A DNA stretch of 64,000 nucleotides from Nitrospiraceae bacterium (GTDB taxonomy: Bacteria > Nitrospirota > Thermodesulfovibrionia > Thermodesulfovibrionales > UBA1546), in the NCBI GenBank assembly GCA_021373015.1, contig JAJFTJ010000014.1, forward strand, positions 200,323 to 264,322, given 5' to 3'. Of the stretch, positions 1 through 64,000 are shown piece by piece. Every line of letters begins with the position of its first letter. Position 1 is the first letter of the stretch. Below the pieces are notes generated by a model. The model was not told where the DNA came from. It saw nothing but the letters and a program-made list of their open reading frames with translations, and did not search any database. A program made the translations under genes and the position numbers.

Positions 1-816
1 CTTGCTCCAATGCATAATTGGCTTCCTGATGCGCATAGCCAGGCGCCAAGCCCTATAAGCGCACTGCTTTCGGGAATTCTGCTTAACACGGCATTCTATG
101 GGATTATCAGGGTAATCGCAATTGTCGAACCATCTACAGGAGCGATATTCACCGGAAATCTCCTTATTATTTTTGGCCTTATATCAATCGGGATATCTGC
201 GGTATTTATTCTTGTGCAGGAAAATTATAAGAGGCTTCTGGCATACAGCAGCATAGAGCATATGGGAATTGTATCTCTTGGTGTTGGAATAGGCGGAGTT
301 CTGGGTTTTTATGGCGCTCTCTTGCACATACTGAATCATGCGATATCAAAACCGCTGATGTTTTTTGCCTCAGGAAGGATTCAGGCTTGTTATGGTTCAA
401 CAAAAATAGAAAATGTAAATGGAGTGTTGTCTTCAAAGCCTTTGCTTGGAATGCTTACTTTTGCGGGTGTGCTGTCTCTTGCAGGCTCGCCTCCCTTAAA
501 CATATTTATAAGCGAATTCACGATACTCAAGGCTGGTGTTGACAAAGGATTATGGGCCGCAGTAGGTTTGTTCCTTTTCTTTGCTGTGATTGTTTTTTAC
601 GGAATGATGTCAGGATTCGGAAAGATACTTTTTAAAGGCAAAAATAATATTCCTCCTAAAGAAGAAGGCTGCGAACATCGAAAATTCCCCATGTCATGGC
701 TTAATAACGGTGTTATGATCGTAATGGCATTGCTGATTCTGATGCTCGGAGTTTCAATACCGGAATTTCTGGATAAAACCATCAGGGCATGTATTAGTGT
801 TATTGGAGTGAGATGA
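1..816 (+). CDS. HyfF-like proton-translocating membrane subunit (3' part)
   Basis: The reading frame is open from base 1, so this is the C-terminal 271 codons of a longer gene. It begins in the conserved ND5/MrpA-type core (HNWLPDAHSQAPSPISALLS, where family members carry a helix-breaking, proton-channel segment) and continues through several hydrophobic helices with the internal lysine/histidine pattern of complex I-like antiporter subunits (GALLHILNHAISKPLMFF). It closely resembles hydrogenase-4 component F (HyfF) and its homologues. The stop overlaps the start of the next gene (ATGA), so it is translationally coupled to a HyfG-like and a HyfI-like gene. Its role would be to move protons or sodium ions across the cytoplasmic membrane as part of an energy-converting complex. 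The family is certain; the ion is not. Confidence 0.9.
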   Translation, partial: LAPMHNWLPDAHSQAPSPISALLSGILLNTAFYGIIRVIAIVEPSTGAIFTGNLLIIFGLISIGISAVFILVQENYKRLLAYSSIEHMGIVSLGVGIGGVLGFYGALLHILNHAISKPLMFFASGRIQACYGSTKIENVNGVLSSKPLLGMLTFAGVLSLAGSPPLNIFISEFTILKAGVDKGLWAAVGLFLFFAVIVFYGMMSGFGKILFKGKNNIPPKEEGCEHRKFPMSWLNNGVMIVMALLILMLGVSIPEFLDKTIRACISVIGVR

Positions 817-2384
817 TGGATAAGATTCTGGCAAAGGCGAAAAGAACAAAAGAATATCTGAATGAATATTACATAGAGATCAAGAAAAACGATTTCAAGG
901 AAGTGTGTTCGTATCTTTCCCACGACAAGAACGCAATATTAAGGATGATGTTTGGAACTGATGAAAGAGAGATAGACGGAACATTTAAAATTTATTCTGT
1001 ATTCACAATTTATGGAAACGAAAGATTTTTTATAATTTATTTTTCTTTAACCGAAGAAGATAACGCGTTCCCCTCAATAACACATGATATACCTGCTGCT
1101 CACTGGTATGAACGCGAGATAAAAGACATGTTAGGTTTGATTCCAGACGGACATCCTGACACGCGAAGTCTTGTTTTTCATGATGCGTTCCCAAAAGATT
1201 CTTATCCTTTGAGAAAAGACTGGAATATTTCTGATGCTGACCTTGAGGAATGGGGAAAGGGAATTGCTAAGAAAAGACCATATAATTTTATGGAGGTAAA
1301 AGGCGAGGGGATATATGAAATACCTGTCGGTCCTGTACATGCAGGAATAATAGAACCCGGACATTTCAGATTCAGCGCAGTAGGCGAGACAATATTTTTT
1401 CTTGAATCTAGATTGTTTTATACGCATAAAGGAACAGAAAAGCATTTTGAGAAATTGGGATTTACAGAAGGAGTAAAACTGGCAGAAAGAATATCAGGAA
1501 CATCGTCATATTCCTACTCATGCGCTTATTGCATGGCAGTCGAGAGAATGACAGGAGCCGAAATAACAGAAAAGGCAAAGGCAGTAAGAACGCTGCTGAT
1601 TGAATTGGAAAGACTGTATAACCATATCGGCGATATAGGAAATATGTGCGCAGGAACAGGACTTCAAGTCGGTTATGCCAAAGGAGCGGCTATAAAAGAA
1701 AGTCTTATGCAGCTTAATGAGAGGCTTACAGGAAGCAGGTATTTAAGAGGCGTAAATATAATAGGCGGGGTTAATAAGGATATTCTTTTGTGCAAAGATG
1801 ATATTTTTTCTACTCTGAGTATGGCAATAAAAAAATACAAAGAGTTGATGAAATTACTGCTTGGAACAGTCTCACATGTAGAAAGATTAGAAAATACAGG
1901 CAGGCTTTCAAAAGAAATCGCGCAAAAATTAGGAGTAACAGGAGTTGCGGCAAGGGCATCTGGGATAGAAGATGATTTGAGGAAAACTCATCCGCATCTG
2001 CTTTACGAAAGGCTTGCTTTTGAAGAACATGTAATGTCAAAAGGCGATGTGCTGGCAAGAATGATGATAAGGGCTGAAGAGGCTGAGTGCTCGATATCAA
2101 TTATCAGTTCGCTTCTTGAGAATAAATACAAGGGTGATCCGGCTGTTCAACCAAATAACATCCCCGGATATTCATCTGCTCTTGGTTTTGCAGAAACGCC
2201 GCATGGGTCGTTGTTTTTCTGGATAAAGGCGGATAAGAACGGAAGACCGTTGAGAGTTAAATTCAGGTCCCCGTCATTCTGCAACTGGCCTGCGGTTCCC
2301 TTTGCAGTGCATGGAAATATTGTGCCTGATTTCCCATTGTGCAATAAGAGCTTTAATCTATCTTATTCAGGATGTGACATGTAA
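813..2384 (+). CDS. HyfG-like hydrogenase-related large subunit lacking [NiFe] ligands
   Basis: A 523-residue fusion of a NuoC-like 30-kDa domain (about residues 1-135, with the HWYEREIKDMLG motif) and a NuoD/hydrogenase-3-type large-subunit domain (about 165-523, with GPVHAGIIEPGHFRFS). In true [NiFe] hydrogenases the metal is held by two CxxC motifs. Here the first, RxCGxC, reads R226-I-S-G-T-S231. The second, usually SLDPCxxC near the C-terminus, reads SFNLSYSG at 513-520. All four cysteines are therefore replaced. This matches the energy-converting hydrogenase-related (Ehr) type rather than a working H2-activating enzyme. It overlaps its neighbours on both sides (ATGA, TAATG), showing an operon. 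It should sit on the cytoplasmic face of the membrane complex; its electron donor and acceptor cannot be told. Confidence 0.87.
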   Translation: MMDKILAKAKRTKEYLNEYYIEIKKNDFKEVCSYLSHDKNAILRMMFGTDEREIDGTFKIYSVFTIYGNERFFIIYFSLTEEDNAFPSITHDIPAAHWYEREIKDMLGLIPDGHPDTRSLVFHDAFPKDSYPLRKDWNISDADLEEWGKGIAKKRPYNFMEVKGEGIYEIPVGPVHAGIIEPGHFRFSAVGETIFFLESRLFYTHKGTEKHFEKLGFTEGVKLAERISGTSSYSYSCAYCMAVERMTGAEITEKAKAVRTLLIELERLYNHIGDIGNMCAGTGLQVGYAKGAAIKESLMQLNERLTGSRYLRGVNIIGGVNKDILLCKDDIFSTLSMAIKKYKELMKLLLGTVSHVERLENTGRLSKEIAQKLGVTGVAARASGIEDDLRKTHPHLLYERLAFEEHVMSKGDVLARMMIRAEEAECSISIISSLLENKYKGDPAVQPNNIPGYSSALGFAETPHGSLFFWIKADKNGRPLRVKFRSPSFCNWPAVPFAVHGNIVPDFPLCNKSFNLSYSGCDM

Positions 2385-2923
2385 TGATCAAAGAAATCTT
2401 GAAAAATTTATTAACTAAAAAATCTGCCATCCCATTCCCTGAAGATTTTAAAGGTAATAATGAAATGCTCGAGATAATCTCTTCCAAAAAGAAAATAGAA
2501 ACTGGTTTTAAAAGATCGATTAAGATTAGACAGGTTGACTCAGGCTCTTGCAATGCATGCGAATGGGAGTGCACTGCTCTCTCAAATCCGATTTACGACA
2601 TACAGCGGTTTGGAATAGATTTTACTGCGTCTCCTCGTCATGCCGATATCCTGCTTGTTACAGGTCCAGTCTCCAGGCAGATGGAGCTTGCGCTTAGGAA
2701 AACATATCTTGCGATGCCGGAACCCAAACTGGTTGTCGCGTGCGGAGACTGCGCTATTGACGGAGGAATTTACAAAGGCAGCTATGCTGTAACAAACGGC
2801 GCTGCTAATGTGATACCTGTAGACTGCTGCATAAAAGGTTGTCCTCCATCCCCTTCAGACATAATACAGGCATTGAAAAAACTGCTCGATGCGCTGGCTG
2901 ACAACAAGGCTCAGATAAAATAG
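2384..2923 (+). CDS. HyfI/NuoB-like [4Fe-4S] small subunit
   Basis: 179 residues of the NuoB/hydrogenase-3 small-subunit family. Candidate ligands of the proximal (N2-type) [4Fe-4S] cluster are C56 and C59 (GSCNACEWE), C120 or C123 (VACGDC), and C153 (IKGCPPSP). The C-x2-C spacing is that of hydrogenase small subunits, not the CC pair of complex I. The start codon overlaps the stop of the large subunit by one base. With the HyfG-like protein it would form the peripheral electron-transfer module docked on the HyfF-like membrane arm. The iron-sulfur site is intact although the partner has lost the nickel site, so an electron-transfer role without H2 is the simplest reading. This is the last gene of the operon; a gap and a new antiporter gene follow. 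Confidence 0.88.
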   Translation: MIKEILKNLLTKKSAIPFPEDFKGNNEMLEIISSKKKIETGFKRSIKIRQVDSGSCNACEWECTALSNPIYDIQRFGIDFTASPRHADILLVTGPVSRQMELALRKTYLAMPEPKLVVACGDCAIDGGIYKGSYAVTNGAANVIPVDCCIKGCPPSPSDIIQALKKLLDALADNKAQIK

Positions 2924-2982
2924 AACAAACTTCTTTTTATGCTATTATGATATTGATCAGTCAAAGAACAGAGGATTGAACA

Positions 2983-4137
2983 ATGACAAGCATTGAATTG
3001 CAGATAAGCCTTGTTTTGCTTTTTGCGCTCATAGGTTATCTTCTTGCATCAAGGATCAACCAGTCTGCAATCGTTGGAATTATAATCATCGGGATAATAA
3101 TAGGACCGAGCGTATTTTCTTTTGTTGATTATACTGATGCTGTAAAGATGCTTGCCCACCTCGGAGCAATAATCCTTCTTTTTGCAATAGGTCTGGAATT
3201 TAAAATAAAAGAGATATATAAATTAAAATATCTTTTTATAGCCTTGGCAGGAGTAATATTCCCCTGGATTGCAGGCTATATTCTAGGATATATGTTCGGC
3301 TATGGATTCAAAGAGGCAATGTTTATTGGAATTGCGCTCACAGCCACGAGCATAGCAATAACAGCAGGCGTATTAAAGGAAATGAATAAACTGAATACCT
3401 CTGTTGCAAAAGCGATAATCGGCGCAGCAGTTGTTGATGATGCACTTGGACTTATTGCCTTGTCAGTAGCTGTCCAGTTTGTAAAAGGAGAAGATTTTGC
3501 ATTTATAAAGATATTTATTATATCGGTCGAAGCGATAGCTTTTCTTATTGCAGGGATCCTCGCCGCGCCCTATTTAAAAAAATTATTTTTAAGACTTGAT
3601 AAGATGAAATTTTCAAAAGAGCATACCCATTTTCTTTTCATTGCTGCAATAATGTTCTGCTTTTTCTGCGCATCCATTGCTCAGATAATAGGACTCTCAG
3701 CAATTGTAGGAGCTTTTTTGGCGGGCGCTGTGCTTGAAGGAATAAAATTCAAAAACAGCAAAGATCTTAAAGAAGGAGCAGAATATCTACATGTCATATT
3801 CGGTGCAATATTTTTTATAAGCCTTGGCATACTCACAAATATGAAAGAGCTTACATTCAATATGCTCCCATTCTTTCTGACACTGCTCTTAATTGCAGTT
3901 CTAACAAAAGTCTTTGGATGCGGAGCTGCAGCATGGATCGCAGGATTCAAAAAGCATGAGTCGCTTTTTATAGGTTTTGGAATGTCTCCAAGGGGAGAAG
4001 TTGCAATGATAGTAGCATTGATAGGACTTACTTCTAACATAATCAATCAGGATATTTATGTATCAATAGTGCTTATGTCTGTAATAACCACAATAATTAC
4101 GCCTTTTGTAATAAGACAGATCAAGCGGGATGCTTAA
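2983..4137 (+). CDS. CPA2-family cation:proton antiporter
   Basis: 384 residues, almost entirely hydrophobic, with 11-12 predicted membrane helices. The pattern is that of the Na+/H+ exchanger domain (Pfam Na_H_Exchanger) of the KefB/NapA group. The paired aspartates VVDDALG (about residue 150), which carry the transported ion in this family, are present. There is no C-terminal TrkA-N or nucleotide-binding domain, so it is the short form and not a full glutathione-gated Kef channel. A modest Shine-Dalgarno (agagga) lies about 9 bases before the ATG. Its last codons overlap the uvrC start by 8 bases. It probably exchanges Na+ or K+ for H+; which one cannot be decided from sequence. It lies next to the ion-pumping Ehr-like operon, which may or may not be functional linkage. 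Confidence 0.85.
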   Translation: MTSIELQISLVLLFALIGYLLASRINQSAIVGIIIIGIIIGPSVFSFVDYTDAVKMLAHLGAIILLFAIGLEFKIKEIYKLKYLFIALAGVIFPWIAGYILGYMFGYGFKEAMFIGIALTATSIAITAGVLKEMNKLNTSVAKAIIGAAVVDDALGLIALSVAVQFVKGEDFAFIKIFIISVEAIAFLIAGILAAPYLKKLFLRLDKMKFSKEHTHFLFIAAIMFCFFCASIAQIIGLSAIVGAFLAGAVLEGIKFKNSKDLKEGAEYLHVIFGAIFFISLGILTNMKELTFNMLPFFLTLLLIAVLTKVFGCGAAAWIAGFKKHESLFIGFGMSPRGEVAMIVALIGLTSNIINQDIYVSIVLMSVITTIITPFVIRQIKRDA

Positions 4138-5929
4138 GGCAAAAACAACTGCTGTTCCTCAAAAACCCGGAGTCTATCTTTTTAAGGACTCGAAGAAGAA
4201 TGTGCTTTATGTAGGCAAGGCAAAAAATCTTCGCAACCGCTTGAGGAGCTATTTCCAGAAAACATCCGGCATTGACATGAGAAAATCCGCAATGGTCAAG
4301 TCTGCCAAAGACTTTTCATATCTGATAACGAATAATGAGCTTGAAGCGCTTGTTCTTGAGGCAACCCTGATAAAACAGCACAAGCCAAAATTCAATGTGG
4401 TATTGAGAGATGACAAGAATTACCCTTACCTTAAACTCACAATAAATGAGGCATGGCCGGGATTAGAGGTTGTAAGAAAAATAAAGAAAGACGGCGCTCG
4501 TTACTTTGGGCCTTATGTGCCTGCAGGAAATATGTGGGAAGCTCTGAATTTCATAAGAAAAAATTTTCAGATAAGACCATGCAGATATTCATTGGATAAG
4601 CCGATGCGTCCATGCATTCAGTATCAGATGAAGAGATGTCCTGCTCCATGCAATGGTCTCATCAGCAAAAAAGACTACATTTGCATTGTGAATGAAGTTA
4701 AGTTTTTTCTTATGGGAAAGAAAAGAGAACTCCTTGCTGAACTTGGGGAAAAGATGAAAAGACTTTCTGATGAATTGAGATACGAAGAAGCAGCTAAGAT
4801 AAGAGACAGTATAGGCAATCTCGAAAAAATATGGGAATCACAGAAAGTTGCTGCTCCGGAACTAGGCGATATTGATATTATGGGTTTTTACAAAGAGGAG
4901 AACGAAGCAGTTTTCCAAGTTTTTTTTATACGGAACGGCGTTCTAATTGGTTCAAAAAATTTTCATCTTAAAGGCATTGGGAATATCTCAGAGAAGGAAT
5001 TACTGCACAAATTCATCGAGCAATTTTATACGAATGAGATTATACCGCCTGATGAGATTATCGCAAATACAAAACCTGAGGGAGCTGTAATACTTTCATC
5101 ATGGCTTTCAGAAATCCGCTCTAAGAAACAAGACAAAAAACAAAAGAAGATAAAGATGACAATGCCCAAGAAAGGCAAAAAGCTAGAACTCCTGAGAATG
5201 GCTGAGGAAAACGCAAAAATAACATTCAAGAACAAAGTTCGAATTGATTTTGAGGATTCGATTGCAAAGCTAAAGGAAACGCTTGGATTAAAAAAATCGC
5301 CTAAAAGTATTGGGGCTCTTGATGTATCAACAATTTCAGGAAGCGAGTCAGTAGGCGCATTTATATATTGGGCTGAAGGTGAATTCAAAAAAGACATGTA
5401 CAGACATCTGAAGATAAAAAATGTTGAAGGCATGAATGATTTTGCGATGATGAAGGAGATTTCAGAAAGGACAATTAAAAATCTTAAGCATAAACTGCCA
5501 TCATTAATGGTTATTGACGGTGGCATCGGACAGCTTCAGTCAGCAAGAAAAGCCTTTGATGAAGCCGGGATAAAAAATACAGAACTTGTTTCAATAGCAA
5601 AAAATCCTGACAGGCTGTTCACTCTAAAATCGGAAAAACCAGTTGATCTTAGAGACAACAGCGCATTATCCCTGCTTCTTAAAAAAATCCGCGATGAGGC
5701 GCACCGGTTTGCCGTCAGTTTCCATAGAAAATTAAGGGATAAAAGATTAATGGAATCACCGCTTGAGAAGATTAAAGGGATAGGCAGAAAAAGAAGACTG
5801 GAACTTTTAAAACATTTTGGTAGTATAGAAGATATAAGAAAGGCCGGCATTGATGATATTGCAGGTATAAAAGGTTTTAACAATGGCATTGCAGAAAAAC
5901 TTCTTGGTGAGTTGAGGGCAAAAAAATGA
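4130..5929 (+). CDS. uvrC: Excinuclease ABC subunit C
   Basis: 599 residues, the normal length for UvrC, which makes both incisions around bulky DNA lesions in nucleotide excision repair with UvrA and UvrB. Domains in order: GIY-YIG nuclease at about 10-90 (PGVYLFKD...VLYVGKAKNLRNRLRSYF), a cysteine-rich segment at about 150-175 (RPCRYSLDKPMRPCIQYQMKRCPAPC), a UVR motif for UvrB contact at about 205-240, the RNase H-like endonuclease domain (GALDVSTISGSESVGA, MVIDGGIGQLQSA), and two C-terminal helix-hairpin-helix motifs (IKGIGRKRRLELLKHFGS). The start overlaps the antiporter gene and the stop overlaps the next gene (ATGA), so it is embedded in an operon. Confidence 0.97.
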   Translation: MLKAKTTAVPQKPGVYLFKDSKKNVLYVGKAKNLRNRLRSYFQKTSGIDMRKSAMVKSAKDFSYLITNNELEALVLEATLIKQHKPKFNVVLRDDKNYPYLKLTINEAWPGLEVVRKIKKDGARYFGPYVPAGNMWEALNFIRKNFQIRPCRYSLDKPMRPCIQYQMKRCPAPCNGLISKKDYICIVNEVKFFLMGKKRELLAELGEKMKRLSDELRYEEAAKIRDSIGNLEKIWESQKVAAPELGDIDIMGFYKEENEAVFQVFFIRNGVLIGSKNFHLKGIGNISEKELLHKFIEQFYTNEIIPPDEIIANTKPEGAVILSSWLSEIRSKKQDKKQKKIKMTMPKKGKKLELLRMAEENAKITFKNKVRIDFEDSIAKLKETLGLKKSPKSIGALDVSTISGSESVGAFIYWAEGEFKKDMYRHLKIKNVEGMNDFAMMKEISERTIKNLKHKLPSLMVIDGGIGQLQSARKAFDEAGIKNTELVSIAKNPDRLFTLKSEKPVDLRDNSALSLLLKKIRDEAHRFAVSFHRKLRDKRLMESPLEKIKGIGRKRRLELLKHFGSIEDIRKAGIDDIAGIKGFNNGIAEKLLGELRAKK

Positions 5930-6498
5930 AGAAAAAAATTAAATCAGATTTTCAGAAAAAGTTTTTTTTGGGTCTGTTTTTATTTTTATTTGCCATAATT
6001 ATTCCGTCAATATCTGATGCAGGTTATAAAATTTTTCTGAAGAACGGCTCTGTCATAATTGCAAGTTATTATGAAAAAGCAGACGGAGAAGTAAAAATTT
6101 ATTTTGATGGAGGGATATTCGGCGTTCCTGAAAAAGATATCCTTAAAATAACGGAAACAGCCGATGAACCTAAAAAAGAGATAAAAGACATTGAACAGCC
6201 TGAAAAACCACTGCCTCCTGTTGAGACAACTAAAGAAGAACCTGTTCAGGAACCTCCAAAAGATACGAAGGAGAATCAGAACAGAGATGAACTGGAGAGA
6301 AAAAAAGCAGAGCTTGCAGGTGTGGAGGCAGAACTCAAGAAAACAATGATAAGAGTGCAGGCTTTAAACAATAAATCTGTAAGCGGTACGCTTACTCCTG
6401 CGGACAAATCAATGTTCCAGCAGAACATGGTGAGAAAGAGGAAACTTGAAAGTGACAAGAAAAGACTTGAAGATGAAATCAAGGCATTACAGCAATAA
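5926..6498 (+). CDS. Exported hypothetical protein with coiled-coil tail
   Basis: 190 residues, not assigned to a named family. It has a basic N-terminus and a hydrophobic stretch (residues about 13-28, FFLGLFLFLFAII) ending near SDA-G, which looks like a Sec signal peptide or anchor. A small beta-rich region follows (YKIFLKNGSVIIASYYEKADGEVKIYFDGGIFGVPEKDI), resembling short SH3-like modules seen in exported proteins of unknown function. Next comes a proline/glutamate-rich linker, and then a charged helical coiled coil (about 120-190). Its ATG overlaps the uvrC stop and its 3' end overlaps the kinase gene, so it is part of the same transcript. A periplasmic or envelope location is likely; the function is unknown. 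Confidence 0.75.
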   Translation: MKKKIKSDFQKKFFLGLFLFLFAIIIPSISDAGYKIFLKNGSVIIASYYEKADGEVKIYFDGGIFGVPEKDILKITETADEPKKEIKDIEQPEKPLPPVETTKEEPVQEPPKDTKENQNRDELERKKAELAGVEAELKKTMIRVQALNNKSVSGTLTPADKSMFQQNMVRKRKLESDKKRLEDEIKALQQ

Positions 6499-7489
6499 AG
6501 AAAAGCGATATAGTTCAAAAAAAAATAAAACAACGAAACAATTCTCAAGCGAGAGAACTATCTACATTTCTGGGTCAATTGCTTATGACAAGATTATGGA
6601 TTTCCCCGGAAGATTCTCAGACCATATCCTTCCTGACAAGATACACATTCTAAATGTCTGCTTTACAGTAAACGGAATGATAGAAAAATTCGGAGGGACT
6701 GCCGGAAATATCGCATATTCCCTCAGTCTTCTTGGCGAAAGGCCTATGATACTTGCAACAATAGGAAAGGATTATAAGAATTATTTTGAGTGGCTCAAAA
6801 AAAATAAAATCCCGGCAACAGGTATTAAGATAATAAGGGAGGAATTAACATCAGCCGCTTATATCACAACTGACAAGGCTGATAACCAGATTACTGGATT
6901 TAATCCAGGTTCTATGAAATATCCATCAAAATACAGGTTCAAAGGTGTGCATCCTGAACATTCCATCGCAATACTTGCGCCTGGCAATCTTGACGATATG
7001 ATGCAGTATGCGAAGGTGTATAAAAAGAAGGGCATTCCATATATCTGTGATCCAGGGCAGTCTCTCACCGGATGGGAAAAGAATAATCTGATAGAATGGC
7101 TTGACGGTTCAGCAATGCTCATAACAAATGATTATGAGCTTGAGATGATAATGGGAAAGACCTGCTTTGATAAAAAAGGTTTGTTGAATCTCACAAAGAT
7201 AATAGTCACAACTCTTGGAGAAAAAGGCTCTGTTATAACGCGGGATGGGGTTGAAGAATACATCCCAGCAGCCAAAACAAGCAGTGTTGTTGATCCTACA
7301 GGCGCAGGGGATGCTTACAGGGCAGGGATTTTAAAAGGGATTGTAATGGGCAAAGATATAATAACTGCTGCAAAGATGGGAGCAGTAGCAGCAACATATG
7401 CAATAGAAAATTACGGCACTCAGGAACATAAATATACTTATAGGAATTTTATCTCGAAGTATAACAATAATTTCGGAGAGCTAAAATAA
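6473..7489 (+). CDS. PfkB-family carbohydrate/nucleoside kinase
   Basis: PfkB (ribokinase) family. The conserved core starts at TIYISGSIAYDKIM, with the substrate-binding GGTAGNIAYSL near the N-terminus and the catalytic/anion-hole signature DPTGAGDAYRAGI near the C-terminus. The aspartate of GAGD is the expected base. The sequence resembles the bacterial 'adenosine kinase-like' subgroup, but the substrate cannot be read from it. The frame opens at a TTG at 6446; I prefer the ATG at 6473, which gives 338 residues and a 26-base overlap with the upstream gene. Neither has a strong Shine-Dalgarno. Either start leaves a basic 30-40 residue N-terminal extension before the kinase fold, which is longer than usual. 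Confidence 0.85.
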   Translation: MKSRHYSNKEKRYSSKKNKTTKQFSSERTIYISGSIAYDKIMDFPGRFSDHILPDKIHILNVCFTVNGMIEKFGGTAGNIAYSLSLLGERPMILATIGKDYKNYFEWLKKNKIPATGIKIIREELTSAAYITTDKADNQITGFNPGSMKYPSKYRFKGVHPEHSIAILAPGNLDDMMQYAKVYKKKGIPYICDPGQSLTGWEKNNLIEWLDGSAMLITNDYELEMIMGKTCFDKKGLLNLTKIIVTTLGEKGSVITRDGVEEYIPAAKTSSVVDPTGAGDAYRAGILKGIVMGKDIITAAKMGAVAATYAIENYGTQEHKYTYRNFISKYNNNFGELK

Positions 7490-7565
7490 CTGCTTATAGG
7501 CCCATAAAACAGTTTTAATTGACATCACTGAATTTTTTATATATTCTAATCTCTGGTTGATTCAT

Positions 7566-8183
7566 ATGAGACTTTTTCCAAAAACCATAGACTTTTTCGA
7601 GATATTTGATCAGGCTGCATCCAACCTGACAAAAGGGGCAACCCTTCTGGTCAAACTCATGGAAGATTTTACGGATATCGAGGCTAAGGCTAAGGCGATA
7701 TATGAGGTTGAGCAGGAAGGCGATATAATAATCCATGACATAATGAGGAAGCTCAATAAAACATTTATCACTCCTATTGACAGAGAGGACCTCTATACCC
7801 TTGCATCCAGGCTTGACGATGTTATTGATCTTATCTGGGCTGCTGCTGATAAAATCTTTGTTTTTAAACTTAGAGAAACAACTCCTGAAGCAATCTCTAT
7901 GTCAAAAGATCTGCTGATGATAACTGAGGTTATGCACAAAGCAATACAAAAGCTTAAAGAAAAGAATTATACTTATGTACAGGAATACTGCATAGAGATA
8001 AACAGGCTTGAAAACAGAATTGACAGAGACTTCAGGGATGCGCTTGGAAAATTATTCGATGAAATAAAAGACCCGGTTCTGATAATAAAATGGAAAGAGA
8101 TATATGAACATCTTGAAGATGCCTCAGACAGATGTGAAGACGTTGCAAATATTCTTGAGGCAATTGTTATAAAGCATGCATGA
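7566..8183 (+). CDS. DUF47 (PhoU-like) phosphate-transport accessory protein
   Basis: 205 residues from the ATG at 7566; a TTG three codons earlier is possible. All-helical DUF47/PhoU_div family (FDQAASNLTKGATLL...EQEGDIIIHDIMRKLNKTFITPIDREDLYTLASRLDDVIDLI), with the conserved E-x-E-G-D and D-x-D-D clusters that bind metal in PhoU-like folds. DUF47 proteins are regularly encoded beside PiT phosphate transporters and are thought to modulate them. Here the 3' end overlaps the PiT gene by 8 bases, so the two are co-translated. It is cytoplasmic. No Pho box was recognised upstream, but the 76-base spacer is enough for a promoter. Confidence 0.92.
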   Translation: MRLFPKTIDFFEIFDQAASNLTKGATLLVKLMEDFTDIEAKAKAIYEVEQEGDIIIHDIMRKLNKTFITPIDREDLYTLASRLDDVIDLIWAAADKIFVFKLRETTPEAISMSKDLLMITEVMHKAIQKLKEKNYTYVQEYCIEINRLENRIDRDFRDALGKLFDEIKDPVLIIKWKEIYEHLEDASDRCEDVANILEAIVIKHA

Positions 8184-9168
8184 TTCTTTCACCCTCCTTA
8201 TCTGCGTAATAGTCCTCGCTACAATCTTCGATTTCATTAATGGTTTTCATGACACAGCAAATGCAATAGCAACATCAGTATCAACGCGCGTGCTTTCTCC
8301 AAAGACAGCTGTAATAATGGCTGGGATACTGAATATTGTCGGCGCGCTGACAGGCACCGCAGTTGCCAAGACCGTTGGTTCGGGGATTGTAGAGGCAATG
8401 TCTATTACTCAGATAACAGTTATCTCAGCGCTGCTGTCAGCAATTATATGGGATTTAATCACATGGTATTTTAGTCTCCCGACTTCTTCAAGCCATGCAA
8501 TAATTTCCAGCCTTGTAGGCGCAGCAATAGCCACTGCAGGGACAGGGGTTATCCTGACAAAAGGTATTTTAAAGGTTTTGATTGGCTTGATTATCTCTCC
8601 AATATTCGGAATAGTATTTGGGTTTTTTCTCATGCTTTTTCTCATGTGGCTTTTCCAGAAGGCAGCTCTCGCTGCAGTAAGTTCTTTATTTGGCAAACTT
8701 CAGATAATGTCCGCTGCGTATATGGCATTCAGCCATGGAAGCAATGATGCTCAAAAAACAATGGGTATTATTACAATGTCGCTTGTAAGTTACTACAATC
8801 TTGCTGATTTTCATGTTCCGTTCTGGGTAATTATGCTTTGTGCAACAGTGATGGGATTTGGAACAGTGGCAGGCGGATGGAGGATTATAAAAACTCTGGG
8901 TGTTCGGCTTGTGCATCTAAAGCCTATTGACGGGTTTGCTGCAGAGACATCAGCTGCAACAATAATAGAGGTTGCTTCACGAATCGGACTGCCTCTTTCC
9001 ACAACTCATGTAATCTCATCTACAATAATGGGTGTGGGGGCATCAAAGAGATTGTCAGCAGTTCGCTGGGGAGTAGGCGGTAATATTATAATGGCATGGG
9101 TACTGACTCTTCCTGCATGCGGCGTTATTGCATGGTTAATCTGCAAGCTGCTTACAATGATTCTTTAA
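8176..9168 (+). CDS. pit: PiT-family inorganic phosphate transporter
   Basis: 330 residues with two inverted PHO4 repeats. The N-terminal signature is DFINGFHDTANAIATSVSTRVLSP and the C-terminal repeat has MAFSHGSNDAQKTMGI; the paired GF/SHG-x-NDA motifs define the family. PLSTTHVISSTIMGVG near residue 280 is the second conserved repeat element, and about 9-10 membrane helices are visible. It imports phosphate with H+ or Na+ (sodium-type proteins share the motif, so the ion is open). It overlaps and follows the DUF47 gene, the standard pairing for low-affinity phosphate uptake. Confidence 0.95.
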   Translation: MHDSFTLLICVIVLATIFDFINGFHDTANAIATSVSTRVLSPKTAVIMAGILNIVGALTGTAVAKTVGSGIVEAMSITQITVISALLSAIIWDLITWYFSLPTSSSHAIISSLVGAAIATAGTGVILTKGILKVLIGLIISPIFGIVFGFFLMLFLMWLFQKAALAAVSSLFGKLQIMSAAYMAFSHGSNDAQKTMGIITMSLVSYYNLADFHVPFWVIMLCATVMGFGTVAGGWRIIKTLGVRLVHLKPIDGFAAETSAATIIEVASRIGLPLSTTHVISSTIMGVGASKRLSAVRWGVGGNIIMAWVLTLPACGVIAWLICKLLTMIL

Positions 9169-9221
9169 TAAAATCCATACTAATATTATCTCCACTGATT
9201 TTCATGACTGTCTTTGAATTG

Positions 9222-9230
9222 TGATAAAAT
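9222..9230 (+). promoter_or_regulatory. Extended -10 promoter upstream of ogt
   Basis: TGATAAAAT: a TGn extension directly before a TAAAAT hexamer, about 33 bases before the ogt start if transcription begins near 9237. No good -35 was found. The same TGn-TAnnnT form recurs before other genes in this window. Confidence 0.45.
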
Positions 9231-9269
9231 TAAGCAAGAAAATATCTTTTTTAAAAAGACATAAAGCAT

Positions 9270-9755
9270 ATGAATATAAAGACGTCTGGAAAGGCAGAAC
9301 TTTTTTATGATGTTTTTGAAAGTCCTCTGGGGGAGCTTTTTCTGATGTTTTCAGGTCCAAGACTTTCAGGAATATCATTCAAAAAACCGAACGCAAGAAG
9401 AGGCGCTGTTCCGGAACAATTTAAAAAAGAGCTTAATGATTATTTTGCAGGCAGGATAAGAGATTTCAGACAAAGCGTGGTGTTTCTTAAAGGAACTGAT
9501 TTTGAAAAACAGGTCTGGAATATTTTAAAGAAAATTCCATACGGTGAAACCAGAACATACAAATGGATTGCAGAACAGATAGGCAAGCCCAAGGCTAATA
9601 GGGCGGTTGGAAGGGCATTGGGCAAAAATCCCATTCCAATAGTTTATCCTTGCCATAGGATCATAGAGTCTGACGGCTCAATAGGCGGTTTCTCATCAGG
9701 AGTCGATATCAAGAGAAGACTGCTCGAACTAGAATACTACAATTTTATCGGTTGA
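9270..9755 (+). CDS. ogt: Methylated-DNA--protein-cysteine S-methyltransferase
   Basis: 161 residues of the Ogt/AGT family, which directly removes alkyl groups from O6 of guanine. The N-terminal part is a short ribonuclease-like domain (about 10-70). The C-terminal DNA-binding and catalytic domain has the active-site PCHR at 127-130 (acceptor C128), the helix-turn-helix with its arginine finger (GKPKANRAVGRALGKNP), and the substrate-loop GGFSSGVDIKRRLLELE. All catalytic elements are intact. It is a single gene with its own promoter, convergent with the MFS gene, with only 11 bases between stops. No strong Shine-Dalgarno precedes the ATG. Confidence 0.95.
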   Translation: MNIKTSGKAELFYDVFESPLGELFLMFSGPRLSGISFKKPNARRGAVPEQFKKELNDYFAGRIRDFRQSVVFLKGTDFEKQVWNILKKIPYGETRTYKWIAEQIGKPKANRAVGRALGKNPIPIVYPCHRIIESDGSIGGFSSGVDIKRRLLELEYYNFIG

Positions 9756-9766
9756 TGAAATTTATC

Positions 9767-10996
9767 TCAGCTCTTGCCATTATAATTTTCCGAAGAGATC
9801 TTTGCATAAGAAAATCCTGAGAGTATTACTGCCACAATCAGAAGTACAGCTGCAATATAGTATGCTGATGTATAATTTCCTGTTATGTCGGCAATCCTGC
9901 CGGCAAGCAAAGGACCGAAAACTCCGCCTACGCCCCATGCTGTAAAAAGGATGCCGTAATTCAGACCGAGATTTTTTGTTCCCCAGTAATCGGCTGTTGT
10001 AGCAGGGAAAAGTGCAAGGCAAGCCCCATAATTAAATCCCACAAGCGCAGAACCCATAACAAAAGTTGCTTCAGTCGAGAATTGAGTGAAGAAGAACATC
10101 ACAATTGCCTGCATTAAAAAAACAAGAGATAGAGTTAAGATTCTTCCAATATAATCAGAAACAATACCAGCAATGATTCTTCCGCCAGCATTGAATATTG
10201 CCAGCATTGCAACACAAAACGGGCCTATGATAATTGTGTTGTTTGATTGCACAGAAATTATTTTTGCCAGATGTCCTATTATCATCAGCCCTGCAGTTGC
10301 AGCGCAAACATATTGTATATAAAGCAGATAGAATTTCGAGGTTTTTAACATTTCCTTCCATGTGTAATCAACTCTGCATGGGTCACCTGGAGTCGAAGGT
10401 TTAACAGCACATACAGGAGCAGGAGGATTTTTTATGAATTGTGTGAGTATTAACATGAAAAAAGTAAATATGGCGCTTAGAATTATAAAAGATTTATTAA
10501 TGCCGTAATTTGCAAGAAGATATTTGCTGAGCGGTGCGATGTAGACTGGCGCAAGGCCGAACCCGCTTACCACAAGTCCTGTTATTAACCCCTTTTTCTC
10601 AGGAGGAAACCATTTTACTGCTGCAGGAGTAGCAGATGCATAGCCGAGTCCAAGTCCTGTTCCTGTTATAATTCCAAAGCCGATAATTGCAAAAAGAATA
10701 TTATCATGACTTGCAAAACCTGTTACAAAAAGTCCAAGTCCTGTCAGAAAGGCTCCGCATGTTGCAATAATCCGCGGACCGAACTTATCCTGAAGTTTGC
10801 CCGCAGGAACCATCATAAAGGCAAAGCATGCAATAGCAATTGTATAAGGGAGGGTAGCATTTGTTTTGGTCCAGCCAAACCCGCCTTTGTCAAGACTTTC
10901 AGTCAGCTGTTTGCCGAATATGCTCCATGCATAAAGAACTCCAAGCGCAAGATTAAGGCCAACGCCAGAAAAAGTAACGATCCATCCTCTGTTCAT
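9767..10996 (-). CDS. MFS transporter, oxalate/formate antiporter (OFA) family
   Basis: 409 residues with 12 predicted membrane helices. The N-terminus (RGWIVTFSGVGLNLALGVLYAWSIFG) and the loop GKLQDKFGPR, the MFS motif between helices 2 and 3, are typical of the OFA subfamily, whose founder exchanges oxalate for formate. The frame extends 13 codons further upstream, but a GGAGG lies six bases before the ATG at 10996, which fixes the start. The substrate cannot be assigned: OFA members also carry other small carboxylates. It has no metabolic gene next to it that would suggest one. It is convergent with ogt and divergent from slyD. Confidence 0.88.
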   Translation of the reverse strand: MNRGWIVTFSGVGLNLALGVLYAWSIFGKQLTESLDKGGFGWTKTNATLPYTIAIACFAFMMVPAGKLQDKFGPRIIATCGAFLTGLGLFVTGFASHDNILFAIIGFGIITGTGLGLGYASATPAAVKWFPPEKKGLITGLVVSGFGLAPVYIAPLSKYLLANYGINKSFIILSAIFTFFMLILTQFIKNPPAPVCAVKPSTPGDPCRVDYTWKEMLKTSKFYLLYIQYVCAATAGLMIIGHLAKIISVQSNNTIIIGPFCVAMLAIFNAGGRIIAGIVSDYIGRILTLSLVFLMQAIVMFFFTQFSTEATFVMGSALVGFNYGACLALFPATTADYWGTKNLGLNYGILFTAWGVGGVFGPLLAGRIADITGNYTSAYYIAAVLLIVAVILSGFSYAKISSENYNGKS

Positions 10997-11159
10997 TGAT
11001 TCCTCCAATAAGGGCTTTTTCAAGATACTTGCCAAAAATTATAACATAATCATTTTTTATTGCCCTATAAAAAATATTTTAGTTTTTGGTTATAATAAAA
11101 AAATTTTCAAAAGGTTAAGAAAGTTTTTATTGTTACTAAGAAAATTCTAAGGAGAATGC

Positions 11160-11588
11160 ATGGCAACAGTTAAGCAGGGAGATAAAGTAAAGGTTCATTA
11201 CACCGGGAGGCTGGAAGACGGCTCGATATTTGATTCATCGGAAAAACGCGAGCCGCTGGAATTCACAGTAGGAAGCGGGATGCTCATAAAAGGTTTTGAG
11301 CAGGGAGTTATCGGCATGAATATAGGCGATACAAAGACAGTTAATATTCCTGCAGAAGAAGCGTACGGGGCATACGACGAGACAATGGTATTTGATTTTG
11401 ACAGGGCAATGGCTCCTCAAGGAGCAGAGCCGGAAATAGGAGAGCATGTTCAGCTTCAAGGCCCAAATAACGAGACGATTATGGCAACAATAATCGGGAA
11501 AACAGATGCTGCATTTGTTATGGACTGCAATCATCCTCTGGCTGGAAAGAATTTGATATTTGATATCAATGTGATAGAAATAGCATAA
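11160..11588 (+). CDS. slyD: FKBP-type peptidyl-prolyl isomerase, SlyD-like
   Basis: 142 residues. The FKBP half-sites flank an inserted IF chaperone domain, as in SlyD (VHYTGRLEDGSIFDSS... LIKGFEQGVIGMNIGDTKTVNIPAEEAYGAYDE ... DHP-like CNHPLAGKNLIFDINVI). It catalyses proline isomerisation and acts as a folding helper. The histidine-rich, metal-binding tail of E. coli SlyD is absent: the protein ends just after the FKBP fold, so a nickel-delivery role is less likely. A strong Shine-Dalgarno (aaggag) precedes the ATG, and a TATAAT at 11091-11096 is a likely -10. A stem-loop follows the stop. Confidence 0.93.
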   Translation: MATVKQGDKVKVHYTGRLEDGSIFDSSEKREPLEFTVGSGMLIKGFEQGVIGMNIGDTKTVNIPAEEAYGAYDETMVFDFDRAMAPQGAEPEIGEHVQLQGPNNETIMATIIGKTDAAFVMDCNHPLAGKNLIFDINVIEIA

Positions 11589-11602
11589 ATTGTTTTTAGA
11601 TC

Positions 11603-11636
11603 TCTCTGCCGGATTTTTAAAATTCCACGGCAGAGA
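11603..11636. terminator. Stem-loop between convergent slyD and glgP
   Basis: A 9-bp perfect stem (TCTCTGCCG / CGGCAGAGA) with a 16-base AT-rich loop lies between the two converging stop codons. Neither side has a long T tract, so termination may be weak, or the stem may mainly protect the 3' end. Confidence 0.5.
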
Positions 11637-11646
11637 CAGAATCAGT

Positions 11647-13380
11647 CTATCGTATATAAGCTTCTGTAACATATCTTCTCATCATTCTGTGGCTGTTGAA
11701 ATAATAGGCGTTTTTCCCGATCGTATTCTGCATTACCCTGATCCATGTATGTTTGTCTGAGTAATACAGAGGAATTATAATAGTTTCAAGTTTGTTGTAA
11801 AGATCTTCAGCATCTCTTTTGTCAATTGCATCAATATCATTTGAAAGAGTTGTTTCAGTAGGGCTTGGGCCTATGGACCAGCCTGTGAAACCTTCAATAT
11901 GTCCTTCGATCCACCATCCGTCAAGCACACTGAAATTAGGCACTCCATTGTGAGCAGCTTTCATGCCGCTTGTTCCTGATGCCTCATGAGGTCTTAGAGG
12001 TGTGTTGAGCCAGAGATCAACCCCAGACACAATCTTGAGCGCTTTTTGCATATCGTAATTTTGCATATAAACAATTTTTATTTTTTCTTTGAGCCTTTCT
12101 TTAATAATATGAAGTTTTTCTATAAGCCATTTGCCATGGTCGTCTCTTGGATGTGCCTTGCCTGAAAACACCAGTTGAATTTTTTTGCCGGCAATGCTTT
12201 CGAGCTTTTCGATATCATGAAATATTAAGTCAGGCCTTTTGTACGCTGTTGCCCTTCGTGCAAAGCCGATTGTAAGAGTGTCATAATCCATGTCTGCATT
12301 TGTTTCTGAATTAACAAAATCAACCAGGATTTTTTTTGCTTCCATATGAGCCTGCCATAATTCATCCTCAGGGATCCTGCTCATTCGTACAAAAAGCTCA
12401 GGTTCATTTGCCCAGCCCGGAAGATATTTGTCATACAATTTTTTCATGCTTTCGCATGTCCATGTATATGAATGTACCCCATTAGTAATTGCTGAAATCT
12501 GATAACCCGGGAACATGCTCTGAGAAACTTCGCCGTGTTTTTTTGCCACTCCGTTAACAAACTCGCTGAGATTAAGCGCAAGCATAGTCATATTGAGGAG
12601 AACCTTGCCGCCGAGGTCTTTTAATATATTAACAGGAATAAGTTCTCCCATTGTTTTGAGCAAAAGGTCATAAGAGAATTTGTCGTGTCCTGCTTCAACA
12701 GGAGTGTGGGTTGTAAACACACAAATGTCTTTCACGCGGTCAACATCCCAGACAAGCCTCTCGTCCCAGACATCTTCTATCGGCCGTTTATATCTCAGTA
12801 AAAGTTCGAGTGTAAGAAGACTTGCGTGACCCTCGTTCATATGATATTTTTTTATCTCGAATCCAAGCTCATGGAGCATTCTTACCCCGCCAATTCCAAG
12901 CACAAGCTCCTGCTTTAATCTGTATAAATGATCACCGCCGTATAAATAAGAAGTAATTTCTCTGTCTTGAGGAGAATTTTCCTCAATATCTGTATCCAAA
13001 AAAAAGACAGGAATACTGCCGTTTCTGAGACTTTTAACAATGTAAAGCCATGCCTGCACTGTGACAGAACGGCCTTCTATATTTACATCGATTTTTTCAG
13101 GGAGGAGTATCATGTATTTTGACGGATCCCATTCAACAGGCGATTCGATCTGTCTGCCTTTTTCGTCGATGTTTTGATTGAAGTAACCTTTTTTGCTGAG
13201 AAGTGTGACTGCCACCATCGGCAGTTTCAAATCAGCGCCGGACCTTATGGTATCTCCTGCAAGAACTCCAAGTCCTCCGCTGTATGTTGGAATATCATTG
13301 GCAACGCCTATCTCCATAGAGAAATAAGCGATCTTTGGTTCTCTTGTAAATTCCTGAAGCTCTATTTGTACCGGAGTCAT
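11647..13380 (-). CDS. glgP: Alpha-glucan (glycogen) phosphorylase
   Basis: 577 residues from the ATG at 13380, GT35 family, the shorter 'alpha-glucan family phosphorylase' form rather than the roughly 800-residue E. coli type. N-terminal AYFSMEIGVANDIPTYSGGLGVLAGD is the family hallmark. The pyridoxal-phosphate lysine lies in EASGTSGMKAAHNGVPN, and the phosphate site includes GFARRATAYKRPDLI. It releases glucose-1-phosphate from stored glucan or maltodextrin. The frame could be extended to 13452, but that would run into the divergent gene, and the family's conserved region starts at the downstream methionine. A TGTTAAAAT box ends 7 bases before this ATG and there is no Shine-Dalgarno, pointing to a leaderless message. 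Confidence 0.92.
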   Translation of the reverse strand: MTPVQIELQEFTREPKIAYFSMEIGVANDIPTYSGGLGVLAGDTIRSGADLKLPMVAVTLLSKKGYFNQNIDEKGRQIESPVEWDPSKYMILLPEKIDVNIEGRSVTVQAWLYIVKSLRNGSIPVFFLDTDIEENSPQDREITSYLYGGDHLYRLKQELVLGIGGVRMLHELGFEIKKYHMNEGHASLLTLELLLRYKRPIEDVWDERLVWDVDRVKDICVFTTHTPVEAGHDKFSYDLLLKTMGELIPVNILKDLGGKVLLNMTMLALNLSEFVNGVAKKHGEVSQSMFPGYQISAITNGVHSYTWTCESMKKLYDKYLPGWANEPELFVRMSRIPEDELWQAHMEAKKILVDFVNSETNADMDYDTLTIGFARRATAYKRPDLIFHDIEKLESIAGKKIQLVFSGKAHPRDDHGKWLIEKLHIIKERLKEKIKIVYMQNYDMQKALKIVSGVDLWLNTPLRPHEASGTSGMKAAHNGVPNFSVLDGWWIEGHIEGFTGWSIGPSPTETTLSNDIDAIDKRDAEDLYNKLETIIIPLYYSDKHTWIRVMQNTIGKNAYYFNSHRMMRRYVTEAYIR

Positions 13381-13387
13381 TAAATGT

Positions 13388-13396
13388 ATTTTAACA
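13388..13396 (-). promoter_or_regulatory. Extended -10 box for leaderless glgP
   Basis: Read on the minus strand: TGTTAAAAT, then 7 bases (acattta), then the glgP ATG at 13380. The predicted transcription start is at or one base from the A of ATG. Confidence 0.55.
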
Positions 13397-13428
13397 CGCC
13401 TGATGTCTTGTTCAAATCCATTAATCCA

Positions 13429-13437
13429 TGATATAGT
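13429..13437 (+). promoter_or_regulatory. Extended -10 box for leaderless lolC/E
   Basis: TGATATAGT, then 7 bases, then the ATG at 13445. A TTGTTC at 13408-13413, 18 bases upstream of the hexamer, could be the -35. No Shine-Dalgarno fits between box and start. Confidence 0.55.
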
Positions 13438-13444
13438 CATTTTC

Positions 13445-14674
13445 ATGCACAAACTTTTACCCTATTATGTTTTTATTGCCTTTAGGTATCTAAGATCTAA
13501 AAAGAAGCACAAAGGCATTTCGCTTAACACTGCAATCTCAGCAGGCGGAGTTGCAGTAGGCGTTATGGCATTGCTTGTTGTGCTCTCAGTCATGAGCGGA
13601 TTTCACGAAGACCTTCAGAGAAAGATATTAGGCGTAAATGCACATGTAGTTATTCTCAATTACAGAGGCGGCATAGTCGACTATAACATTGTGATCGAGA
13701 AAGTAAAAAAAGAGAAGGATGTGGTTTCTGCCTCTCCTTTTGTTTTGGGGCAGGTAATGGTTTCATACGGCAAAAGGGGGCATGGAGTAATACTCAGAGG
13801 AATTGATCCTGTCCAAGAGGCAAAAACAACCGAGATAAAAAAATATTTTAAGAGCGGGAAAATAGAAGATTTAAAAACGGAAAAAGGCATACCTGGAATC
13901 ATTATCGGCAGAGAGCTTGCAAGCAATCTCGGCGTTTTTAAGGGCGATATAATAAATATTATTTCTCCTGTTGGAGAGATCGGTCCAATGGGAATGCTCC
14001 CAAAAGTCAGGCAGTTCAAGATTTCTGCAATATTTGAAGTCGGTATGTTTGAATATGATTCAAATCTTGTTATGACAGAGATACCTCCTGCGCAGGAGTT
14101 CTTCGGAACCGGAAACACAATAACAGGAATAGAACTTAAAATAAAAGATGTTTATAAGGCAAAGGAAGTGAGAGAACAGGTTCAAAAAATCCTAGATTTT
14201 CCATACTACGGCAGGGACTGGATGCAGATGAACAAAAACCTTTTTGCGGCCTTAAAACTTGAGAAGCTTGCAATGTTCGTAATATTAGTTCTGATAATTC
14301 TTGTTGCATCATTCAATATCGTCGGCACTCTCATAATGAATGTCATAGAAAAATCCCGAGAGATCGCAATACTAAAAGCGATGGGAGCGACAAACAAAGG
14401 GATAATGTCTGTGTTCATGCTCCAGGGGCTTTTAATCGGGCTTGCAGGAACAATTATAGGAGTCGTAGGAGGATGTGTTCTCGGCTACGCATTCAATAAT
14501 GTCATCAAACTTCCTCCTGAGATTTATTATCTGAGTCATCTGCCTATCAAGATGAAGCTGACGGATTTTCTTTCTGTCTCAGGCGCTGCAATAGCAATCA
14601 GTTTTCTTGCAACAATATATCCTGCGCTTCAGGCGGCAAAACTGGATCCTGTTGAGCCATTGAGGTATGAGTGA
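13445..14674 (+). CDS. lolC: Lipoprotein-releasing ABC permease, LolC/LolE family
   Basis: 409 residues. There is an N-terminal membrane helix after a basic segment (FIAFRYLRSKKKHKGISLNTAISAGGVAVGVMALLVVLSVMSG), a large periplasmic MacB_PCD-like domain (about 50-250), and three C-terminal helices of the FtsX fold. The start was placed at the internal ATG at 13445, because the 14 residues before it are not conserved-looking and a promoter box sits just upstream. With the ATPase encoded next it would extract outer-membrane-directed lipoproteins from the inner membrane. Only one permease gene is present, so it probably works as a homodimer (LolF-type) rather than as separate LolC and LolE. Confidence 0.9.
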   Translation: MHKLLPYYVFIAFRYLRSKKKHKGISLNTAISAGGVAVGVMALLVVLSVMSGFHEDLQRKILGVNAHVVILNYRGGIVDYNIVIEKVKKEKDVVSASPFVLGQVMVSYGKRGHGVILRGIDPVQEAKTTEIKKYFKSGKIEDLKTEKGIPGIIIGRELASNLGVFKGDIINIISPVGEIGPMGMLPKVRQFKISAIFEVGMFEYDSNLVMTEIPPAQEFFGTGNTITGIELKIKDVYKAKEVREQVQKILDFPYYGRDWMQMNKNLFAALKLEKLAMFVILVLIILVASFNIVGTLIMNVIEKSREIAILKAMGATNKGIMSVFMLQGLLIGLAGTIIGVVGGCVLGYAFNNVIKLPPEIYYLSHLPIKMKLTDFLSVSGAAIAISFLATIYPALQAAKLDPVEPLRYE

Positions 14675-14679
14675 GGTTT

Positions 14680-14789
14680 TATATGCAGACATTACTCGAA
14701 AATTTCTTTAACTCGATAAATTATTTAGATTATATTTATATGGTATTTATAAATAAAAATAATAAATTTTCTCGCAACATCTGCATATA
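14680..14789. repeat. 110-bp AT-rich inverted repeat between lolC and lolD
   Basis: Outer arms TATATGCAGA (14680-14689) and TCTGCATATA (14780-14789) pair perfectly. After an 8-base mismatch on each side, inner arms GAAAATTT (14698-14705) and AAATTTTC (14764-14771) also pair perfectly. The symmetry suggests a single folded element. It fills nearly the whole gap between two genes that are usually adjacent. It could be a miniature inverted-repeat element, an attenuator or mRNA-stability structure; no direct target duplication was seen. Confidence 0.55.
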
Positions 14790-14807
14790 TGAGATAACAG
14801 GTTAAGG

Positions 14808-15506
14808 ATGATCGAAGTAATAGATATATCAAAATCATTTTATACTCCTGCAGGCGAGCTGAAGGTTCTTAGGAACATTAACCTTCATATAAAAGCAGGA
14901 GAGATGATAGCTATTGTCGGAGCCTCAGGCGTTGGCAAGAGCACCCTGCTTCACATCCTTGGCACGCTGGACAAACCCACAACAGGAAAACTTCTTTATG
15001 ATAAAACAGATATTTTTTCTCTTGATGATCAGTCAATAGCGTCTTTCAGAAATAATTCTGTAGGTTTTGTCTTTCAGTTTCATCATCTCCTTCCTGAATT
15101 TACAGCGCTTGAGAATGTGATGATGCCAGGGTTGATAAGTATGGGTTCTCAATTAAAAAAATCAAACGGTTTTAGCTATAAGGAAATTGCAGAAAAGTCA
15201 GAAAGGCTTCTTAAAGAACTGGGTGTTTATGACAGAAAAGATCACAGGCCCGGAGAGCTTTCAGGAGGAGAGCAGCAGCGCGTTGCTGTTGCGCGCGCAT
15301 TGATACTCGATCCAAAAGTGGTCTTTGCTGATGAGCCTACAGGCAATCTTGATACGCATACGGGCGAGGAATTATTCAAACTTCTCATAGATCTCAATTC
15401 CAAAAAACAGATTACCTTTATCATCGTCACTCACAATGAATCTCTCGCTAAACAGTGTCATAGGGTTATAGAGATGGTGGATGGAAAGATCAAGAGTTCT
15501 GCCTAA
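14808..15506 (+). CDS. lolD: Lipoprotein-releasing system ATP-binding protein
   Basis: 232 residues, an ABC ATPase of the LolD/MacB group. Walker A is GASGVGKST (about 37-45), the Q-loop lies in [21 protein letters not shown] (typical of LolD), the signature is [15 protein letters not shown], Walker B is [12 protein letters not shown], and the H-loop is IIVTHN. It powers lipoprotein release from the inner membrane with the upstream permease. The permease and ATPase genes are separated by the folded AT-rich element at 14680-14789. The 3' end overlaps a reading frame that carries the tail of a TerC-like protein. Confidence 0.95.
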
Positions 15507-15726
15507 AAGTCATATATTCCCAAAATGGAATAATCTGTATTTTCTTCTTATGATCGGTTTTACATTGATAGCAGAAGGTTTTGATGTGCATGTGCCGAAA
15601 GGATATATTTATTTTGCGATGGCGTTTTCTGTAGGTGTTGAAATGCTGAATATTAGGGTTCGAAGGAAAAAAGAGACAGAGACGATTCGTCTGAATAAAA
15701 ATATTTCAGAAAACGGAGTTGTTTGA
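15481..15726 (+). pseudogene. Remnant of a TerC-family membrane protein (C-terminal end)
   Basis: An 81-codon frame starts at an ATG inside lolD. From about residue 17 onward it reads like the last two helices and tail of TerC/YgdQ-type proteins: [12 protein letters not shown], then [20 protein letters not shown] and a basic RVRRKK tail. Full TerC proteins have about 240 residues and seven or more helices; everything before this is absent and lolD occupies the space. The simplest reading is a 5'-truncated gene fused by deletion to the end of lolD. A small two-helix protein translated by coupling with lolD remains possible. Confidence 0.6.
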
Positions 15727-15753
15727 CCTAGCAATAGCCTAAGGATATATAGT

Positions 15754-16803
15754 CTAGAACTCTTCTAAGATTCTGTAGGTGGTATCTCTTTGCGCGGGTT
15801 TGAAGCCGGCGTTTTTTATTGTCCTAATAATATCTTCCTTTGATACTCTGTAGCTTACCCCTGCTGCTGCAACAACATTTTCCTCAATCATTGTCGAGCC
15901 GAAATCATTTGCGCCGAATCTGAGAGCAACCTCTGCTATCTTTAATCCCTGCGTTACCCAAGATGCCTGTATGTTTTTAACATTGTCCAGATAGATTCTG
16001 GACAGCGCAAGAACTTTTAGATAATCAACAGCAGTTGCCTGATTAAAATCAATTTTCTTCTTTTCTTTGATAAATTTAGTATTGCCCGGCTGGAATGTCC
16101 ATGGGATAAATGCAGTAAAACCTTTTGTCCCATCCTGAAGATTTCTGACTGCATCGAGATGTTCGATAATATCTTCTTCTGTTTCAACACTCCCAAACAT
16201 CATTGTTGCAGTTGTTCTCATGCCGAGTCTGTGAGCTTCTTCCATCACCTTAAGCCATGAAGATGTTTTTATTTTTTTCGGACTTAATATCTCCCGCACT
16301 CTGTCTGACAATATCTCTGCTCCGCCTCCGGGAATTGAGTCTAGTCCTGCTGATTTTAAAATTCTTATCGCTTCTTTGATCGTAAGGTCAGCGCTGTCTG
16401 CGATATAGCAGATCTCAGGCGGGGAGAATCCGTGAATATTTATATCAAAGTGTGATTTTATATCTTTTAGTAATTCAGTGTAATAATCTATTCCAAAATC
16501 AGGATGAAGTCCTCCCTGAATAAGTATCTGTGTGCCTCCCAATGCAATTGTCTCTTCGATTTTTTTATAAAGAGAATCTCTGTCGAGCACATATGCATCT
16601 TTGTCTTTTTTGTCGCGCCAAAATGCGCAGAATGTGCATTTGTTTATGCAGATGTTTGTGTAGTTGATATTTCTGTCTACGACAAAAGTTACAGTCTTGT
16701 CTGGATGAAGAGTTTTTCGTATCTCGTCTGCCATCTGTCCAAGTTCAAGAAGATCAGCACTCTTCAGTAATTCTAAGGCTTGTTTTTTATTTATTCTGTT
16801 CAT
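15754..16803 (-). CDS. mqnC: Cyclic dehypoxanthinyl futalosine synthase
   Basis: 349 residues, a radical SAM enzyme of the futalosine menaquinone pathway that cyclises dehypoxanthinyl futalosine. The [4Fe-4S]/SAM motif is CINKCTFC (about 52-59). MqnC-like features are IQGGLHPDFGIDYYTELL, PGGGAEILSDRVR, FIPWTFQPGNT, ASWVTQG and the C-terminal AQRDTTYRIL. It lies downstream of the related mqnE on the same strand with a 154-base structured spacer between. It is convergent with the terC remnant. The start at 16803 has no clear Shine-Dalgarno. Confidence 0.93.
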   Translation of the reverse strand: MNRINKKQALELLKSADLLELGQMADEIRKTLHPDKTVTFVVDRNINYTNICINKCTFCAFWRDKKDKDAYVLDRDSLYKKIEETIALGGTQILIQGGLHPDFGIDYYTELLKDIKSHFDINIHGFSPPEICYIADSADLTIKEAIRILKSAGLDSIPGGGAEILSDRVREILSPKKIKTSSWLKVMEEAHRLGMRTTATMMFGSVETEEDIIEHLDAVRNLQDGTKGFTAFIPWTFQPGNTKFIKEKKKIDFNQATAVDYLKVLALSRIYLDNVKNIQASWVTQGLKIAEVALRFGANDFGSTMIEENVVAAAGVSYRVSKEDIIRTIKNAGFKPAQRDTTYRILEEF

Positions 16804-16848
16804 AGTCTATTAAAATTCAAAGTCAGGGTGTTGTATTTGAGCGGTTTT

Positions 16849-16910
16849 ATTTTGCCGTATAATTCGCAAAGCGAATAGGCAAAATACCTCGGAGTCCCGA
16901 TCTTATCGGG
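16849..16910. other. Tandem stem-loops between mqnE and mqnC
   Basis: Two neighbouring hairpins. The first is nested: ATTTTGCC (16849-16856) pairs with GGCAAAAT (16878-16885), enclosing TTCGC-AAA-GCGAA (16863-16875). The second is CCCGAT-CTT-ATCGGG (16896-16910). There is no T run after either, so a simple terminator is unlikely. A processing site, an attenuator or a REP-like repeat are alternatives. Confidence 0.5.
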
Positions 16911-16957
16911 GCGAGAATGAGCGAAAATACTATACTCTGGCTTTATGTTCATATTAT

Positions 16958-18016
16958 TCAATTTATCTTCTTATAAAAAGAATCTCTTTCTACTGGAGTT
17001 TTCCCTGCTTTTTTAATTAAGTTCTTTAATTCATCAACAGTCATTGCTTGTCTGGACAATCCGCCTGCAGAATAAGTTATCTTTTCCTCGATTATTGTTC
17101 CGTCAAGATCATCCGCGCCAAACAGCAGAGCGATCTGGGATAATTTTTCTCCGAGCATGACCCAGTATGCTTTTATGTGCGGGAAATTATCGAGCATAAG
17201 CCTGCTGACAGCAATTGTTTTTAAGTCGTCTATTCCCGAAGAGTAAGCCCCGCCTATCTCAGTATTTTTCGGATGATATGCAAGCGGAATGAATGCCTGA
17301 AACCCATGAGTCTTATCCTGAAGGTCTCTTAGTTTTATAAGATGATCTATCCTGTGCTCATATTTTTCAATATGGCTGTAGAGCATTGTTGCGTTTGTCT
17401 TTATTCCAGTGTGATGCGCAGTTTCCATGACATCAAGCCATCCTTCTCCTGAGAGTTTCTCAGGGCATATTTGGTTCCTGACGCTTGTTTCGAAAATCTC
17501 TGCTCCTCCGCCGGGCATTGTGTCGAGTCCGCTTTTCTTTAATTCATTTAAAACATCACTGATGTTTTTCTTGCTTATTCTCGAAAAATATTCTATCTCT
17601 GTTGCAGTGAATGCTTTTATGTAAATTTTTGGGAGTGACTGTTTAATTTTCGAAAGCATTTCGCAATAATGTTCAAACGGCCAGTCAGGATGAAGTCCGC
17701 CTACAATATGAACTTCAGTGTAAGCTGAGTCAGTGTCTTTAAGTTTTTTGATAATCTCATTGATGGTCAGTTCATAAGCTCCGTCTTCGCCTTTAGACCT
17801 GCTGAATGCGCAGAACTTACAGCGGTTCACGCAGATGTTTGTGGGATTAACATGGATGTTTCTGATGTAATAAACTTTATTCGCGTTTTTCTTTTTCTCA
17901 GAATAAGAAGCGAGTTTCCCGAGCTTAAAAATGTCGTTGCTTTCAAAAAGCGCAATCCCGTCTTCTTTTGTGAGTCTTATGCCTGATAGAATTTTGTCTT
18001 TAATTTGCTGGAACAT
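16958..18016 (-). CDS. mqnE: Aminofutalosine synthase
   Basis: 352 residues, a radical SAM enzyme that joins the chorismate-derived enolpyruvyl benzoate to the SAM adenosyl radical, giving aminofutalosine. The CVNRCKFC motif (about 61-68) binds the cluster. IVGGLHPDWPFEHYCEML, MPGGGAEIF, LYSHIEKYEHRIDHL and FIPLAYHPKNTEI distinguish MqnE from its paralogue MqnC, encoded next. A GAGG lies about four bases before the ATG. With mqnC it shows that menaquinone is made by the futalosine route; the other genes of the route are not in this window. It is divergent from hemC. Confidence 0.93.
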   Translation of the reverse strand: MFQQIKDKILSGIRLTKEDGIALFESNDIFKLGKLASYSEKKKNANKVYYIRNIHVNPTNICVNRCKFCAFSRSKGEDGAYELTINEIIKKLKDTDSAYTEVHIVGGLHPDWPFEHYCEMLSKIKQSLPKIYIKAFTATEIEYFSRISKKNISDVLNELKKSGLDTMPGGGAEIFETSVRNQICPEKLSGEGWLDVMETAHHTGIKTNATMLYSHIEKYEHRIDHLIKLRDLQDKTHGFQAFIPLAYHPKNTEIGGAYSSGIDDLKTIAVSRLMLDNFPHIKAYWVMLGEKLSQIALLFGADDLDGTIIEEKITYSAGGLSRQAMTVDELKNLIKKAGKTPVERDSFYKKIN

Positions 18017-18154
18017 TATTCCTCATATAGAACAATTATTAGAAGATAGGATTAATTTTCGCTCATTGTTGCTCAGGTCTTTCTTGAAGCTTTTTCTGTA
18101 AAGATATTATACTACAAAACAAATCGAATATTTTTAATAAGGGAGAATCATTAA

Positions 18155-19114
18155 TTGAAACAGAAAAAAATTGTGATCGGCACACGCGGAAGCAAGCTTG
18201 CACTATGGCAGGCTGAATGGATCAAGTCAGAACTTCTCAAGCTTTATCCTGAACTGAAGATTGAGTTGAATAAGATAAAAACAACCGGCGACAAAATACT
18301 TGACGTTCCATTGGCAAAGGTCGGAGGCAAGGGACTTTTTGTAAAAGAAATAGAAGAAGCTTTGTTAAGGGGAGACGCAGACCTTGCTGTGCACAGCATG
18401 AAGGATGTTCCTACAGATTTTCCAAAAGGCCTTCATCTTGCGGTTATCACAAAAAGGGAAGACCCAAGAGATGCGTTTATATCAAAAATGAGAAGCTTTA
18501 AAGATCTTCCGCATGGAGCAACTGTGGGCACGAGCAGCTTAAGAAGAGCATCTCAGCTTTTAAGTATTCGGCCTGACTTAAAAATAGAGCAATTAAGAGG
18601 TAATCTCGACACAAGATTGAGAAAACTTGATGAAGGGAAATTCGATGCAATCATACTTGCTGCAGCAGGAGTAAAAAGACTCGGATGGTCAGATAGGATC
18701 ACTGAGTTAATCGAGCCTTCAATAAGCCTTCCTGCAATCGGTCAGGGCGCTGTTGGAATTGAATGCAGGATCGATGATGAATTCATAAACAAAATAATTG
18801 CCCCTCTAAATCATGAAGATACATCAATATGTGTCAGGGCTGAAAGGGCATGCCTGAAAAAACTCGAAGGCGGATGTCAGGTGCCGATAGCAGCGTATGC
18901 AAAAATAATTAGCAGCAGGATTGTGATGGACGGACTTGTTGGAAGTGTTACAGGCGACAGAATAATCAAGACACATATTGAAGGCAATACTCAGGACGCA
19001 GAGAAGCTGGGGCTTAAACTTGCAGAGGATCTGCTTTTGCAGGGAGCAAAAAAGATATTGGATGAAGTTTACGGCCAGAACATAAGACCTGTTAACGGAG
19101 AAATAGCAGGCTGA
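18155..19114 (+). CDS. hemC: Hydroxymethylbilane synthase (porphobilinogen deaminase)
   Basis: 319 residues. It condenses four porphobilinogen molecules in tetrapyrrole synthesis. IGTRGSKLALWQAEWI opens the fold, LRGNLDTRLRKLDEGKFDAIILAAAG contains the catalytic region, and the dipyrromethane cofactor cysteine lies in LEGGCQVPIAAYA. It begins with TTG: GGGAG at 18141-18145 sits about nine bases upstream, and the family's conserved sequence starts within five residues, so no other start fits. It stands alone here without other hem genes and is convergent with tyrS. Confidence 0.95.
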   Translation: MKQKKIVIGTRGSKLALWQAEWIKSELLKLYPELKIELNKIKTTGDKILDVPLAKVGGKGLFVKEIEEALLRGDADLAVHSMKDVPTDFPKGLHLAVITKREDPRDAFISKMRSFKDLPHGATVGTSSLRRASQLLSIRPDLKIEQLRGNLDTRLRKLDEGKFDAIILAAAGVKRLGWSDRITELIEPSISLPAIGQGAVGIECRIDDEFINKIIAPLNHEDTSICVRAERACLKKLEGGCQVPIAAYAKIISSRIVMDGLVGSVTGDRIIKTHIEGNTQDAEKLGLKLAEDLLLQGAKKILDEVYGQNIRPVNGEIAG

Positions 19115-19140
19115 TTGCAGCTTTAATTACAAATAGATTA

Positions 19141-20358
19141 TTAATCTTTCTCCACTATCTTCAAGAACTTCCTTTTTCCTGCCTTGCAAAGATAACTGCC
19201 TTTTTTGAGTTTTGCATCTGGATTGTCGAATTTTTTGTCGTCGATTGTCAGCCCGCCCTGTTTTATGAGCCTCACTGCCTCGCTGGTACTCGAAACTAGT
19301 CCTGAGAGTTTCATTATCTTTGGCACCCACATCTCTTCTTCATCCCACTTGAGTTCAAATACTGGAATCTCATCAGGAAGACCTTTGTCTTTGCCAAAGA
19401 TATGTTCGAATTCTTCCTTTGCCTTCAATGCAGCTTCTTTGCCGTGATATCTCTCAACGATCTCCAGAGCGAGATTTTCTTTTGCATTCTTTGGATGTAT
19501 TCTGCCTTTTTCTATTCCGATCTTAAGCTCTTTCAATTCTTCAATTGAGATATGGCTCAAGAGTTCATAATATCTGAACATGAGTGCATCACTTATGGAC
19601 ATTATTTTTCCAAACATGTCTTTTGGAGATTCTGTGATTCCGATGTAATTTCCAAGGCTCTTTGACATCTTGTTCACTCCGTCAAGCCCTTCGAGCAGAG
19701 GCATGAGGACAACTATCTGTTCTTCAACCCCGTATTTTTTTTGCAGAGTTCTTCCCATCAAGATATTGAATTTCTGATCAGTGCCGCCAAGCTCAACATC
19801 TGCTTTCAAATGCACTGAGTCATACGCCTGAAACAATGGGTAATAGAACTCCAAAATAGATATGTCCTGCTCATTTTTAAAACGCTTTTTGAAGTCTTCT
19901 CTTTCGAGCATTCTTGCCACTGTCTGCATTGAACCGAGCCTGACCAATTCCATCGAGTTCATTTTTGCAAGCCATTTGCTGTTGAATACAATCTTTGTCT
20001 TTTTAGGATCTAATATCTTGAATACCTGTTTTTTATATGTTTCAGCATTTTTAATGACATCTTCTTCTGTAAGTGGTTTTCTTGTCTCTGACCTTCCTGT
20101 TGGATCACCGATCATTCCTGTAAAGTCGCCTATCAGAAAAATTATCTCATGTCCGAGTTCCTGAAACTGGCGCATTTTTTCAAGAAGGACTGTGTGACCC
20201 AAGTGAATATCAGGCGCAGTTGGGTCGAACCCTGCCTTTATTTTAAGAGGACGGTTTTCTTTATGCGATTTTTTTAGTTTCTCGATGAGCTCTTTTTCAA
20301 CGATGACTTCCAGAGTTCCTCTTTTAATTATTTCGAGCTGCTTTTCAGGAGTATTCAT
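19141..20358 (-). CDS. tyrS: Tyrosyl-tRNA synthetase
   Basis: 405 residues, a class I aminoacyl-tRNA synthetase of the TyrRZ type. The HIGH-like motif is HLGHT (about 50), the KMSKS loop is [12 protein letters not shown], and the C-terminus ends in an S4-like RNA-binding domain ([20 protein letters not shown]). The N-terminal [16 protein letters not shown] and [12 protein letters not shown] match the longer TyrS subgroup. There is no Shine-Dalgarno before the ATG; a TATCAT lies 7 bases upstream, similar to the leaderless pattern but without the TG extension. Convergent with hemC. Confidence 0.95.
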
Positions 20359-20462
20359 GAAAATTATGATAACTTCTCAAGCCATTTATAGTCAATTTAT
20401 TAAGATTGTTTTTTGTGCATGCACTTGCAGCAAAAAATCAGAGTTGTTATTATTAACTTTCT

Positions 20463-22073
20463 ATGAAGAAAGAAAATTTAAATAAAAAAGAACTTCCAGT
20501 AAAAATATACAAGCACATAAGCAAATCCAAGAAAGAAAATTTTGAGACTGATCTGCTCGCAAAGTTCCGTGTATTTCTCGATGACAGGCCGGGTTCTCTC
20601 GCGGTATTTTCCTCGCTGATATCAGCGTGTAATGCGAACATAAGTTTTTTCCACTATGACCGTTCTATGGACAGCACGAAGGTGGTTGTTGAAGTTCAGA
20701 TGCAGAAGCAAAAAGACCTTAACGAACTTCTGCGCATGCTTAAAGACAAACAATATAGTTTTGAAAAAAGCGCTGTTGGCAAAGATGATGTTCAAATAAC
20801 AGCTCTCGAAAACATTCTTGAGATTAAGGCAAGGCTTTTAAATAAACCCGGAACGCTTGCTGAATTTGCACAGCTTTTTAAGAGACATAATGCAAATGTG
20901 ATTTATATGTTCTACAACGAGGACATGGATCCTGAGGCTGCCAATATTGCACTTGCCACGAAAGACACAAAAGAAATAGATATGCTGCTTGATGTGATAA
21001 ATGCAAATGGTTATCAATACAGGGTTCTATACAGAGGGTCTGACAATGAAAAGGTTGAATACATAATCGGACTCAAACATGTGGAAAAATTTTTCCTCAG
21101 GCTGAAAAAACTTTTATCAGACAGTGATGTTCATGAGATAAAAGAACTGGTTGATTCTTCTCAGGAACTGTCAGCGGACCTTGTGAGATTTTATTCTGAG
21201 GCAGGGAACAATCTTGAGGCAATAGACATTTTCGAGAAAGTGCTGACTCTTGCCTCTGCTTCCAGAAGCAGAACAGGCAGTCGTTTTTCTATGAAGGAAA
21301 TGCCTGCGCTTAAGATAGGCGATGTGGAAATATACGGTTTCAAGATGCCGACAAGCGAGAATATATATTTATTCAAACATGCCGACGAGTTGACAATGAT
21401 TGACTCTGGGTATGGAATTTATTATGAAGATTTTAAATCAGCTTTAAGAAAAAAATCACTTGACCCTGAAAAAATAAAAAGAATTTATCTGACCCATGCT
21501 GACGCTGACCATGCAGGAATGTCAGGATATTTTTCTGTTGAATTCGGAACCGAAGTTTTTCTGCATCCAGAATCAAAATATGTTATTGAGAATGGCAACA
21601 GGGCATCGGGCACAGCGGGCAAGCTTCTGGATCTGAACAAATATTATACGAGACTTGTAAATAAATTCAGCGAGTGCAGATTCCCTGATAAAATAAAATA
21701 TTTCTCTTCTTCATCAACAGACAAAGCAGGGGTTTTTAATGTAACAGACACTTTCTCAATCGGAAGTCTGGAATTTATGGTTCTCGAGAGTCTCGGCGGC
21801 CACATACTTGGGAATGTATTTTTCTTTAATAAAAAATACGGACTCATTTTCACAGCGGATTATCTGTTAAATGTCAGGAGTCTAACAGAAGAGGACAAAA
21901 AAACCCTTAATGTCTATAAATATCTCCTTATCAGCCCAAACAGCAACAGCAATGTTTTCAAGGATGAGATGGAAGATCTTAAATCCCTTATTAAACATTC
22001 AGGCAGTTCAAAGAACAATGCAGGATTTATATTCCCGGGGCACGGGGATTATTATTCATTGTCAGAGAAATAA
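20463..22073 (+). CDS. Tandem ACT domains fused to a metallo-beta-lactamase hydrolase
   Basis: 536 residues. Two ACT-type ligand-binding domains come first (about 33-105, starting AKFRVFLDDRPGSLAVF; and about 117-190, ILEIKARLLNKPGTLAEF). A helical linker (about 205-275) follows, then a metallo-beta-lactamase domain (about 285-536). The metal motif is complete: H345-A-D-A-D349-H350, H447 in GGH, D466 in TADY and H527 in PGHGD. Such enzymes hydrolyse thioesters, lactones or phosphodiesters or act as flavodiiron-like proteins; here the substrate is unknown. ACT domains usually sense amino acids, so the hydrolase may be allosterically controlled. There is no Shine-Dalgarno; TATTAA ends 6 bases before the ATG. 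Confidence 0.85.
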   Translation: MKKENLNKKELPVKIYKHISKSKKENFETDLLAKFRVFLDDRPGSLAVFSSLISACNANISFFHYDRSMDSTKVVVEVQMQKQKDLNELLRMLKDKQYSFEKSAVGKDDVQITALENILEIKARLLNKPGTLAEFAQLFKRHNANVIYMFYNEDMDPEAANIALATKDTKEIDMLLDVINANGYQYRVLYRGSDNEKVEYIIGLKHVEKFFLRLKKLLSDSDVHEIKELVDSSQELSADLVRFYSEAGNNLEAIDIFEKVLTLASASRSRTGSRFSMKEMPALKIGDVEIYGFKMPTSENIYLFKHADELTMIDSGYGIYYEDFKSALRKKSLDPEKIKRIYLTHADADHAGMSGYFSVEFGTEVFLHPESKYVIENGNRASGTAGKLLDLNKYYTRLVNKFSECRFPDKIKYFSSSSTDKAGVFNVTDTFSIGSLEFMVLESLGGHILGNVFFFNKKYGLIFTADYLLNVRSLTEEDKKTLNVYKYLLISPNSNSNVFKDEMEDLKSLIKHSGSSKNNAGFIFPGHGDYYSLSEK

Positions 22074-22132
22074 ACGCTGAATCTTGACTTTATTTTTGTT
22101 AAAAGGGTATACTTCTTCCTCGGAGAAAAACT

Positions 22133-22273
22133 ATGGGAACATATACAACATTTCGTCCACATAAAAAGAAGAGAAAACGCACACACGGATTCCTTGAGCG
22201 CATGAGCACAAGGGGAGGGCAAAACACCGTCAAGCGCAGAAGGTCAAAGGGAAGAAAAAAACTTACTGCTTAA
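22133..22273 (+). CDS. rpmH: Ribosomal protein L34
   Basis: A 46-residue, highly basic protein. The L34 signature is plain: [18 protein letters not shown] followed by a tract ending [13 protein letters not shown]. The N-terminus ([12 protein letters not shown]) is two residues longer than the common MKRTFQPS type. GGAG lies nine bases before the ATG. In most bacteria rpmH is followed directly by rnpA, then yidD and yidC; here only 95 bases separate it from yidD and no rnpA fits. Confidence 0.96.
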
Positions 22274-22368
22274 AACAGCAAAATGTTGTTTGTATTTTTT
22301 CTTAAAAGATATGCTATTGTGCCTCGCCGGCAAAAAGCTTTATCGTATGCAAAAAGGCAGGTAAGACA

Positions 22369-22578
22369 ATGAAAGCAATTTTGCTGGCATTTTTAAGAGG
22401 ATATAAATATCTGATCTCGCCTTTGCTTCCAAGCAGTTGCAGGTTTACCCCTACCTGTTCTGAATATTCAGCAGAGGCAATAAGAAAATATGGCGCGGCA
22501 AAAGGCGCATATCTTACAATTAAAAGAATTTTCAAATGTCATCCATTCCACCCGGGTGGATATGATCCAGTGAGGTAA
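22369..22578 (+). CDS. yidD: Membrane protein insertion efficiency factor YidD
   Basis: 69 residues, the usual size. Family motifs are [30 protein letters not shown] (amphipathic helix and conserved cysteines) and [18 protein letters not shown]. It helps insertion of membrane proteins at the YidC/Sec site, on the cytoplasmic face. It precedes yidC by 9 bases. An AGG lies upstream of the ATG. Confidence 0.96.
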
Positions 22579-22587
22579 TTAATATAC

Positions 22588-24162
22588 ATGGAAAAAAGAG
22601 CTCTTATAGCAGTAGTCCTTTCATTAGCAGTACTTATTGGATATCAATTTTTCGTCACACCTCCAAAACAGCAGCCAATCAAGGAACAAAAAGAACAGGA
22701 GGCTGTTAAAAAAGAAGAGAAAAAAGAAGAACCACAGAAACAAAAACCAATTCTCCCTGCCAAACAAACAGCGCAGTCACAGGGCAGAGAGATAACAATA
22801 GATACAGAGCTTTATTCTGCAGTGCTTTCGTCCACAGGCGGAACAATTAAAAAATGGGAACTCAAGAAATATAAGGATAAAGACGGGCTCGGGATAATGC
22901 TTCAGTCAGGACAGAGCATTGTCCCTGCCTTAAGCATTGGTTCTCAGGATAATTTCAATTTTTCGAATGTAAATTTCAGGGTTTCAGGAACAAACATGAA
23001 ACTCGACAATAATAGCAGAACAGGTTCGGTTATTTTTGAATACACAGCATCAGGATATTCGATAAAAAGAACATACACATTCTACAGCGACTCTTATAAA
23101 TTCGATTTGAAGGATGAGGTAAAAGGCCTTCCTGAATACTGGATTACAGTAGGAAGTGATTTCGGCATTCACAGTAATACAGACGGCTCGCATACAGGCC
23201 CGGTACTTCTCAAGGAAGCTGAGAGGATAGAGCTCGAAGCAAAAAAAATTAAGGATCCTAAAAGCTACAAAGGGAAGATTAAATGGATTGCACAGGAAGA
23301 TAAATACTTTTTTTCATCAATAGTTCCTCTTGGGCAGGTGGAAGAGGCAAAGTCATGGACAGTAACCCCACAGGTAAATGATCCAAAATCACAGAAGCAG
23401 GTTGAAACTCCTGTTATTGCATTAAGAACTAAAGCTGATGTGAATTCATTTCTTATATATGCAGGCCCGAAAGAACATGATGTTCTCAAGAAGCTCAATA
23501 TCGGGCTTGAACATATAATTGATTTTGGTTTTTTCTCGATAATCTCAAGACCGCTTTTTTGGCTTCTTAAGATCTTTTACAATATTGTGGGAAATTACGG
23601 ATGGGCAATAGTCTTAATAACAATTATAACCAGAATTCCTTTTATCCCTCTGATAAATAAGAGCCAGAAGTCGATGAAGAAGATGCAGGAGATCCAACCC
23701 AAGGTTCAGGAACTCAGAGAAAAATACAAGAATGACCCCAAGAGAATGCAGCAGGAGATGATGGCAATCTATAAAAAGCACAAGGTCAATCCTATTGGCG
23801 GATGCCTTCCGATGCTTTTACAGATTCCTGTTTTCTTTGCGCTTTACAGCATACTTTCGATTGCTATTGAATTAAGACATGCTCCGTTCATATTCTGGAT
23901 AGTAGATCTTTCAGTCAAAGACCCTTATTATGTTCTGCCTATTATCATGGGCATCACAATGCTCATACAGCAGAAGATGACACCAAGTTCAATGGATCCG
24001 ATGCAGGCAAAGATAATGATGTTCATGCCGATAATATTTACCGTCATGTTCATTAATTTTGCGTCAGGTCTTGTTCTTTACTGGCTTGTGAATAATATCC
24101 TCTCAATCATCCAGCAGTTTTTTGTTAACAAGAAACTTGCACAGGAAAAAGCAGAGGGATAA
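22588..24162 (+). CDS. yidC: Membrane protein insertase YidC
   Basis: 524 residues, the Gram-negative long form. There is an N-terminal helix (ALIAVVLSLAVLIGYQFF), a low-complexity KEQ-rich linker, a periplasmic beta-sandwich domain (about 65-300), and the C-terminal insertase core with five helices (NYGWAIVLITIITRIPFIPL, KVNPIGGCLPMLLQIPVFFALY). It inserts and folds inner-membrane proteins alone or with SecYEG. It is co-transcribed with yidD. The usual next gene, jag/khpB, is absent; three small minus-strand genes lie between it and mnmE. Confidence 0.97.
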   Translation: MEKRALIAVVLSLAVLIGYQFFVTPPKQQPIKEQKEQEAVKKEEKKEEPQKQKPILPAKQTAQSQGREITIDTELYSAVLSSTGGTIKKWELKKYKDKDGLGIMLQSGQSIVPALSIGSQDNFNFSNVNFRVSGTNMKLDNNSRTGSVIFEYTASGYSIKRTYTFYSDSYKFDLKDEVKGLPEYWITVGSDFGIHSNTDGSHTGPVLLKEAERIELEAKKIKDPKSYKGKIKWIAQEDKYFFSSIVPLGQVEEAKSWTVTPQVNDPKSQKQVETPVIALRTKADVNSFLIYAGPKEHDVLKKLNIGLEHIIDFGFFSIISRPLFWLLKIFYNIVGNYGWAIVLITIITRIPFIPLINKSQKSMKKMQEIQPKVQELREKYKNDPKRMQQEMMAIYKKHKVNPIGGCLPMLLQIPVFFALYSILSIAIELRHAPFIFWIVDLSVKDPYYVLPIIMGITMLIQQKMTPSSMDPMQAKIMMFMPIIFTVMFINFASGLVLYWLVNNILSIIQQFFVNKKLAQEKAEG

Positions 24163-24177
24163 GTCAGCAAAGAGTTG

Positions 24178-24666
24178 TTATTGGAGTCCGTCTTTGGCAG
24201 AATCCCAGATAAGCACATCAGGCTGGCCATTTTTATACTTATCACATAATTTGTGGGATGCGATAGCAACAAAAGACTTTTCATCCGCTTTTACTATCGA
24301 AATATCAACTCCAGGGTTAATTGGCAGATTAAAAATATAGAAATCTCTGGTAAAGGTTTTTTTCTCGGAAAAATATTTATGTTCAGCGTCAGCAAGTTTT
24401 ATCAAAGCTGTTTTTGCCTGCTTGCAAGGTCTTTGAGCTTCGTACTTAGGAATGATTATAGCTGCTGTAATGCCTATGCCTGCAATCATAATCATGAAAT
24501 CAGTGTTTCCACCGCCGCCAAAACCTCGGTGTCCAAATATAAAAGAGAAAATAACTGCAATAAACCATAGCGATGCCAAGAGTATCATGACCCATGAAAC
24601 ATACCCGAAAAAATATATCATCAATGCTGTTATTCCGCCTAAGACGATAACAAACAAACAGCCCAT
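24178..24666 (-). CDS. Hypothetical membrane protein with pilin-like C-terminus
   Basis: 162 residues with two N-terminal helices (about 3-22 and 25-45), a glycine-rich turn (HRGFGGGGNTD) and a third hydrophobic segment (MIMIAGIGITAAIIIPKYEAQ). This last segment and the following stretch (ALIKLADAEHKYFSEKKTFTRDF) look like the N-terminal helix and alpha-beta loop of type IV pilins or pseudopilins, but without the prepilin cleavage site. GGAGG precedes the ATG, supporting expression. No function is assigned. It is convergent with yidC and follows the cupin gene on the minus strand. Confidence 0.65.
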   Translation of the reverse strand: MGCLFVIVLGGITALMIYFFGYVSWVMILLASLWFIAVIFSFIFGHRGFGGGGNTDFMIMIAGIGITAAIIIPKYEAQRPCKQAKTALIKLADAEHKYFSEKKTFTRDFYIFNLPINPGVDISIVKADEKSFVAIASHKLCDKYKNGQPDVLIWDSAKDGLQ

Positions 24667-24679
24667 ATCTACCTCCGAA

Positions 24680-25132
24680 TTATTTCGATTCTATCTCTGT
24701 AAAATCATTCTTATGCACTGTTATCATCATGCCGGAGGTTCCGGCATAAAAAACTATAATCTCAGCAGGCGTGCTGCCTTCGTTCTTTCCATAGTGCCAA
24801 GTATGCACAACTTCAACAAACGCTTCTCCAGCTTTGAGTTTTAGTATCTTATTGTCTGAAGTTATCACAGTAAGCTCTCCGCTTAGTAATACGCCTGCAT
24901 TTATAACAGGATGTTTGTGCAGAGGCAATTGTGCTCCGGGAGGGATTTTTATTTTTAATATTGTTATCTCTGGTTTTCCTTCTGAATATTCAGGCAGAGG
25001 TTTGCTATCCCAGCTTAAACTGGTTTTCGATAAAACATCTACTATAATACCAGTTCCCTCTTCAGCCGAGGAGTAACTCGTCAAAAATAAAGCAATGCAT
25101 AAAACATAAAGTAGTATTTTTATTTTATTCAT
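24680..25132 (-). CDS. Exported cupin-domain protein
   Basis: About 150 residues from the ATG at 25132; the frame allows nine more to 25159. The preferred start gives a clear signal peptide (KIKILLYVLCIALFLTSYSSA). The mature part is a single cupin barrel: motif 1 is PPGAQLPLHKHPVINAGVLLSGEL and motif 2 includes VHTWHYGKNEG. Metal-binding candidates are the two histidines of HKH, an acidic residue in the GEL segment and the later H of VHTWH. Periplasmic cupins of this type have unknown substrates. It lies in a row of three AT-rich minus-strand genes inserted between yidC and mnmE. Confidence 0.75.
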   Translation of the reverse strand: MNKIKILLYVLCIALFLTSYSSAEEGTGIIVDVLSKTSLSWDSKPLPEYSEGKPEITILKIKIPPGAQLPLHKHPVINAGVLLSGELTVITSDNKILKLKAGEAFVEVVHTWHYGKNEGSTPAEIIVFYAGTSGMMITVHKNDFTEIESK

Positions 25133-25160
25133 TTTACTATTTTGCTTAGTAGCAATCATA

Positions 25161-25655
25161 TTACCATGCTACCGACAGTATTAGAGAGTAAGAACCAGTA
25201 ATATATAGAAATCTATAAACCCACGTATCCACAAGCTCTGGTAATGAGCCAGTATCAAAAGTTTCAGCCTCTGACTCTGCTCTCCCTAAAGTAGCCCACA
25301 AAAGTAAACCAATTCCTCCATATTGGAGCCAGCTGTTTAATATTGAAGACTTATTAATGGACAATGAATTAAATGCTACTGCAGAAGAAAGTGCAGCTAT
25401 GATTGAAAGAAGTACTAAGCAAAAAGCCCTTAGCAATGACGAACGAATACGTGATACGGAATCTCTAAATAAATTATTGTATTTTGAGCGCAAATCATAT
25501 TCTTGATTAGGTGTCAAATATGTCGAAATCGACGCTGAACGAATTTCACGATCAATTGCACAATCAACTGAATGTTTAATCAATTTATTGTGGGAAAATA
25601 CAAGCAGAAAAATAGCCTTAGCCCAGCTAATAGTTTTAATTTTTTTTAGTGTCAT
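25161..25655 (-). CDS. Hypothetical protein with two membrane segments
   Basis: 164 residues, no family recognised. There is an amphipathic N-terminal region, a charged middle (EYDLRSKYNNLFRDSVSRIR), one clear helix (AFCLVLLSIIAALSSAVAF), a second (YGGIGLLLWATLG), and a final hydrophobic stretch. No Shine-Dalgarno is seen. It abuts the cupin gene, and its sequence is more AT-rich than the surrounding housekeeping genes, so it may have been acquired. I believe it is real because the frame is long and the membrane pattern is coherent, but with moderate confidence. Confidence 0.5.
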   Translation of the reverse strand: MTLKKIKTISWAKAIFLLVFSHNKLIKHSVDCAIDREIRSASISTYLTPNQEYDLRSKYNNLFRDSVSRIRSSLLRAFCLVLLSIIAALSSAVAFNSLSINKSSILNSWLQYGGIGLLLWATLGRAESEAETFDTGSLPELVDTWVYRFLYITGSYSLILSVAW

Positions 25656-25784
25656 ACAGCAATTTTTCTTGCTTTACGACTATTATTATAAGAACTACCA
25701 TTGAAAAAATAATACCACTTTCTTAAATAATTGATAAAGCAAAAAATGTCAATGTTTCTTGAATTTTCCACCCCTCTCTCATTC

Positions 25785-25793
25785 TGTTATAAT
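25785..25793 (+). promoter_or_regulatory. Consensus extended -10 promoter for leaderless mnmE
   Basis: TGTTATAAT, a perfect extended -10. The hexamer ends at 25793, so the expected +1 is 25800, exactly the A of the mnmE ATG. TTTCCA at 25765-25770, with 17-bp spacing, is a plausible weak -35. Confidence 0.65.
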
Positions 25794-25799
25794 CATTGA

Positions 25800-27194
25800 A
25801 TGAATCTGTTGGATGATACAATTACCGCGATCTCTACTCCGCTCGGAGAGGGCGGAATCGGCATTGTGCGGCTGAGCGGAAAAGACGCTGTGCGCATTGC
25901 AGAGAAACTTTTTCATTCTTCAAAAAACAAAAAACTCTCGAACATCTCATCTCACAAAATCATCCATGGAGTGATAAAAGACCCTGAAACAAAAGAGACA
26001 ATCGATGAAGTGCTTGTTTCAGTGATGCTTGCGCCTCATACATATACAAAAGAAAATATTGTCGAGATTAACTGTCATGGAGGAATGCTTCCTCTAAGAA
26101 GAGTGCTGGAGCTTGCGCTTAAACACGGCGCAAGACTTGCAGAGCCCGGAGAATTTACTAAAAGGGCTTTTTTAAACGGGCGCATTGATTTGAGTAAGGC
26201 AGAGGCAGTGCTTGACCTTATTAAAGCAAGGACAGATGAGTCAGGAAAGATTGCGCTTGAACAGTTAAAAGGCAGGCTTTCAGAAAAGATTTCTGATCTA
26301 AGAGAAAGACTCACAGATCTCTGCGTTACAGTCGAGACATATATCGATTTTCCTGATGAAGAGATAGAAATTTCTACAAAAGATGAGATGAAAGAAGCGA
26401 TAAAAAAAATTATTCAGGAACTCGAATCTTTGTTAAAGAGCTATGACGAAGGAAGATTTTTCAGGGAAGGGCTTGCCGTTGCAATCGTAGGAAGGCCGAA
26501 TGTCGGAAAGTCGTCTTTGCTTAATGCTTTGCTTCAACGGAACAGGGCGATAGTTACCGAGATGCCGGGCACAACAAGAGACATCATTGAAGAATATCTG
26601 AACATCAATGGCTTGCCTCTCAGGGTAATTGATACTGCAGGAATAAGAGAGTCTCATGACATGGCAGAGATTGAAGGCGTAAAGAGGAGCTTGAGCGCGA
26701 TCGAAAATGCTGACCTGATCATAGCTGTGATAGATGGAAGCCATGATTTAAAAAATGAAGACATAGAGGTTCTGGAAAAGATTAAGGACAGGAATACTAT
26801 TATTGCGATAAATAAATCAGACATTATGAGAGATGAGAATTGCAAAAAATTCAAAGGTGCTTTTTCAAAATATCAGATGCGCATTATAAAGATTTCTGCC
26901 CTGAAAGACCACGGAATAGATGAATTAAAAAATGTAATCTTTAATTCTTCTGTTAAAAACTGGAATGAGCACAAAGAGGGAATTATAATCACAAACCTAA
27001 GGCATAAGACTTTAATTCAGGCAGCGTATGATTCTCTTAAAGACGCGGTAGAGGCTTTTAATACAGACAAGCCTGTTGAGATAATTGCAATTGGGCTTCG
27101 GGACAGTCTTGATAAACTCGGAGAGATAATCGGCGCTGTTACAACTGATGATATATTGAACAGGATATTCAGCAGCTTCTGTATCGGGAAATAA
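25800..27194 (+). CDS. mnmE: tRNA modification GTPase MnmE (TrmE)
   Basis: 464 residues. With MnmG it adds the carboxymethylaminomethyl group to wobble uridine 34 of several tRNAs. The N-terminal tetrahydrofolate-binding domain begins DTITAISTPLGEGGIGIVRLSG. The inserted G domain has G1 GRPNVGKS, the switch PGTTRD, G3 DTAG and G4 NKSD. The C-terminal helical domain ends in the invariant FCIGK with its cysteine. There is no Shine-Dalgarno, and a perfect extended -10 lies at the right distance for a leaderless mRNA. It is convergent with the HARP gene, with two bases between stops. Confidence 0.97.
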   Translation: MNLLDDTITAISTPLGEGGIGIVRLSGKDAVRIAEKLFHSSKNKKLSNISSHKIIHGVIKDPETKETIDEVLVSVMLAPHTYTKENIVEINCHGGMLPLRRVLELALKHGARLAEPGEFTKRAFLNGRIDLSKAEAVLDLIKARTDESGKIALEQLKGRLSEKISDLRERLTDLCVTVETYIDFPDEEIEISTKDEMKEAIKKIIQELESLLKSYDEGRFFREGLAVAIVGRPNVGKSSLLNALLQRNRAIVTEMPGTTRDIIEEYLNINGLPLRVIDTAGIRESHDMAEIEGVKRSLSAIENADLIIAVIDGSHDLKNEDIEVLEKIKDRNTIIAINKSDIMRDENCKKFKGAFSKYQMRIIKISALKDHGIDELKNVIFNSSVKNWNEHKEGIIITNLRHKTLIQAAYDSLKDAVEAFNTDKPVEIIAIGLRDSLDKLGEIIGAVTTDDILNRIFSSFCIGK

Positions 27195-27196
27195 AT

Positions 27197-27817
27197 TTAG
27201 TCTGCTTCTACAGAGGCAAGGTAATCAGCGCGTTTTATAGAGCTGAGCATATATTCTTTGAATTTTGCTGAGATGAGCCATCTTATGCCGAATTTTTCAG
27301 CCCACTTTATCAACCCCTGATCAGCAGTAACAAGCAGGGCGTCAAGCTCGCGTGCAAGAAGAATCAGATCAACATCTTCTTTGCTGTCGATGATGCCCTC
27401 TCTTAATGCCTCTCTGTATTTTCTTCTCAAGTCTTTCACGACCTCTTCTTCGCCTGATTTTGCAGCTCCTCTCACAGCTTTTTCTGCAACCCTGAGACCT
27501 TTGTTAATCCTTTCCCTGATATCTTCGATGAGTTCATAGAGCAGAAATGCAGGGCATGTAAGTTCATATTTTTTAGGCGGTTTTTGATGAAGTAGCACAA
27601 GCAGATCACCAGATATCTTTTCAGGTTCTATGAAATTCAGAAGCTCTTCAAAAATAGAAGGCGGCATGTAAAACTCAAGTGTTGGAACTTGTGCTGCGAT
27701 TGATAAAAAATTTTCGAGCGCTTCTGTAGGAGTCTTACCGAAACTGTCGCGAACTTCCGGATTAACGAACAGGCTTGTGTCTAATACAACAGTGCTTCTT
27801 TTAGATTTTACGGTCAT
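27197..27817 (-). CDS. RNA-free ribonuclease P (HARP family)
   Basis: 206 residues, PIN-like nuclease fold. It matches the Aquifex Aq_880-type protein-only RNase P (earlier called RNA ligase partner/UPF0278), as I remember that sequence: VVLDTSLFVNPEV at the N-terminus; the helical spike region YELTCPAFLLYELIEDIRER and INKGLRVAEKA; LRRKYREALREGIIDSKEDVD; LLVTADQGLIKWA. Acidic residues D13, D144, D148 and D166 have the same spacing as the recalled Aq_880 catalytic aspartates D7, D138, D142 and D160. The predicted activity is removal of 5' leaders from tRNA precursors. It overlaps the end of the LapA-LapB gene by 17 bases. Whether it is the cell's only RNase P cannot be known from this window. 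Confidence 0.88.
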   Translation of the reverse strand: MTVKSKRSTVVLDTSLFVNPEVRDSFGKTPTEALENFLSIAAQVPTLEFYMPPSIFEELLNFIEPEKISGDLLVLLHQKPPKKYELTCPAFLLYELIEDIRERINKGLRVAEKAVRGAAKSGEEEVVKDLRRKYREALREGIIDSKEDVDLILLARELDALLVTADQGLIKWAEKFGIRWLISAKFKEYMLSSIKRADYLASVEAD

Positions 27818-29111
27818 CTATATTAAGGCTGAAGGTATTCCAGTTGCTGCAGTCAGGACACCTTCCCACCCACTCCTTTGAAGAATATCCGCAGACAGAG
27901 CACCAATATGGAAGTCTGAATGCAGGCTTAATGCCCATGGCTTTTTTATATTCTATGGCAGCTAAGTCACATTGTCCGCGTTTAAGGTAAAGATCGCCCA
28001 TTATCTTATGTATTTCAGCCATAGTAACACCGGTTGTATCGATGGAATCGAATGTTCTGATTGCATCATCAATCATCTCAAGTCTGTAGTAAAGTTTGCC
28101 AAGAAAAACCCTTAGCATAATATTTTGGGGATTTTTAGCAATAAGGTTTTGATAAAGCCTTATCAACCGTGAAGGCTCGCCGAGATTTATAAGAAGATCT
28201 TCAAATCTTGCAAGTATTATCAGTGAGGATGTCTGCTCATAACATTTTTCAAGGTAATCGGCAACCTCGTCTGTCTCGCCTTCTCTCAGCTTCACCTCAG
28301 CAAGTCCCAAATATGCTGGGATGAAACTGCTGTTTAGTCTCATGATTGTCTTGAATGCTTTGCGCGCTTTTTCAAGTTCTCCATTCTCAAGGCAATTGCG
28401 TCCGTATTCATATTTGTAACCAAGGAGATTTATCTGCTCTCTCTGGCGGTCTTTTTCCGCATGTTCGTGTTTCAGAATTGTTTTTTGCACATCAACAAGC
28501 TCATCCCATTTTTCTTCTCTTTCGTGAACAGCGCGTTTTTTGTACAGCGCTGCCAGATTGTCTGCATCAATATCAAGAATCTTCTCAATGTAATTCAAGG
28601 CATCAGCCCATCTGCCTGTTTTTTCCATAAGATTTTCCAAGGCGAAAAGCACTTCCAGATTCAAAGGATAGGCAGAAAATACCTTGTTGTAGTAAATTAG
28701 CGCCTGCTGATAATTGTCTTCTGAACAGGCAATGTCCCCAAGCCTCAGAAGTGCGTGAAGATGTTTCGGTTCTTCCTGCAGGATTATTTCAAGGGGTTCT
28801 TTTGCCTCATCTTCAGCATGGGCAAGAAGAGCATTTAATGCCCTTGAATAAAGCTCCTGCACCCTTGCTTCTTTTTTCTGCTTGCGTTGGTGCTGCCAGT
28901 TGCCTATAAAACGCTTAGTGTCTCTTATTGTAAAGACGATGAGCATTGCAAGAGCCCCGGCAACGCTTGAGAGAAGTATCAGTGCAATCTTCGGAATTTC
29001 ATAGACTTCATCAAAGGGAATTTTTATAGTTGTGATTTCTTTGTTGTCGATTGCAAGGAGCGCAAGTCCGGTAAGAAAAAGGACCACTATAAAAATAGAG
29101 AGCTTGCCCAT
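27801..29111 (-). CDS. LapA-LapB fusion: membrane-anchored TPR protein with rubredoxin-like zinc site
   Basis: 436 residues. The first 70 carry two helices around a short loop (LSIFIVVLFLTGLALLAIDNKE and IPKIALILLSSVAGALAMLIVF), matching LapA (DUF1049). Residues about 80-400 are TPR repeats. The C-terminus is a LapB-type zinc motif (WCSVCGYSSKEWVGRCPDCSNWN). In enterobacteria LapA and LapB are separate adjacent proteins; LapB controls LpxC turnover through FtsH and so lipopolysaccharide synthesis. Here both are one chain. The gene precedes and overlaps the HARP gene. Confidence 0.85.
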   Translation of the reverse strand: MGKLSIFIVVLFLTGLALLAIDNKEITTIKIPFDEVYEIPKIALILLSSVAGALAMLIVFTIRDTKRFIGNWQHQRKQKKEARVQELYSRALNALLAHAEDEAKEPLEIILQEEPKHLHALLRLGDIACSEDNYQQALIYYNKVFSAYPLNLEVLFALENLMEKTGRWADALNYIEKILDIDADNLAALYKKRAVHEREEKWDELVDVQKTILKHEHAEKDRQREQINLLGYKYEYGRNCLENGELEKARKAFKTIMRLNSSFIPAYLGLAEVKLREGETDEVADYLEKCYEQTSSLIILARFEDLLINLGEPSRLIRLYQNLIAKNPQNIMLRVFLGKLYYRLEMIDDAIRTFDSIDTTGVTMAEIHKIMGDLYLKRGQCDLAAIEYKKAMGIKPAFRLPYWCSVCGYSSKEWVGRCPDCSNWNTFSLNIDDRKI

Positions 29112-29141
29112 CAGCAGTAATAACCTCTGTAATAAATTAAT

Positions 29142-29486
29142 TTAAGATTCATATGAAATCCTTGGTGCGTCAAGCCAGAGCTTTTCAAGCTGGTAGTATT
29201 CCCTGGTGTTTTCTTCAAAAATATGTACAATCACATCCCCATAATCAATCAATATCCATTGACTATTAGCAATACCTTCAACTCCTATGGAATGGAGATG
29301 CTTCTTATCAAAAAAATCTCTTATTCCGTCTGCAATTGCCTTGACCTGAGTTGTGCTTTTTCCAGAACAAATAACAAAATAATCAGCAATAACACTAAGT
29401 TTATATAACTCGAGGATTAAAACATCCCCGGCTTTTTTCTCTATTGCTGCCTTTGCTGCATCTTGGGCTTTAGCTTTGCTTTTTAT
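29142..29486 (-). CDS. rsfS: Ribosomal silencing factor RsfS, apparent AUA start
   Basis: 114 residues of the RsfS/Iojap family, which binds L14 and blocks subunit joining when nutrients run low. Conserved parts: KAGDVLILEL, ADYFVICSGKSTTQVKAIADGIRD, GVEGIANSQWILIDYGDVIVHIF and YYQLEKLW. The open frame contains no ATG, GTG or TTG between the upstream in-frame stop (in the 3' end of nadD) and codon 78. A perfect AGGAGG (29498-29503) lies 11 bases before an AUA at 29486-29484. Starting there gives the family's normal length, so I use it. An ATG-to-ATA change, sequencing error or true AUA initiation are all possible. It follows nadD closely, as is common. Confidence 0.85.
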   Translation of the reverse strand: MKSKAKAQDAAKAAIEKKAGDVLILELYKLSVIADYFVICSGKSTTQVKAIADGIRDFFDKKHLHSIGVEGIANSQWILIDYGDVIVHIFEENTREYYQLEKLWLDAPRISYES

Positions 29487-29514
29487 GTAAGCTAACGCCT
29501 CCTTTCGTAAAGAT

Positions 29515-30195
29515 TTACCTGTATATCTTATTAGAAATTATATAGGATTCGACTTCTTCTGGCAACAGGTATTTTGCAGTTTTCCCCTCTTTAATCAGCT
29601 TTCTTATCACAGTTGATGATATTTCTAGCGGAGTAAGTTTTAAAAGTATCACATCTCTATTAGTCTTAAGTTTTGTTCTATAAATTCCTGTTTTTCCAGT
29701 TTCGATTTTTTTTAATACACTTTCACTTATCTTTGAAAAAGGGAAAGAAGAAAGGTCAGAAAATTTAAACGGCGGTCTGGATATAACAACAAAATTTGTG
29801 AGCTTAAGAAGCTCTTTGGGCTTCCACCACTTAGGGATTTCCAGAAAAGCATCTATGCCTAGTATGAAATAAAACGAGGCATCTGGATATAACCTATAAA
29901 GATGCTTAAGTGTATTCACAGAGTAAGATATGCTCTTTTTTTTATATTCTATGTCTGATATCTTAAAATTTCTGTTTCTGAATGTAGCCAACCTTGTCAT
30001 CTTATATCTGTGTTTTGCGTCTGCAAGACCGTTGTTTTTAAGAGGAGGACTTCCTGACGGCATGAAAATTACGAAGTTGAGCTTGAGTTTTTCCAATACC
30101 TCTTCCGCAGCCCTTAGATGACCGATGTGGATTGGATTGAATGTCCCGCCTAATATTCCGATTTTCAATATGTTTTTATTGTTATTTGCCTTCAT
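29515..30195 (-). CDS. nadD: Nicotinate-nucleotide adenylyltransferase
   Basis: 226 residues from the ATG at 30195. The frame is open to 30273, but those residues would overlap rlmI and precede the fold. It transfers AMP to nicotinate mononucleotide in NAD synthesis. The nucleotidyltransferase motif is GGTFNPIHIGHL (T/HxGH, near the N-terminus), and the later ISSTVIRKLIKEGK is the second catalytic motif. FVIFMPSGSPPLKN is typical of bacterial NadD. It sits before rsfS, the usual arrangement. The choice between 30210 and 30195 is uncertain as no Shine-Dalgarno stands out. Confidence 0.93.
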   Translation of the reverse strand: MKANNNKNILKIGILGGTFNPIHIGHLRAAEEVLEKLKLNFVIFMPSGSPPLKNNGLADAKHRYKMTRLATFRNRNFKISDIEYKKKSISYSVNTLKHLYRLYPDASFYFILGIDAFLEIPKWWKPKELLKLTNFVVISRPPFKFSDLSSFPFSKISESVLKKIETGKTGIYRTKLKTNRDVILLKLTPLEISSTVIRKLIKEGKTAKYLLPEEVESYIISNKIYR

Positions 30196-30253
30196 GTAGT
30201 TACTTATCATGCATAAGACTTGATTGTCAAGGAAATGAATCTTGGATTTTGAA

Positions 30254-31414
30254 TCATAAGGACAAGAATGCACATTTTAAATATTCTGTTTCTGGCACTG
30301 AAAGAAGAACAGGGTGGTCTTTTGCCTGAGACCGGTATTCGAGAATCTTGATTTGTTTCCCAGCATTTTTTGCTGAATTTCTGAGCATTTCTATAAACAC
30401 AGATTTCTCTATATGATATGAACAGGATGATGTTGCTAATATTCCTCCATGTTTAAGGAGTTTCATTGCAAGGGTATTAATCTCATGATAGCCTTTTAAC
30501 GCTTCTTTTATCTTAAGTCTGCTTTTTACGAATGCAGGAGGATCTAGCACGATAAAATCGTATAAAACTCCTGAGGCAATAGAATCTTTCAGAAAATTAA
30601 AAACATCTGCTTTTATAAAATCACATTTACTTTCCAAATTGTTTCTCTTTGCATTAGAGCGCGCATGTGAGATCGCTGTTTCTGAATCATCAACAAATGT
30701 GACTGAAGCGCCATTGTGCGCAAGCTGGAGTCCCCATGCGCCTGAATAACAGAAAAGATCAAGCCCTTTTCCGCCTGGGACTAATTCTTTTAGAGCCAGC
30801 CTGTTTTCTCTCTGGTCAAGAAAGAATCCTGTTTTTTGTCCAGCCAAGGGATTAACCTCAAGAAGTATATTGCCTTCGCGTATAATCGGAAGTGTATCAA
30901 GCGAGCCCTTTACAATCTCTTTTTTTAGTTCAAGCCCTTCAAGTGTTCTGCTCTGGCTGTCGTTTTTTAAGATGATAACAGACGGCTTGAGTATTTCATC
31001 AAGCAGAGGAACTATTGTATCTCTAAGTTTTTCTATCCCGAGTGTGAGAAACTGCATGACAAGACAATCATTGTATTTATCGACTATCAACCCCGGCAGA
31101 AAATCACTCTCGCTGAAAATTACCCTGAATGAATCGTTGTCTTTGCAGAATCTTTTTCTGTAATCCACTGCTTCAAGAATGCGTTTTCTGAAAAAGTCAG
31201 CATTGATCTCTTCGTTTTTTCTTGTTAGAAGTCTGACAGAGATGAGCGAATTAGGATTGATATAACCGATTCCAATAAAATTATTTTTTGTGTCATGAAC
31301 TTCTACTATTAGACCGGGCTCATAGTTTCTTGGACTTACTGCAAGTTCATTGGAAAATATCCATGAATGGCCGGCAAGTATCCTGCTTGTTCTGCGTAAG
31401 ATTATTTTATTCAT
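30254..31414 (-). CDS. rlmI: Class I SAM-dependent rRNA methyltransferase, RlmI/RlmK-like
   Basis: 386 residues. There is an N-terminal PUA domain (RTSRILAGHSWIFSNELAV...LIVEVHDTKNNFIGIGYINP), a middle alpha-beta domain, and a Rossmann methyltransferase domain. QKTGFFLDQRENR, DLFCYSGAWGLQLA (SAM loop) and the catalytic VLDPPAFVKS are characteristic of the YccW/RlmI group, which methylates C5 of a cytosine in 23S rRNA. Specificity could differ, since RlmI, RlmK and archaeal homologues share these motifs. Its 3' end reaches the 5' side of nadD. Confidence 0.88.
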   Translation of the reverse strand: MNKIILRRTSRILAGHSWIFSNELAVSPRNYEPGLIVEVHDTKNNFIGIGYINPNSLISVRLLTRKNEEINADFFRKRILEAVDYRKRFCKDNDSFRVIFSESDFLPGLIVDKYNDCLVMQFLTLGIEKLRDTIVPLLDEILKPSVIILKNDSQSRTLEGLELKKEIVKGSLDTLPIIREGNILLEVNPLAGQKTGFFLDQRENRLALKELVPGGKGLDLFCYSGAWGLQLAHNGASVTFVDDSETAISHARSNAKRNNLESKCDFIKADVFNFLKDSIASGVLYDFIVLDPPAFVKSRLKIKEALKGYHEINTLAMKLLKHGGILATSSCSYHIEKSVFIEMLRNSAKNAGKQIKILEYRSQAKDHPVLLSVPETEYLKCAFLSL

Positions 31415-31495
31415 CGATAAGATTAAAAATCCCTTTTAACAGATATGTTGATTGATTCAAATTAAGAATTATAATTGTATGGACAGTCTGAGTTT

Positions 31496-32752
31496 TCACT
31501 CACGCAGCTGACCGCTGCCCAAGACAATGAACTTTCTGCATGTCAGCTCTTCAAGCCCCATTGGTCCGCGTGCATGAATTTTGTCGGTTGCTATCCCAAT
31601 CTCAGCGCCAAGCCCAAACTGATAGCCGTCGTTTAATCTTGTTGAAGCATTAACAAGAACTGCTGAAGAATCAACCTCTCTAAGGAATCGCATAGCCTTA
31701 TCATAATTTTTTGTAACGATCGCATCAGAATGCGCCGAGCCGAACTTTGCAATATGTTCCATTGCATCGTCAATGTCATTTACTATTTTTATATTCAGTG
31801 TCAGCTCAAGGTATTCTGTGCGAAAATCTTTTTCGTTTGCCTCAATAATCGAGCTGTCTATCTTCATTGTTTCAGTACATCCTTTTAATTTAACCCCGAC
31901 ATTTTTAAATTCCTTGATCATCGGTATCAGAAATTCCTTTGCGATTTTTTTATCAACAAGCATTGTTTCCATTGCATTGCATGTTCCTGGTCTCTGCACC
32001 TTTGCATTAAGGCAGATAGCCCGAGCCATCTTAAAATCAGCATCACTGTCAACAAACACATGACATATGCCTTTATAGTGCTTTAACACAGGGATTCTTG
32101 CATTCTCTGTGACTGTGCGTATAAGACCTTCTCCGCCGCGCGGGATTATCAGATCTATTATTCCTTCAAGCTTGAGCATTTCCATTACAGCGTTTCTGTC
32201 TGCTATGTCAATAAAAGTTATTGTGTCTTTATGAAGACCGGATGCTTCAGCTGCGTCTCTGAGAATTTTTACAATAGCCCTGTTCGAATTTATCGACTCA
32301 GAACCGCCGCGCAATACAACAGCATTCCCTGTTTTCAGACACAGGCTTGTTGCATCCGAGGTAACATTCGGCCTTGATTCGTATATTATTCCTATCACTC
32401 CGATGGGCACGCGCATCCTGCCGACTTTCATGCCGTTAGGTCTTTCATTCATTTTTGTTATTTCTCCGACAGGATCAGGAAGCGCTGCAACTTCTATAAG
32501 TCCCTGTGCCATTTCATTTATGCGTTTTTCATTCAGAGTTAGTCTGTCTATCATAGCCTTTGAAATGCCTTTTTCTTCTGCTAGAGCAATGTCTTTTTCA
32601 TTTTCCTTAATAAGCTCTGCACTGTGTTTCTTCAGTTCATCAGCCATTTTCAAAAGCGCATTGTTCTTTTCTCTGGATGATGATCTGGCAAGCGCGCGGG
32701 CGCCCTCTTTGGCAGCTGTAGCTTTATCAAGAACGAATTTTTTTATATCCAT
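31496..32752 (-). CDS. proA: Gamma-glutamyl phosphate reductase
   Basis: 418 residues, normal for ProA, the second enzyme of proline synthesis, which reduces gamma-glutamyl phosphate with NADPH. It is an aldehyde-dehydrogenase fold. The catalytic cysteine lies in VQRPGTCNAMETMLV, and the N-terminal PIGVIGIIYESRPNVTSDATSLCLKTGNA and C-terminal FGLGAEIGIATDKIHARGPMGLEEL are family signatures. The usual partner proB is not adjacent. It is preceded by the MoeB-like gene with a 9-base gap, so they share a transcript. Confidence 0.95.
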   Translation of the reverse strand: MDIKKFVLDKATAAKEGARALARSSSREKNNALLKMADELKKHSAELIKENEKDIALAEEKGISKAMIDRLTLNEKRINEMAQGLIEVAALPDPVGEITKMNERPNGMKVGRMRVPIGVIGIIYESRPNVTSDATSLCLKTGNAVVLRGGSESINSNRAIVKILRDAAEASGLHKDTITFIDIADRNAVMEMLKLEGIIDLIIPRGGEGLIRTVTENARIPVLKHYKGICHVFVDSDADFKMARAICLNAKVQRPGTCNAMETMLVDKKIAKEFLIPMIKEFKNVGVKLKGCTETMKIDSSIIEANEKDFRTEYLELTLNIKIVNDIDDAMEHIAKFGSAHSDAIVTKNYDKAMRFLREVDSSAVLVNASTRLNDGYQFGLGAEIGIATDKIHARGPMGLEELTCRKFIVLGSGQLRE

Positions 32753-32761
32753 GTTTATATT

Positions 32762-33496
32762 CTACCTCAAACTTCCGCATACTGGACAATTTGGATCTTT
32801 GTATGCCTTGAAGTTTTTGAATTCACATTTATTTCCGTTCCAGACCATGAGTTTCCCTTTGAGATTTTCTCCTATCCCTGTGAGGTACTTTATGACCTCA
32901 AGCGCTTCAAGAGTTCCTATCACACCGGGTGTTGCTCCAACAACAGGAAACACCTCTGAAGGCGGGGCTTCGGGATAGATGCATTTAAGACATGGTGTTT
33001 CAGGAGATTTGATGAAACTCATTCTTCCTTCCATGCCCCATATGCTTCCAAAGACCAATGGAATTTTTTTTCTTATTGCCGATTCATTGAGCAGATATCT
33101 TGTAGGGAAATTATCCATACAGTCCACAATCAAATCAGCATTACCTACAATTTCATCTACATTTTCAGCAACGATCTTATCTGCAAACGCAGTAACTTTT
33201 ATATCTGGATTAAGCTCCTCCAGAGTCTTTTTCGCAGAAACAGCTTTGTTGGTTCCGATACGATTGTGATTGTGCAGTATCTGTCTGTTCAGGTTCGACC
33301 AGTCTGGCGAATCAAAATCACATATTCTTATATTCCCTATGCCTGCAACTGCAAGATATATTGAAACAGGCGAACCTAGTCCTCCTGCGCCTGCAATAAA
33401 CACTGTAGACTGCTTCAGTTTTTTCTGGGTCTCTTCTCCCCATCCGTCCATCATCATCTGGCGGTTGTAGCGTTTTATTTCTTCTGCAGAGAACAT
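32762..33496 (-). CDS. MoeB/ThiF/HesA-family E1-like adenylyltransferase
   Basis: 244 residues. ATP-binding GAGGLGSPVSIYLAVAGIG (about 35-53), the RQILHN segment, and two zinc CxxC pairs (CLKC in the middle, CPVC at the C-terminus). Such enzymes adenylate the C-terminal glycine of a ubiquitin-like sulfur carrier (MoaD, ThiS or others). No rhodanese domain follows. No carrier protein or molybdopterin or thiamine gene lies next to it, so the pathway is open. AGGAGG lies upstream of the ATG. It heads the minus-strand run that continues with proA. Confidence 0.88.
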   Translation of the reverse strand: MFSAEEIKRYNRQMMMDGWGEETQKKLKQSTVFIAGAGGLGSPVSIYLAVAGIGNIRICDFDSPDWSNLNRQILHNHNRIGTNKAVSAKKTLEELNPDIKVTAFADKIVAENVDEIVGNADLIVDCMDNFPTRYLLNESAIRKKIPLVFGSIWGMEGRMSFIKSPETPCLKCIYPEAPPSEVFPVVGATPGVIGTLEALEVIKYLTGIGENLKGKLMVWNGNKCEFKNFKAYKDPNCPVCGSLR

Positions 33497-33687
33497 TTTT
33501 TACCTCCTGAATAGTATTTTCAATAATATCAGAAATGTTAGAAGATTTGCACTAAGATAGAGGAAGAAATGCAGTTTTAAAGACAGAGAATATATTTCTG
33601 CTTGACAATCTTGACAATAAAGGCATATTTGCTGTTTTATATAGCGAGAATAAAAACAGAGGGTTAGGTTATAAAAAGGAGAAGACA

Positions 33688-34608
33688 ATGAAAAGGACTT
33701 TTTTTATTCTATTGATCTTTTGTTTATACTCTTGTGTATCAATGCAAAAACCGATAACACCAACTATTAGTGGGTATTCAAATTCAAAGGATTTTCTTAA
33801 ATATAAAAAAATAGCTGTTTTGCCTTTTGTCGATGCTCCCAATGCCCCACAGTCTGGACAGATTGTTCAAGGGATAGTAAACCAAGTTTTGGCAAAAACT
33901 GGATTTGAAGTTGCAGAACGTGCGAGATTGATTGATATTTTAAATGAGCAAAAGCTTGCAACATCAGGCTTAATAGAAGGCTCTAAACAGCTTGAGATTG
34001 GTAAATTATTAGGTGTTAAGGCTATTGTTGTTGGAGAAGTTGGACAATATTATACGCAGCAAAGGCACACTACCTCTACAACATCTTATTATAATATGCC
34101 TTTGTATGGCGGTGGTTCTATGATCGTTCCATTTACCCAGCAAGGACAACAATGGATAGAAAATTATATTTCTATAGCACTCAGAATACTAGATGTTGAA
34201 AACGGAAATCTAATATATTCTGGTAGTGGGACATATCATAAAGGAGTTACCAATCCACATCAGCAACTTGCAGAGTATATAACAGAGGATTTAATCGCAG
34301 ATTGGTTTAAATGCTCTGGGGCGATTGGTTTCAAATATAAATATAATGAGCAAATAAAAATGCTAATAAGCATTGTTGACATTGTGTATGAAAATTCTCC
34401 TGCTGAAAAAGCTGGATTAAAAGTTGGTGATCAGATATTAAAATGGAATGGTAAAAATTTAAAAACTTCGTTTGCTACCCTAGACCTTGAAGACCGTAGT
34501 TTGATATGTTCTAATGTGGGAGACAAGGTAGTTATTGATATTAAACGCAACGGGCAATTGTTGATTCTTGAAATGGTAGCTGGAGATAGAGCGTTAGTCT
34601 TGCCGTAA
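33688..34608 (+). CDS. Lipoprotein with CsgG-like and PDZ domains
   Basis: 306 residues. Signal peptide with a lipobox (LYSC, cysteine at about 16). The N-terminal half resembles the CsgG/TolB-like 'IAVLPF' fold (KIAVLPFVDAPN... GIVNQVLAKTGFEVAERARLIDILNEQKL... LGVKAIVVGEVGQ), seen in curli secretion and other envelope lipoproteins. The C-terminal third is a PDZ-like domain (IVYENSPAEKAGLKVGDQILKWNGKNL). This combination would place it at the outer membrane or facing the periplasm; the role is unknown. AAGGAG precedes the ATG. Two TTGACA boxes (33602, 33611) could serve as -35 elements. Codons are more AT-rich than in neighbouring genes, and a hairpin terminator follows. Confidence 0.78.
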   Translation: MKRTFFILLIFCLYSCVSMQKPITPTISGYSNSKDFLKYKKIAVLPFVDAPNAPQSGQIVQGIVNQVLAKTGFEVAERARLIDILNEQKLATSGLIEGSKQLEIGKLLGVKAIVVGEVGQYYTQQRHTTSTTSYYNMPLYGGGSMIVPFTQQGQQWIENYISIALRILDVENGNLIYSGSGTYHKGVTNPHQQLAEYITEDLIADWFKCSGAIGFKYKYNEQIKMLISIVDIVYENSPAEKAGLKVGDQILKWNGKNLKTSFATLDLEDRSLICSNVGDKVVIDIKRNGQLLILEMVAGDRALVLP

Positions 34609-34673
34609 AAAGAAAAGTAATAAAGATAATAAGTTGGCATAGTGCAAATTTATTACGACACTAATTCAATCTG

Positions 34674-34700
34674 AGATTTTCGAAGAAAATCGTTTTCTGT
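34674..34700 (+). terminator. Terminator-like hairpin after the CsgG/PDZ lipoprotein
   Basis: GATTTTC (34675-34681), loop gaa, GAAAATC (34685-34691), followed by GTTTTCT. A 7-bp stem with a short T-rich tail; it may also serve the converging trpG transcript. Confidence 0.5.
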
Positions 34701-34742
34701 CTGTAGGCAAATAGCAAAATGTATTAAAAGGTTTATTATTTT

Positions 34743-35309
34743 CTAATAACTCAGTTTCAGAAAATTCTTCAACAGGTCTTTGCCAGCTTTGGTAAGTATG
34801 GATTCTGGATGGAACTGTACACCTTCGACGATAAAATCCTTATGTCTTACGCCCATAATAATATTGTCAATCCATGCGCTTATCTCAAGACATGAAGGAA
34901 GCGTTTCTTTGTTAATAATGAGGGAATGATATCTTGTTGCCTGAAATGGATTTTGCAGGCCTTCAAATATTGTTTTCTTGTCATGATGGATCATTGATGT
35001 CTTGCCGTGCATCAAAAAAGGCGCTCTGATAATTTCTCCTCCAAATGCAGCGCCGATAGACTGATGACCGAGGCAGACACCGAGAATTGGTATCTTTCCC
35101 GCAAAATGTTTAATAAGCTCGACAGATATGCCTGCTTCTTTTGGAGTGCAGGGCCCGGGAGAAATAACAATTCTCTCAGGGTTCAGCGATTCGATTTCAT
35201 TTATTGTTATTTTGTCATTCCTGTAAACTTTTACGTCTGCACCAAGCTCGCCTAGATACTGAACAAGGTTGTAAGTGAAAGAGTCATAATTATCAATCAT
35301 CAATAACAT
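34743..35309 (-). CDS. trpG: Anthranilate synthase glutamine amidotransferase component
   Basis: 188 residues, class I glutamine amidotransferase. It delivers ammonia to TrpE for anthranilate synthesis and may also serve p-aminobenzoate synthase (PabA). It begins [22 protein letters not shown]. The oxyanion loop is SPGPCTP, the nucleophile lies in GVCLGHQ, and the catalytic His-Glu pair in [10 protein letters not shown]. It follows trpE by only a few bases. No other trp genes are in the window. Confidence 0.95.
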
Positions 35310-35313
35310 AAAA

Positions 35314-36798
35314 TTAAATTAGTCCTTTTTCCGCCATATCAACTGCCTTCATCATTCCCATTGCCTTATTAACAGTTTCATTATATTCTTTTTCAGGTAC
35401 AGAATCAGCAACAAGTCCTGCGCCTGCCTGAACATATATTTTTTTATCTTTTATAAGTAGAGTTCTTATTGTGATGCAGGTGTCCATATTGCCTGAATAA
35501 CTGAAATATCCAACTGAACCTGCATAAGGTCCTCTTCTTGTTGGTTCAAGCTCTTCGATAATCTCCATTGCACGCACTTTTGGAGCGCCTGTAACAGTGC
35601 CTGCAGGAAAACATGCTTCTAGAACATCAAATGCATCAAGTCCTTTTTCGAGATCCCCTTCAACATTCGAGACCATGTGCATAACATGACTGTATTTTTC
35701 GATGCCCATTAACTCAGTAACTTCAACAGAACCTTTTTCAGCAACGCGTCCTACGTCATTTCGTCCAAGGTCAACAAGCATAATATGCTCTGCAATTTCT
35801 TTTGGATCCTTTTTAAGTTCAGCCTCGAGCTGCTTGTCTTCTGAATCTGTCTCTCCTCTTTGTCTTGTGCCGGCAATAGGCCTGAGCACTATTTTTTTGT
35901 CTTCGAGCCTAACCAATATCTCAGGAGATGAACCAATTATTTTTGTATCTCCAGTATTAATAAAATACATATACGGAGAGGGATTGATTATTCGCAGAGC
36001 CCTGTAAATATCAAAAGGCTCGATGCTGATTCCTCGCTCGAACCTCTGTGAAAGAACAACCTGAAAAATATCTCCTGATGAAATATATTCCTTAGATTTT
36101 AAAACTGCTTTTTCAAATTCGCTTCTGGTCTTAAAATTGGATTTAAATTTTTTTTGTTTTAAAACTTTTCTTTTAGTATTTGCACTCTTATTTTTCAAAG
36201 GTTTTTTTATTTTTTGAACAATGGCATCAATTTTCAGGACAGCTTCCTTGTATGCCTTTACAGGGTTTTTATCATCTATGTGAACATTAGAGACGATTTT
36301 TATTTTCTGTTTGAGGTTATCAAAGATCAGCATTGTGTCGGCGAGCATGAAAAACATATCAGGCATATTGAGCGAGATCATTTTTTTATCAGGGATTTTT
36401 TCGAAAAATCTGACCATGTCATAACCTATGTATCCTACAAGTCCTCCTGAAAATCTTGGAAGACCTGGAAGATCAACAGGCTTATACATCGAGATCTCTT
36501 TTTTCAGCGCATCGATAGGATTTTCTGATTCGAATATTACCGGTTTTTTCCCGGCTTCTTTTATCTCAATTTTTTTGCCGCTGCTTTTTATGATCTTTGA
36601 TGGATTTGAACCGAGGAAAGAGTACCTCGCCCATTTCTCACCTCCGACAACACTCTCAAGAAGAAATGATAGATTACCGTTAATTTTATAGAATGCAGTG
36701 ACAGGCGTGTCCAGGTCAGCGAGTATTTCTCTGTAAACCGGGATCAGGTTTCCTTTTTTGCATAATGACTGAAATTCTTTTAAATCAGGATAGAGCAT
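35314..36798 (-). CDS. trpE: Anthranilate synthase component I
   Basis: 494 residues of the chorismate-binding family. It converts chorismate with ammonia from TrpG to anthranilate. The N-terminal [19 protein letters not shown] holds the LLES tryptophan-binding motif, suggesting feedback inhibition by tryptophan. The C-terminal catalytic domain has [11 protein letters not shown]-like [29 protein letters not shown], and [21 protein letters not shown]. Coded directly upstream of trpG. No leader peptide with tandem Trp codons was seen upstream. Confidence 0.95.
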
Positions 36799-36932
36799 AT
36801 TGACAAAATCCCTTTATTTTCATTAGTATTGGTTAGTATAACTCATTAGGAAGTTATAAGTTAAGAGTTATACTTTTTAGTTTTAAACCTTCACTTTTTT
36901 AACTTATTAAGTTTCAACTTATCACGTTTGAT

Positions 36933-37007
<75 letters not shown>

Positions 37008-37010
37008 ATT

Positions 37011-37086
37011 GGCGGCGTACCCAAGTGGCTAAGGGGGAGGTCTGCAAAACCTTTATGCAGCGGTTCAAATCCGCTCGCCGCCTCCA
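37011..37086 (+). tRNA. tRNA-Cys (GCA)
   Basis: Acceptor GGCGGCG/CGCCGCC, anticodon loop CTGCAAA with GCA, T arm AGCGG-TTCAAAT-CCGCT, discriminator T, CCA encoded at 37084-37086. It starts 3 bases after tRNA-Gly, so both come from one precursor that needs 5' processing by RNase P. Confidence 0.97.
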
Positions 37087-37187
37087 AAAATCCCCTACCG
37101 TTGTTTGCGATTTCCTTGTGTGTAATTTTTTTGGAAGGACAATACAGATGTTCGTACCATAAATAAAATTTCACCGAGATAAAAAAA

Positions 37188-38456
37188 CTATTTTATTACC
37201 TCTACACCCATATACTTTCTCAACGCCTCCGGCACAATAACACTTCCGTCTTTCTGCTGAAAGTTTTCGAGGATGGCAACGACTGTTCTTCCTATTGCTA
37301 GAGCTGAACCATTGAGCGTGTGAACAAACTCAGTTCCTTTTTTGCCTTCGCGCTTGAATCTTATATTTGCCCTTCTTGCCTGAAAATCCTCAAAATTCGA
37401 GCAAGAAGAGATTTCTCTATATTTGTTTTGTCCCGGCAGCCATACTTCAATGTCATAAGTCTTGGCTGCTGAAAAACCAATGTCTCCTGTGCAAAGAGAC
37501 ATGATCCTGTAAGGAAGACCGAGTTTCTGAAGTATATCTTCTGCATTATTTGTAAGTTTCTCAAGTTCATCATAAGAATTTTCTGGTTTCACAAATTTCA
37601 CTATCTCAACCTTGTTGAACTGATGCTGTCTTATCAACCCTCTGGTATCTTTTCCGTAGGAGCCTGCCTCGCGTCTGAAACACGGAGTATAAGCTGTATA
37701 GTAAATCGGCAAGTCGGTTTCATTTAAAATCTCATCTCTGTGAATGTTTGTTACTGGAACTTCCGCTGTTGGAATTAGATAAAGCTCTGGATCAACGACT
37801 TTAAAAAGCTCCATCTCAAATTTCGGCAGCTGGCCTGTTCCTGTCATCGATTCTTTATTGACCAATATCGGAGGGAATATTTCCTTGTAACCTTTCGATG
37901 TATTTATATCAAGCATGAAATTCATCAATGCCCTTTCGAGTTTTGCTCCGTGTCCTTTCATCAAACTGAATCTTGCACCTGAGATTTTTGATGCTCTGTC
38001 AAAATCTATGATATCCAGCATGGCTGCAATATCCCAGTGGTTCAATGGTGTGAAATCAAATTCTCTTGGAATACCGAATTTTCTTATTTCAACATTCTCA
38101 TCCTCATCTTTTCCAACAGGCACAGTTTCGTGCGGGATATTCGGTATGAGAAGAAGTTCATTTGTTGATCTTTCTTCCATGACTTTCAGGACTGCTTCGT
38201 TTTCAGATATAAAGTCGGCAATTTTTTTTGCTTCTTCGAGATTTTGAGAAGCATCTTTTTTTTCTCTTTTGCGTTTTGCAATATCCTCTGAGAGTTTGTT
38301 CCTCTTTTCCCGCTGTTCTTCAATTGTTTTCAGCAAGGCTCTGCGTTCATTTTCTATTGTCAGAAATTTTTCTATTATCGAAGAATCACAATTTCTTTTT
38401 TTCAGGGCTTCAATAACTTTTTCCGGATTTTCTCTGGCAATTTTCACATCAAGCAT
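37188..38456 (-). CDS. serS: Seryl-tRNA synthetase
   Basis: 422 residues, class II. The N-terminal antiparallel coiled coil (about 30-100) contacts the long variable arm of tRNA-Ser. The catalytic domain has [15 protein letters not shown], motif 2 ([26 protein letters not shown]) and motif 3 near the C-terminus ([20 protein letters not shown]). Strong Shine-Dalgarno (aaggag) before the ATG. It is convergent with the tRNA-Gly/tRNA-Cys pair. Confidence 0.97.
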
Positions 38457-38605
38457 CTTGTTTTCTCCTTAAATTTTCACCGGCTGCATTTTTTTATTTT
38501 GTTTATAATATAGCTTAATGCGATCGAAAAAGAAATTCAATCAGACAAATTTGGCAAAAAAAGTTTTTCTGAAAACTTTTCAAAAACCTGCGACTCAAAA
38601 AATTC

Positions 38606-38634
38606 TTGACAAGCAGGTCAATTTGCTGTAATTT
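38606..38634 (+). promoter_or_regulatory. Sigma-70-type promoter of speD
   Basis: TTGACA (38606-38611), 17-base spacer, TAATTT (38629-38634). Predicted start near 38641, leaving a leader of about 55 bases that contains the Shine-Dalgarno. It is the best canonical -35/-10 pair in the window. Confidence 0.7.
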
Positions 38635-38695
38635 ATTTGACTAATAGAGGGTCGTAGTACTCTCTTAACAGAAATAACTGGGGGGAGGTAGAGAG

Positions 38696-39121
38696 TTGCA
38701 TGCTTTAGGCAAACACTTATTGGTTGAGCTTAAGGATTGTGACCCTGAGATAATCAAAAGCCTCGAGAAAGTCAAAAATGCGATGGTCTCGGCAGCAAAA
38801 AAGGCCAGAGCAACTATCATTGATGTTTCCTTCCATGAATTCAGTCCATTTGGAATAAGCGGCATGGTAATTATAGCTGAGTCGCATTTGTCTATTCACA
38901 CATGGCCTGAATATGGTTATGCTGCTGTTGATATCTTCACATGCGGAGACATCATCAAGCCTGAGGCTGCTGCAAATTTCCTTATTGAGAAGTTTAAGTG
39001 TAAAAACCCGTCTGTGGTCGAGATGAAGAGGGGAATACTTTCCTTCAACGGTAAGGAAAAACTTGCGTATAAAGTTCAGGACGCCAATCTTAATCTGGTT
39101 GCCGGCTGCAAAACAGCTTAG
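38696..39121 (+). CDS. speD: S-adenosylmethionine decarboxylase proenzyme
   Basis: 141 residues, the short bacterial/archaeal SpeD. It makes decarboxylated SAM, the aminopropyl donor for spermidine. The proenzyme cuts itself at E-S in IIAESHLSIHTWPEYGYAAVD; the serine becomes the pyruvoyl group. FTCGDIIKPEAA is also conserved. It begins with TTG: GGGGAGG lies 8-10 bases upstream, and the ATG four bases later is out of frame. The spermidine synthase gene (speE) is not adjacent. It is convergent with ugd. Confidence 0.95.
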   Translation: MHALGKHLLVELKDCDPEIIKSLEKVKNAMVSAAKKARATIIDVSFHEFSPFGISGMVIIAESHLSIHTWPEYGYAAVDIFTCGDIIKPEAAANFLIEKFKCKNPSVVEMKRGILSFNGKEKLAYKVQDANLNLVAGCKTA

Positions 39122-39201
39122 ATTTTTAAGCACGCAGATTTAGATTTGCTATTGGACTTATAAGGCTTAGAGCTTAAAAGCTTTAAGGCAGCCGTACAGT
39201 T

Positions 39202-40503
39202 TTATATCCTTCCAGTAGAGAAATACTTGAAGCCGAGCTGTTTCATTTTTTCCGGCTCGTAGATATTTCTCAGATCAAAGAAATAAGGCTGTTTAAGGAG
39301 TTTCTTTATTTTATCCATGTCCAGATTTCTAAACTCATTCCATTCCGTGACAATTACGATGGCATCGGCGCCCTTAATTGCTTCTGAAATTCCCTTGCAG
39401 TAATTAATATCTGGCATTATTTCTTTTGCATTGTCTATTGCAGCCGGATCATATGCTGTCACTTTTGCTCCATACTTGATTAGTTTCTCGATTATGAAAA
39501 GAGAAGGGGCTTCGCGTATGTCATCTGTATTTGGCTTGAATGCAATTCCAAGCACTGCAATTTTTTTACCTTTGAGATTTTTAAGCTCTTTTTTTATCTT
39601 CTGAACTGCGAGATCACGCTGCATGTCATTAGTTTTAATAACTGCCTTGACAACATTCATAGCAACATTATTTTTTTTACCCGCATTCAGAAGAGCCTTT
39701 ACATCTTTTGGAAAACATGATCCTCCGAACCCAGGGCCTGCATGAAGAAACTTGGAACCAATCCTATGATCAAGCCCCATGCCTTTGGCAACGGTATTAA
39801 CATCAGCGCCGACCTTTTCGCACAAATTTGCTATCTCGTTTATAAATGAGATTTTTGCTGCAAGGAAAGAATTAGAGGCGTATTTTATCAATTCAGCTGT
39901 CTCTATATCAGTTATAACAAAAGGTGTTTCTAGCAGATAGAGAGGCTTATAAAGATCCTTCATCACTGCTATTGCCTTATGGCTGTGTGCGCCTATGATG
40001 ACTCTGTTGGGCCTCATAAAATCCTCTATTGCCGCGCCTTCCCTGAGAAATTCAGGATTTGAGACAATATCAAAATCAATTTCTTCGCTGAGGTGTTTTG
40101 AGACTATTTCTTTGAGTTTTCTGCCGGTACCAACAGGGACAGTGCTCTTTGTTACGATGATCTTATAGCTGTTCATATGCTTTGATATTTCCTTGGAAAC
40201 TCCTTCAACATAACTAAGATCAGCAGAACCGTCTCCTCTTGGAGGAGTTCCCACTGCAATGAATATTACTGAAGAGGACTCTACTGCCTCTTTAATTTTT
40301 GTTGTGAATTTCAATCTTTTGTTTTTGATGTTTTTCTGAACAACATCATCAAGTCCTGGTTCGTAAAATGGTATATGTCCTTTTTTGAGAGTGCGTATTT
40401 TCTTCTTATCTTTGTCTACACAAATTACATTCAAGCCGAACTCTGCAAAACAGGCTCCAGTAACAAGACCTACGTAACCTGTTCCTATTATCCCAATCTG
40501 CAT
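39202..40503 (-). CDS. ugd: UDP-glucose/GDP-mannose 6-dehydrogenase family
   Basis: 433 residues. NAD-binding MQIGIIGTGYVGLVTGACFAEFG at the N-terminus, the catalytic cysteine in GPGFGGSCFPKDVKAL (about 260), and the C-terminal UDP-binding domain (VAVLGIAFKPNTDDIREAPS-like). It oxidises a nucleotide sugar, most likely UDP-glucose to UDP-glucuronate for surface polysaccharide. GGAGG precedes the ATG. The glycosyltransferase encoded just upstream supports an envelope role. Confidence 0.93.
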   Translation of the reverse strand: MQIGIIGTGYVGLVTGACFAEFGLNVICVDKDKKKIRTLKKGHIPFYEPGLDDVVQKNIKNKRLKFTTKIKEAVESSSVIFIAVGTPPRGDGSADLSYVEGVSKEISKHMNSYKIIVTKSTVPVGTGRKLKEIVSKHLSEEIDFDIVSNPEFLREGAAIEDFMRPNRVIIGAHSHKAIAVMKDLYKPLYLLETPFVITDIETAELIKYASNSFLAAKISFINEIANLCEKVGADVNTVAKGMGLDHRIGSKFLHAGPGFGGSCFPKDVKALLNAGKKNNVAMNVVKAVIKTNDMQRDLAVQKIKKELKNLKGKKIAVLGIAFKPNTDDIREAPSLFIIEKLIKYGAKVTAYDPAAIDNAKEIMPDINYCKGISEAIKGADAIVIVTEWNEFRNLDMDKIKKLLKQPYFFDLRNIYEPEKMKQLGFKYFSTGRI

Positions 40504-40516
40504 CTGAATCCTCCGA

Positions 40517-41260
40517 TTATTTTTTGCTCATTTCCCATGTTTTTGCGTATTTGAGGAAAGTATAATAACTGTAAAATACTGCAAGTATCAATCCATGCAA
40601 TCCATCCATAAAGCCCATTCTTATAAAAAACATCTTGATGAATGTGGCAAGGGGCTTTATTGTCAAATCAAAAATTCCGGCTGAAACCCCATTTTTTTCC
40701 ATCTCTCTTGCGCTGAGAGAGGAATAATTATCCATTTTTTTTATAAACTCCGAGATTGAGGTATAAGTATAGTGCTCAAGATGGTTTTTAAGGTATGCAG
40801 CGCTGCCATTCAAAATTATTTTTTCATGAACTTCCCGCTCTTCCATATGTCCTGAATCTTTTTTGAAAACTCTGAGGGTATAATCAGGCCACCAGCCGCT
40901 GTGTTTTATCCACTTGCCCAAGAAAAAATTTTTTCTTGGAAGATAAAACCCATCAAATCCATCATTTTCTATTGCATTTTTTATCTCATTTTTGAGTTCA
41001 GCAGTAACTCGCTCATCCGCATCAAGTATAAGAACCCATCTGTTCTTAGCAATATCTACCGCAGACTGTTTTTGCTTTGCGTATCCCTGCCATTCTTTTT
41101 GAAAAATTTTGTCTGTGTATTTTTTACATATCTCCAATGTTTTATCTGTGCTGAATGAATCAAAAATAACTATCTCCGCGGCATCTCTTACGCTTTCTAA
41201 AGCGTCAGCTATATTTTTTTCTTCATTTTTTGTAATGATCACAACTGACAGTGGGATCAA
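40517..41260 (-). CDS. GT2 glycosyltransferase, WaaE/KdtX-like
   Basis: 247 residues. GT-A fold with VVIITKNEEKNIADALESV at the start, ILDADERV as the metal-binding DxD-type motif, and a conserved central GWWPDYTLRVFKK with HEKIILNG that is typical of the WaaE group (lipopolysaccharide core glucosyltransferases). One C-terminal hydrophobic segment may hold it at the inner membrane. It starts with TTG: GGAGG is 6 bases upstream, and the TTG overlaps the stop of the DUF3108 gene. The sugar and acceptor are not known. Confidence 0.85.
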   Translation of the reverse strand: MIPLSVVIITKNEEKNIADALESVRDAAEIVIFDSFSTDKTLEICKKYTDKIFQKEWQGYAKQKQSAVDIAKNRWVLILDADERVTAELKNEIKNAIENDGFDGFYLPRKNFFLGKWIKHSGWWPDYTLRVFKKDSGHMEEREVHEKIILNGSAAYLKNHLEHYTYTSISEFIKKMDNYSSLSAREMEKNGVSAGIFDLTIKPLATFIKMFFIRMGFMDGLHGLILAVFYSYYTFLKYAKTWEMSKK

Positions 41261-42024
41261 TACATGCCTCCGGTAATTGTGGCTGTGACAGAGCCTATCG
41301 CTATTTTGGCAGAGAGTTTGACAGGAATTCTCTTTTCGTCATCAGTAACCCATATATAGACATCGCCTTTTTTGAAGAAAATTCCCTCAGACTGCATAGA
41401 GGGCTTTACGAGGAGAGTATCTACCATTCCCTTCGGTGTCATTATTTTTTCTTTTTTCAGCACGAAAACCTCAACATTCCAGACTTTTTTATTGTCGAAA
41501 ACAGTAACGTGAAGGGATTTCCCGACTTCGAGTCGAAGAGTTCTAAGATAGTAAAAGCTTGCAAGAGTGTCGAAGGCAAATGACGGAAGATCGTAGACAA
41601 TTTTTTCATTGTTTATGTAATCAATATAAGTAACTTTACTGATATCGTTTCTAAAAACAAATTCTTTATCTCTTCTGTGTCTGCCCTCCCGTATCTTCAC
41701 TCTGTAATGAGAAGGCTGTGCGCCGAAAGCTATATGTGGATTTTTCAACAGAGTGCTTTCTATTCTGTCTTCAACCGTGTAGAAAACAGACACCCAGTCT
41801 GCAGATTTTGCAGTGCTCATAATCTTGATATGCTCGTCTGTTTCTGTTATTTCGAGTGTTGATGTGCCGGCTTTTATGCCTGTCCATGTTATGTCATATG
41901 TAAATTTTTCCGGAATGGTAAATGAAGATGCGCTGTTAGGGCATATTAAGCTTGATGCGGCAAATACAAATAAAATCATGCCAACTGCAGTATATTTTTT
42001 TAATTTTGCTTCTAGATTTTTCAT
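41257..42024 (-). CDS. DUF3108 exported protein
   Basis: 255 residues with an N-terminal signal peptide (TAVGMILFVFAASSLICPNSAS). The mature part is the beta-rich DUF3108 fold (FTYDITWTGIKAGTSTLEI ... FDTLASFYYLRTL ... VWVTDDEKRIPVKL). Such proteins lie in the periplasm near outer-membrane or polysaccharide genes; their function is unknown. AGAGGA precedes the ATG. It overlaps the glycosyltransferase gene. Confidence 0.85.
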   Translation of the reverse strand: MKNLEAKLKKYTAVGMILFVFAASSLICPNSASSFTIPEKFTYDITWTGIKAGTSTLEITETDEHIKIMSTAKSADWVSVFYTVEDRIESTLLKNPHIAFGAQPSHYRVKIREGRHRRDKEFVFRNDISKVTYIDYINNEKIVYDLPSFAFDTLASFYYLRTLRLEVGKSLHVTVFDNKKVWNVEVFVLKKEKIMTPKGMVDTLLVKPSMQSEGIFFKKGDVYIWVTDDEKRIPVKLSAKIAIGSVTATITGGMY

Positions 42025-42078
42025 TTTTCCTCTAATAGAATTTAGTCTGAGTGTCAGTAATCTATGCGTAATATATTA

Positions 42079-42087
42079 TGTTATATT
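42079..42087 (+). promoter_or_regulatory. Extended -10 box for leaderless hisA
   Basis: TGTTATATT, then 5 bases (actcc), then ATG at 42093. No Shine-Dalgarno is present and no -35 is clear. Confidence 0.55.
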
Positions 42088-42092
42088 ACTCC

Positions 42093-42821
42093 ATGATCGT
42101 TATTCCTGCAATAGATTTGAAGCAAGGACAATGCGTAAGGCTTCTTCAGGGGAAAAAAGAAGAAGTTACTGTTTATTCAAATTCGCCTGCTGAAACAGCA
42201 AGACTATGGGAGTCCTGCGGAGCAAAACTTCTGCATGTTGTCGACCTTGACGGCGCATTCACAGGAAGTCAGAAAAATCTTGACGCAATCATAGAAATAA
42301 GAAAAGCAGTCTCTCTTGATATAGAAGTCGGCGGAGGAATCAGGGATATAAAAAAAATCGACAAACTGATAAATATCGGCGTCAACAGAATAATACTAGG
42401 CACTGCAGTAATAGAGAATCCTGATCTTTTTAAAGAAGCCTGCAAAAAATACTACGGTAAAATTCTTGTAGGGATAGACGCAAGAAATGGGAAGGCTGCT
42501 GTAAAAGGCTGGGTCGAGGATACTGATTTCGACGCAAAAAAACTTGCGAGAGATTCTGAGAACTCAGGAGCAGCAGGAATAATATACACAGATATTTCCA
42601 GAGACGGAATGCTCACAGGCCCGAATATAAAAGCAATGCTGGAAATGGTTGACAATGTTCAAATTCCCGTCATCGCATCAGGCGGAGTTTCGTCATTAGA
42701 AGACATTAAAAACCTCAAACAAATAAAAAATCTATGGGGAGTAATTGTCGGAAAAGCGATTTATTCAGGAGCAGTTGATTTAAAAGAAGCGATAAAAATT
42801 GGTGCCGAAGGCGGGATTTGA
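42093..42821 (+). CDS. hisA: ProFAR isomerase (HisA)
   Basis: 242 residues, TIM barrel. It isomerises N'-ProFAR in histidine synthesis. The N-terminal MIVIPAIDLKQGQCVRL has the catalytic aspartate, and DISRDGMLTGPN the second; GGGIRD and ASGGVSS bind phosphate. The frame could extend to an ATG at 42078, but that falls inside the -10 box and adds nothing conserved. The last seven codons (IGAEGGI) lie on the antisense of the tRNA-Leu 3' end. The rest of the his operon is not here. Confidence 0.95.
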   Translation: MIVIPAIDLKQGQCVRLLQGKKEEVTVYSNSPAETARLWESCGAKLLHVVDLDGAFTGSQKNLDAIIEIRKAVSLDIEVGGGIRDIKKIDKLINIGVNRIILGTAVIENPDLFKEACKKYYGKILVGIDARNGKAAVKGWVEDTDFDAKKLARDSENSGAAGIIYTDISRDGMLTGPNIKAMLEMVDNVQIPVIASGGVSSLEDIKNLKQIKNLWGVIVGKAIYSGAVDLKEAIKIGAEGGI

Positions 42822-42886
42822 ACCCGCACAGTCTTGCGACCACTAGACCCTGAACCTAGCGCGTCTGCCAGTTCCGCCACTTCGGC
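42800..42886 (-). tRNA. tRNA-Leu (CAG)
   Basis: Class II tRNA with a long variable arm. Acceptor GCCGAAG/CTTCGGC, D arm with GGCAGACGC, anticodon stem CTAGG/TCTAG with loop TTCAGGG (anticodon CAG), T arm GCGGG-TTCAAAT-CCCGC, discriminator A, CCA encoded. Its last 22 bases overlap the 3' end of hisA on the other strand. Confidence 0.95.
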
Positions 42887-42940
42887 TTTGGTTATTATAT
42901 AATATTCTTGCTTTATGATGCAGAGCATGGATTTAATATT

Positions 42941-43768
42941 ATGAACAATAAAGTTAAAAGAGTATTTATAGCTTCTGTTATAGGAATTGCTTCAGGTTAT
43001 CTTCTGCTAATATTATTTGTTTATGCATTCCAGGACAATATGGTTTATTTCCCAACTAAAGATATAGCGAAAAACCCTAAAAATATCGGCCTGAAATTTG
43101 AGAACCTTACAATAGAAACAAGCGACAAAGTGAACATTTCAGCTTGGTATATTCCGGCTAAGAATGAAAGGGGAGTTGTTCTTTTCTGTCACGGCAATGC
43201 TGGAAATATCTCGCACAGGACCGATTCAATACTCATATTCCATGATCTGCGAATGAGCGTGCTTATTTTTGATTACAGGGGTTACGGGAAAAGCGGGGGC
43301 AGACCAACAGAGAAGGGGACATATTTGGACGCAGAAGCGGCATGGGATTATCTTGTTAAAACAAAACGTATATCTCCTAAAAAAATTCTTATTTTCGGCA
43401 GATCACTGGGAAGCGCTGTTGCTGCTGAACTTGCCTCAAAGCATAAGGCAGGTGCATTGATTATTGAATCAGGATTCAAATCCATACCTGAACTGGGGCA
43501 AAGGCTTTATCCGTACCTGCCTGTAAAACTCATATCACGTTTTCAATATTCCACAATAGATAAAGTCAAAAACATAAACACTCCCAAGCTTTTTATCCAC
43601 AGCCCGCAGGATGAGATGATACCATTCGAACACGGCTTAGAGATTTTTTATGCTGCAAAAGGACCCAAGGAATTTCTCGAGATATCAGGAACTCATAATG
43701 AAGGTTTTGTAATATCAGGAAAGACTTATATCGATGGGCTTAATAAATTTATTTCAAAACATTTTTAA
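42941..43768 (+). CDS. Membrane-anchored alpha/beta hydrolase
   Basis: 275 residues from the ATG at 42941; the frame begins with a TTG at 42908. One N-terminal helix (FIASVIGIASGYLLLILFVYAF) anchors it. The hydrolase fold has the oxyanion segment FCHGNAGNISHR, the nucleophile elbow GRSLGSA, an aspartate in HSPQDEMIPF and a histidine in GTHNEGF, so the triad is complete. Similar proteins (BEM46/YfhR group) have no settled substrate. It is convergent with the ferredoxin gene, 2 bases apart. Confidence 0.88.
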   Translation: MNNKVKRVFIASVIGIASGYLLLILFVYAFQDNMVYFPTKDIAKNPKNIGLKFENLTIETSDKVNISAWYIPAKNERGVVLFCHGNAGNISHRTDSILIFHDLRMSVLIFDYRGYGKSGGRPTEKGTYLDAEAAWDYLVKTKRISPKKILIFGRSLGSAVAAELASKHKAGALIIESGFKSIPELGQRLYPYLPVKLISRFQYSTIDKVKNINTPKLFIHSPQDEMIPFEHGLEIFYAAKGPKEFLEISGTHNEGFVISGKTYIDGLNKFISKHF

Positions 43769-43770
43769 GA

Positions 43771-45315
43771 TTATTTAAGCAAGACCTGATTTTCTTTTGA
43801 ACGGGACTCTCCGATGCTTGTCACATATATCGCAGGTTTATCAACAACAGGACACTTTGTCTCGCAGATTCCGCAGCCAATGCAGAGATCAAGGTCAACT
43901 CTCGGCTGTTGAATAAGAATCTCCTTTCTGTTTCTGTCTCTGACCTTTGTTTTTTCAAACCATATTGCTTTTTTAGGAGTAGGACAGACTTCTTCGCACA
44001 CGATGCATGGAGTTGCATGTGCATGAGGCAGGCATCTGCCTTTGTCTATCATAGCAAGACCTATTTTTATCTTCGCTTTTTCTTTTAAATCCAATTTTTT
44101 TATCGCGCCTGTTGGGCAGACCTGTCCGCACAGAGTGCATCTGTATTCGCAGTATCCAATCCGCGGCACAAGAATCGGAGACCATATCCCTTCAAACCCT
44201 GCTTCCAAAAAAGTCGGTTGAAGTCCGTTTGTGATGCAGACCTTCATACATTCGCCGCATTTTACGCATTTTTGAAGAAAATCTTTTTCTTCAAGAGAAC
44301 CGGGAGGTCTTATTAAATCCTGTTTATAATGGCCTGAATTTAAAAACGGATTCTGTCTGAGAAAAGGCAGAACAGAGATTCCTGTAATCATTGATGTAAC
44401 CACTCTTCTTCTTCCTAAATCCATTGATGCTGATGCCTTCCTGCCTTTGAATCCAAAGCTCACTGCATTTTGAGGGCATATATCGTCGCAGTTCCAACAG
44501 TAGTAGCACTCTGCATCCCTCCATTTTTCTTTTTGATCAGGCGAGGCATTGCCCTGACACACACTGCCGCATGCGCCGCATGAGTTGCATCCTTCGCTCA
44601 CAGATCTTTTTAGAATGGAAAATCTCGAAAGAATTCCGAGCAGCGCTCCAAGAGGACAGAAATATCTGCACCAGAATCTTTTTTCAAAAAGATTAAGACC
44701 AAGAATAAAAATAAATATCCCGCCAACGAACGCTGCCTGAAGATAAAAAGGCTGCTGGAATGAGAGCAGGGTTTTTTTAAGAACTGAGAATACTGGTTCT
44801 GAAATCGAAGATAGTCCGCTGATGTTTAGATTATATATAGCGTCAAAGAATGCGCTTACAGAATAATTAAATATCGGATATATGCTCACTGAAAATGACC
44901 TTATGAGCAGAGAGAGCGGATCCAGAATCCCTGAGAGCTGCAAAGTGAAAACAGATGATGTGATTAAAAATATCAGAATATAATATTTAATTTTATGCCA
45001 ATTAAGAGGTTTTGTTTTTGGATTATACTTTTTGAGAGAGCCTATGATGTTGTTCAAAGTGCCCAAAGGACAGACCCATCCGCAGAAAACCCTTCCGAGC
45101 AGAAGTGTTGCGATTATTGTGATTATCGAGAGATAAAAACCTTCGGCAACAGAATGATTCGACAACAAAGTTGTTATGGATATCAGAGGGTCGAAGTCGA
45201 GGAATATTTTTACAGGATAGCCAAGTTCATCCCTGCCCTTAGATTCTGTCTGGAGAAAAAGAAAAATAAAGACAAGTAAAAATAAACCTTGTGTTATCCT
45301 GCGCAGATTCTTCAT
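43771..45315 (-). CDS. NapH-NapG-like fused polyferredoxin
   Basis: 514 residues. The N-terminal half is NapH/NosR-like: several helices, GRVFCGWVCPLG (about 74-85) and CRYFCPLGA (about 216-224) on the membrane face, then two [4Fe-4S] sets at about 243-280. At 302-304 a triple arginine followed by a hydrophobic stretch (VVTSMITGISVLPF) looks like an internal twin-arginine signal. The C-terminal half has four more CxxCxxCxxxCP-type ferredoxin motifs, as in MauM/NapG. It probably passes electrons from quinol to a periplasmic or cytoplasmic acceptor. It overlaps the DUF362 gene by one base. Confidence 0.85.
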   Translation of the reverse strand: MKNLRRITQGLFLLVFIFLFLQTESKGRDELGYPVKIFLDFDPLISITTLLSNHSVAEGFYLSIITIIATLLLGRVFCGWVCPLGTLNNIIGSLKKYNPKTKPLNWHKIKYYILIFLITSSVFTLQLSGILDPLSLLIRSFSVSIYPIFNYSVSAFFDAIYNLNISGLSSISEPVFSVLKKTLLSFQQPFYLQAAFVGGIFIFILGLNLFEKRFWCRYFCPLGALLGILSRFSILKRSVSEGCNSCGACGSVCQGNASPDQKEKWRDAECYYCWNCDDICPQNAVSFGFKGRKASASMDLGRRRVVTSMITGISVLPFLRQNPFLNSGHYKQDLIRPPGSLEEKDFLQKCVKCGECMKVCITNGLQPTFLEAGFEGIWSPILVPRIGYCEYRCTLCGQVCPTGAIKKLDLKEKAKIKIGLAMIDKGRCLPHAHATPCIVCEEVCPTPKKAIWFEKTKVRDRNRKEILIQQPRVDLDLCIGCGICETKCPVVDKPAIYVTSIGESRSKENQVLLK

Positions 45316-46208
45316 TAGATGTTTATTTTTTTAATCATGAGTCTTTCAATGTCTGTTCTGCCTAGTCCCATCTTATCTGCAATCTTCAGATAACCGAGGT
45401 CGCTTCCCTTCATCCCAAAAAGCGTTGCTCCATAAGAATCAACCGCGACCTGATCTACTCCGACAATTACAGTATCGAGTTTTTTAACATCAGCAATATC
45501 TCCGCCCTGCGGACCATTTCCTGTAAGTATCCTTACAGCATCAAGTATAGTTAATGTTGGTTTTATGATGATCCCGAGGTCGGCAAGACTTTCATCTATC
45601 CGCTGGTGAATGCTGCTTCTTCTTCCGCCCATCACTCCCATCCAGTTCTTCATGGACATTGTGAGTTTTGAAAGACCGTGATGTTTTGCTATGGGTATGT
45701 TAATAATTTTGTCTGCTTCCAATATCTCTGTGTATAGAGGCCATGATTTGAGGGCATTGCCTTTTATTGTTATTTCTTTAAATTTCCTCTCATCCACAAA
45801 AGAGACTTCCGCGCCTGCTTTTTTTGATGCATCTCCAATCCCGCTCTGAACATAACAGCGTCTCGGATCATTGACCGGCCTGTCAAAGACCTTAACTTTT
45901 TTTGCACCTGCCTCGAAACACATCTGGATGACTGTTGCAACAACTTCTGGATTTGTATTTGCAGCATGCTCAGGGAGTCTGTCCCACGCAATGTTAGGCT
46001 TTACAACCACAATGTCCCCTCTGGATATGAATTTTTTTATTCCACCCATTGTATCGATAGCTGCGCGAGTAATATTTGAAGGAGATGAACCATGGGCAAC
46101 GACAAGATCAGGAATCTGCGCTGCCTCGACAGTATTTACAAGCCTGCCTATGCCTGAAGATGCTAGTCCCGCGGCAGCTGCCAATTTTAAAAATTCTCTT
46201 CTTTTCAT
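45315..46208 (-). CDS. Tat-exported DUF362 protein
   Basis: 297 residues. N-terminus MKRREFLKLAAAAGLASSG is a twin-arginine signal. The mature part is DUF362 (VVVKPNIAWDRLPEHAANTNPEVVATVI, KHHGLSKLTMSMKNWMGVMGG, ILDAVRILTGNGPQGG). The family is poorly characterised and often lies beside iron-sulfur proteins. The frame allows a GTG start at 46214; the ATG at 46208 fits the Tat signal and a GGGGTG upstream. It is translationally coupled to the NapH-NapG gene, so the two likely form one periplasm-facing redox unit. Confidence 0.85.
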   Translation of the reverse strand: MKRREFLKLAAAAGLASSGIGRLVNTVEAAQIPDLVVAHGSSPSNITRAAIDTMGGIKKFISRGDIVVVKPNIAWDRLPEHAANTNPEVVATVIQMCFEAGAKKVKVFDRPVNDPRRCYVQSGIGDASKKAGAEVSFVDERKFKEITIKGNALKSWPLYTEILEADKIINIPIAKHHGLSKLTMSMKNWMGVMGGRRSSIHQRIDESLADLGIIIKPTLTILDAVRILTGNGPQGGDIADVKKLDTVIVGVDQVAVDSYGATLFGMKGSDLGYLKIADKMGLGRTDIERLMIKKINI

Positions 46209-46221
46209 ATTCACCCCGCAT

Positions 46222-47844
46222 TCAAGAATTATATTTTATCGGCTTGCCGGCCATTTTATTTTCTATCATACACTGAAGTATCTTTAATTCGTCTGCTTCA
46301 AACCATGTCAGCCTGCACAAAGCGCATCTGTCTAATTCCACAAGATACGCCATGCTGTAAAATGAACGCATCATTTTTTTACTGCATTTCGGACAGCTCA
46401 GAAGTTCTGCAGGCTGTTTATTATTTGTTTTTTTCATCATTCTCATCTGATTTTCCTTGAGCAGGATGTCTGACATAAGCTTTATTCTATCAGGATAACA
46501 CCCGTCTCCTCTGGCGATTATGCGGGATATTTTCTCGTCTCCCATCAGAGAGCCGCCGCAGAATCTGCATTGATATACGGTTGTTTTATCATATGTCTTT
46601 TCAACAAGATTATGATGACAGACAGGACACTGATAGTCTGTCTTAGGATTATTCTCTAATCTCAATTTTTCTTTAAATACTGTATTTAAGACCTCATTAT
46701 CCGATGCCTTTGTCAATGTTACACCATCAGGGCTTATCCATGTAAGAGTAGAAAACCATGGAAGCTCTGAAATTTCTTGCAATGAAAAGGGGCCCTGCCA
46801 CTGATATTTGTTATCGAGCACATAAAACATGCTGCCTGCAGATTTTTTAATCTTATCCTCAAAAGAAGGTTTTTTAGTCTTTTCAAGTTCGGATATATTT
46901 GCATGAGCCATATTCAGAAGAACAGAAATTCTTTTACTGATAGGAGGATGAGTGGATAAGAGATCAGCAACAAATCCTTCTGATTCATCGAGTGGACTGG
47001 TCGAAGGACTGCTTATGCATAGCATCTCAAGCCCATTGCTTATGAATCCCGCGCCTTTCCATCTGCGCGAGAGCAGATGAAGAACCTCTGCAAGCGCAAG
47101 CGGATTTCTTGTCATCTTCACTGCTCCTGCATCAGCCCTGTATTCCCTCTGTCTTGATATAAAGAGATTAAGAAGATATCCGAGTTTTATCAGAATCCAT
47201 GCAAGTAAAAAAGCAGGCGATGCAATTACAGGCTTCTCGTTTTCTGACAAAGTCTGTATTTTTTCGATAACTGCAGAAGGGATTCCGAAGAGACTGGCTG
47301 CAACCGTTGCCTGCTGACAATCTCCTGAGAGTATATGATATGCCTCATGCGCCATCACAGCCTCTAGTTGAGCGCGTGACACTCTTGAGATAAGACCTTC
47401 TGTTATAGCTATTACGCCGTTCCCTTTAAGGTCAACTGCCGAGAGCGCATTCATTGAAAGAGTAGGAATAACAACGCATTCTATCTTGTTTTTATTGCCG
47501 GATGCGATCTGTATCTCATCGGTTATGTTTAAGAGTTGCTTGTGTATCTCATCCGAAGGGTCTGGATTTATTGCGCCTATATTATTTTTAACATACTGAA
47601 CAGCATTCGATGCAGAAAAATAAAAGTGAACAGAAGAAAAAATACACGCAAAGATTATAATCGTAGGTATATGTCCTGATGTAATGAGATTGTACATGCC
47701 CGAGGGATTGATGAACATCGCAAACGGAACAAAGGCAAGAGCCAAAGCAAATATTGCCCCAAGGTAGATAAAAAACAGAACGACAAAGAATATTCCTATT
47801 CTCCATGTCTTCTGTTTCTCGATATCATAGAATGTCAAAGCCAT
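46222..47844 (-). CDS. M48-family membrane metalloprotease with zinc-ribbon tail
   Basis: 540 residues. Two N-terminal helices, the zinc-protease motif HEAYH (AVMAHEAYHILSGD), a membrane segment, and the third ligand region (REYRADAGAVKMTRNP), as in HtpX. A GYF/DUF4339-like segment follows (YVLDNKYQWQGPFSLQEISELPWFSTLTWISPDG). The C-terminus carries two zinc-ribbon-like units (CPVCHHN...CRFCGG and CPKCSKK...CALCRL). HtpX-type proteases clear faulty membrane proteins. It follows lemA with a 5-base gap, a known pairing. Confidence 0.88.
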   Translation of the reverse strand: MALTFYDIEKQKTWRIGIFFVVLFFIYLGAIFALALAFVPFAMFINPSGMYNLITSGHIPTIIIFACIFSSVHFYFSASNAVQYVKNNIGAINPDPSDEIHKQLLNITDEIQIASGNKNKIECVVIPTLSMNALSAVDLKGNGVIAITEGLISRVSRAQLEAVMAHEAYHILSGDCQQATVAASLFGIPSAVIEKIQTLSENEKPVIASPAFLLAWILIKLGYLLNLFISRQREYRADAGAVKMTRNPLALAEVLHLLSRRWKGAGFISNGLEMLCISSPSTSPLDESEGFVADLLSTHPPISKRISVLLNMAHANISELEKTKKPSFEDKIKKSAGSMFYVLDNKYQWQGPFSLQEISELPWFSTLTWISPDGVTLTKASDNEVLNTVFKEKLRLENNPKTDYQCPVCHHNLVEKTYDKTTVYQCRFCGGSLMGDEKISRIIARGDGCYPDRIKLMSDILLKENQMRMMKKTNNKQPAELLSCPKCSKKMMRSFYSMAYLVELDRCALCRLTWFEADELKILQCMIENKMAGKPIKYNS

Positions 47845-47849
47845 TTAAT

Positions 47850-48422
47850 TTATTTTTTGCGGATGCTCAAGTCAGTATTCGGCACTGCGCGGTCAGCCTC
47901 TTCTGCCTTGAAATATTCTTCTTTGCTAAACCCGCTTAAAATAGAAACGATCATATTATTGGGGAATACTTCCTGCTTGATTCTGTACTGAGCAACCAGA
48001 TCATTATATAGCTGGCGCGCGAATCCTATTCTGTTTTCGGTTGTTGTTAATTCTTCCTGAAGTTTGAGGATGTTTTCATTCGATTTTAAATTTGGATAAT
48101 TCTCCATGACCGCAAAGAGCCTGCCCAGAGCTTGTGTGAGCATGTTTTCAGCATCAGCCTTATCCTGAACTCCGGACGCCGAGACCGCCTTTGCCCTTGC
48201 GTTGATAACTTTTTCTAGTGTGTCCTGCTCGAACTCCATAGCGCCTTTTACTGTCGAGACAAGATTCGGGATAAGGTCATGCCTTCTTTTTAACTGAACA
48301 TCGATCTGTTTCCATGCATTCTGAACCAGATTTCTCAGAGACACCAGCGAGTTGAAGATAATTATCATCAAGAGCAGAGAAAAAACGATTAATGCCAGAA
48401 AAATAATAAGAATTGCTGTCAT
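47850..48422 (-). CDS. lemA: LemA family protein
   Basis: 190 residues. One N-terminal helix (ILIIFLALIVFSLLLMIIIFN), then the LemA helical bundle (LVQNAWKQIDVQLKRRHDLIPNLVSTVKGAMEFEQDTLEKV, TENRIGFARQLYNDLVAQYR). LemA is an envelope protein of unclear function, commonly encoded with an M48 or TPM-domain protein. AGGAGG precedes the ATG. It is divergent from purF. Confidence 0.95.
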   Translation of the reverse strand: MTAILIIFLALIVFSLLLMIIIFNSLVSLRNLVQNAWKQIDVQLKRRHDLIPNLVSTVKGAMEFEQDTLEKVINARAKAVSASGVQDKADAENMLTQALGRLFAVMENYPNLKSNENILKLQEELTTTENRIGFARQLYNDLVAQYRIKQEVFPNNMIVSILSGFSKEEYFKAEEADRAVPNTDLSIRKK

Positions 48423-48549
48423 GAATCCTCCTTTTAAAGTTATTTTATTTTAAATATTTTCCATTTATAACCTTATTGTATAAGTTTAAGAGATTCATGG
48501 CAATAAAATGATTATACAAGTCTTAAATAAAGTGTGTCAGCCGATTATA

Positions 48550-48558
48550 TGTTAAAAT
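48550..48558 (+). promoter_or_regulatory. Extended -10 box for leaderless purF
   Basis: TGTTAAAAT, then 5 bases (acagc), then ATG at 48564. It lies inside the longer GTG-started frame, which argues for the downstream start. Confidence 0.5.
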
Positions 48559-48563
48559 ACAGC

Positions 48564-49964
48564 ATGCTGTACGATATTCATGAAGAATGCGGTGTTTTTG
48601 GAGTATATGGCCATCCTGAAGCAGCTAATCTGACGTATCTTGGCTTGTACGCTCTGCAGCACAGGGGACAGGAAGGCGCAGGCATCTGTTCGTCTGACGG
48701 GAAAACGCTTCATCTAGAAAAAGCCATGGGACTTGTAGCAGATATCTTTAGTGAGAAGCGTCTGAAAAAACTTCCGGGAAATATTGCAATCGGTCATAAC
48801 CGATATTCGACCGCAGGAAGCAGTGTTCTAAAAAACGTTCAGCCTATAATGGCTAATTTCGCTTTAGGCACACTTGCAATCGCACATAACGGGAATCTTG
48901 TGAATGCAGCTGAACTCAGGGCAGATCTGGAAAGGCAGGGCGCTATATTTCAATCAACATCAGACAGCGAGGTGATCGTCCACCTGATAGCACATTCCAA
49001 AGGAAATGATTTTTATGACAGGGCTATTCAGGCGGCAAAACAGATCTGCGGTGCATTCAGCCTTTTAATAATAAGGGAAAAAGAGCTGATTGCAATAAGA
49101 GATGCTTACGGAGTTAGGCCTCTAAGCCTCGGCAGTGTTGACGGCGCTTATGTTGTTGCATCAGAGACATGCGCATTGGATCTTATAGGCGCAAAATACA
49201 TCCGTGATATAGAACCCGGAGAGATGCTTATAAGCAATGAGCATGGTCTTAAATCAATGAAAGTACTTACAGCTCCAAGACAGGCATCATGTATATTCGA
49301 ATTCATATATTTCTCAAGACCCGACAGCTATATATTCGGCGGACAAAATGTAAATGAAATTAGAAAGCAGTTAGGTGCCCAGCTTGCAAGGGAATCCGGT
49401 GTTGATGCAGACCTTGTAATTCCAGTGCCGGACTCAGGTGTGCCTGCTGCGCTGGGTTTTTCGGATGAGAGCAAAATACCTTTTGATTTTGGCCTCATAA
49501 GAAACCACTATGTAGGAAGAACATTTATAGAGCCAAAGCAGAGCATCAGACATTTTGGCGTTAAGATAAAACTAAATCCAGTAAGAAAAATTCTTGAAGG
49601 AAAAAGAGTAGTAGTTATAGATGATTCGATCGTAAGAGGGACAACAAGTAAAAAAATTGTAAAAATGCTAAGGGAGCAGGGAGGCGCAAAAGAAGTACAT
49701 GTAAGAATAAGCTCTCCTCCTACAATTGGTCCGTGTTTTTACGGGATTGATACTCCGACAAGACAGGAACTGATAGCATCATCCCATTATGTAGAGGAGA
49801 TAAGAAAGTTTATAACAGCAGACACACTTTCCTATTTAAGCATCGAAGGCATGAAGAGTCTGGTGCCTAACCCTGAAAATTACTGCTCAGCATGCTTTGA
49901 CAACAACTATCCTATCTGCTTCCCAGGTGAACACCTCGAACAAATGGCTTTGTTCCTGAAATAA
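48564..49964 (+). CDS. purF: Amidophosphoribosyltransferase
   Basis: 466 residues from the ATG at 48564; the frame opens earlier at GTG 48534. The first committed step of purine synthesis. The N-terminal nucleophile cysteine is C9 ([10 protein letters not shown]), giving an 8-residue propeptide from the chosen start. The PRPP loop is [16 protein letters not shown]. Four cysteines in the positions used by the Bacillus-type [4Fe-4S] enzyme are present ([17 protein letters not shown], and the YCSACF pair), so the oxygen-sensitive cluster form is expected. It stands apart from purL and purB, which are on the other strand. Confidence 0.95.
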
Positions 49965-50039
49965 GTTGGTTTTGTTTTTATTTGGTATATATTCAAACAA
50001 AAAAGAAAAATTTATTTTTACTGGACTTTTACAGGGTTA

Positions 50040-50798
50040 TCAACCTGCATCAAAAAAAGGCTCTTCTTGATTCTGCAAAATATCATCAGCCAGTAACTTT
50101 GTTACATGATTTTTTAAGATTGCGGCAGCATCAATATTGGGCTCTTTAAATTCAATAGCCATGCCTCTTGGAATCCTTGAAGGATTTTGCCCTGAAAGTG
50201 ATTTTGTGTATATAACTATTCCGTCTAACGACAGTGCATCCATGTCTTTGATTGGGAAATTAACCTGAACATGTGAACCAACCGGCAGATGTTCTTTGCC
50301 GCTCAAAAATATACCTCTTTCTGAAAGATTTTCAGATTCAAAATCGAACTTATTGTTATTATGTTTAATTATAACTTTTTCATTAAAAGAAACCCTGATA
50401 TGTTTTCTGGGTTTCCCTTCTGAACTGAAAAGGCAGTTCTGGAGAGTTGAATGTAATTGTTTTATTTTCAAGGGCTTTGTCAGATAATCATTACAGCCGA
50501 ATTTTTTACATTTAGCTATTGTATCTTCGTCATATTCAACAGAAATCATTATTACAGGAATATTCGATGTCCTTAAATCACTCTTGATATGATTGAGTGT
50601 CTTAATTCCATCAAGTACAGGCATATGCACATCAAGCATCACAGCATCAGGAAGCATTGAAGTCATGATTTTTATTGCTTCTATTCCGTTTTCAGCTGAG
50701 ATTGGATTAAAGCCCATTCTTTTCACTAACAAAGTGGTATACATCAGGAAGGTTTTACTGTCGTCGGCAACCAAAATTTTTTTCCTGTCGAAATCCAT
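50040..50798 (-). CDS. Response regulator with PilZ output domain
   Basis: 252 residues. Receiver domain (1-120) with acidic pocket near residues 11-13, phospho-acceptor D56 (MLDVHMP) and K108 (TKP). PilZ domain (about 130-230) with RKHIR (R131, R135) and NLSERG, the two motifs that bind cyclic di-GMP. It should join a phosphorelay input to a cyclic di-GMP response, probably affecting motility or surface traits. No histidine kinase gene is adjacent. Convergent with purF. Confidence 0.9.
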   Translation of the reverse strand: MDFDRKKILVADDSKTFLMYTTLLVKRMGFNPISAENGIEAIKIMTSMLPDAVMLDVHMPVLDGIKTLNHIKSDLRTSNIPVIMISVEYDEDTIAKCKKFGCNDYLTKPLKIKQLHSTLQNCLFSSEGKPRKHIRVSFNEKVIIKHNNNKFDFESENLSERGIFLSGKEHLPVGSHVQVNFPIKDMDALSLDGIVIYTKSLSGQNPSRIPRGMAIEFKEPNIDAAAILKNHVTKLLADDILQNQEEPFFDAG

Positions 50799-50854
50799 AT
50801 GAAGAAAAGATTATCAGATTAAAGTCTTCGAGTCAAGATTGAAATATAAAATTT

Positions 50855-51208
50855 TTATTTTTTTATTTTATGCAGATATAAGAAAATATTTAATCCTGCA
50901 AAAAATATTGTGAGCATTATAATCAGGTCTCTCGGAAGATTTATATAAACTATTTTTTCTGCATAATAAGCTATGAACGAACCTGTGTAAGAAAGCGCAG
51001 GATCGTGTTTAGCTCTTAACCAGACTTCTAAATGTGTGAGCGGACAGTACCATCCTGAGACCTGAATTATTACCGCAAATGCAAGAGCTGAGATATGGAT
51101 TATTTTTACGGTTTTATTTCTTGTTCCCCAGAATACGCCGAAGATTATAAATATTATCCAGAGAAAATGGATTATGACAACTGCATCAGCCAGAATTTTA
51201 TAAAACAT
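50855..51208 (-). CDS. DUF2784 membrane protein
   Basis: 117 residues, three to four helices. Family features: LADAVVIIHFLWIIFIIFG near the start, GWYCPLTHLEVWLR in the middle, and a final hydrophobic helix. Function unknown. It begins 20 bases after purL stops and is on the same strand, so it is probably co-transcribed. Confidence 0.85.
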   Translation of the reverse strand: MFYKILADAVVIIHFLWIIFIIFGVFWGTRNKTVKIIHISALAFAVIIQVSGWYCPLTHLEVWLRAKHDPALSYTGSFIAYYAEKIVYINLPRDLIIMLTIFFAGLNIFLYLHKIKK

Positions 51209-51228
51209 GACATTTTAAAATACAGGAT

Positions 51229-54200
51229 CTATTTTTCGCACCACTGTCTTGCATTCTGGAATAATCTTAGCCATGGAGATACTTTTAATTTTTTCTTCCA
51301 GTCCTCAGGCATCCATGGCCACTGCCATTTTAAGAATGTTCTTTCAGGATGGGGCATTATTGCAAGATGACGGCCGTCAGAAGAACAGAGCGCTGCAATC
51401 CCGTTTAATGAGCCGTTAGGATTAAACGGATATTTATTAGTTACATTGCCTTGATCGTCAACATATCTGACAGGCGCAAGCCCGCTGCTTTCGACTTTTT
51501 TAAGAAAACTTTCATCAGGAAAATATGCCCTGCCTTCTCCGTGAGCAACCCATATTCCTAATATCGAGCCTTCCATTCCCTTGAGCATTATCGAAGGACT
51601 TTCAAATATTTTTACTGTCGAAAATCTCGATTCGAATCTTCCCGAGATATTATGAATAAACCGCGGCTGATCTTTGTCTTGTATCCCGCTCCACGGCACC
51701 CATCCAAGCAGAGCCATCAACTGACAGCCATTGCATACGCCAAGGCTGAATGTGTCAGGTCTTTCATAAAATTTCTGGAATTGTTCAAATATCTTTTTAT
51801 TGAACTTGATAACTCCTGCCCATCCCTTTGCAGAATCGAGGACATCTGCATAACTGAATCCGCCGACAAATGCAATGCCCCTGAAATTATCCAGATTTAC
51901 TCTGCCTTCAAGAAAATCTGTCATTGTCACATCCCATGTTTCAAAACCTGCTTGATAAAATGCAGAGGTCATCTCTCTGTCGCTGTTGCTGCCTTCCTCG
52001 CGTATTATTGCAACAGAAGGTTTTGTTTTATTTTTCATAACAGCGTCAGGAGTTATATCAGTAGAGAAAGTGAGTTTATATGAAGGCGAAGTCCTGTCAA
52101 AGATGTTTTTCTTTTCCTCGACAACGCATTCAGGATCTGCCTGAAGCCTGTCAAGCTGAGAGCTTGTCTCTTCCCATATGTCTCTTAAAACTCTCATGTC
52201 TTCATTTAATACAATCTTATTATTAATGTTTACGACAATATTTTTTTTCTCTGTAGTTTTTCCGATGATCTGAAAAGGCACAGAAAAATTCTTTAGGATA
52301 TTCAGAATCTTTTTCTCATCTTCAGAAAGATATTCAAAAACAAGTCCGAGTTCTTCTGAGAATAGAATCTCAAGCTCTCTGCCTTTTCCATTTAAATCAA
52401 TCTCCACTCCGCAGTTTCCAGAAAAAGCCATCTCAAGCAGAGTTGTTATTAGTCCACCGTCGCTTCTGTCATGGCCTGAGAGGATCAAATTTTCTGATAT
52501 CAGTTCCTGAACAGCATTAAATGAATTTTTAAGAAGTTTTGAATTATCAACATCAGGAGATTCATTCCCAATCTGGTTATATACATGAGCAAGCGCGGTT
52601 CCGCCCATTCTGTTTTTGTTATTTCCTAAATCAATATAAATCAGCCTGCTCTTGCCGGGCTGTTTAATATCAGGAGTAATAACTTTTGTTACATCAGGGC
52701 AGGCTGCATATGCTGAGATAACCAGTGTGCCCGGAGATTTTACCATCTCGGTTTTTTTATTTTTGTCCGTGACTTTTGCTGCCATCGAAAGACTGTCTTT
52801 CCCCCCGTCGATTGCAATGCCTAATTCGAGCATTATGTCTCTTAAGGCAATTGCCGCATCAAAAAGTCTGGCTCCTTCGCCTGGAAGTTTTGCTGCCCAC
52901 ATCCAGTTGCCCGAGCATTTGATATCTTCAATAGCGCTTATCTTTGCCCAGACAATGTTTGTTAATGCCTCGCCCACTGTAAGCCGAGCAGCAGCAGAAG
53001 GATCTATTAATGTTTTTATTGGCTGCTCGCCTATTGATATTGCTGCGCCTGTATAATTATTTTTATCATCTGCAAAATGGCTCTGACTTATAACAGCAAC
53101 ATTAGAAACAGTCAGATGTAGAGGCCCTGCGCACTGTTGTCTTGCGATAAGCCCTGTGACGCATCTATCCACTTTATTTGTAAGAAATCTCTTTGAGCCA
53201 ACAGACACAAGCCTCAACACCCTGTCCAATGCAGATTTGACAGTCAGACCTTCTGGCAGATTTAAAGGCTCAAGATGCGGCTTGATCCTGTCCAGCTTAA
53301 ATGTTTTTTGCGGCATCTCTCCGAGGATTTTTTTCAGGTCAAGATTAACAGGCGTGCTTCCGTCAGTTTCATCATAAAGAATTATGTATCCGTCGCCTGT
53401 TATCTGTCCTATGAATGCGCACGGAACTTTTTCCCTTTTGCATATATCTTCGAAAAGTTCTGCATGTTCCGGTTTTATAAGAAGCGCGTTTTGTTCCTGA
53501 TATTCAGCGCCCCAAAGCTCAAGGACTGAGAGGGTGTTGTCCCCTGATTGTATTTTTCTTACCTCTATCTTTGCGCCTGCAGGATAAATAATCTCTTTTA
53601 CTACATTGCAATTTCCGCCAGCGCCCTGATCATGTATGCTTACAATTGGATTTTTCTCTCCCATCTCAACACATGCACGGATTACCCTGTTTACTTTTTG
53701 TTCCATCTCAGCGTCTCCGCGCTGAACAGCATTGAAATCAAGCTCAGCGATGTTTTCTCCCTGAATCATGCTCGATGCAGCGCCTCCGCCCATGCCAATC
53801 CTGTAAGCAGGACCCCCAATTTTTGTAACTAGCATTCCTTTTTCAGGTTCATTTTTCTCTGTGTGCCTTGCATCTATCTGGCCTACTCCGGCTGTGAACA
53901 TTATCGGTTTGATCCATTCGCGCCTTTCTCCGTCAGGCAGTCTCATCCCAAAAGAGCGGGTGAATCCTTGAATCAAAGGTTCTCCGAATTTATTCCCATA
54001 ATCAGATGCTCCGTTGCTTGCCTGAAGCTCAATCTGTAAAGGCGAAGCTAAATTATCTGGATACTCAAAACTTATATCTTCCCATGGAAGGCTGTAACCC
54101 GGGAGATTAAGATTCCCGACACAATATGCAGCGGTTCCTGCAACAACCAGAGATCCTTTGCCGGTTGCCTGAACATCCCTGATCCTTCCGCCTGTTCCTG

Positions 54201-55155
54201 TTTCTGCTCCGGGAAACGGAGCAACTCCGCTTGGAAAATTATGCGTCTCTGCTGTGAAGATAATATGATATTTAAGTTTTGCTTCTTTAAATTTTGAAAA
54301 CTTCCCCTGAATTTCTGGGATGATTGTTTTTATATCATATCCCTTGATAGCGCTCGAGTTATCCTTAAATGCAATAACACTGTTATTAGGATTTGCCTTC
54401 AATGTTTGCTTGATTATCTGCATGAGTGTTTCTTTGATCTCTTTGTTGCCAACAATCAGTTTCCCTCTGAAAAACCAGTGTCTTGAGTGTTCGCTGTTTG
54501 ACTGGCTTAAATCAAAGCATTCGACATTCGTAGGATTTCGCTTCAGGTCATTCACAAAAAGGTTGTAATAATAATTTAAGTCCCAGTCGTCAAGCCCGAG
54601 TCCCATCTCCAAATTTATTTTCTTTAAAGCATCGATTCCTTGTTCTATCATCGGGATTAAGAAAACAGGCTTTGATTTAATTCCTGTCTCGAATGTTTTC
54701 AGAGGTTCAGGATACTGGCACTCAGTCATTCGATCGTGGATCTCATACAGGAATTTATTTAGATTTTCTTTGCTCAGAGCAGCATCAGTTTTAAGTCTAT
54801 ATTTTCTTGAGCGTTCTATTCTTGTGATTTTTTTTAAGCCGCACGCTTGGCATACTGAAACAGCATTTGTTGACCATGCAGTCGTGAAATTCATTCTAGG
54901 GCCGACTTCAATAACAGAGTTAAAAGTTAAAAAACTTTTATCAGAAAAATTCTCAGGTTCGAAGGTCTCTGAAAGAAGCCATCTGAGGATATTGGTCTCT
55001 TCATCTGTGAGCGGAGAAATTGTCTCGATATTAAAACAGTATTCTGTTTCTATATCTTCTGCGGTTTCAGAAATATTTTCCTTAACAGCTTTTAAAAGGC
55101 TGTTCTTTTTTGTTTCTTCAAGAGCAGGTTTCCGATAAAGATGTAAAAGACTCAT
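51229..55155 (-). CDS. purL: Phosphoribosylformylglycinamidine synthase, large single-chain type
   Basis: 1308 residues. This is the large form that joins the synthetase and glutaminase in one chain, as in gamma-proteobacteria and eukaryotes; many bacteria use separate PurS, PurL and PurQ. Visible are the ATP-binding HNFPSGVAPFPGAETGTGGRIRD, a second AIRS-like half, and the C-terminal glutaminase with nucleophile GVCNGCQLM and late catalytic MPHPERTF. It makes FGAM in purine synthesis. It is followed by the DUF2784 gene and preceded by purB. GGAGG lies 13 bases before the ATG, farther than usual. Confidence 0.96.
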   Translation of the reverse strand: MSLLHLYRKPALEETKKNSLLKAVKENISETAEDIETEYCFNIETISPLTDEETNILRWLLSETFEPENFSDKSFLTFNSVIEVGPRMNFTTAWSTNAVSVCQACGLKKITRIERSRKYRLKTDAALSKENLNKFLYEIHDRMTECQYPEPLKTFETGIKSKPVFLIPMIEQGIDALKKINLEMGLGLDDWDLNYYYNLFVNDLKRNPTNVECFDLSQSNSEHSRHWFFRGKLIVGNKEIKETLMQIIKQTLKANPNNSVIAFKDNSSAIKGYDIKTIIPEIQGKFSKFKEAKLKYHIIFTAETHNFPSGVAPFPGAETGTGGRIRDVQATGKGSLVVAGTAAYCVGNLNLPGYSLPWEDISFEYPDNLASPLQIELQASNGASDYGNKFGEPLIQGFTRSFGMRLPDGERREWIKPIMFTAGVGQIDARHTEKNEPEKGMLVTKIGGPAYRIGMGGGAASSMIQGENIAELDFNAVQRGDAEMEQKVNRVIRACVEMGEKNPIVSIHDQGAGGNCNVVKEIIYPAGAKIEVRKIQSGDNTLSVLELWGAEYQEQNALLIKPEHAELFEDICKREKVPCAFIGQITGDGYIILYDETDGSTPVNLDLKKILGEMPQKTFKLDRIKPHLEPLNLPEGLTVKSALDRVLRLVSVGSKRFLTNKVDRCVTGLIARQQCAGPLHLTVSNVAVISQSHFADDKNNYTGAAISIGEQPIKTLIDPSAAARLTVGEALTNIVWAKISAIEDIKCSGNWMWAAKLPGEGARLFDAAIALRDIMLELGIAIDGGKDSLSMAAKVTDKNKKTEMVKSPGTLVISAYAACPDVTKVITPDIKQPGKSRLIYIDLGNNKNRMGGTALAHVYNQIGNESPDVDNSKLLKNSFNAVQELISENLILSGHDRSDGGLITTLLEMAFSGNCGVEIDLNGKGRELEILFSEELGLVFEYLSEDEKKILNILKNFSVPFQIIGKTTEKKNIVVNINNKIVLNEDMRVLRDIWEETSSQLDRLQADPECVVEEKKNIFDRTSPSYKLTFSTDITPDAVMKNKTKPSVAIIREEGSNSDREMTSAFYQAGFETWDVTMTDFLEGRVNLDNFRGIAFVGGFSYADVLDSAKGWAGVIKFNKKIFEQFQKFYERPDTFSLGVCNGCQLMALLGWVPWSGIQDKDQPRFIHNISGRFESRFSTVKIFESPSIMLKGMEGSILGIWVAHGEGRAYFPDESFLKKVESSGLAPVRYVDDQGNVTNKYPFNPNGSLNGIAALCSSDGRHLAIMPHPERTFLKWQWPWMPEDWKKKLKVSPWLRLFQNARQWCEK

Positions 55156-55212
55156 TTAAGACCGTATGCCTCCATAAATAGTAAAGGTGAGAGATTATAA
55201 TACGAGTTTAAT

Positions 55213-56508
55213 TTATTTTCCAAAAACTCTTTTATATATAAAATCAATATTCTTAAGATAATATTTCAGGTCGAAGATTTTGTTCAGGTCTTTTGCCTTA
55301 AGATATTTTTTTACATCCTTATCTTTAGAAAGCACTTTTTTGAAATCAGTCCCGCTCCTCCAGCTCTGCATAGCATTTCTCTGAACAATCTCATAGGCAT
55401 TCTCTCTTGTCATGCCTTTTGATATCAGGCTTAGAAGCACGCGCTGTGAATTGTAAAGCTCAAAACTTTTTGCCATGTTCTTCTTCATTCTCTCGGGATA
55501 GACATGAAGACCCTCGAGTATGCCTTTCATCCTGTCGAGCATATAATCAACCAGTATTGTGCTGTCAGGGATTATTACGCGCTCGACCGATGAGTGTGAG
55601 ATATCACGCTCATGCCAGAGTGCAATGTCTTCCAATGCAGCCATTGCATTTGAACGCACTAATCTCGCAAGACCTGAGATGTTCTCGCATCCAACAGGAT
55701 TTCTCTTATGCGGCATTGCTGATGAGCCTTTCTGTCCTTTTGCAAAAGGCTCTTCTGCCTCTAATACCTCTGTTCTTTGGAGATGCCGTATCTCAACAGC
55801 GATTTTTTCAAGAGAGCCTGCTATCAATGCAAGCGCAGTCAGATATTCTGCGTGTCTGTCTCTTTGTATAATCTGTGTTGCAACAGGCTCTGGTTTGAGT
55901 CCGAGTTTTTTGCAAACCTTTTCTTCTATCGAAGGAGGAATGTTCGAGAAAGTGCCGACAGCGCCTGATAGTTTACCGATATTAATTATCTCTCTTGCGC
56001 GCTGCATCCTCGAAAGATTTCTCTTCATATCTTCATGCCAGAGAGCAAATTTCAGTCCGAATGTCATTGGCTCTGCATGAACGCCGTGGCTTCTTCCGAT
56101 TGCAGGAGTGTTTTTGTATTTCAATGCCTGACTTTTCAAGACAGGCATCATGGCTTTTATGTCTTTGATAATAATGTCTGCTGCTTCTCTCATAAGAAGC
56201 GAAAGCGCAGTGTCAACAATATCAGAAGAGGTCAGCCCTTTATGAATGAATCTTGATTCAGAGCCGACATGCTCTGCAACACTCGTAAGAAATGCTATCA
56301 CATCGTGCTTTACGACTTTTTCTATCTCGTCGATTCTTCTAACGTCAAACCTTGCCTTGTTTTTTATACGTGCAAGAGCATCCATCGGTATCCCTGCTTC
56401 TGATGCCCATGCCTCGCATGCAGCGATCTCAACATCAAGCCATTTCTGGTATCTGCTTTCAGGTTCCCAGAGTTTTCCCATTACAGGTCTTGTATAACGG
56501 GTTATCAT
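55213..56508 (-). CDS. purB: Adenylosuccinate lyase
   Basis: 431 residues, fumarase/aspartase superfamily. It cleaves SAICAR and adenylosuccinate. The signature is GSSAMPHKRNPVGCENISGLARL, with the catalytic serine in the loop; HVGSESRFIHKGLTSSDIVDTALS and RSHGVHAEPMTFG hold further active-site residues. AGGAGG before the ATG. It is one of a minus-strand run (ribH, nusB, phosphoesterase, purB, purL). Confidence 0.97.
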   Translation of the reverse strand: MITRYTRPVMGKLWEPESRYQKWLDVEIAACEAWASEAGIPMDALARIKNKARFDVRRIDEIEKVVKHDVIAFLTSVAEHVGSESRFIHKGLTSSDIVDTALSLLMREAADIIIKDIKAMMPVLKSQALKYKNTPAIGRSHGVHAEPMTFGLKFALWHEDMKRNLSRMQRAREIINIGKLSGAVGTFSNIPPSIEEKVCKKLGLKPEPVATQIIQRDRHAEYLTALALIAGSLEKIAVEIRHLQRTEVLEAEEPFAKGQKGSSAMPHKRNPVGCENISGLARLVRSNAMAALEDIALWHERDISHSSVERVIIPDSTILVDYMLDRMKGILEGLHVYPERMKKNMAKSFELYNSQRVLLSLISKGMTRENAYEIVQRNAMQSWRSGTDFKKVLSKDKDVKKYLKAKDLNKIFDLKYYLKNIDFIYKRVFGK

Positions 56509-56520
56509 ATTTCCTCCTAA

Positions 56521-57246
56521 TTATGCTCCTCTTTCAAGTCTTTCAATCAACGGCAAAGGCAATCCTGCATCGAGCATCTTTTTTTGTGTTGTGCTTATGT
56601 CATATTTTACTCTGATAAGTTCAACTTTTTCATCCTTAATGATTGCATAGCATGCCCTGGGGTCGCCGTCCCTGGACTGCCCGACACTTCCTGCGTTTAT
56701 GATATATCTTTTTGTTTCTTCAATCCTTGCTGTATGTCTGCGAGTAATCATTTCACCATGAATGGAATATTCAATTATTGAAGACTGATGACTGTGGCCG
56801 ATAAGACATATTTTTTGTTCGAAATGATGAAAATTCACTTCAGCATCCCATCTTGAGAGAATGTAGTTCCAGTTTCCCGGTTCTTTTGGAGTTGAATGAA
56901 CAAGAAGAATATCTTCTTTTTCCAAGATTTTTACTAAAGGAAGAGATTTTAAAAATGAGAGAGAAGTTTTTCCCATGACTGACGATGTCCATTCAACAGC
57001 TGCTCTTGCATAATCATTAAAATTACTGACATCAGTAAGCCCTAATATTGCATAATCATGATTGCCTGCAATAATTTCCTCGCAGTTGTTTTTCAGTAAT
57101 TTAACGCATTCATTCGGATTTGCCCCATAACCAACAGCATCGCCGAGAAACAAAATATCTTTTATTTTTCTCAGCTTTATGTCCTGGAGTACTGCGCGCA
57201 GAGCTTCCTCATTGCCATGGACATCTGAAATCACAGCGCAGTTCAC
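56521..57246 (-). CDS. Calcineurin-like metallophosphoesterase
   Basis: 241 residues, YfcE/PrpE-like. Metal motifs in order: ISDVHGNEEAL, GDAVGYGANP, GNHDYAI, LLVHSTP and GHSH, complete for a two-metal site. Substrate unknown. It starts with GTG that shares its first G with the nusB stop codon, so it is translated by coupling with nusB. Confidence 0.88.
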   Translation of the reverse strand: MNCAVISDVHGNEEALRAVLQDIKLRKIKDILFLGDAVGYGANPNECVKLLKNNCEEIIAGNHDYAILGLTDVSNFNDYARAAVEWTSSVMGKTSLSFLKSLPLVKILEKEDILLVHSTPKEPGNWNYILSRWDAEVNFHHFEQKICLIGHSHQSSIIEYSIHGEMITRRHTARIEETKRYIINAGSVGQSRDGDPRACYAIIKDEKVELIRVKYDISTTQKKMLDAGLPLPLIERLERGA

Positions 57247-57665
57247 TATTCTGCCTTGTTTTTTTTTGTTTTTTTTGCAATCTTGTCAAGGATGCCGTTT
57301 ATGAATGATGCAGACTCAAAGGTAGAATATTTTTTTGCTATCTCTATTGCTTCGTTTATAGTTACCGCAGCAGGTATGTCATCACAGAAAAGAAGTTCGT
57401 AAATCGCGGATCTCATGATGTTTTTGTCAACAACAGCTATTCTGTCCGGAATCCAATGTTCTGTTGTTTTTTTGATGAGATCGTCTATCTCATCCTGTTT
57501 TTCAAGTGTGCCGTTTATTATCTTTTTTGCGAATTTTATTATCTCTGTATCTTCCTGCTTGTCTGAAAAAAATTGATTCATACTGTTCTTTGCCTCTTTC
57601 TTATCAGAAAAATCATTCTGGAACAGAAACTGCAGGACATATTCTCTTGAAAGACGGCGTTTCAT
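57246..57665 (-). CDS. nusB: Transcription antitermination protein NusB
   Basis: 139 residues, all-helical. It has the family's RRLSREYVLQFLFQNDFS start and the central ELLFCDDIPAAVTINEAIEIAKKYSTFESASFINGILD, typical of NusB. It joins NusE on boxA RNA to keep rRNA transcription going. The order ribH-nusB is the common bacterial arrangement; the gap to ribH is 55 bases. Confidence 0.95.
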   Translation of the reverse strand: MKRRLSREYVLQFLFQNDFSDKKEAKNSMNQFFSDKQEDTEIIKFAKKIINGTLEKQDEIDDLIKKTTEHWIPDRIAVVDKNIMRSAIYELLFCDDIPAAVTINEAIEIAKKYSTFESASFINGILDKIAKKTKKNKAE

Positions 57666-57720
57666 ACGATAAAGAAAGGCTTAGATAAAAATTGAAGACT
57701 AAAGATTTTTTGCTCCAGAC

Positions 57721-58182
57721 TCATAATCTCTTAAGGAGTTGTGCCATCTCGATTGCTGTTATAGCTGCGTCCCAGCCCTTATTTCCGCTCTTTGTTCCTG
57801 CTCTTTCAACTGCCTGCTCAATGGTGTCTGATGTAATAACTCCGAATGCTATTGGGACACCTGTTTCCATGGATACATGTGCGATGCCTTTTGATACTTC
57901 AGATGCAACATACTCAAAATGCGGAGTTGCGCCTCGTATTACAGCGCCGAGACATATCACTGCATTATATGTTCCTTTTGATGCAAGTCTTTTGGCTGCC
58001 AGAGGAATCTCGAATGAGCCAGGCACTTTTGCAACATCAATATCATCCTTGTTTGCTCCATGACGAACAAGGGCATCTATTGCGCCGTCAAGAAGTTTGC
58101 CGGTTATAAAGTCATTGAATCTGCTTACAACGATTGCGAATTTTAATCCTTTTGCCTGTAATTCGCCTTCGATTATTTTCAT
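57721..58182 (-). CDS. ribH: 6,7-dimethyl-8-ribityllumazine synthase
   Basis: 153 residues. It makes the riboflavin precursor lumazine. [21 protein letters not shown] holds the start of the fold, [14 protein letters not shown] the substrate loop, [15 protein letters not shown] the catalytic histidine region, and [17 protein letters not shown] the C-terminal motif. AGGAGG before the ATG. First gene of the minus-strand run through nusB to purL. Confidence 0.97.
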
Positions 58183-58262
58183 AAATCCTCCTAATTCCGA
58201 ATTTACGGGTGTTTAAGATGTAACTATTATATACATAAAAAATTAATTTTGCATGTAGAAGC

Positions 58263-58291
58263 TTGGTTATACAAGGTTAATATAGTAAAAT
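58263..58291 (+). promoter_or_regulatory. Promoter of the DgkA-PAP2 gene
   Basis: TTGGTT (58263-58268), 17 bases, TAAAAT (58286-58291). The predicted leader is only about 10 bases and has no Shine-Dalgarno, so this gene is near-leaderless. Confidence 0.45.
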
Positions 58292-58307
58292 ATAAATCAC
58301 TAACAAT

Positions 58308-59006
58308 ATGCCGATAAAAAAATGGATAAAGAGCGCGAACTTTGCAATCGAAGGCATACTTCATGCCTCTAAAACACAGAGACATCTAAGATATCATTTT
58401 TACAGCGCTGTATTAGTTCTTCTTCTTAGTTTTGTCCTTGGTGTTACACGCACAGAATTTCTGATAATATCACTTGCTGTTATTGCGGTTCTTCTTTCAG
58501 AGATGTTCAACACTGCGATCGAGACAATGGTTGATATTCTTTCTCCGGCTCACAGCGAAAAGGCAAAGGTAGTAAAGGATATAGCAGCAGGCGCTGTATT
58601 TGTTACTGCATTTGGCGCTGCAATCATTGGCTACATAATTCTTTTCCCATATGTTCTGAATGTAATGGAAAAGGGTTTTTATATTAAAAAGCACTCGAAT
58701 GAAGAGATAACCATAATAGCTGTTGTAATTATCCTGATACTCGTCGTGATAACAAAGACATATTTTCAGAAAGGACATCCTCTAAGAGGAGGGATGCCGA
58801 GCGGTCATGCTGCTATAGCATTTTCTGTGTGGATGTCTGTGACCTATATAACTGGAAATATCTTTGCCTCGGTTCTCTGCTTTGCGTTGGCTCTGCTGAT
58901 AGCTCAGAGTCGTGTTGCAAAAAAAATTCACAATAAGCTTGAAGTTGCAATCGGCGGTCTGGTGGGAGCAGGGATAACTTTTGCGCTTTTCAGGATCTTT
59001 TCTTAG
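58308..59006 (+). CDS. Fused lipid kinase (DgkA) and PAP2 phosphatase
   Basis: 232 residues. The N-terminal half (1-115) is a diacylglycerol/undecaprenol kinase: three helices with the active-site SEMFNTAIETMVDI. The C-terminal half (about 130-232) is a PAP2 phosphatase: KGHPLRGGMPSGHAAIAFSV supplies motifs 1 and 2, and SRVAKKIHNKLE is motif 3 with E where most members have D. The pairing suggests cycling of an isoprenyl or diglyceride lipid between phosphorylated and free forms in the inner membrane. Convergent with PFK. Confidence 0.85.
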   Translation: MPIKKWIKSANFAIEGILHASKTQRHLRYHFYSAVLVLLLSFVLGVTRTEFLIISLAVIAVLLSEMFNTAIETMVDILSPAHSEKAKVVKDIAAGAVFVTAFGAAIIGYIILFPYVLNVMEKGFYIKKHSNEEITIIAVVIILILVVITKTYFQKGHPLRGGMPSGHAAIAFSVWMSVTYITGNIFASVLCFALALLIAQSRVAKKIHNKLEVAIGGLVGAGITFALFRIFS

Positions 59007-59020
59007 ATATCAGGCCTGAA

Positions 59021-60235
59021 TTACAGATGTCTTATTATTTTTGTTTTCTGCTCAATAAGTTTGTAATCGAATTTTTGCGGTTTTCTTCCAAAACATGTGC
59101 CGAGGCTTTCGAAGAGCCCAATCTCTTTTATATCAACCTCTCTTCTTTTTATTGCCTCAGTTGTCGGGATGTAATGAATGTTATTACCTTCGACATCAAC
59201 AACAGTGCTGCCTTGTTTTCCTTCAAGAAGCAGAAGCACTGCCGCAGCTCCAGCCCTCTGGCCAAAAACTACGTCAAATGATGATGACTGGCCTGAGCGC
59301 ACAAGATGTCCGGGCGTGACTTCCCTAACCTCCGGTATCTCATAAACTCCGGGTGCATACATCCCTGTCTTCTTCATGAACTCTAATACAACAGGATCGT
59401 TTTTCAAACGCTTTTCAAGCTGCTGTTTTACATATTTTCCTGCGCCTGCAAGCTTTTTGTGGCCGAATGCATCTACGCCTGCAGATTCATCGTAGAGTAT
59501 TTCACCGCTTGCTGTCTGTATGCCCTCTGCAGCAACAATGATATATGTCCCTGCCTTAACATCACTTCTTATCACTCTGTTAAAAAAAACTGTTTTCATG
59601 TGCTCATATACAACATCAAAATCAACAGGGATTTCAGGAAGCAAAATGCAGTCTGCTTCAGCTCCCAGTCCGCCTCTAAAAGCAGTATGACCGACATATC
59701 TTCCGAATACCTCCATAACAATAATCCTGTTATGACTCATTCCGGTTGTCTTAATGTCTCTTGTGAAAACAGATATTCTGTTTATTGCTGAATCTCCTCC
59801 AACGCTATAAGGCTGAAGGTCGAGGTCCATTGTTTTTGGAACATGGATGCATGGTATGCCCTGAGATGTCAGATCAACAACAACACTGCCAGTGTCGTCT
59901 CCGCCGCTTATAATCAAGGCATCAATCCCGAATTTTTTTAATCCGTCTTTTATGCGTTCGTATTTTTTTTCGTCTTTTATCTTGCTTATCTTTACTCTTG
60001 AGTGGCCTGCCTCCGAACCAGCAAGCGATGCCTCAATCCTGCTCACCCTTTCTGCATTCAGAACAACAACCTGCTCTAAACCAATAAGATTATAAAGACC
60101 TGCATATCCATTAGGTATAACAACTGATTCTATTCCATAAAAATATGCTTCTCTTGCAATGCCCTTTATAACTGCATTAAGACCTCCGCAGTCTCCTCCG
60201 CTTGTTATAACTCCGATCCTCTTGATGCCTGCCAT
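59021..60235 (-). CDS. pfp: 6-phosphofructokinase, probably PPi-dependent
   Basis: 404 residues, PFK family (VITSGGDCGGLNAVIKG). ATP enzymes carry GGDGS and PGTIDND; this one has GGDDTGS and PKTMDLD. The G-to-D and G-to-K changes are the known marks of pyrophosphate-dependent enzymes. The base aspartate of TxD is retained, while the usual N of DND is L. MEVFGRYVGHTA and GHLVRSGQSSSFD complete the sugar-phosphate site. Reversible PPi-PFK suits energy-limited anaerobes. GGAGG before the ATG. Confidence 0.88.
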   Translation of the reverse strand: MAGIKRIGVITSGGDCGGLNAVIKGIAREAYFYGIESVVIPNGYAGLYNLIGLEQVVVLNAERVSRIEASLAGSEAGHSRVKISKIKDEKKYERIKDGLKKFGIDALIISGGDDTGSVVVDLTSQGIPCIHVPKTMDLDLQPYSVGGDSAINRISVFTRDIKTTGMSHNRIIVMEVFGRYVGHTAFRGGLGAEADCILLPEIPVDFDVVYEHMKTVFFNRVIRSDVKAGTYIIVAAEGIQTASGEILYDESAGVDAFGHKKLAGAGKYVKQQLEKRLKNDPVVLEFMKKTGMYAPGVYEIPEVREVTPGHLVRSGQSSSFDVVFGQRAGAAAVLLLLEGKQGSTVVDVEGNNIHYIPTTEAIKRREVDIKEIGLFESLGTCFGRKPQKFDYKLIEQKTKIIRHL

Positions 60236-60403
60236 AAAACCTCCCTGTTATCTAAGTGAAAATTGGTTTAATAAAAGTTGGTTAGAATCTAGTTACATTA
60301 TGTTTAATTTTATGTCAGCAGTCAAGTAAAACGGATTGACTTAAAAAAGAATCCTTACTATTATTGATAATAATTATAATTTGTTATCTCCTAGAAGAAA
60401 AAC

Positions 60404-61312
60404 ATGTCAGATATAAAAACAAATAACAACCTTCTTGAATACAGCTTCAAAGAAAATCCATTCGAGTCTCTTTATGTTGATATTACAAAACGCTGCAATA
60501 TGGAATGCAGTTACTGTTTTAATCCTGAAAGATCTCCAGAAGATATGCCGCTTAAGGATTTTGAACTTCTCTGCTCCAGCCTTCCATTCCCTGTTATGAT
60601 AAAACTTTCTGGAGGTGAACCGACTCTTCATCCGGAATTCCCTGAATTTATAAAAACTGCGTTCAAATACGGCCACCGTATCTATGTTATCTCTAATGGA
60701 CTTCGCTATACTGAACCAGGATTCCTTGATATTTTAATGAAAATAAAAAGATCGGGGGTAAGGTTTTCTATCGGTATCTCAATGGATGGGGGTTATGCTA
60801 ATAGACATGCATATGAAATGATTAACGGCAGGGACTGCATGCAGCTGAAGCTCGATTCATTCAAGGCAATGGTTAACTCAGGGCTGGGACGCATGTCCTT
60901 AACAGCGATAATTTTGAGGGGGCTGAATGAGGATGTGATCCCTCAGCTTATAGAACTTGCCTTAAAAAATGACAGGTCAATCAGATATGTTCATTTCAGA
61001 AATGCAGGCAATGTGGGAAGACACAAAGAGACAAAACCTTATTCCATAGAAGAACTTAAAGACATGACCCGGGTTTTGTTTAATGAACATCAGTTCCAGC
61101 AAAGATGCATTGGAGAATCTCACTGCTCTCTTGAGACAGGCAGAAACTGCTGTTACCGTTTCCGTCCTACTGACAGGCTCCAAATATCTTTGTTAGAGTT
61201 TTACACAGAAAAGGCTTTTCTCTGTCATAAAAGAGGCAGGATAAAGGTTGGTTCAAGAAAGATAGAACCTCTTTTTTTCAGTATGGATACGCCTTCGCCT
61301 GTAAATGTATGA
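60404..61312 (+). CDS. Radical SAM protein, function unknown
   Basis: 302 residues. CNMECSYC (about 32-39) binds the SAM cluster, with SGGEPTLHPEF and SIGISMDGG as later SAM-domain landmarks. Near the C-terminus are further cysteines (C of QRC, C of SHC, and NCC) that could hold a second iron-sulfur cluster, as in SPASM-type peptide-modifying enzymes, though the spacing is not the standard SPASM one. No short substrate peptide gene was found next to it. TATAAT at 60375-60380 is a likely -10. Confidence 0.85.
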   Translation: MSDIKTNNNLLEYSFKENPFESLYVDITKRCNMECSYCFNPERSPEDMPLKDFELLCSSLPFPVMIKLSGGEPTLHPEFPEFIKTAFKYGHRIYVISNGLRYTEPGFLDILMKIKRSGVRFSIGISMDGGYANRHAYEMINGRDCMQLKLDSFKAMVNSGLGRMSLTAIILRGLNEDVIPQLIELALKNDRSIRYVHFRNAGNVGRHKETKPYSIEELKDMTRVLFNEHQFQQRCIGESHCSLETGRNCCYRFRPTDRLQISLLEFYTEKAFLCHKRGRIKVGSRKIEPLFFSMDTPSPVNV

Positions 61313-61538
61313 GTTATTGACTCAACAGGTAAGCATAAAAATCAATAAGTTCGGATGGATGACTAATCTTTAAAGATTTAGATACAACTCATGACAGTAA
61401 TTGTGGTAGTATCTGACTCAGTTTCTGGATTTACCTAATCTCGGCAAAAGGGAGGTGGTAGAAGGCCAGTGGCATAGTGCCGAAGTTTAACCGACATATT
61501 GCAAGTACTAACATTTTTTTTGCTATGGAGGATACAAA

Positions 61539-61748
61539 ATGTCTGATAAAGAAGGTTCATCAAGCCAGGGAAATCAGGATTGGGATGCCACACAGTGGCA
61601 TGTAGTAGAAAAAGGAGATACGCTTTCGAAGATATCAGCCAAATATTATGGCGATGCAAAACTTTATATGAAGATATTCGAGGCTAATAAAGACATCTTA
61701 CGTGATCCTAACTTAATTAAAGTTGGACAAAAGCTTCGTATTCCGTGA
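61539..61748 (+). CDS. Small LysM-domain protein
   Basis: 69 residues: a short polar head (SDKEGSSSQGNQDWD) and one LysM domain (QWHVVEKGDTLSKISAKYYGDAKLYMKIFEANKDIL, ending in NLIKVGQKLRIP), like the C-terminal part of YgaU. There is no signal peptide, so it is probably cytoplasmic or exported by another route. GGAGG precedes the ATG. It is followed 38 bases later by a lipoprotein gene, and one strong terminator closes both. Confidence 0.9.
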   Translation: MSDKEGSSSQGNQDWDATQWHVVEKGDTLSKISAKYYGDAKLYMKIFEANKDILRDPNLIKVGQKLRIP

Positions 61749-61786
61749 GCTTATTAAATTTAAATTATCCAAGGAGGATATTAATA

Positions 61787-62371
61787 ATGAGAAGACACAT
61801 ACCGACACTGATAGCAGTTTTTTTATGTATGGGGCTTATGATTGCCTGCGCTAATTTGAAAGAGCCGGCAATGAACGCTCTTAAGGCAGCAGAAGATGTA
61901 GTTAAGGGAATCAACAAGGAAGATGCCGTGAAGTATGCGCCGGAGAAATTTGCGGCTATAGAAAAAGGAATAGCCTCAGCCAAAGAGAACATTGCAAAAG
62001 GCGATTTTAAGGCAGCAATCGCAGCAGCGAAAGATATCCCGGCTCAGGCAAAAGAAGTTGCAACAGCAATTGCTGAGGCTAAAAAAGCTGAACTTGCAAA
62101 AATATGGGAGAGCGCAAGTGCGGGGCTTCCTAAGATATTCGAGCAGGTACAGAGCAGAATAGATATATTCTCCAAGAGCAAGGCAAAGAAGGCTGTTGCT
62201 GAAAAAGCAAAGACAGAACTTGCAGACGCGAAAAAATCATGGACAGACGCTCAGGAATTATATAAGAGCGGAAAGACAACAGAAGCGGCTGATGCTGTTA
62301 AATCTGTAAAAACCAAAACATCTGAATTACTCAAGGGGCTCGGCATGCCGGTTCCTGCTGCGCTTAACTAA
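61787..62371 (+). CDS. Alanine/lysine-rich helical lipoprotein
   Basis: 194 residues from the ATG at 61787, set by an AAGGAGG upstream; the longer frame from 61745 lacks this. Signal peptide with a lipobox (LMIAC, cysteine about 21). The mature part is rich in A, K and E with heptad-like repeats, so it is mainly helical. No family recognised. It is likely anchored to a membrane and co-expressed with the LysM protein; a cell-wall or envelope-stress role is inference only. Confidence 0.82.
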   Translation: MRRHIPTLIAVFLCMGLMIACANLKEPAMNALKAAEDVVKGINKEDAVKYAPEKFAAIEKGIASAKENIAKGDFKAAIAAAKDIPAQAKEVATAIAEAKKAELAKIWESASAGLPKIFEQVQSRIDIFSKSKAKKAVAEKAKTELADAKKSWTDAQELYKSGKTTEAADAVKSVKTKTSELLKGLGMPVPAALN

Positions 62372-62393
62372 AAATACAATCAAATCTTAATTT

Positions 62394-62432
62394 AAAGAGA
62401 GGTGCGGCAAAATTGCCGCACCTCTCTTTTTT
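62394..62432 (+). terminator. Strong intrinsic terminator after the LysM-lipoprotein pair
   Basis: Near-perfect 17-bp inverted repeat (AAAGAGAGGTGCGGCAA / TTGCCGCACCTCTCTTT) with a very short loop, followed by T residues. It is the clearest terminator in the window. Confidence 0.9.
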
Positions 62433-62595
62433 AATTATTTTTTCACTTCGGTGTCAAAAAAGGTTTTAAAACCTCGTTTTTCTACCTGACTATTTTAAAG
62501 AGATGTCCAAGAGTCCTGTTTTCTCTTAAAAAGCTTGAAATGTTTGTTTTTCAACAGTTTTCTGATTATAGATATGAGTAACGAGATGCTTATTG

Positions 62596-62604
62596 TGATA
62601 TACT
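62596..62604 (+). promoter_or_regulatory. Extended -10 box for leaderless DUF72 gene
   Basis: TGATATACT, then 5 bases (attgt), then ATG at 62610. No Shine-Dalgarno is seen. Confidence 0.5.
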
Positions 62605-62609
62605 ATTGT

Positions 62610-63335
62610 ATGCCTTACGTGAAGATAGGCTGCTGTGGATTTATTAATGATGACTGGAAAGGGACGTTTTATCCTGAGAAACTTTCAAAAAAACAGTGGC
62701 TAGAATATTATTGCAAGAAATTCCAGACTTTGGAACTGGATACAACCTTTCATAAACTTCCTGAAAAAGAGACTTTCTCAAGGTGGCACAGTGAAACACC
62801 CGGCAATTTCTCAGTTTCCTTAAAAGGCAGCAGATTCATAACACACGTAAAAAAATTAAAATCACCGCTTGAACCTCTTGATGTATTCTTTTCAAGAGTT
62901 ACTGCTTTAAAGGATAAGCTTGGCGTTGTTCTGTGGCAGTTTCCGCCTGATTTTAAGGCTGATACCAATAAGCTGGCTATCTTTATTCAGGCATTGGGTG
63001 AGTACAAGGTTAAAAATGCGGTTGAGTTCAGGGATAAAAGCTGGCTTACAAAAAAGATATTTTCTCTTCTTGAAAAAAACAATGTTGCTCTCTGCATCTC
63101 TGACTGGCCTGATTTCCTCTGCGAACTGCCTGCTACAGCAGATTTTGTGTATATAAGAAGGCATGGTATTGATGGCAAATGCAGTTCCTGTTACACTACA
63201 GACCAGTTAAAAAAGGATGCAAGAATGATAAATAGGTTTGTAAAAAATGGAAGGGATGTTATGATCTATTTCAACAATATTACAAATGGAAATGCGCCTA
63301 ATAATGCTAGGGAACTTTCAAGCTTTATAAAATAA
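62610..63335 (+). CDS. DUF72 (YecE-like) protein
   Basis: 241 residues from the ATG at 62610; the frame is open to 62535, but the family begins at YVKIGCCGF. TIM-barrel DUF72 features are WKGTFYPEKLSKKQWLEYYCKKFQTLELDTTFH, FSVSLKGSRFITHVKKL, LGVVLWQFPPDF and VEFRDKSW. Function unknown in spite of wide distribution. It is preceded by an extended -10 box, and the strong terminator 180 bases upstream separates it from the lipoprotein gene. recN follows. Confidence 0.88.
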   Translation: MPYVKIGCCGFINDDWKGTFYPEKLSKKQWLEYYCKKFQTLELDTTFHKLPEKETFSRWHSETPGNFSVSLKGSRFITHVKKLKSPLEPLDVFFSRVTALKDKLGVVLWQFPPDFKADTNKLAIFIQALGEYKVKNAVEFRDKSWLTKKIFSLLEKNNVALCISDWPDFLCELPATADFVYIRRHGIDGKCSSCYTTDQLKKDARMINRFVKNGRDVMIYFNNITNGNAPNNARELSSFIK

Positions 63336-63397
63336 GTGACTTTTGAGACTTTTTAGTTTTAAAATCATTTTCTAATTTAAATTTCTTTTTTTGCACA

Positions 63398-64000
63398 ATG
63401 CTTAAGGAACTCAGGATAAAAAATCTAGCTATTATCGATGACCTCTCAATAAGATTCGAGGCAGGGCTTAATGTGCTTACAGGAGAGACAGGCGCTGGTA
63501 AATCTATAATTATCGATGCACTTGGGCTTGCTCTTGGCGAAAGAGCCCAGACAGACATGATAAGAACAGGCAAATCCGATGGAGCTGTCGAGGCATATTT
63601 TGAAATCTCAAATAATCAGCTTCTCAGCGGGATGGGAATAGAGCATGAAGACGGCGTTATTCTCAGGAGAAGTCTCTCAAGCACAGGCAAGAGCAAGGCA
63701 TACATAAATGACACTATCGTAAACATTCAAAGCCTTTATAACTTCGGAAGATCAATGGTTGATATGCACGGGCAGCATGAACACCAGAGTCTTCTCTCAA
63801 CAGAGAGCCAGAGAACACTTCTTGATTTCTATGGAAAACTTGAGAATCAAAGGTCTCAGATCGAAGCAATGTTTTTTGAGGTTCAATCACTCAAAAAAGA
63901 ACTGGATGAATTGAAGTCAAATGTTAAAGAACGCGCCCACAAAATTGATCTTCTTAATTTTCAGATAAATGAAATTGAATCAGCAGCCCTTAAAATAGGA
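63398..64000 (+). CDS. recN: DNA repair protein RecN (5' part)
   Basis: 201 codons before the window ends. MLKELRIKNLAIIDDLSIRFEAGLNVLTGETGAGKS has the RecN-type SMC-like Walker A (GETGAGKS). The HGQHEHQSLLS motif is found in RecN and not in SMC, and the helical region after it starts the coiled coil. It helps join broken chromosome ends during recombination repair. The gene runs off the right edge. Confidence 0.95.
   Translation, partial: MLKELRIKNLAIIDDLSIRFEAGLNVLTGETGAGKSIIIDALGLALGERAQTDMIRTGKSDGAVEAYFEISNNQLLSGMGIEHEDGVILRRSLSSTGKSKAYINDTIVNIQSLYNFGRSMVDMHGQHEHQSLLSTESQRTLLDFYGKLENQRSQIEAMFFEVQSLKKELDELKSNVKERAHKIDLLNFQINEIESAALKIG

Follow-up and report, generated by a model that had tools for sequence, protein, structure and literature searches.

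The window, that is, the whole stretch of 64,000 nucleotides analysed, contains on its minus strand a gene for a small protein-only RNase P (HARP), which is a tRNA 5'-trimming enzyme made entirely of protein, without an RNA subunit, and known mostly from hot-spring bacteria. This gene and its neighbours are the following:

25800..27194, plus strand, mnmE (tRNA modification GTPase), convergent with HARP and separated from it by a 2-nt gap
27197..27817, minus strand, HARP of 206 amino acids, ATG start, assigned from the open reading frame and the TIGR03875, PIN_5 and PDB matches
27801..29111, minus strand, LapB-like TPR protein with a C-terminal rubredoxin-type zinc ribbon, upstream of HARP
29515..30273, minus strand, nadD-like nucleotidyltransferase, further upstream in the same conserved order

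The coordinates and the length of 206 residues given in the original prediction were exact, and its assignment to the HARP family was borne out by curated models and by solved HARP structures. The search against TIGR03875 that it had proposed gave 204.5 bits (E-value 1.2e-60, cut-off 95.3), and the PF08745 PIN_5 profile gave 202.3 bits (7.5e-60, cut-off 27). The HARP family profile covered residues 10–190 of the 206, which amounts to a full-length match. The best solved match was PDB 7e8k (“RNA-free ribonuclease P”; 3.7e-68), aligned without gaps over residues 6–194, and the HARP chain of PDB 8ssf/8ssg covered nearly the whole protein (1.2e-46). From the gapless 7e8k alignment, the product consists of one PIN domain, about 23 kDa in size, into which a helical region (the spike) is inserted. 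An AlphaFold model built from 12 close homologues had a low mean pLDDT (52.8) and was set aside; it was unnecessary because HARP chains of known structure already matched strongly. As judged from its sequence, the product of 27197–27817 is a genuine HARP, and it is the only copy in the host genome.

The four aspartates to which catalysis had been attributed (D13, D144, D148 and D166) are all present and are invariant across 81 aligned homologues. Their counterparts in Aq880, reportedly the Aquifex aeolicus HARP of Nickel et al. in 2017, had been given as D7, D138, D142 and D160. The catalytic aspartates of that protein have been published as D7, D138, D142 and D161 (PMC8266387), so that the first three agree and the fourth had been placed one position off. 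Regarding the spike helix, the substrate-binding residues of the Hydrogenobacter HARP, on which its processing of pre-tRNA depends, are R127, K129, R131 and also R125 (PMC10652100). According to the PDB alignment, three of these four positions are basic in the protein studied here, R127, K129 and R131 being kept as Arg131, Lys133 and Arg135, whereas R125 corresponds to Asp129.

The start of the HARP gene is overlapped by 17 nt by the lapB-like gene, and therefore translational coupling between both is likely. HARP lies downstream of a gene encoding a LapB-like TPR protein in 77 of 80 named related loci (85 of 90 when duplicates are included), mostly with nadD before lapB. In the genomes of the class encoding both HARP and the RNA enzyme, hereafter dual genomes, HARP adjoins lapB by coordinates in all 11. 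The keeping of this pairing class-wide suggests that the TPR protein and the RNase P are on a shared transcript. A credible HARP remnant was not found after lapB in any of the 23 loci read from genomes having the RNA enzyme only; other genes occupy this place, for instance leuS- or nif3-like ones, as judged from protein starts. The vicinity of mnmE was also considered as a general rule and rejected, since this adjacency was seen only in some close relatives. Three small minus-strand genes are located at 24178–25655, between yidC and mnmE, one encoding a cupin and two without any Pfam match.

The RNA-based RNase P is used by nearly all cells and is among the few ribozymes thought to be near-universal. 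Its absence from this host, which had been suspected from the presence of HARP, was supported by searches of the whole genome, in which neither rnpA nor rnpB of types A and B was detected. The host assembly comprises 1,685,579 bases (1.69 Mb) in 22 contigs and is listed as 100% complete and 0% contaminated. No match to the rnpA model PF00825 was obtained in it, 10 of 14 positive controls being matched by the same search. Likewise, the models for type A (RF00010) and type B (RF00011) RNase P RNA gave no match in the host genome and recognized the known control genomes; the absence of rnpB thus refers to these two Rfam types, and a highly divergent RNA outside both would escape detection. In addition, the site that rnpA usually occupies, immediately after rpmH, was read in the window, in which the gene order is rpmH-yidD-yidC:

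22133..22273, plus strand, rpmH (ribosomal protein L34), usual upstream neighbour of rnpA
22274..22368, plus strand, closed rnpA slot without rnpA, 95 nt from the rpmH stop to the yidD start
22369..22578, plus strand, yidD
22588..24162, plus strand, yidC

Measured by match coordinates, the gap between rpmH and yidD is 98 nt in the host and 106 nt in L004, a close HARP-bearing relative, and it ranges from 333 to 439 nt in nine relatives with rnpA in between. The absence of rnpA is therefore backed by synteny as well as by the models. Because the assembly is divided into 22 contigs, a small chance persists that rnpA or rnpB falls in an assembly gap. Both genes are likewise missing from about 105 relatives, and some of these are single-contig genomes (G004, G042, G066 and G147). 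HARP is most likely the only RNase P of this cell. A possible rnpA remnant inside the 95-nt gap was inspected by eye and was not convincing. The vacated site (22133–22368) and the gene that would replace the lost enzyme are thus found in one window, about 5 kb apart.

The host genome has 43 tRNA genes, three of which are located in the window:

36933..37007, plus strand, tRNA-Gly(gcc), 3' CCA encoded, presumed substrate
37011..37086, plus strand, tRNA-Cys(gca), 3' CCA encoded, needs 5' cleavage if co-transcribed
42800..42886, minus strand, tRNA-Leu(cag), 3' CCA encoded, presumed substrate

The tRNA-Gly/tRNA-Cys pair, proposed beforehand as a natural substrate, is real, and the proposal is sensible because a tRNA-Cys located 3 nt after a co-transcribed tRNA-Gly cannot be leaderless. 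The 3-nt spacer of this pair (Gly-ATT-Cys) has a parallel elsewhere in the genome (Lys-TTT-Glu), where a closely spaced Ile-Ala pair is also found. Tandem tRNAs with 3-nt spacers cannot all be leaderless and, as a consequence, a 5' processing enzyme is needed. The 3' CCA is encoded in 33 of the 35 host tRNA genes read with their flanks, compared with about one fifth of the tRNAs in Hydrogenobacter thermophilus (PMC12153264). The Hydrogenobacter HARP cuts CCA-bearing pre-tRNA tenfold more slowly (PMC10652100). HARPs of this group may be tolerant of CCA; otherwise, slow cleavage must be enough.

For placing the host among its relatives, 396 genomes of the phylum that were at least 80% complete were searched for HARP, RnpA, RNase P RNA and the Rnl3 ligase, and the results were tabulated for the class of the window, Thermodesulfovibrionia. 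Both rnpA and rnpB were found, each in 274 of the 396 genomes and mostly at very high scores. Within the class, about 105 genomes have HARP only (a count that includes G229, with a truncated match below the cut-off at a contig end), 11 are dual and 56 have the RNA enzyme only. Across the class, genomes with one of the two enzymes mostly lack the other, and with few exceptions each family is of one type: f1–f5, f7, f12, f15, f17, f19 and f21 are HARP-only, f6, f9, f11, f14, f16, f18 and f20 have the RNA enzyme only, and f8 and f10 are mixed. Ten of the dual genomes belong to f8 and one (G208) to f13; in G329, rnpA was present and rnpB undetected. The nearest named relatives are MAGs of Thermodesulfovibrionales and of other Nitrospirota, many from groundwater or sediment judging by their titles, and they point to Thermodesulfovibrionia as the class. 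HARP alone appears to be the usual condition across much of this group, about 100 of the relatives surveyed looking alike. At least one genome, G125 (family f7, listed as 100% complete), yielded none of HARP, rnpA and rnpB, probably on account of an assembly gap. The only HARP genome outside the class, G360 (family f31), has a convergent adjacent ligase together with rnpA and rnpB, and looks like a separate transfer.

The Rnl3 ligase has been reported in 89% of HARP genomes and a functional pair with HARP has been proposed (Seshadri and Gopalan, 2025; PMC12153264). However, the TIGR01209 ligase was not found in the host genome, nor is there one beside its HARP gene. Within the class, the ligase was missing in 90 of the 105 genomes with HARP only and present in 9 of the 11 dual ones, in which its gene is typically convergent with HARP; this association with the dual state gave a Fisher p of 7e-6 with kinship ignored. 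The HARP-ligase pair thus goes with dual genomes in this class, and genomes with HARP as sole RNase P are usually without ligase.

By analogy with solved HARPs, the protein would act as a 23-kDa PIN-domain metallonuclease forming oligomers up to dodecamers. Its basic spike helix would bind the tRNA elbow, and the pre-tRNA would be cut between −1 and +1 with Mg2+ held by D13, D144, D148 and D166. Our main reading, to which we give a probability of about 0.93, is that this HARP with its intact catalytic residues is the sole RNase P of the cell and that the RNA enzyme has been lost, with rnpA gone from its place between rpmH and yidD and no rnpB detected. Catalytic activity, oligomeric state, essentiality and the order of events are what we infer for this particular HARP. 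In vitro, no cleavage of pre-tRNA was obtained with four bacterial HARPs, as cited in PMC12153264.

A rival explanation is a divergent classical RNase P, RNA and protein, which does the main work undetected and leaves HARP as a side enzyme. The archaeal HARPs occur side by side with the RNA enzyme and can be dispensed with (PMC12153264), and eleven relatives of the class carry both. Nevertheless, the same models detected rnpA and rnpB in 274 of the 396 phylum genomes each, so that it is unlikely for a type to escape them almost exclusively in HARP-bearing genomes, and the space from rpmH to yidD is too short for rnpA; we regard this explanation as quite improbable. The known association with the ligase, together with its presence in 9 of the 11 dual genomes, typically convergent with HARP, could also indicate that HARP is chiefly an Rnl3 partner acting on other RNAs, or one half of a toxin-antitoxin pair, with tRNA cleavage being secondary. 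The lack of ligase in the host, beside its HARP gene and in most HARP-only genomes makes such a role very improbable here. Finally, a cell with leaderless tRNAs, as in Nanoarchaeum equitans, would not need RNase P and would likewise show the loss of both rnpA and rnpB, the PIN protein then having another role. We give this last proposal hardly any credence, given that the Gly-Cys, Lys-Glu and Ile-Ala pairs cannot all be leaderless and that the active site of HARP is fully conserved.

The history of the replacement was considered on a tree of LapB, on which HARP presence requires 4 changes and presence of the RNA enzyme 7, in a quick tree of a single linked gene whose change counts give no direction. 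The states of its rows came from coordinate matching between two collections, ambiguous rows being dropped or settled by their place in the tree. The dual genome G208 (f13) neighbours the family of the window, and those f8 genomes that have no RNA enzyme are interspersed with dual ones. Most simply, HARP would have been acquired once, long ago, next to lapB, and after a dual period either of the two enzymes would have been lost repeatedly; the position of HARP after lapB in most loci and in all dual genomes fits an old gain with repeated loss of the RNA enzyme. We lean, with considerable reserve, towards a Thermodesulfovibrionia ancestor with both enzymes, from which the RNA enzyme was lost several times, including in groundwater and sediment lineages, HARP alone then handling mostly CCA-encoded tRNAs and mostly without ligase. 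If this is true, replacement by HARP is neither a thermophile peculiarity nor tied to the ligase.

Comparison with known systems placed this HARP close to Aq880, with which it shares the TIGR03875/PIN_5 family, the size, the catalytic aspartates, a host without rnpA and rnpB, and the order rpmH-yidD-yidC without rnpA, described for A. aeolicus in PMC10941002. It differs in that its host belongs to Nitrospirota and not to Aquificota, in that HARP follows lapB and in the ligase gene not found in the host; a further trait of this host is the nearly complete encoding of CCA in its tRNA genes. The HARPs of PDB 7e8k and 7e8j, both named “RNA-free ribonuclease P”, are also similar and come from other organisms. 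The chain of 8ssf/8ssg, with the spike-helix likeness and the single difference given above, we take to be Hth1307 of Hydrogenobacter thermophilus, going by the residue numbers in PMC10652100.

HARP-only Nitrospirae, with HARP and without RnpA, were already described for a few genera in a study in which rnpB was not searched (Daniels et al., 2019; PMC6380272) and were mentioned again in 2021 (PMC8266387); HARP and its solitary state are thus already known in this group. With respect to the 2019 genera, the host is of the same phylum and likewise has HARP without RnpA, and here rnpB was also searched and the rnpA slot read. Thermodesulfovibrionales are listed in the 2025 HARP survey (PMC12153264). 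No open-access report was found that describes how far this condition extends through the class, how HARP is linked to lapB, the intermediates with two enzymes or the missing ligase, subscription papers and supplementary tables being outside the scope of this search, and part of this may be in print. The approximately 105 HARP-only genomes, beside dual relatives and others with the RNA enzyme only, amount to a natural experiment from which the causes and the course of ribozyme replacement could be learnt. In the class it could also be tested whether precursors bearing CCA are processed by HARP and whether it functions where the ligase is missing.

Loss of the encoded CCA was considered as a hallmark of HARP-only genomes, the median number of CCA-pattern matches being 32 in these and 37 in genomes with the RNA enzyme only (p 0.008 by genome). 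It is not claimed, because the difference reached only p 0.10 by family and was driven by family f5. The genomes of this HARP-only family (G037, G042, G066 and G147) have 3–5 such matches each and, unlike most others, f5 seems to have lost the encoded CCA.
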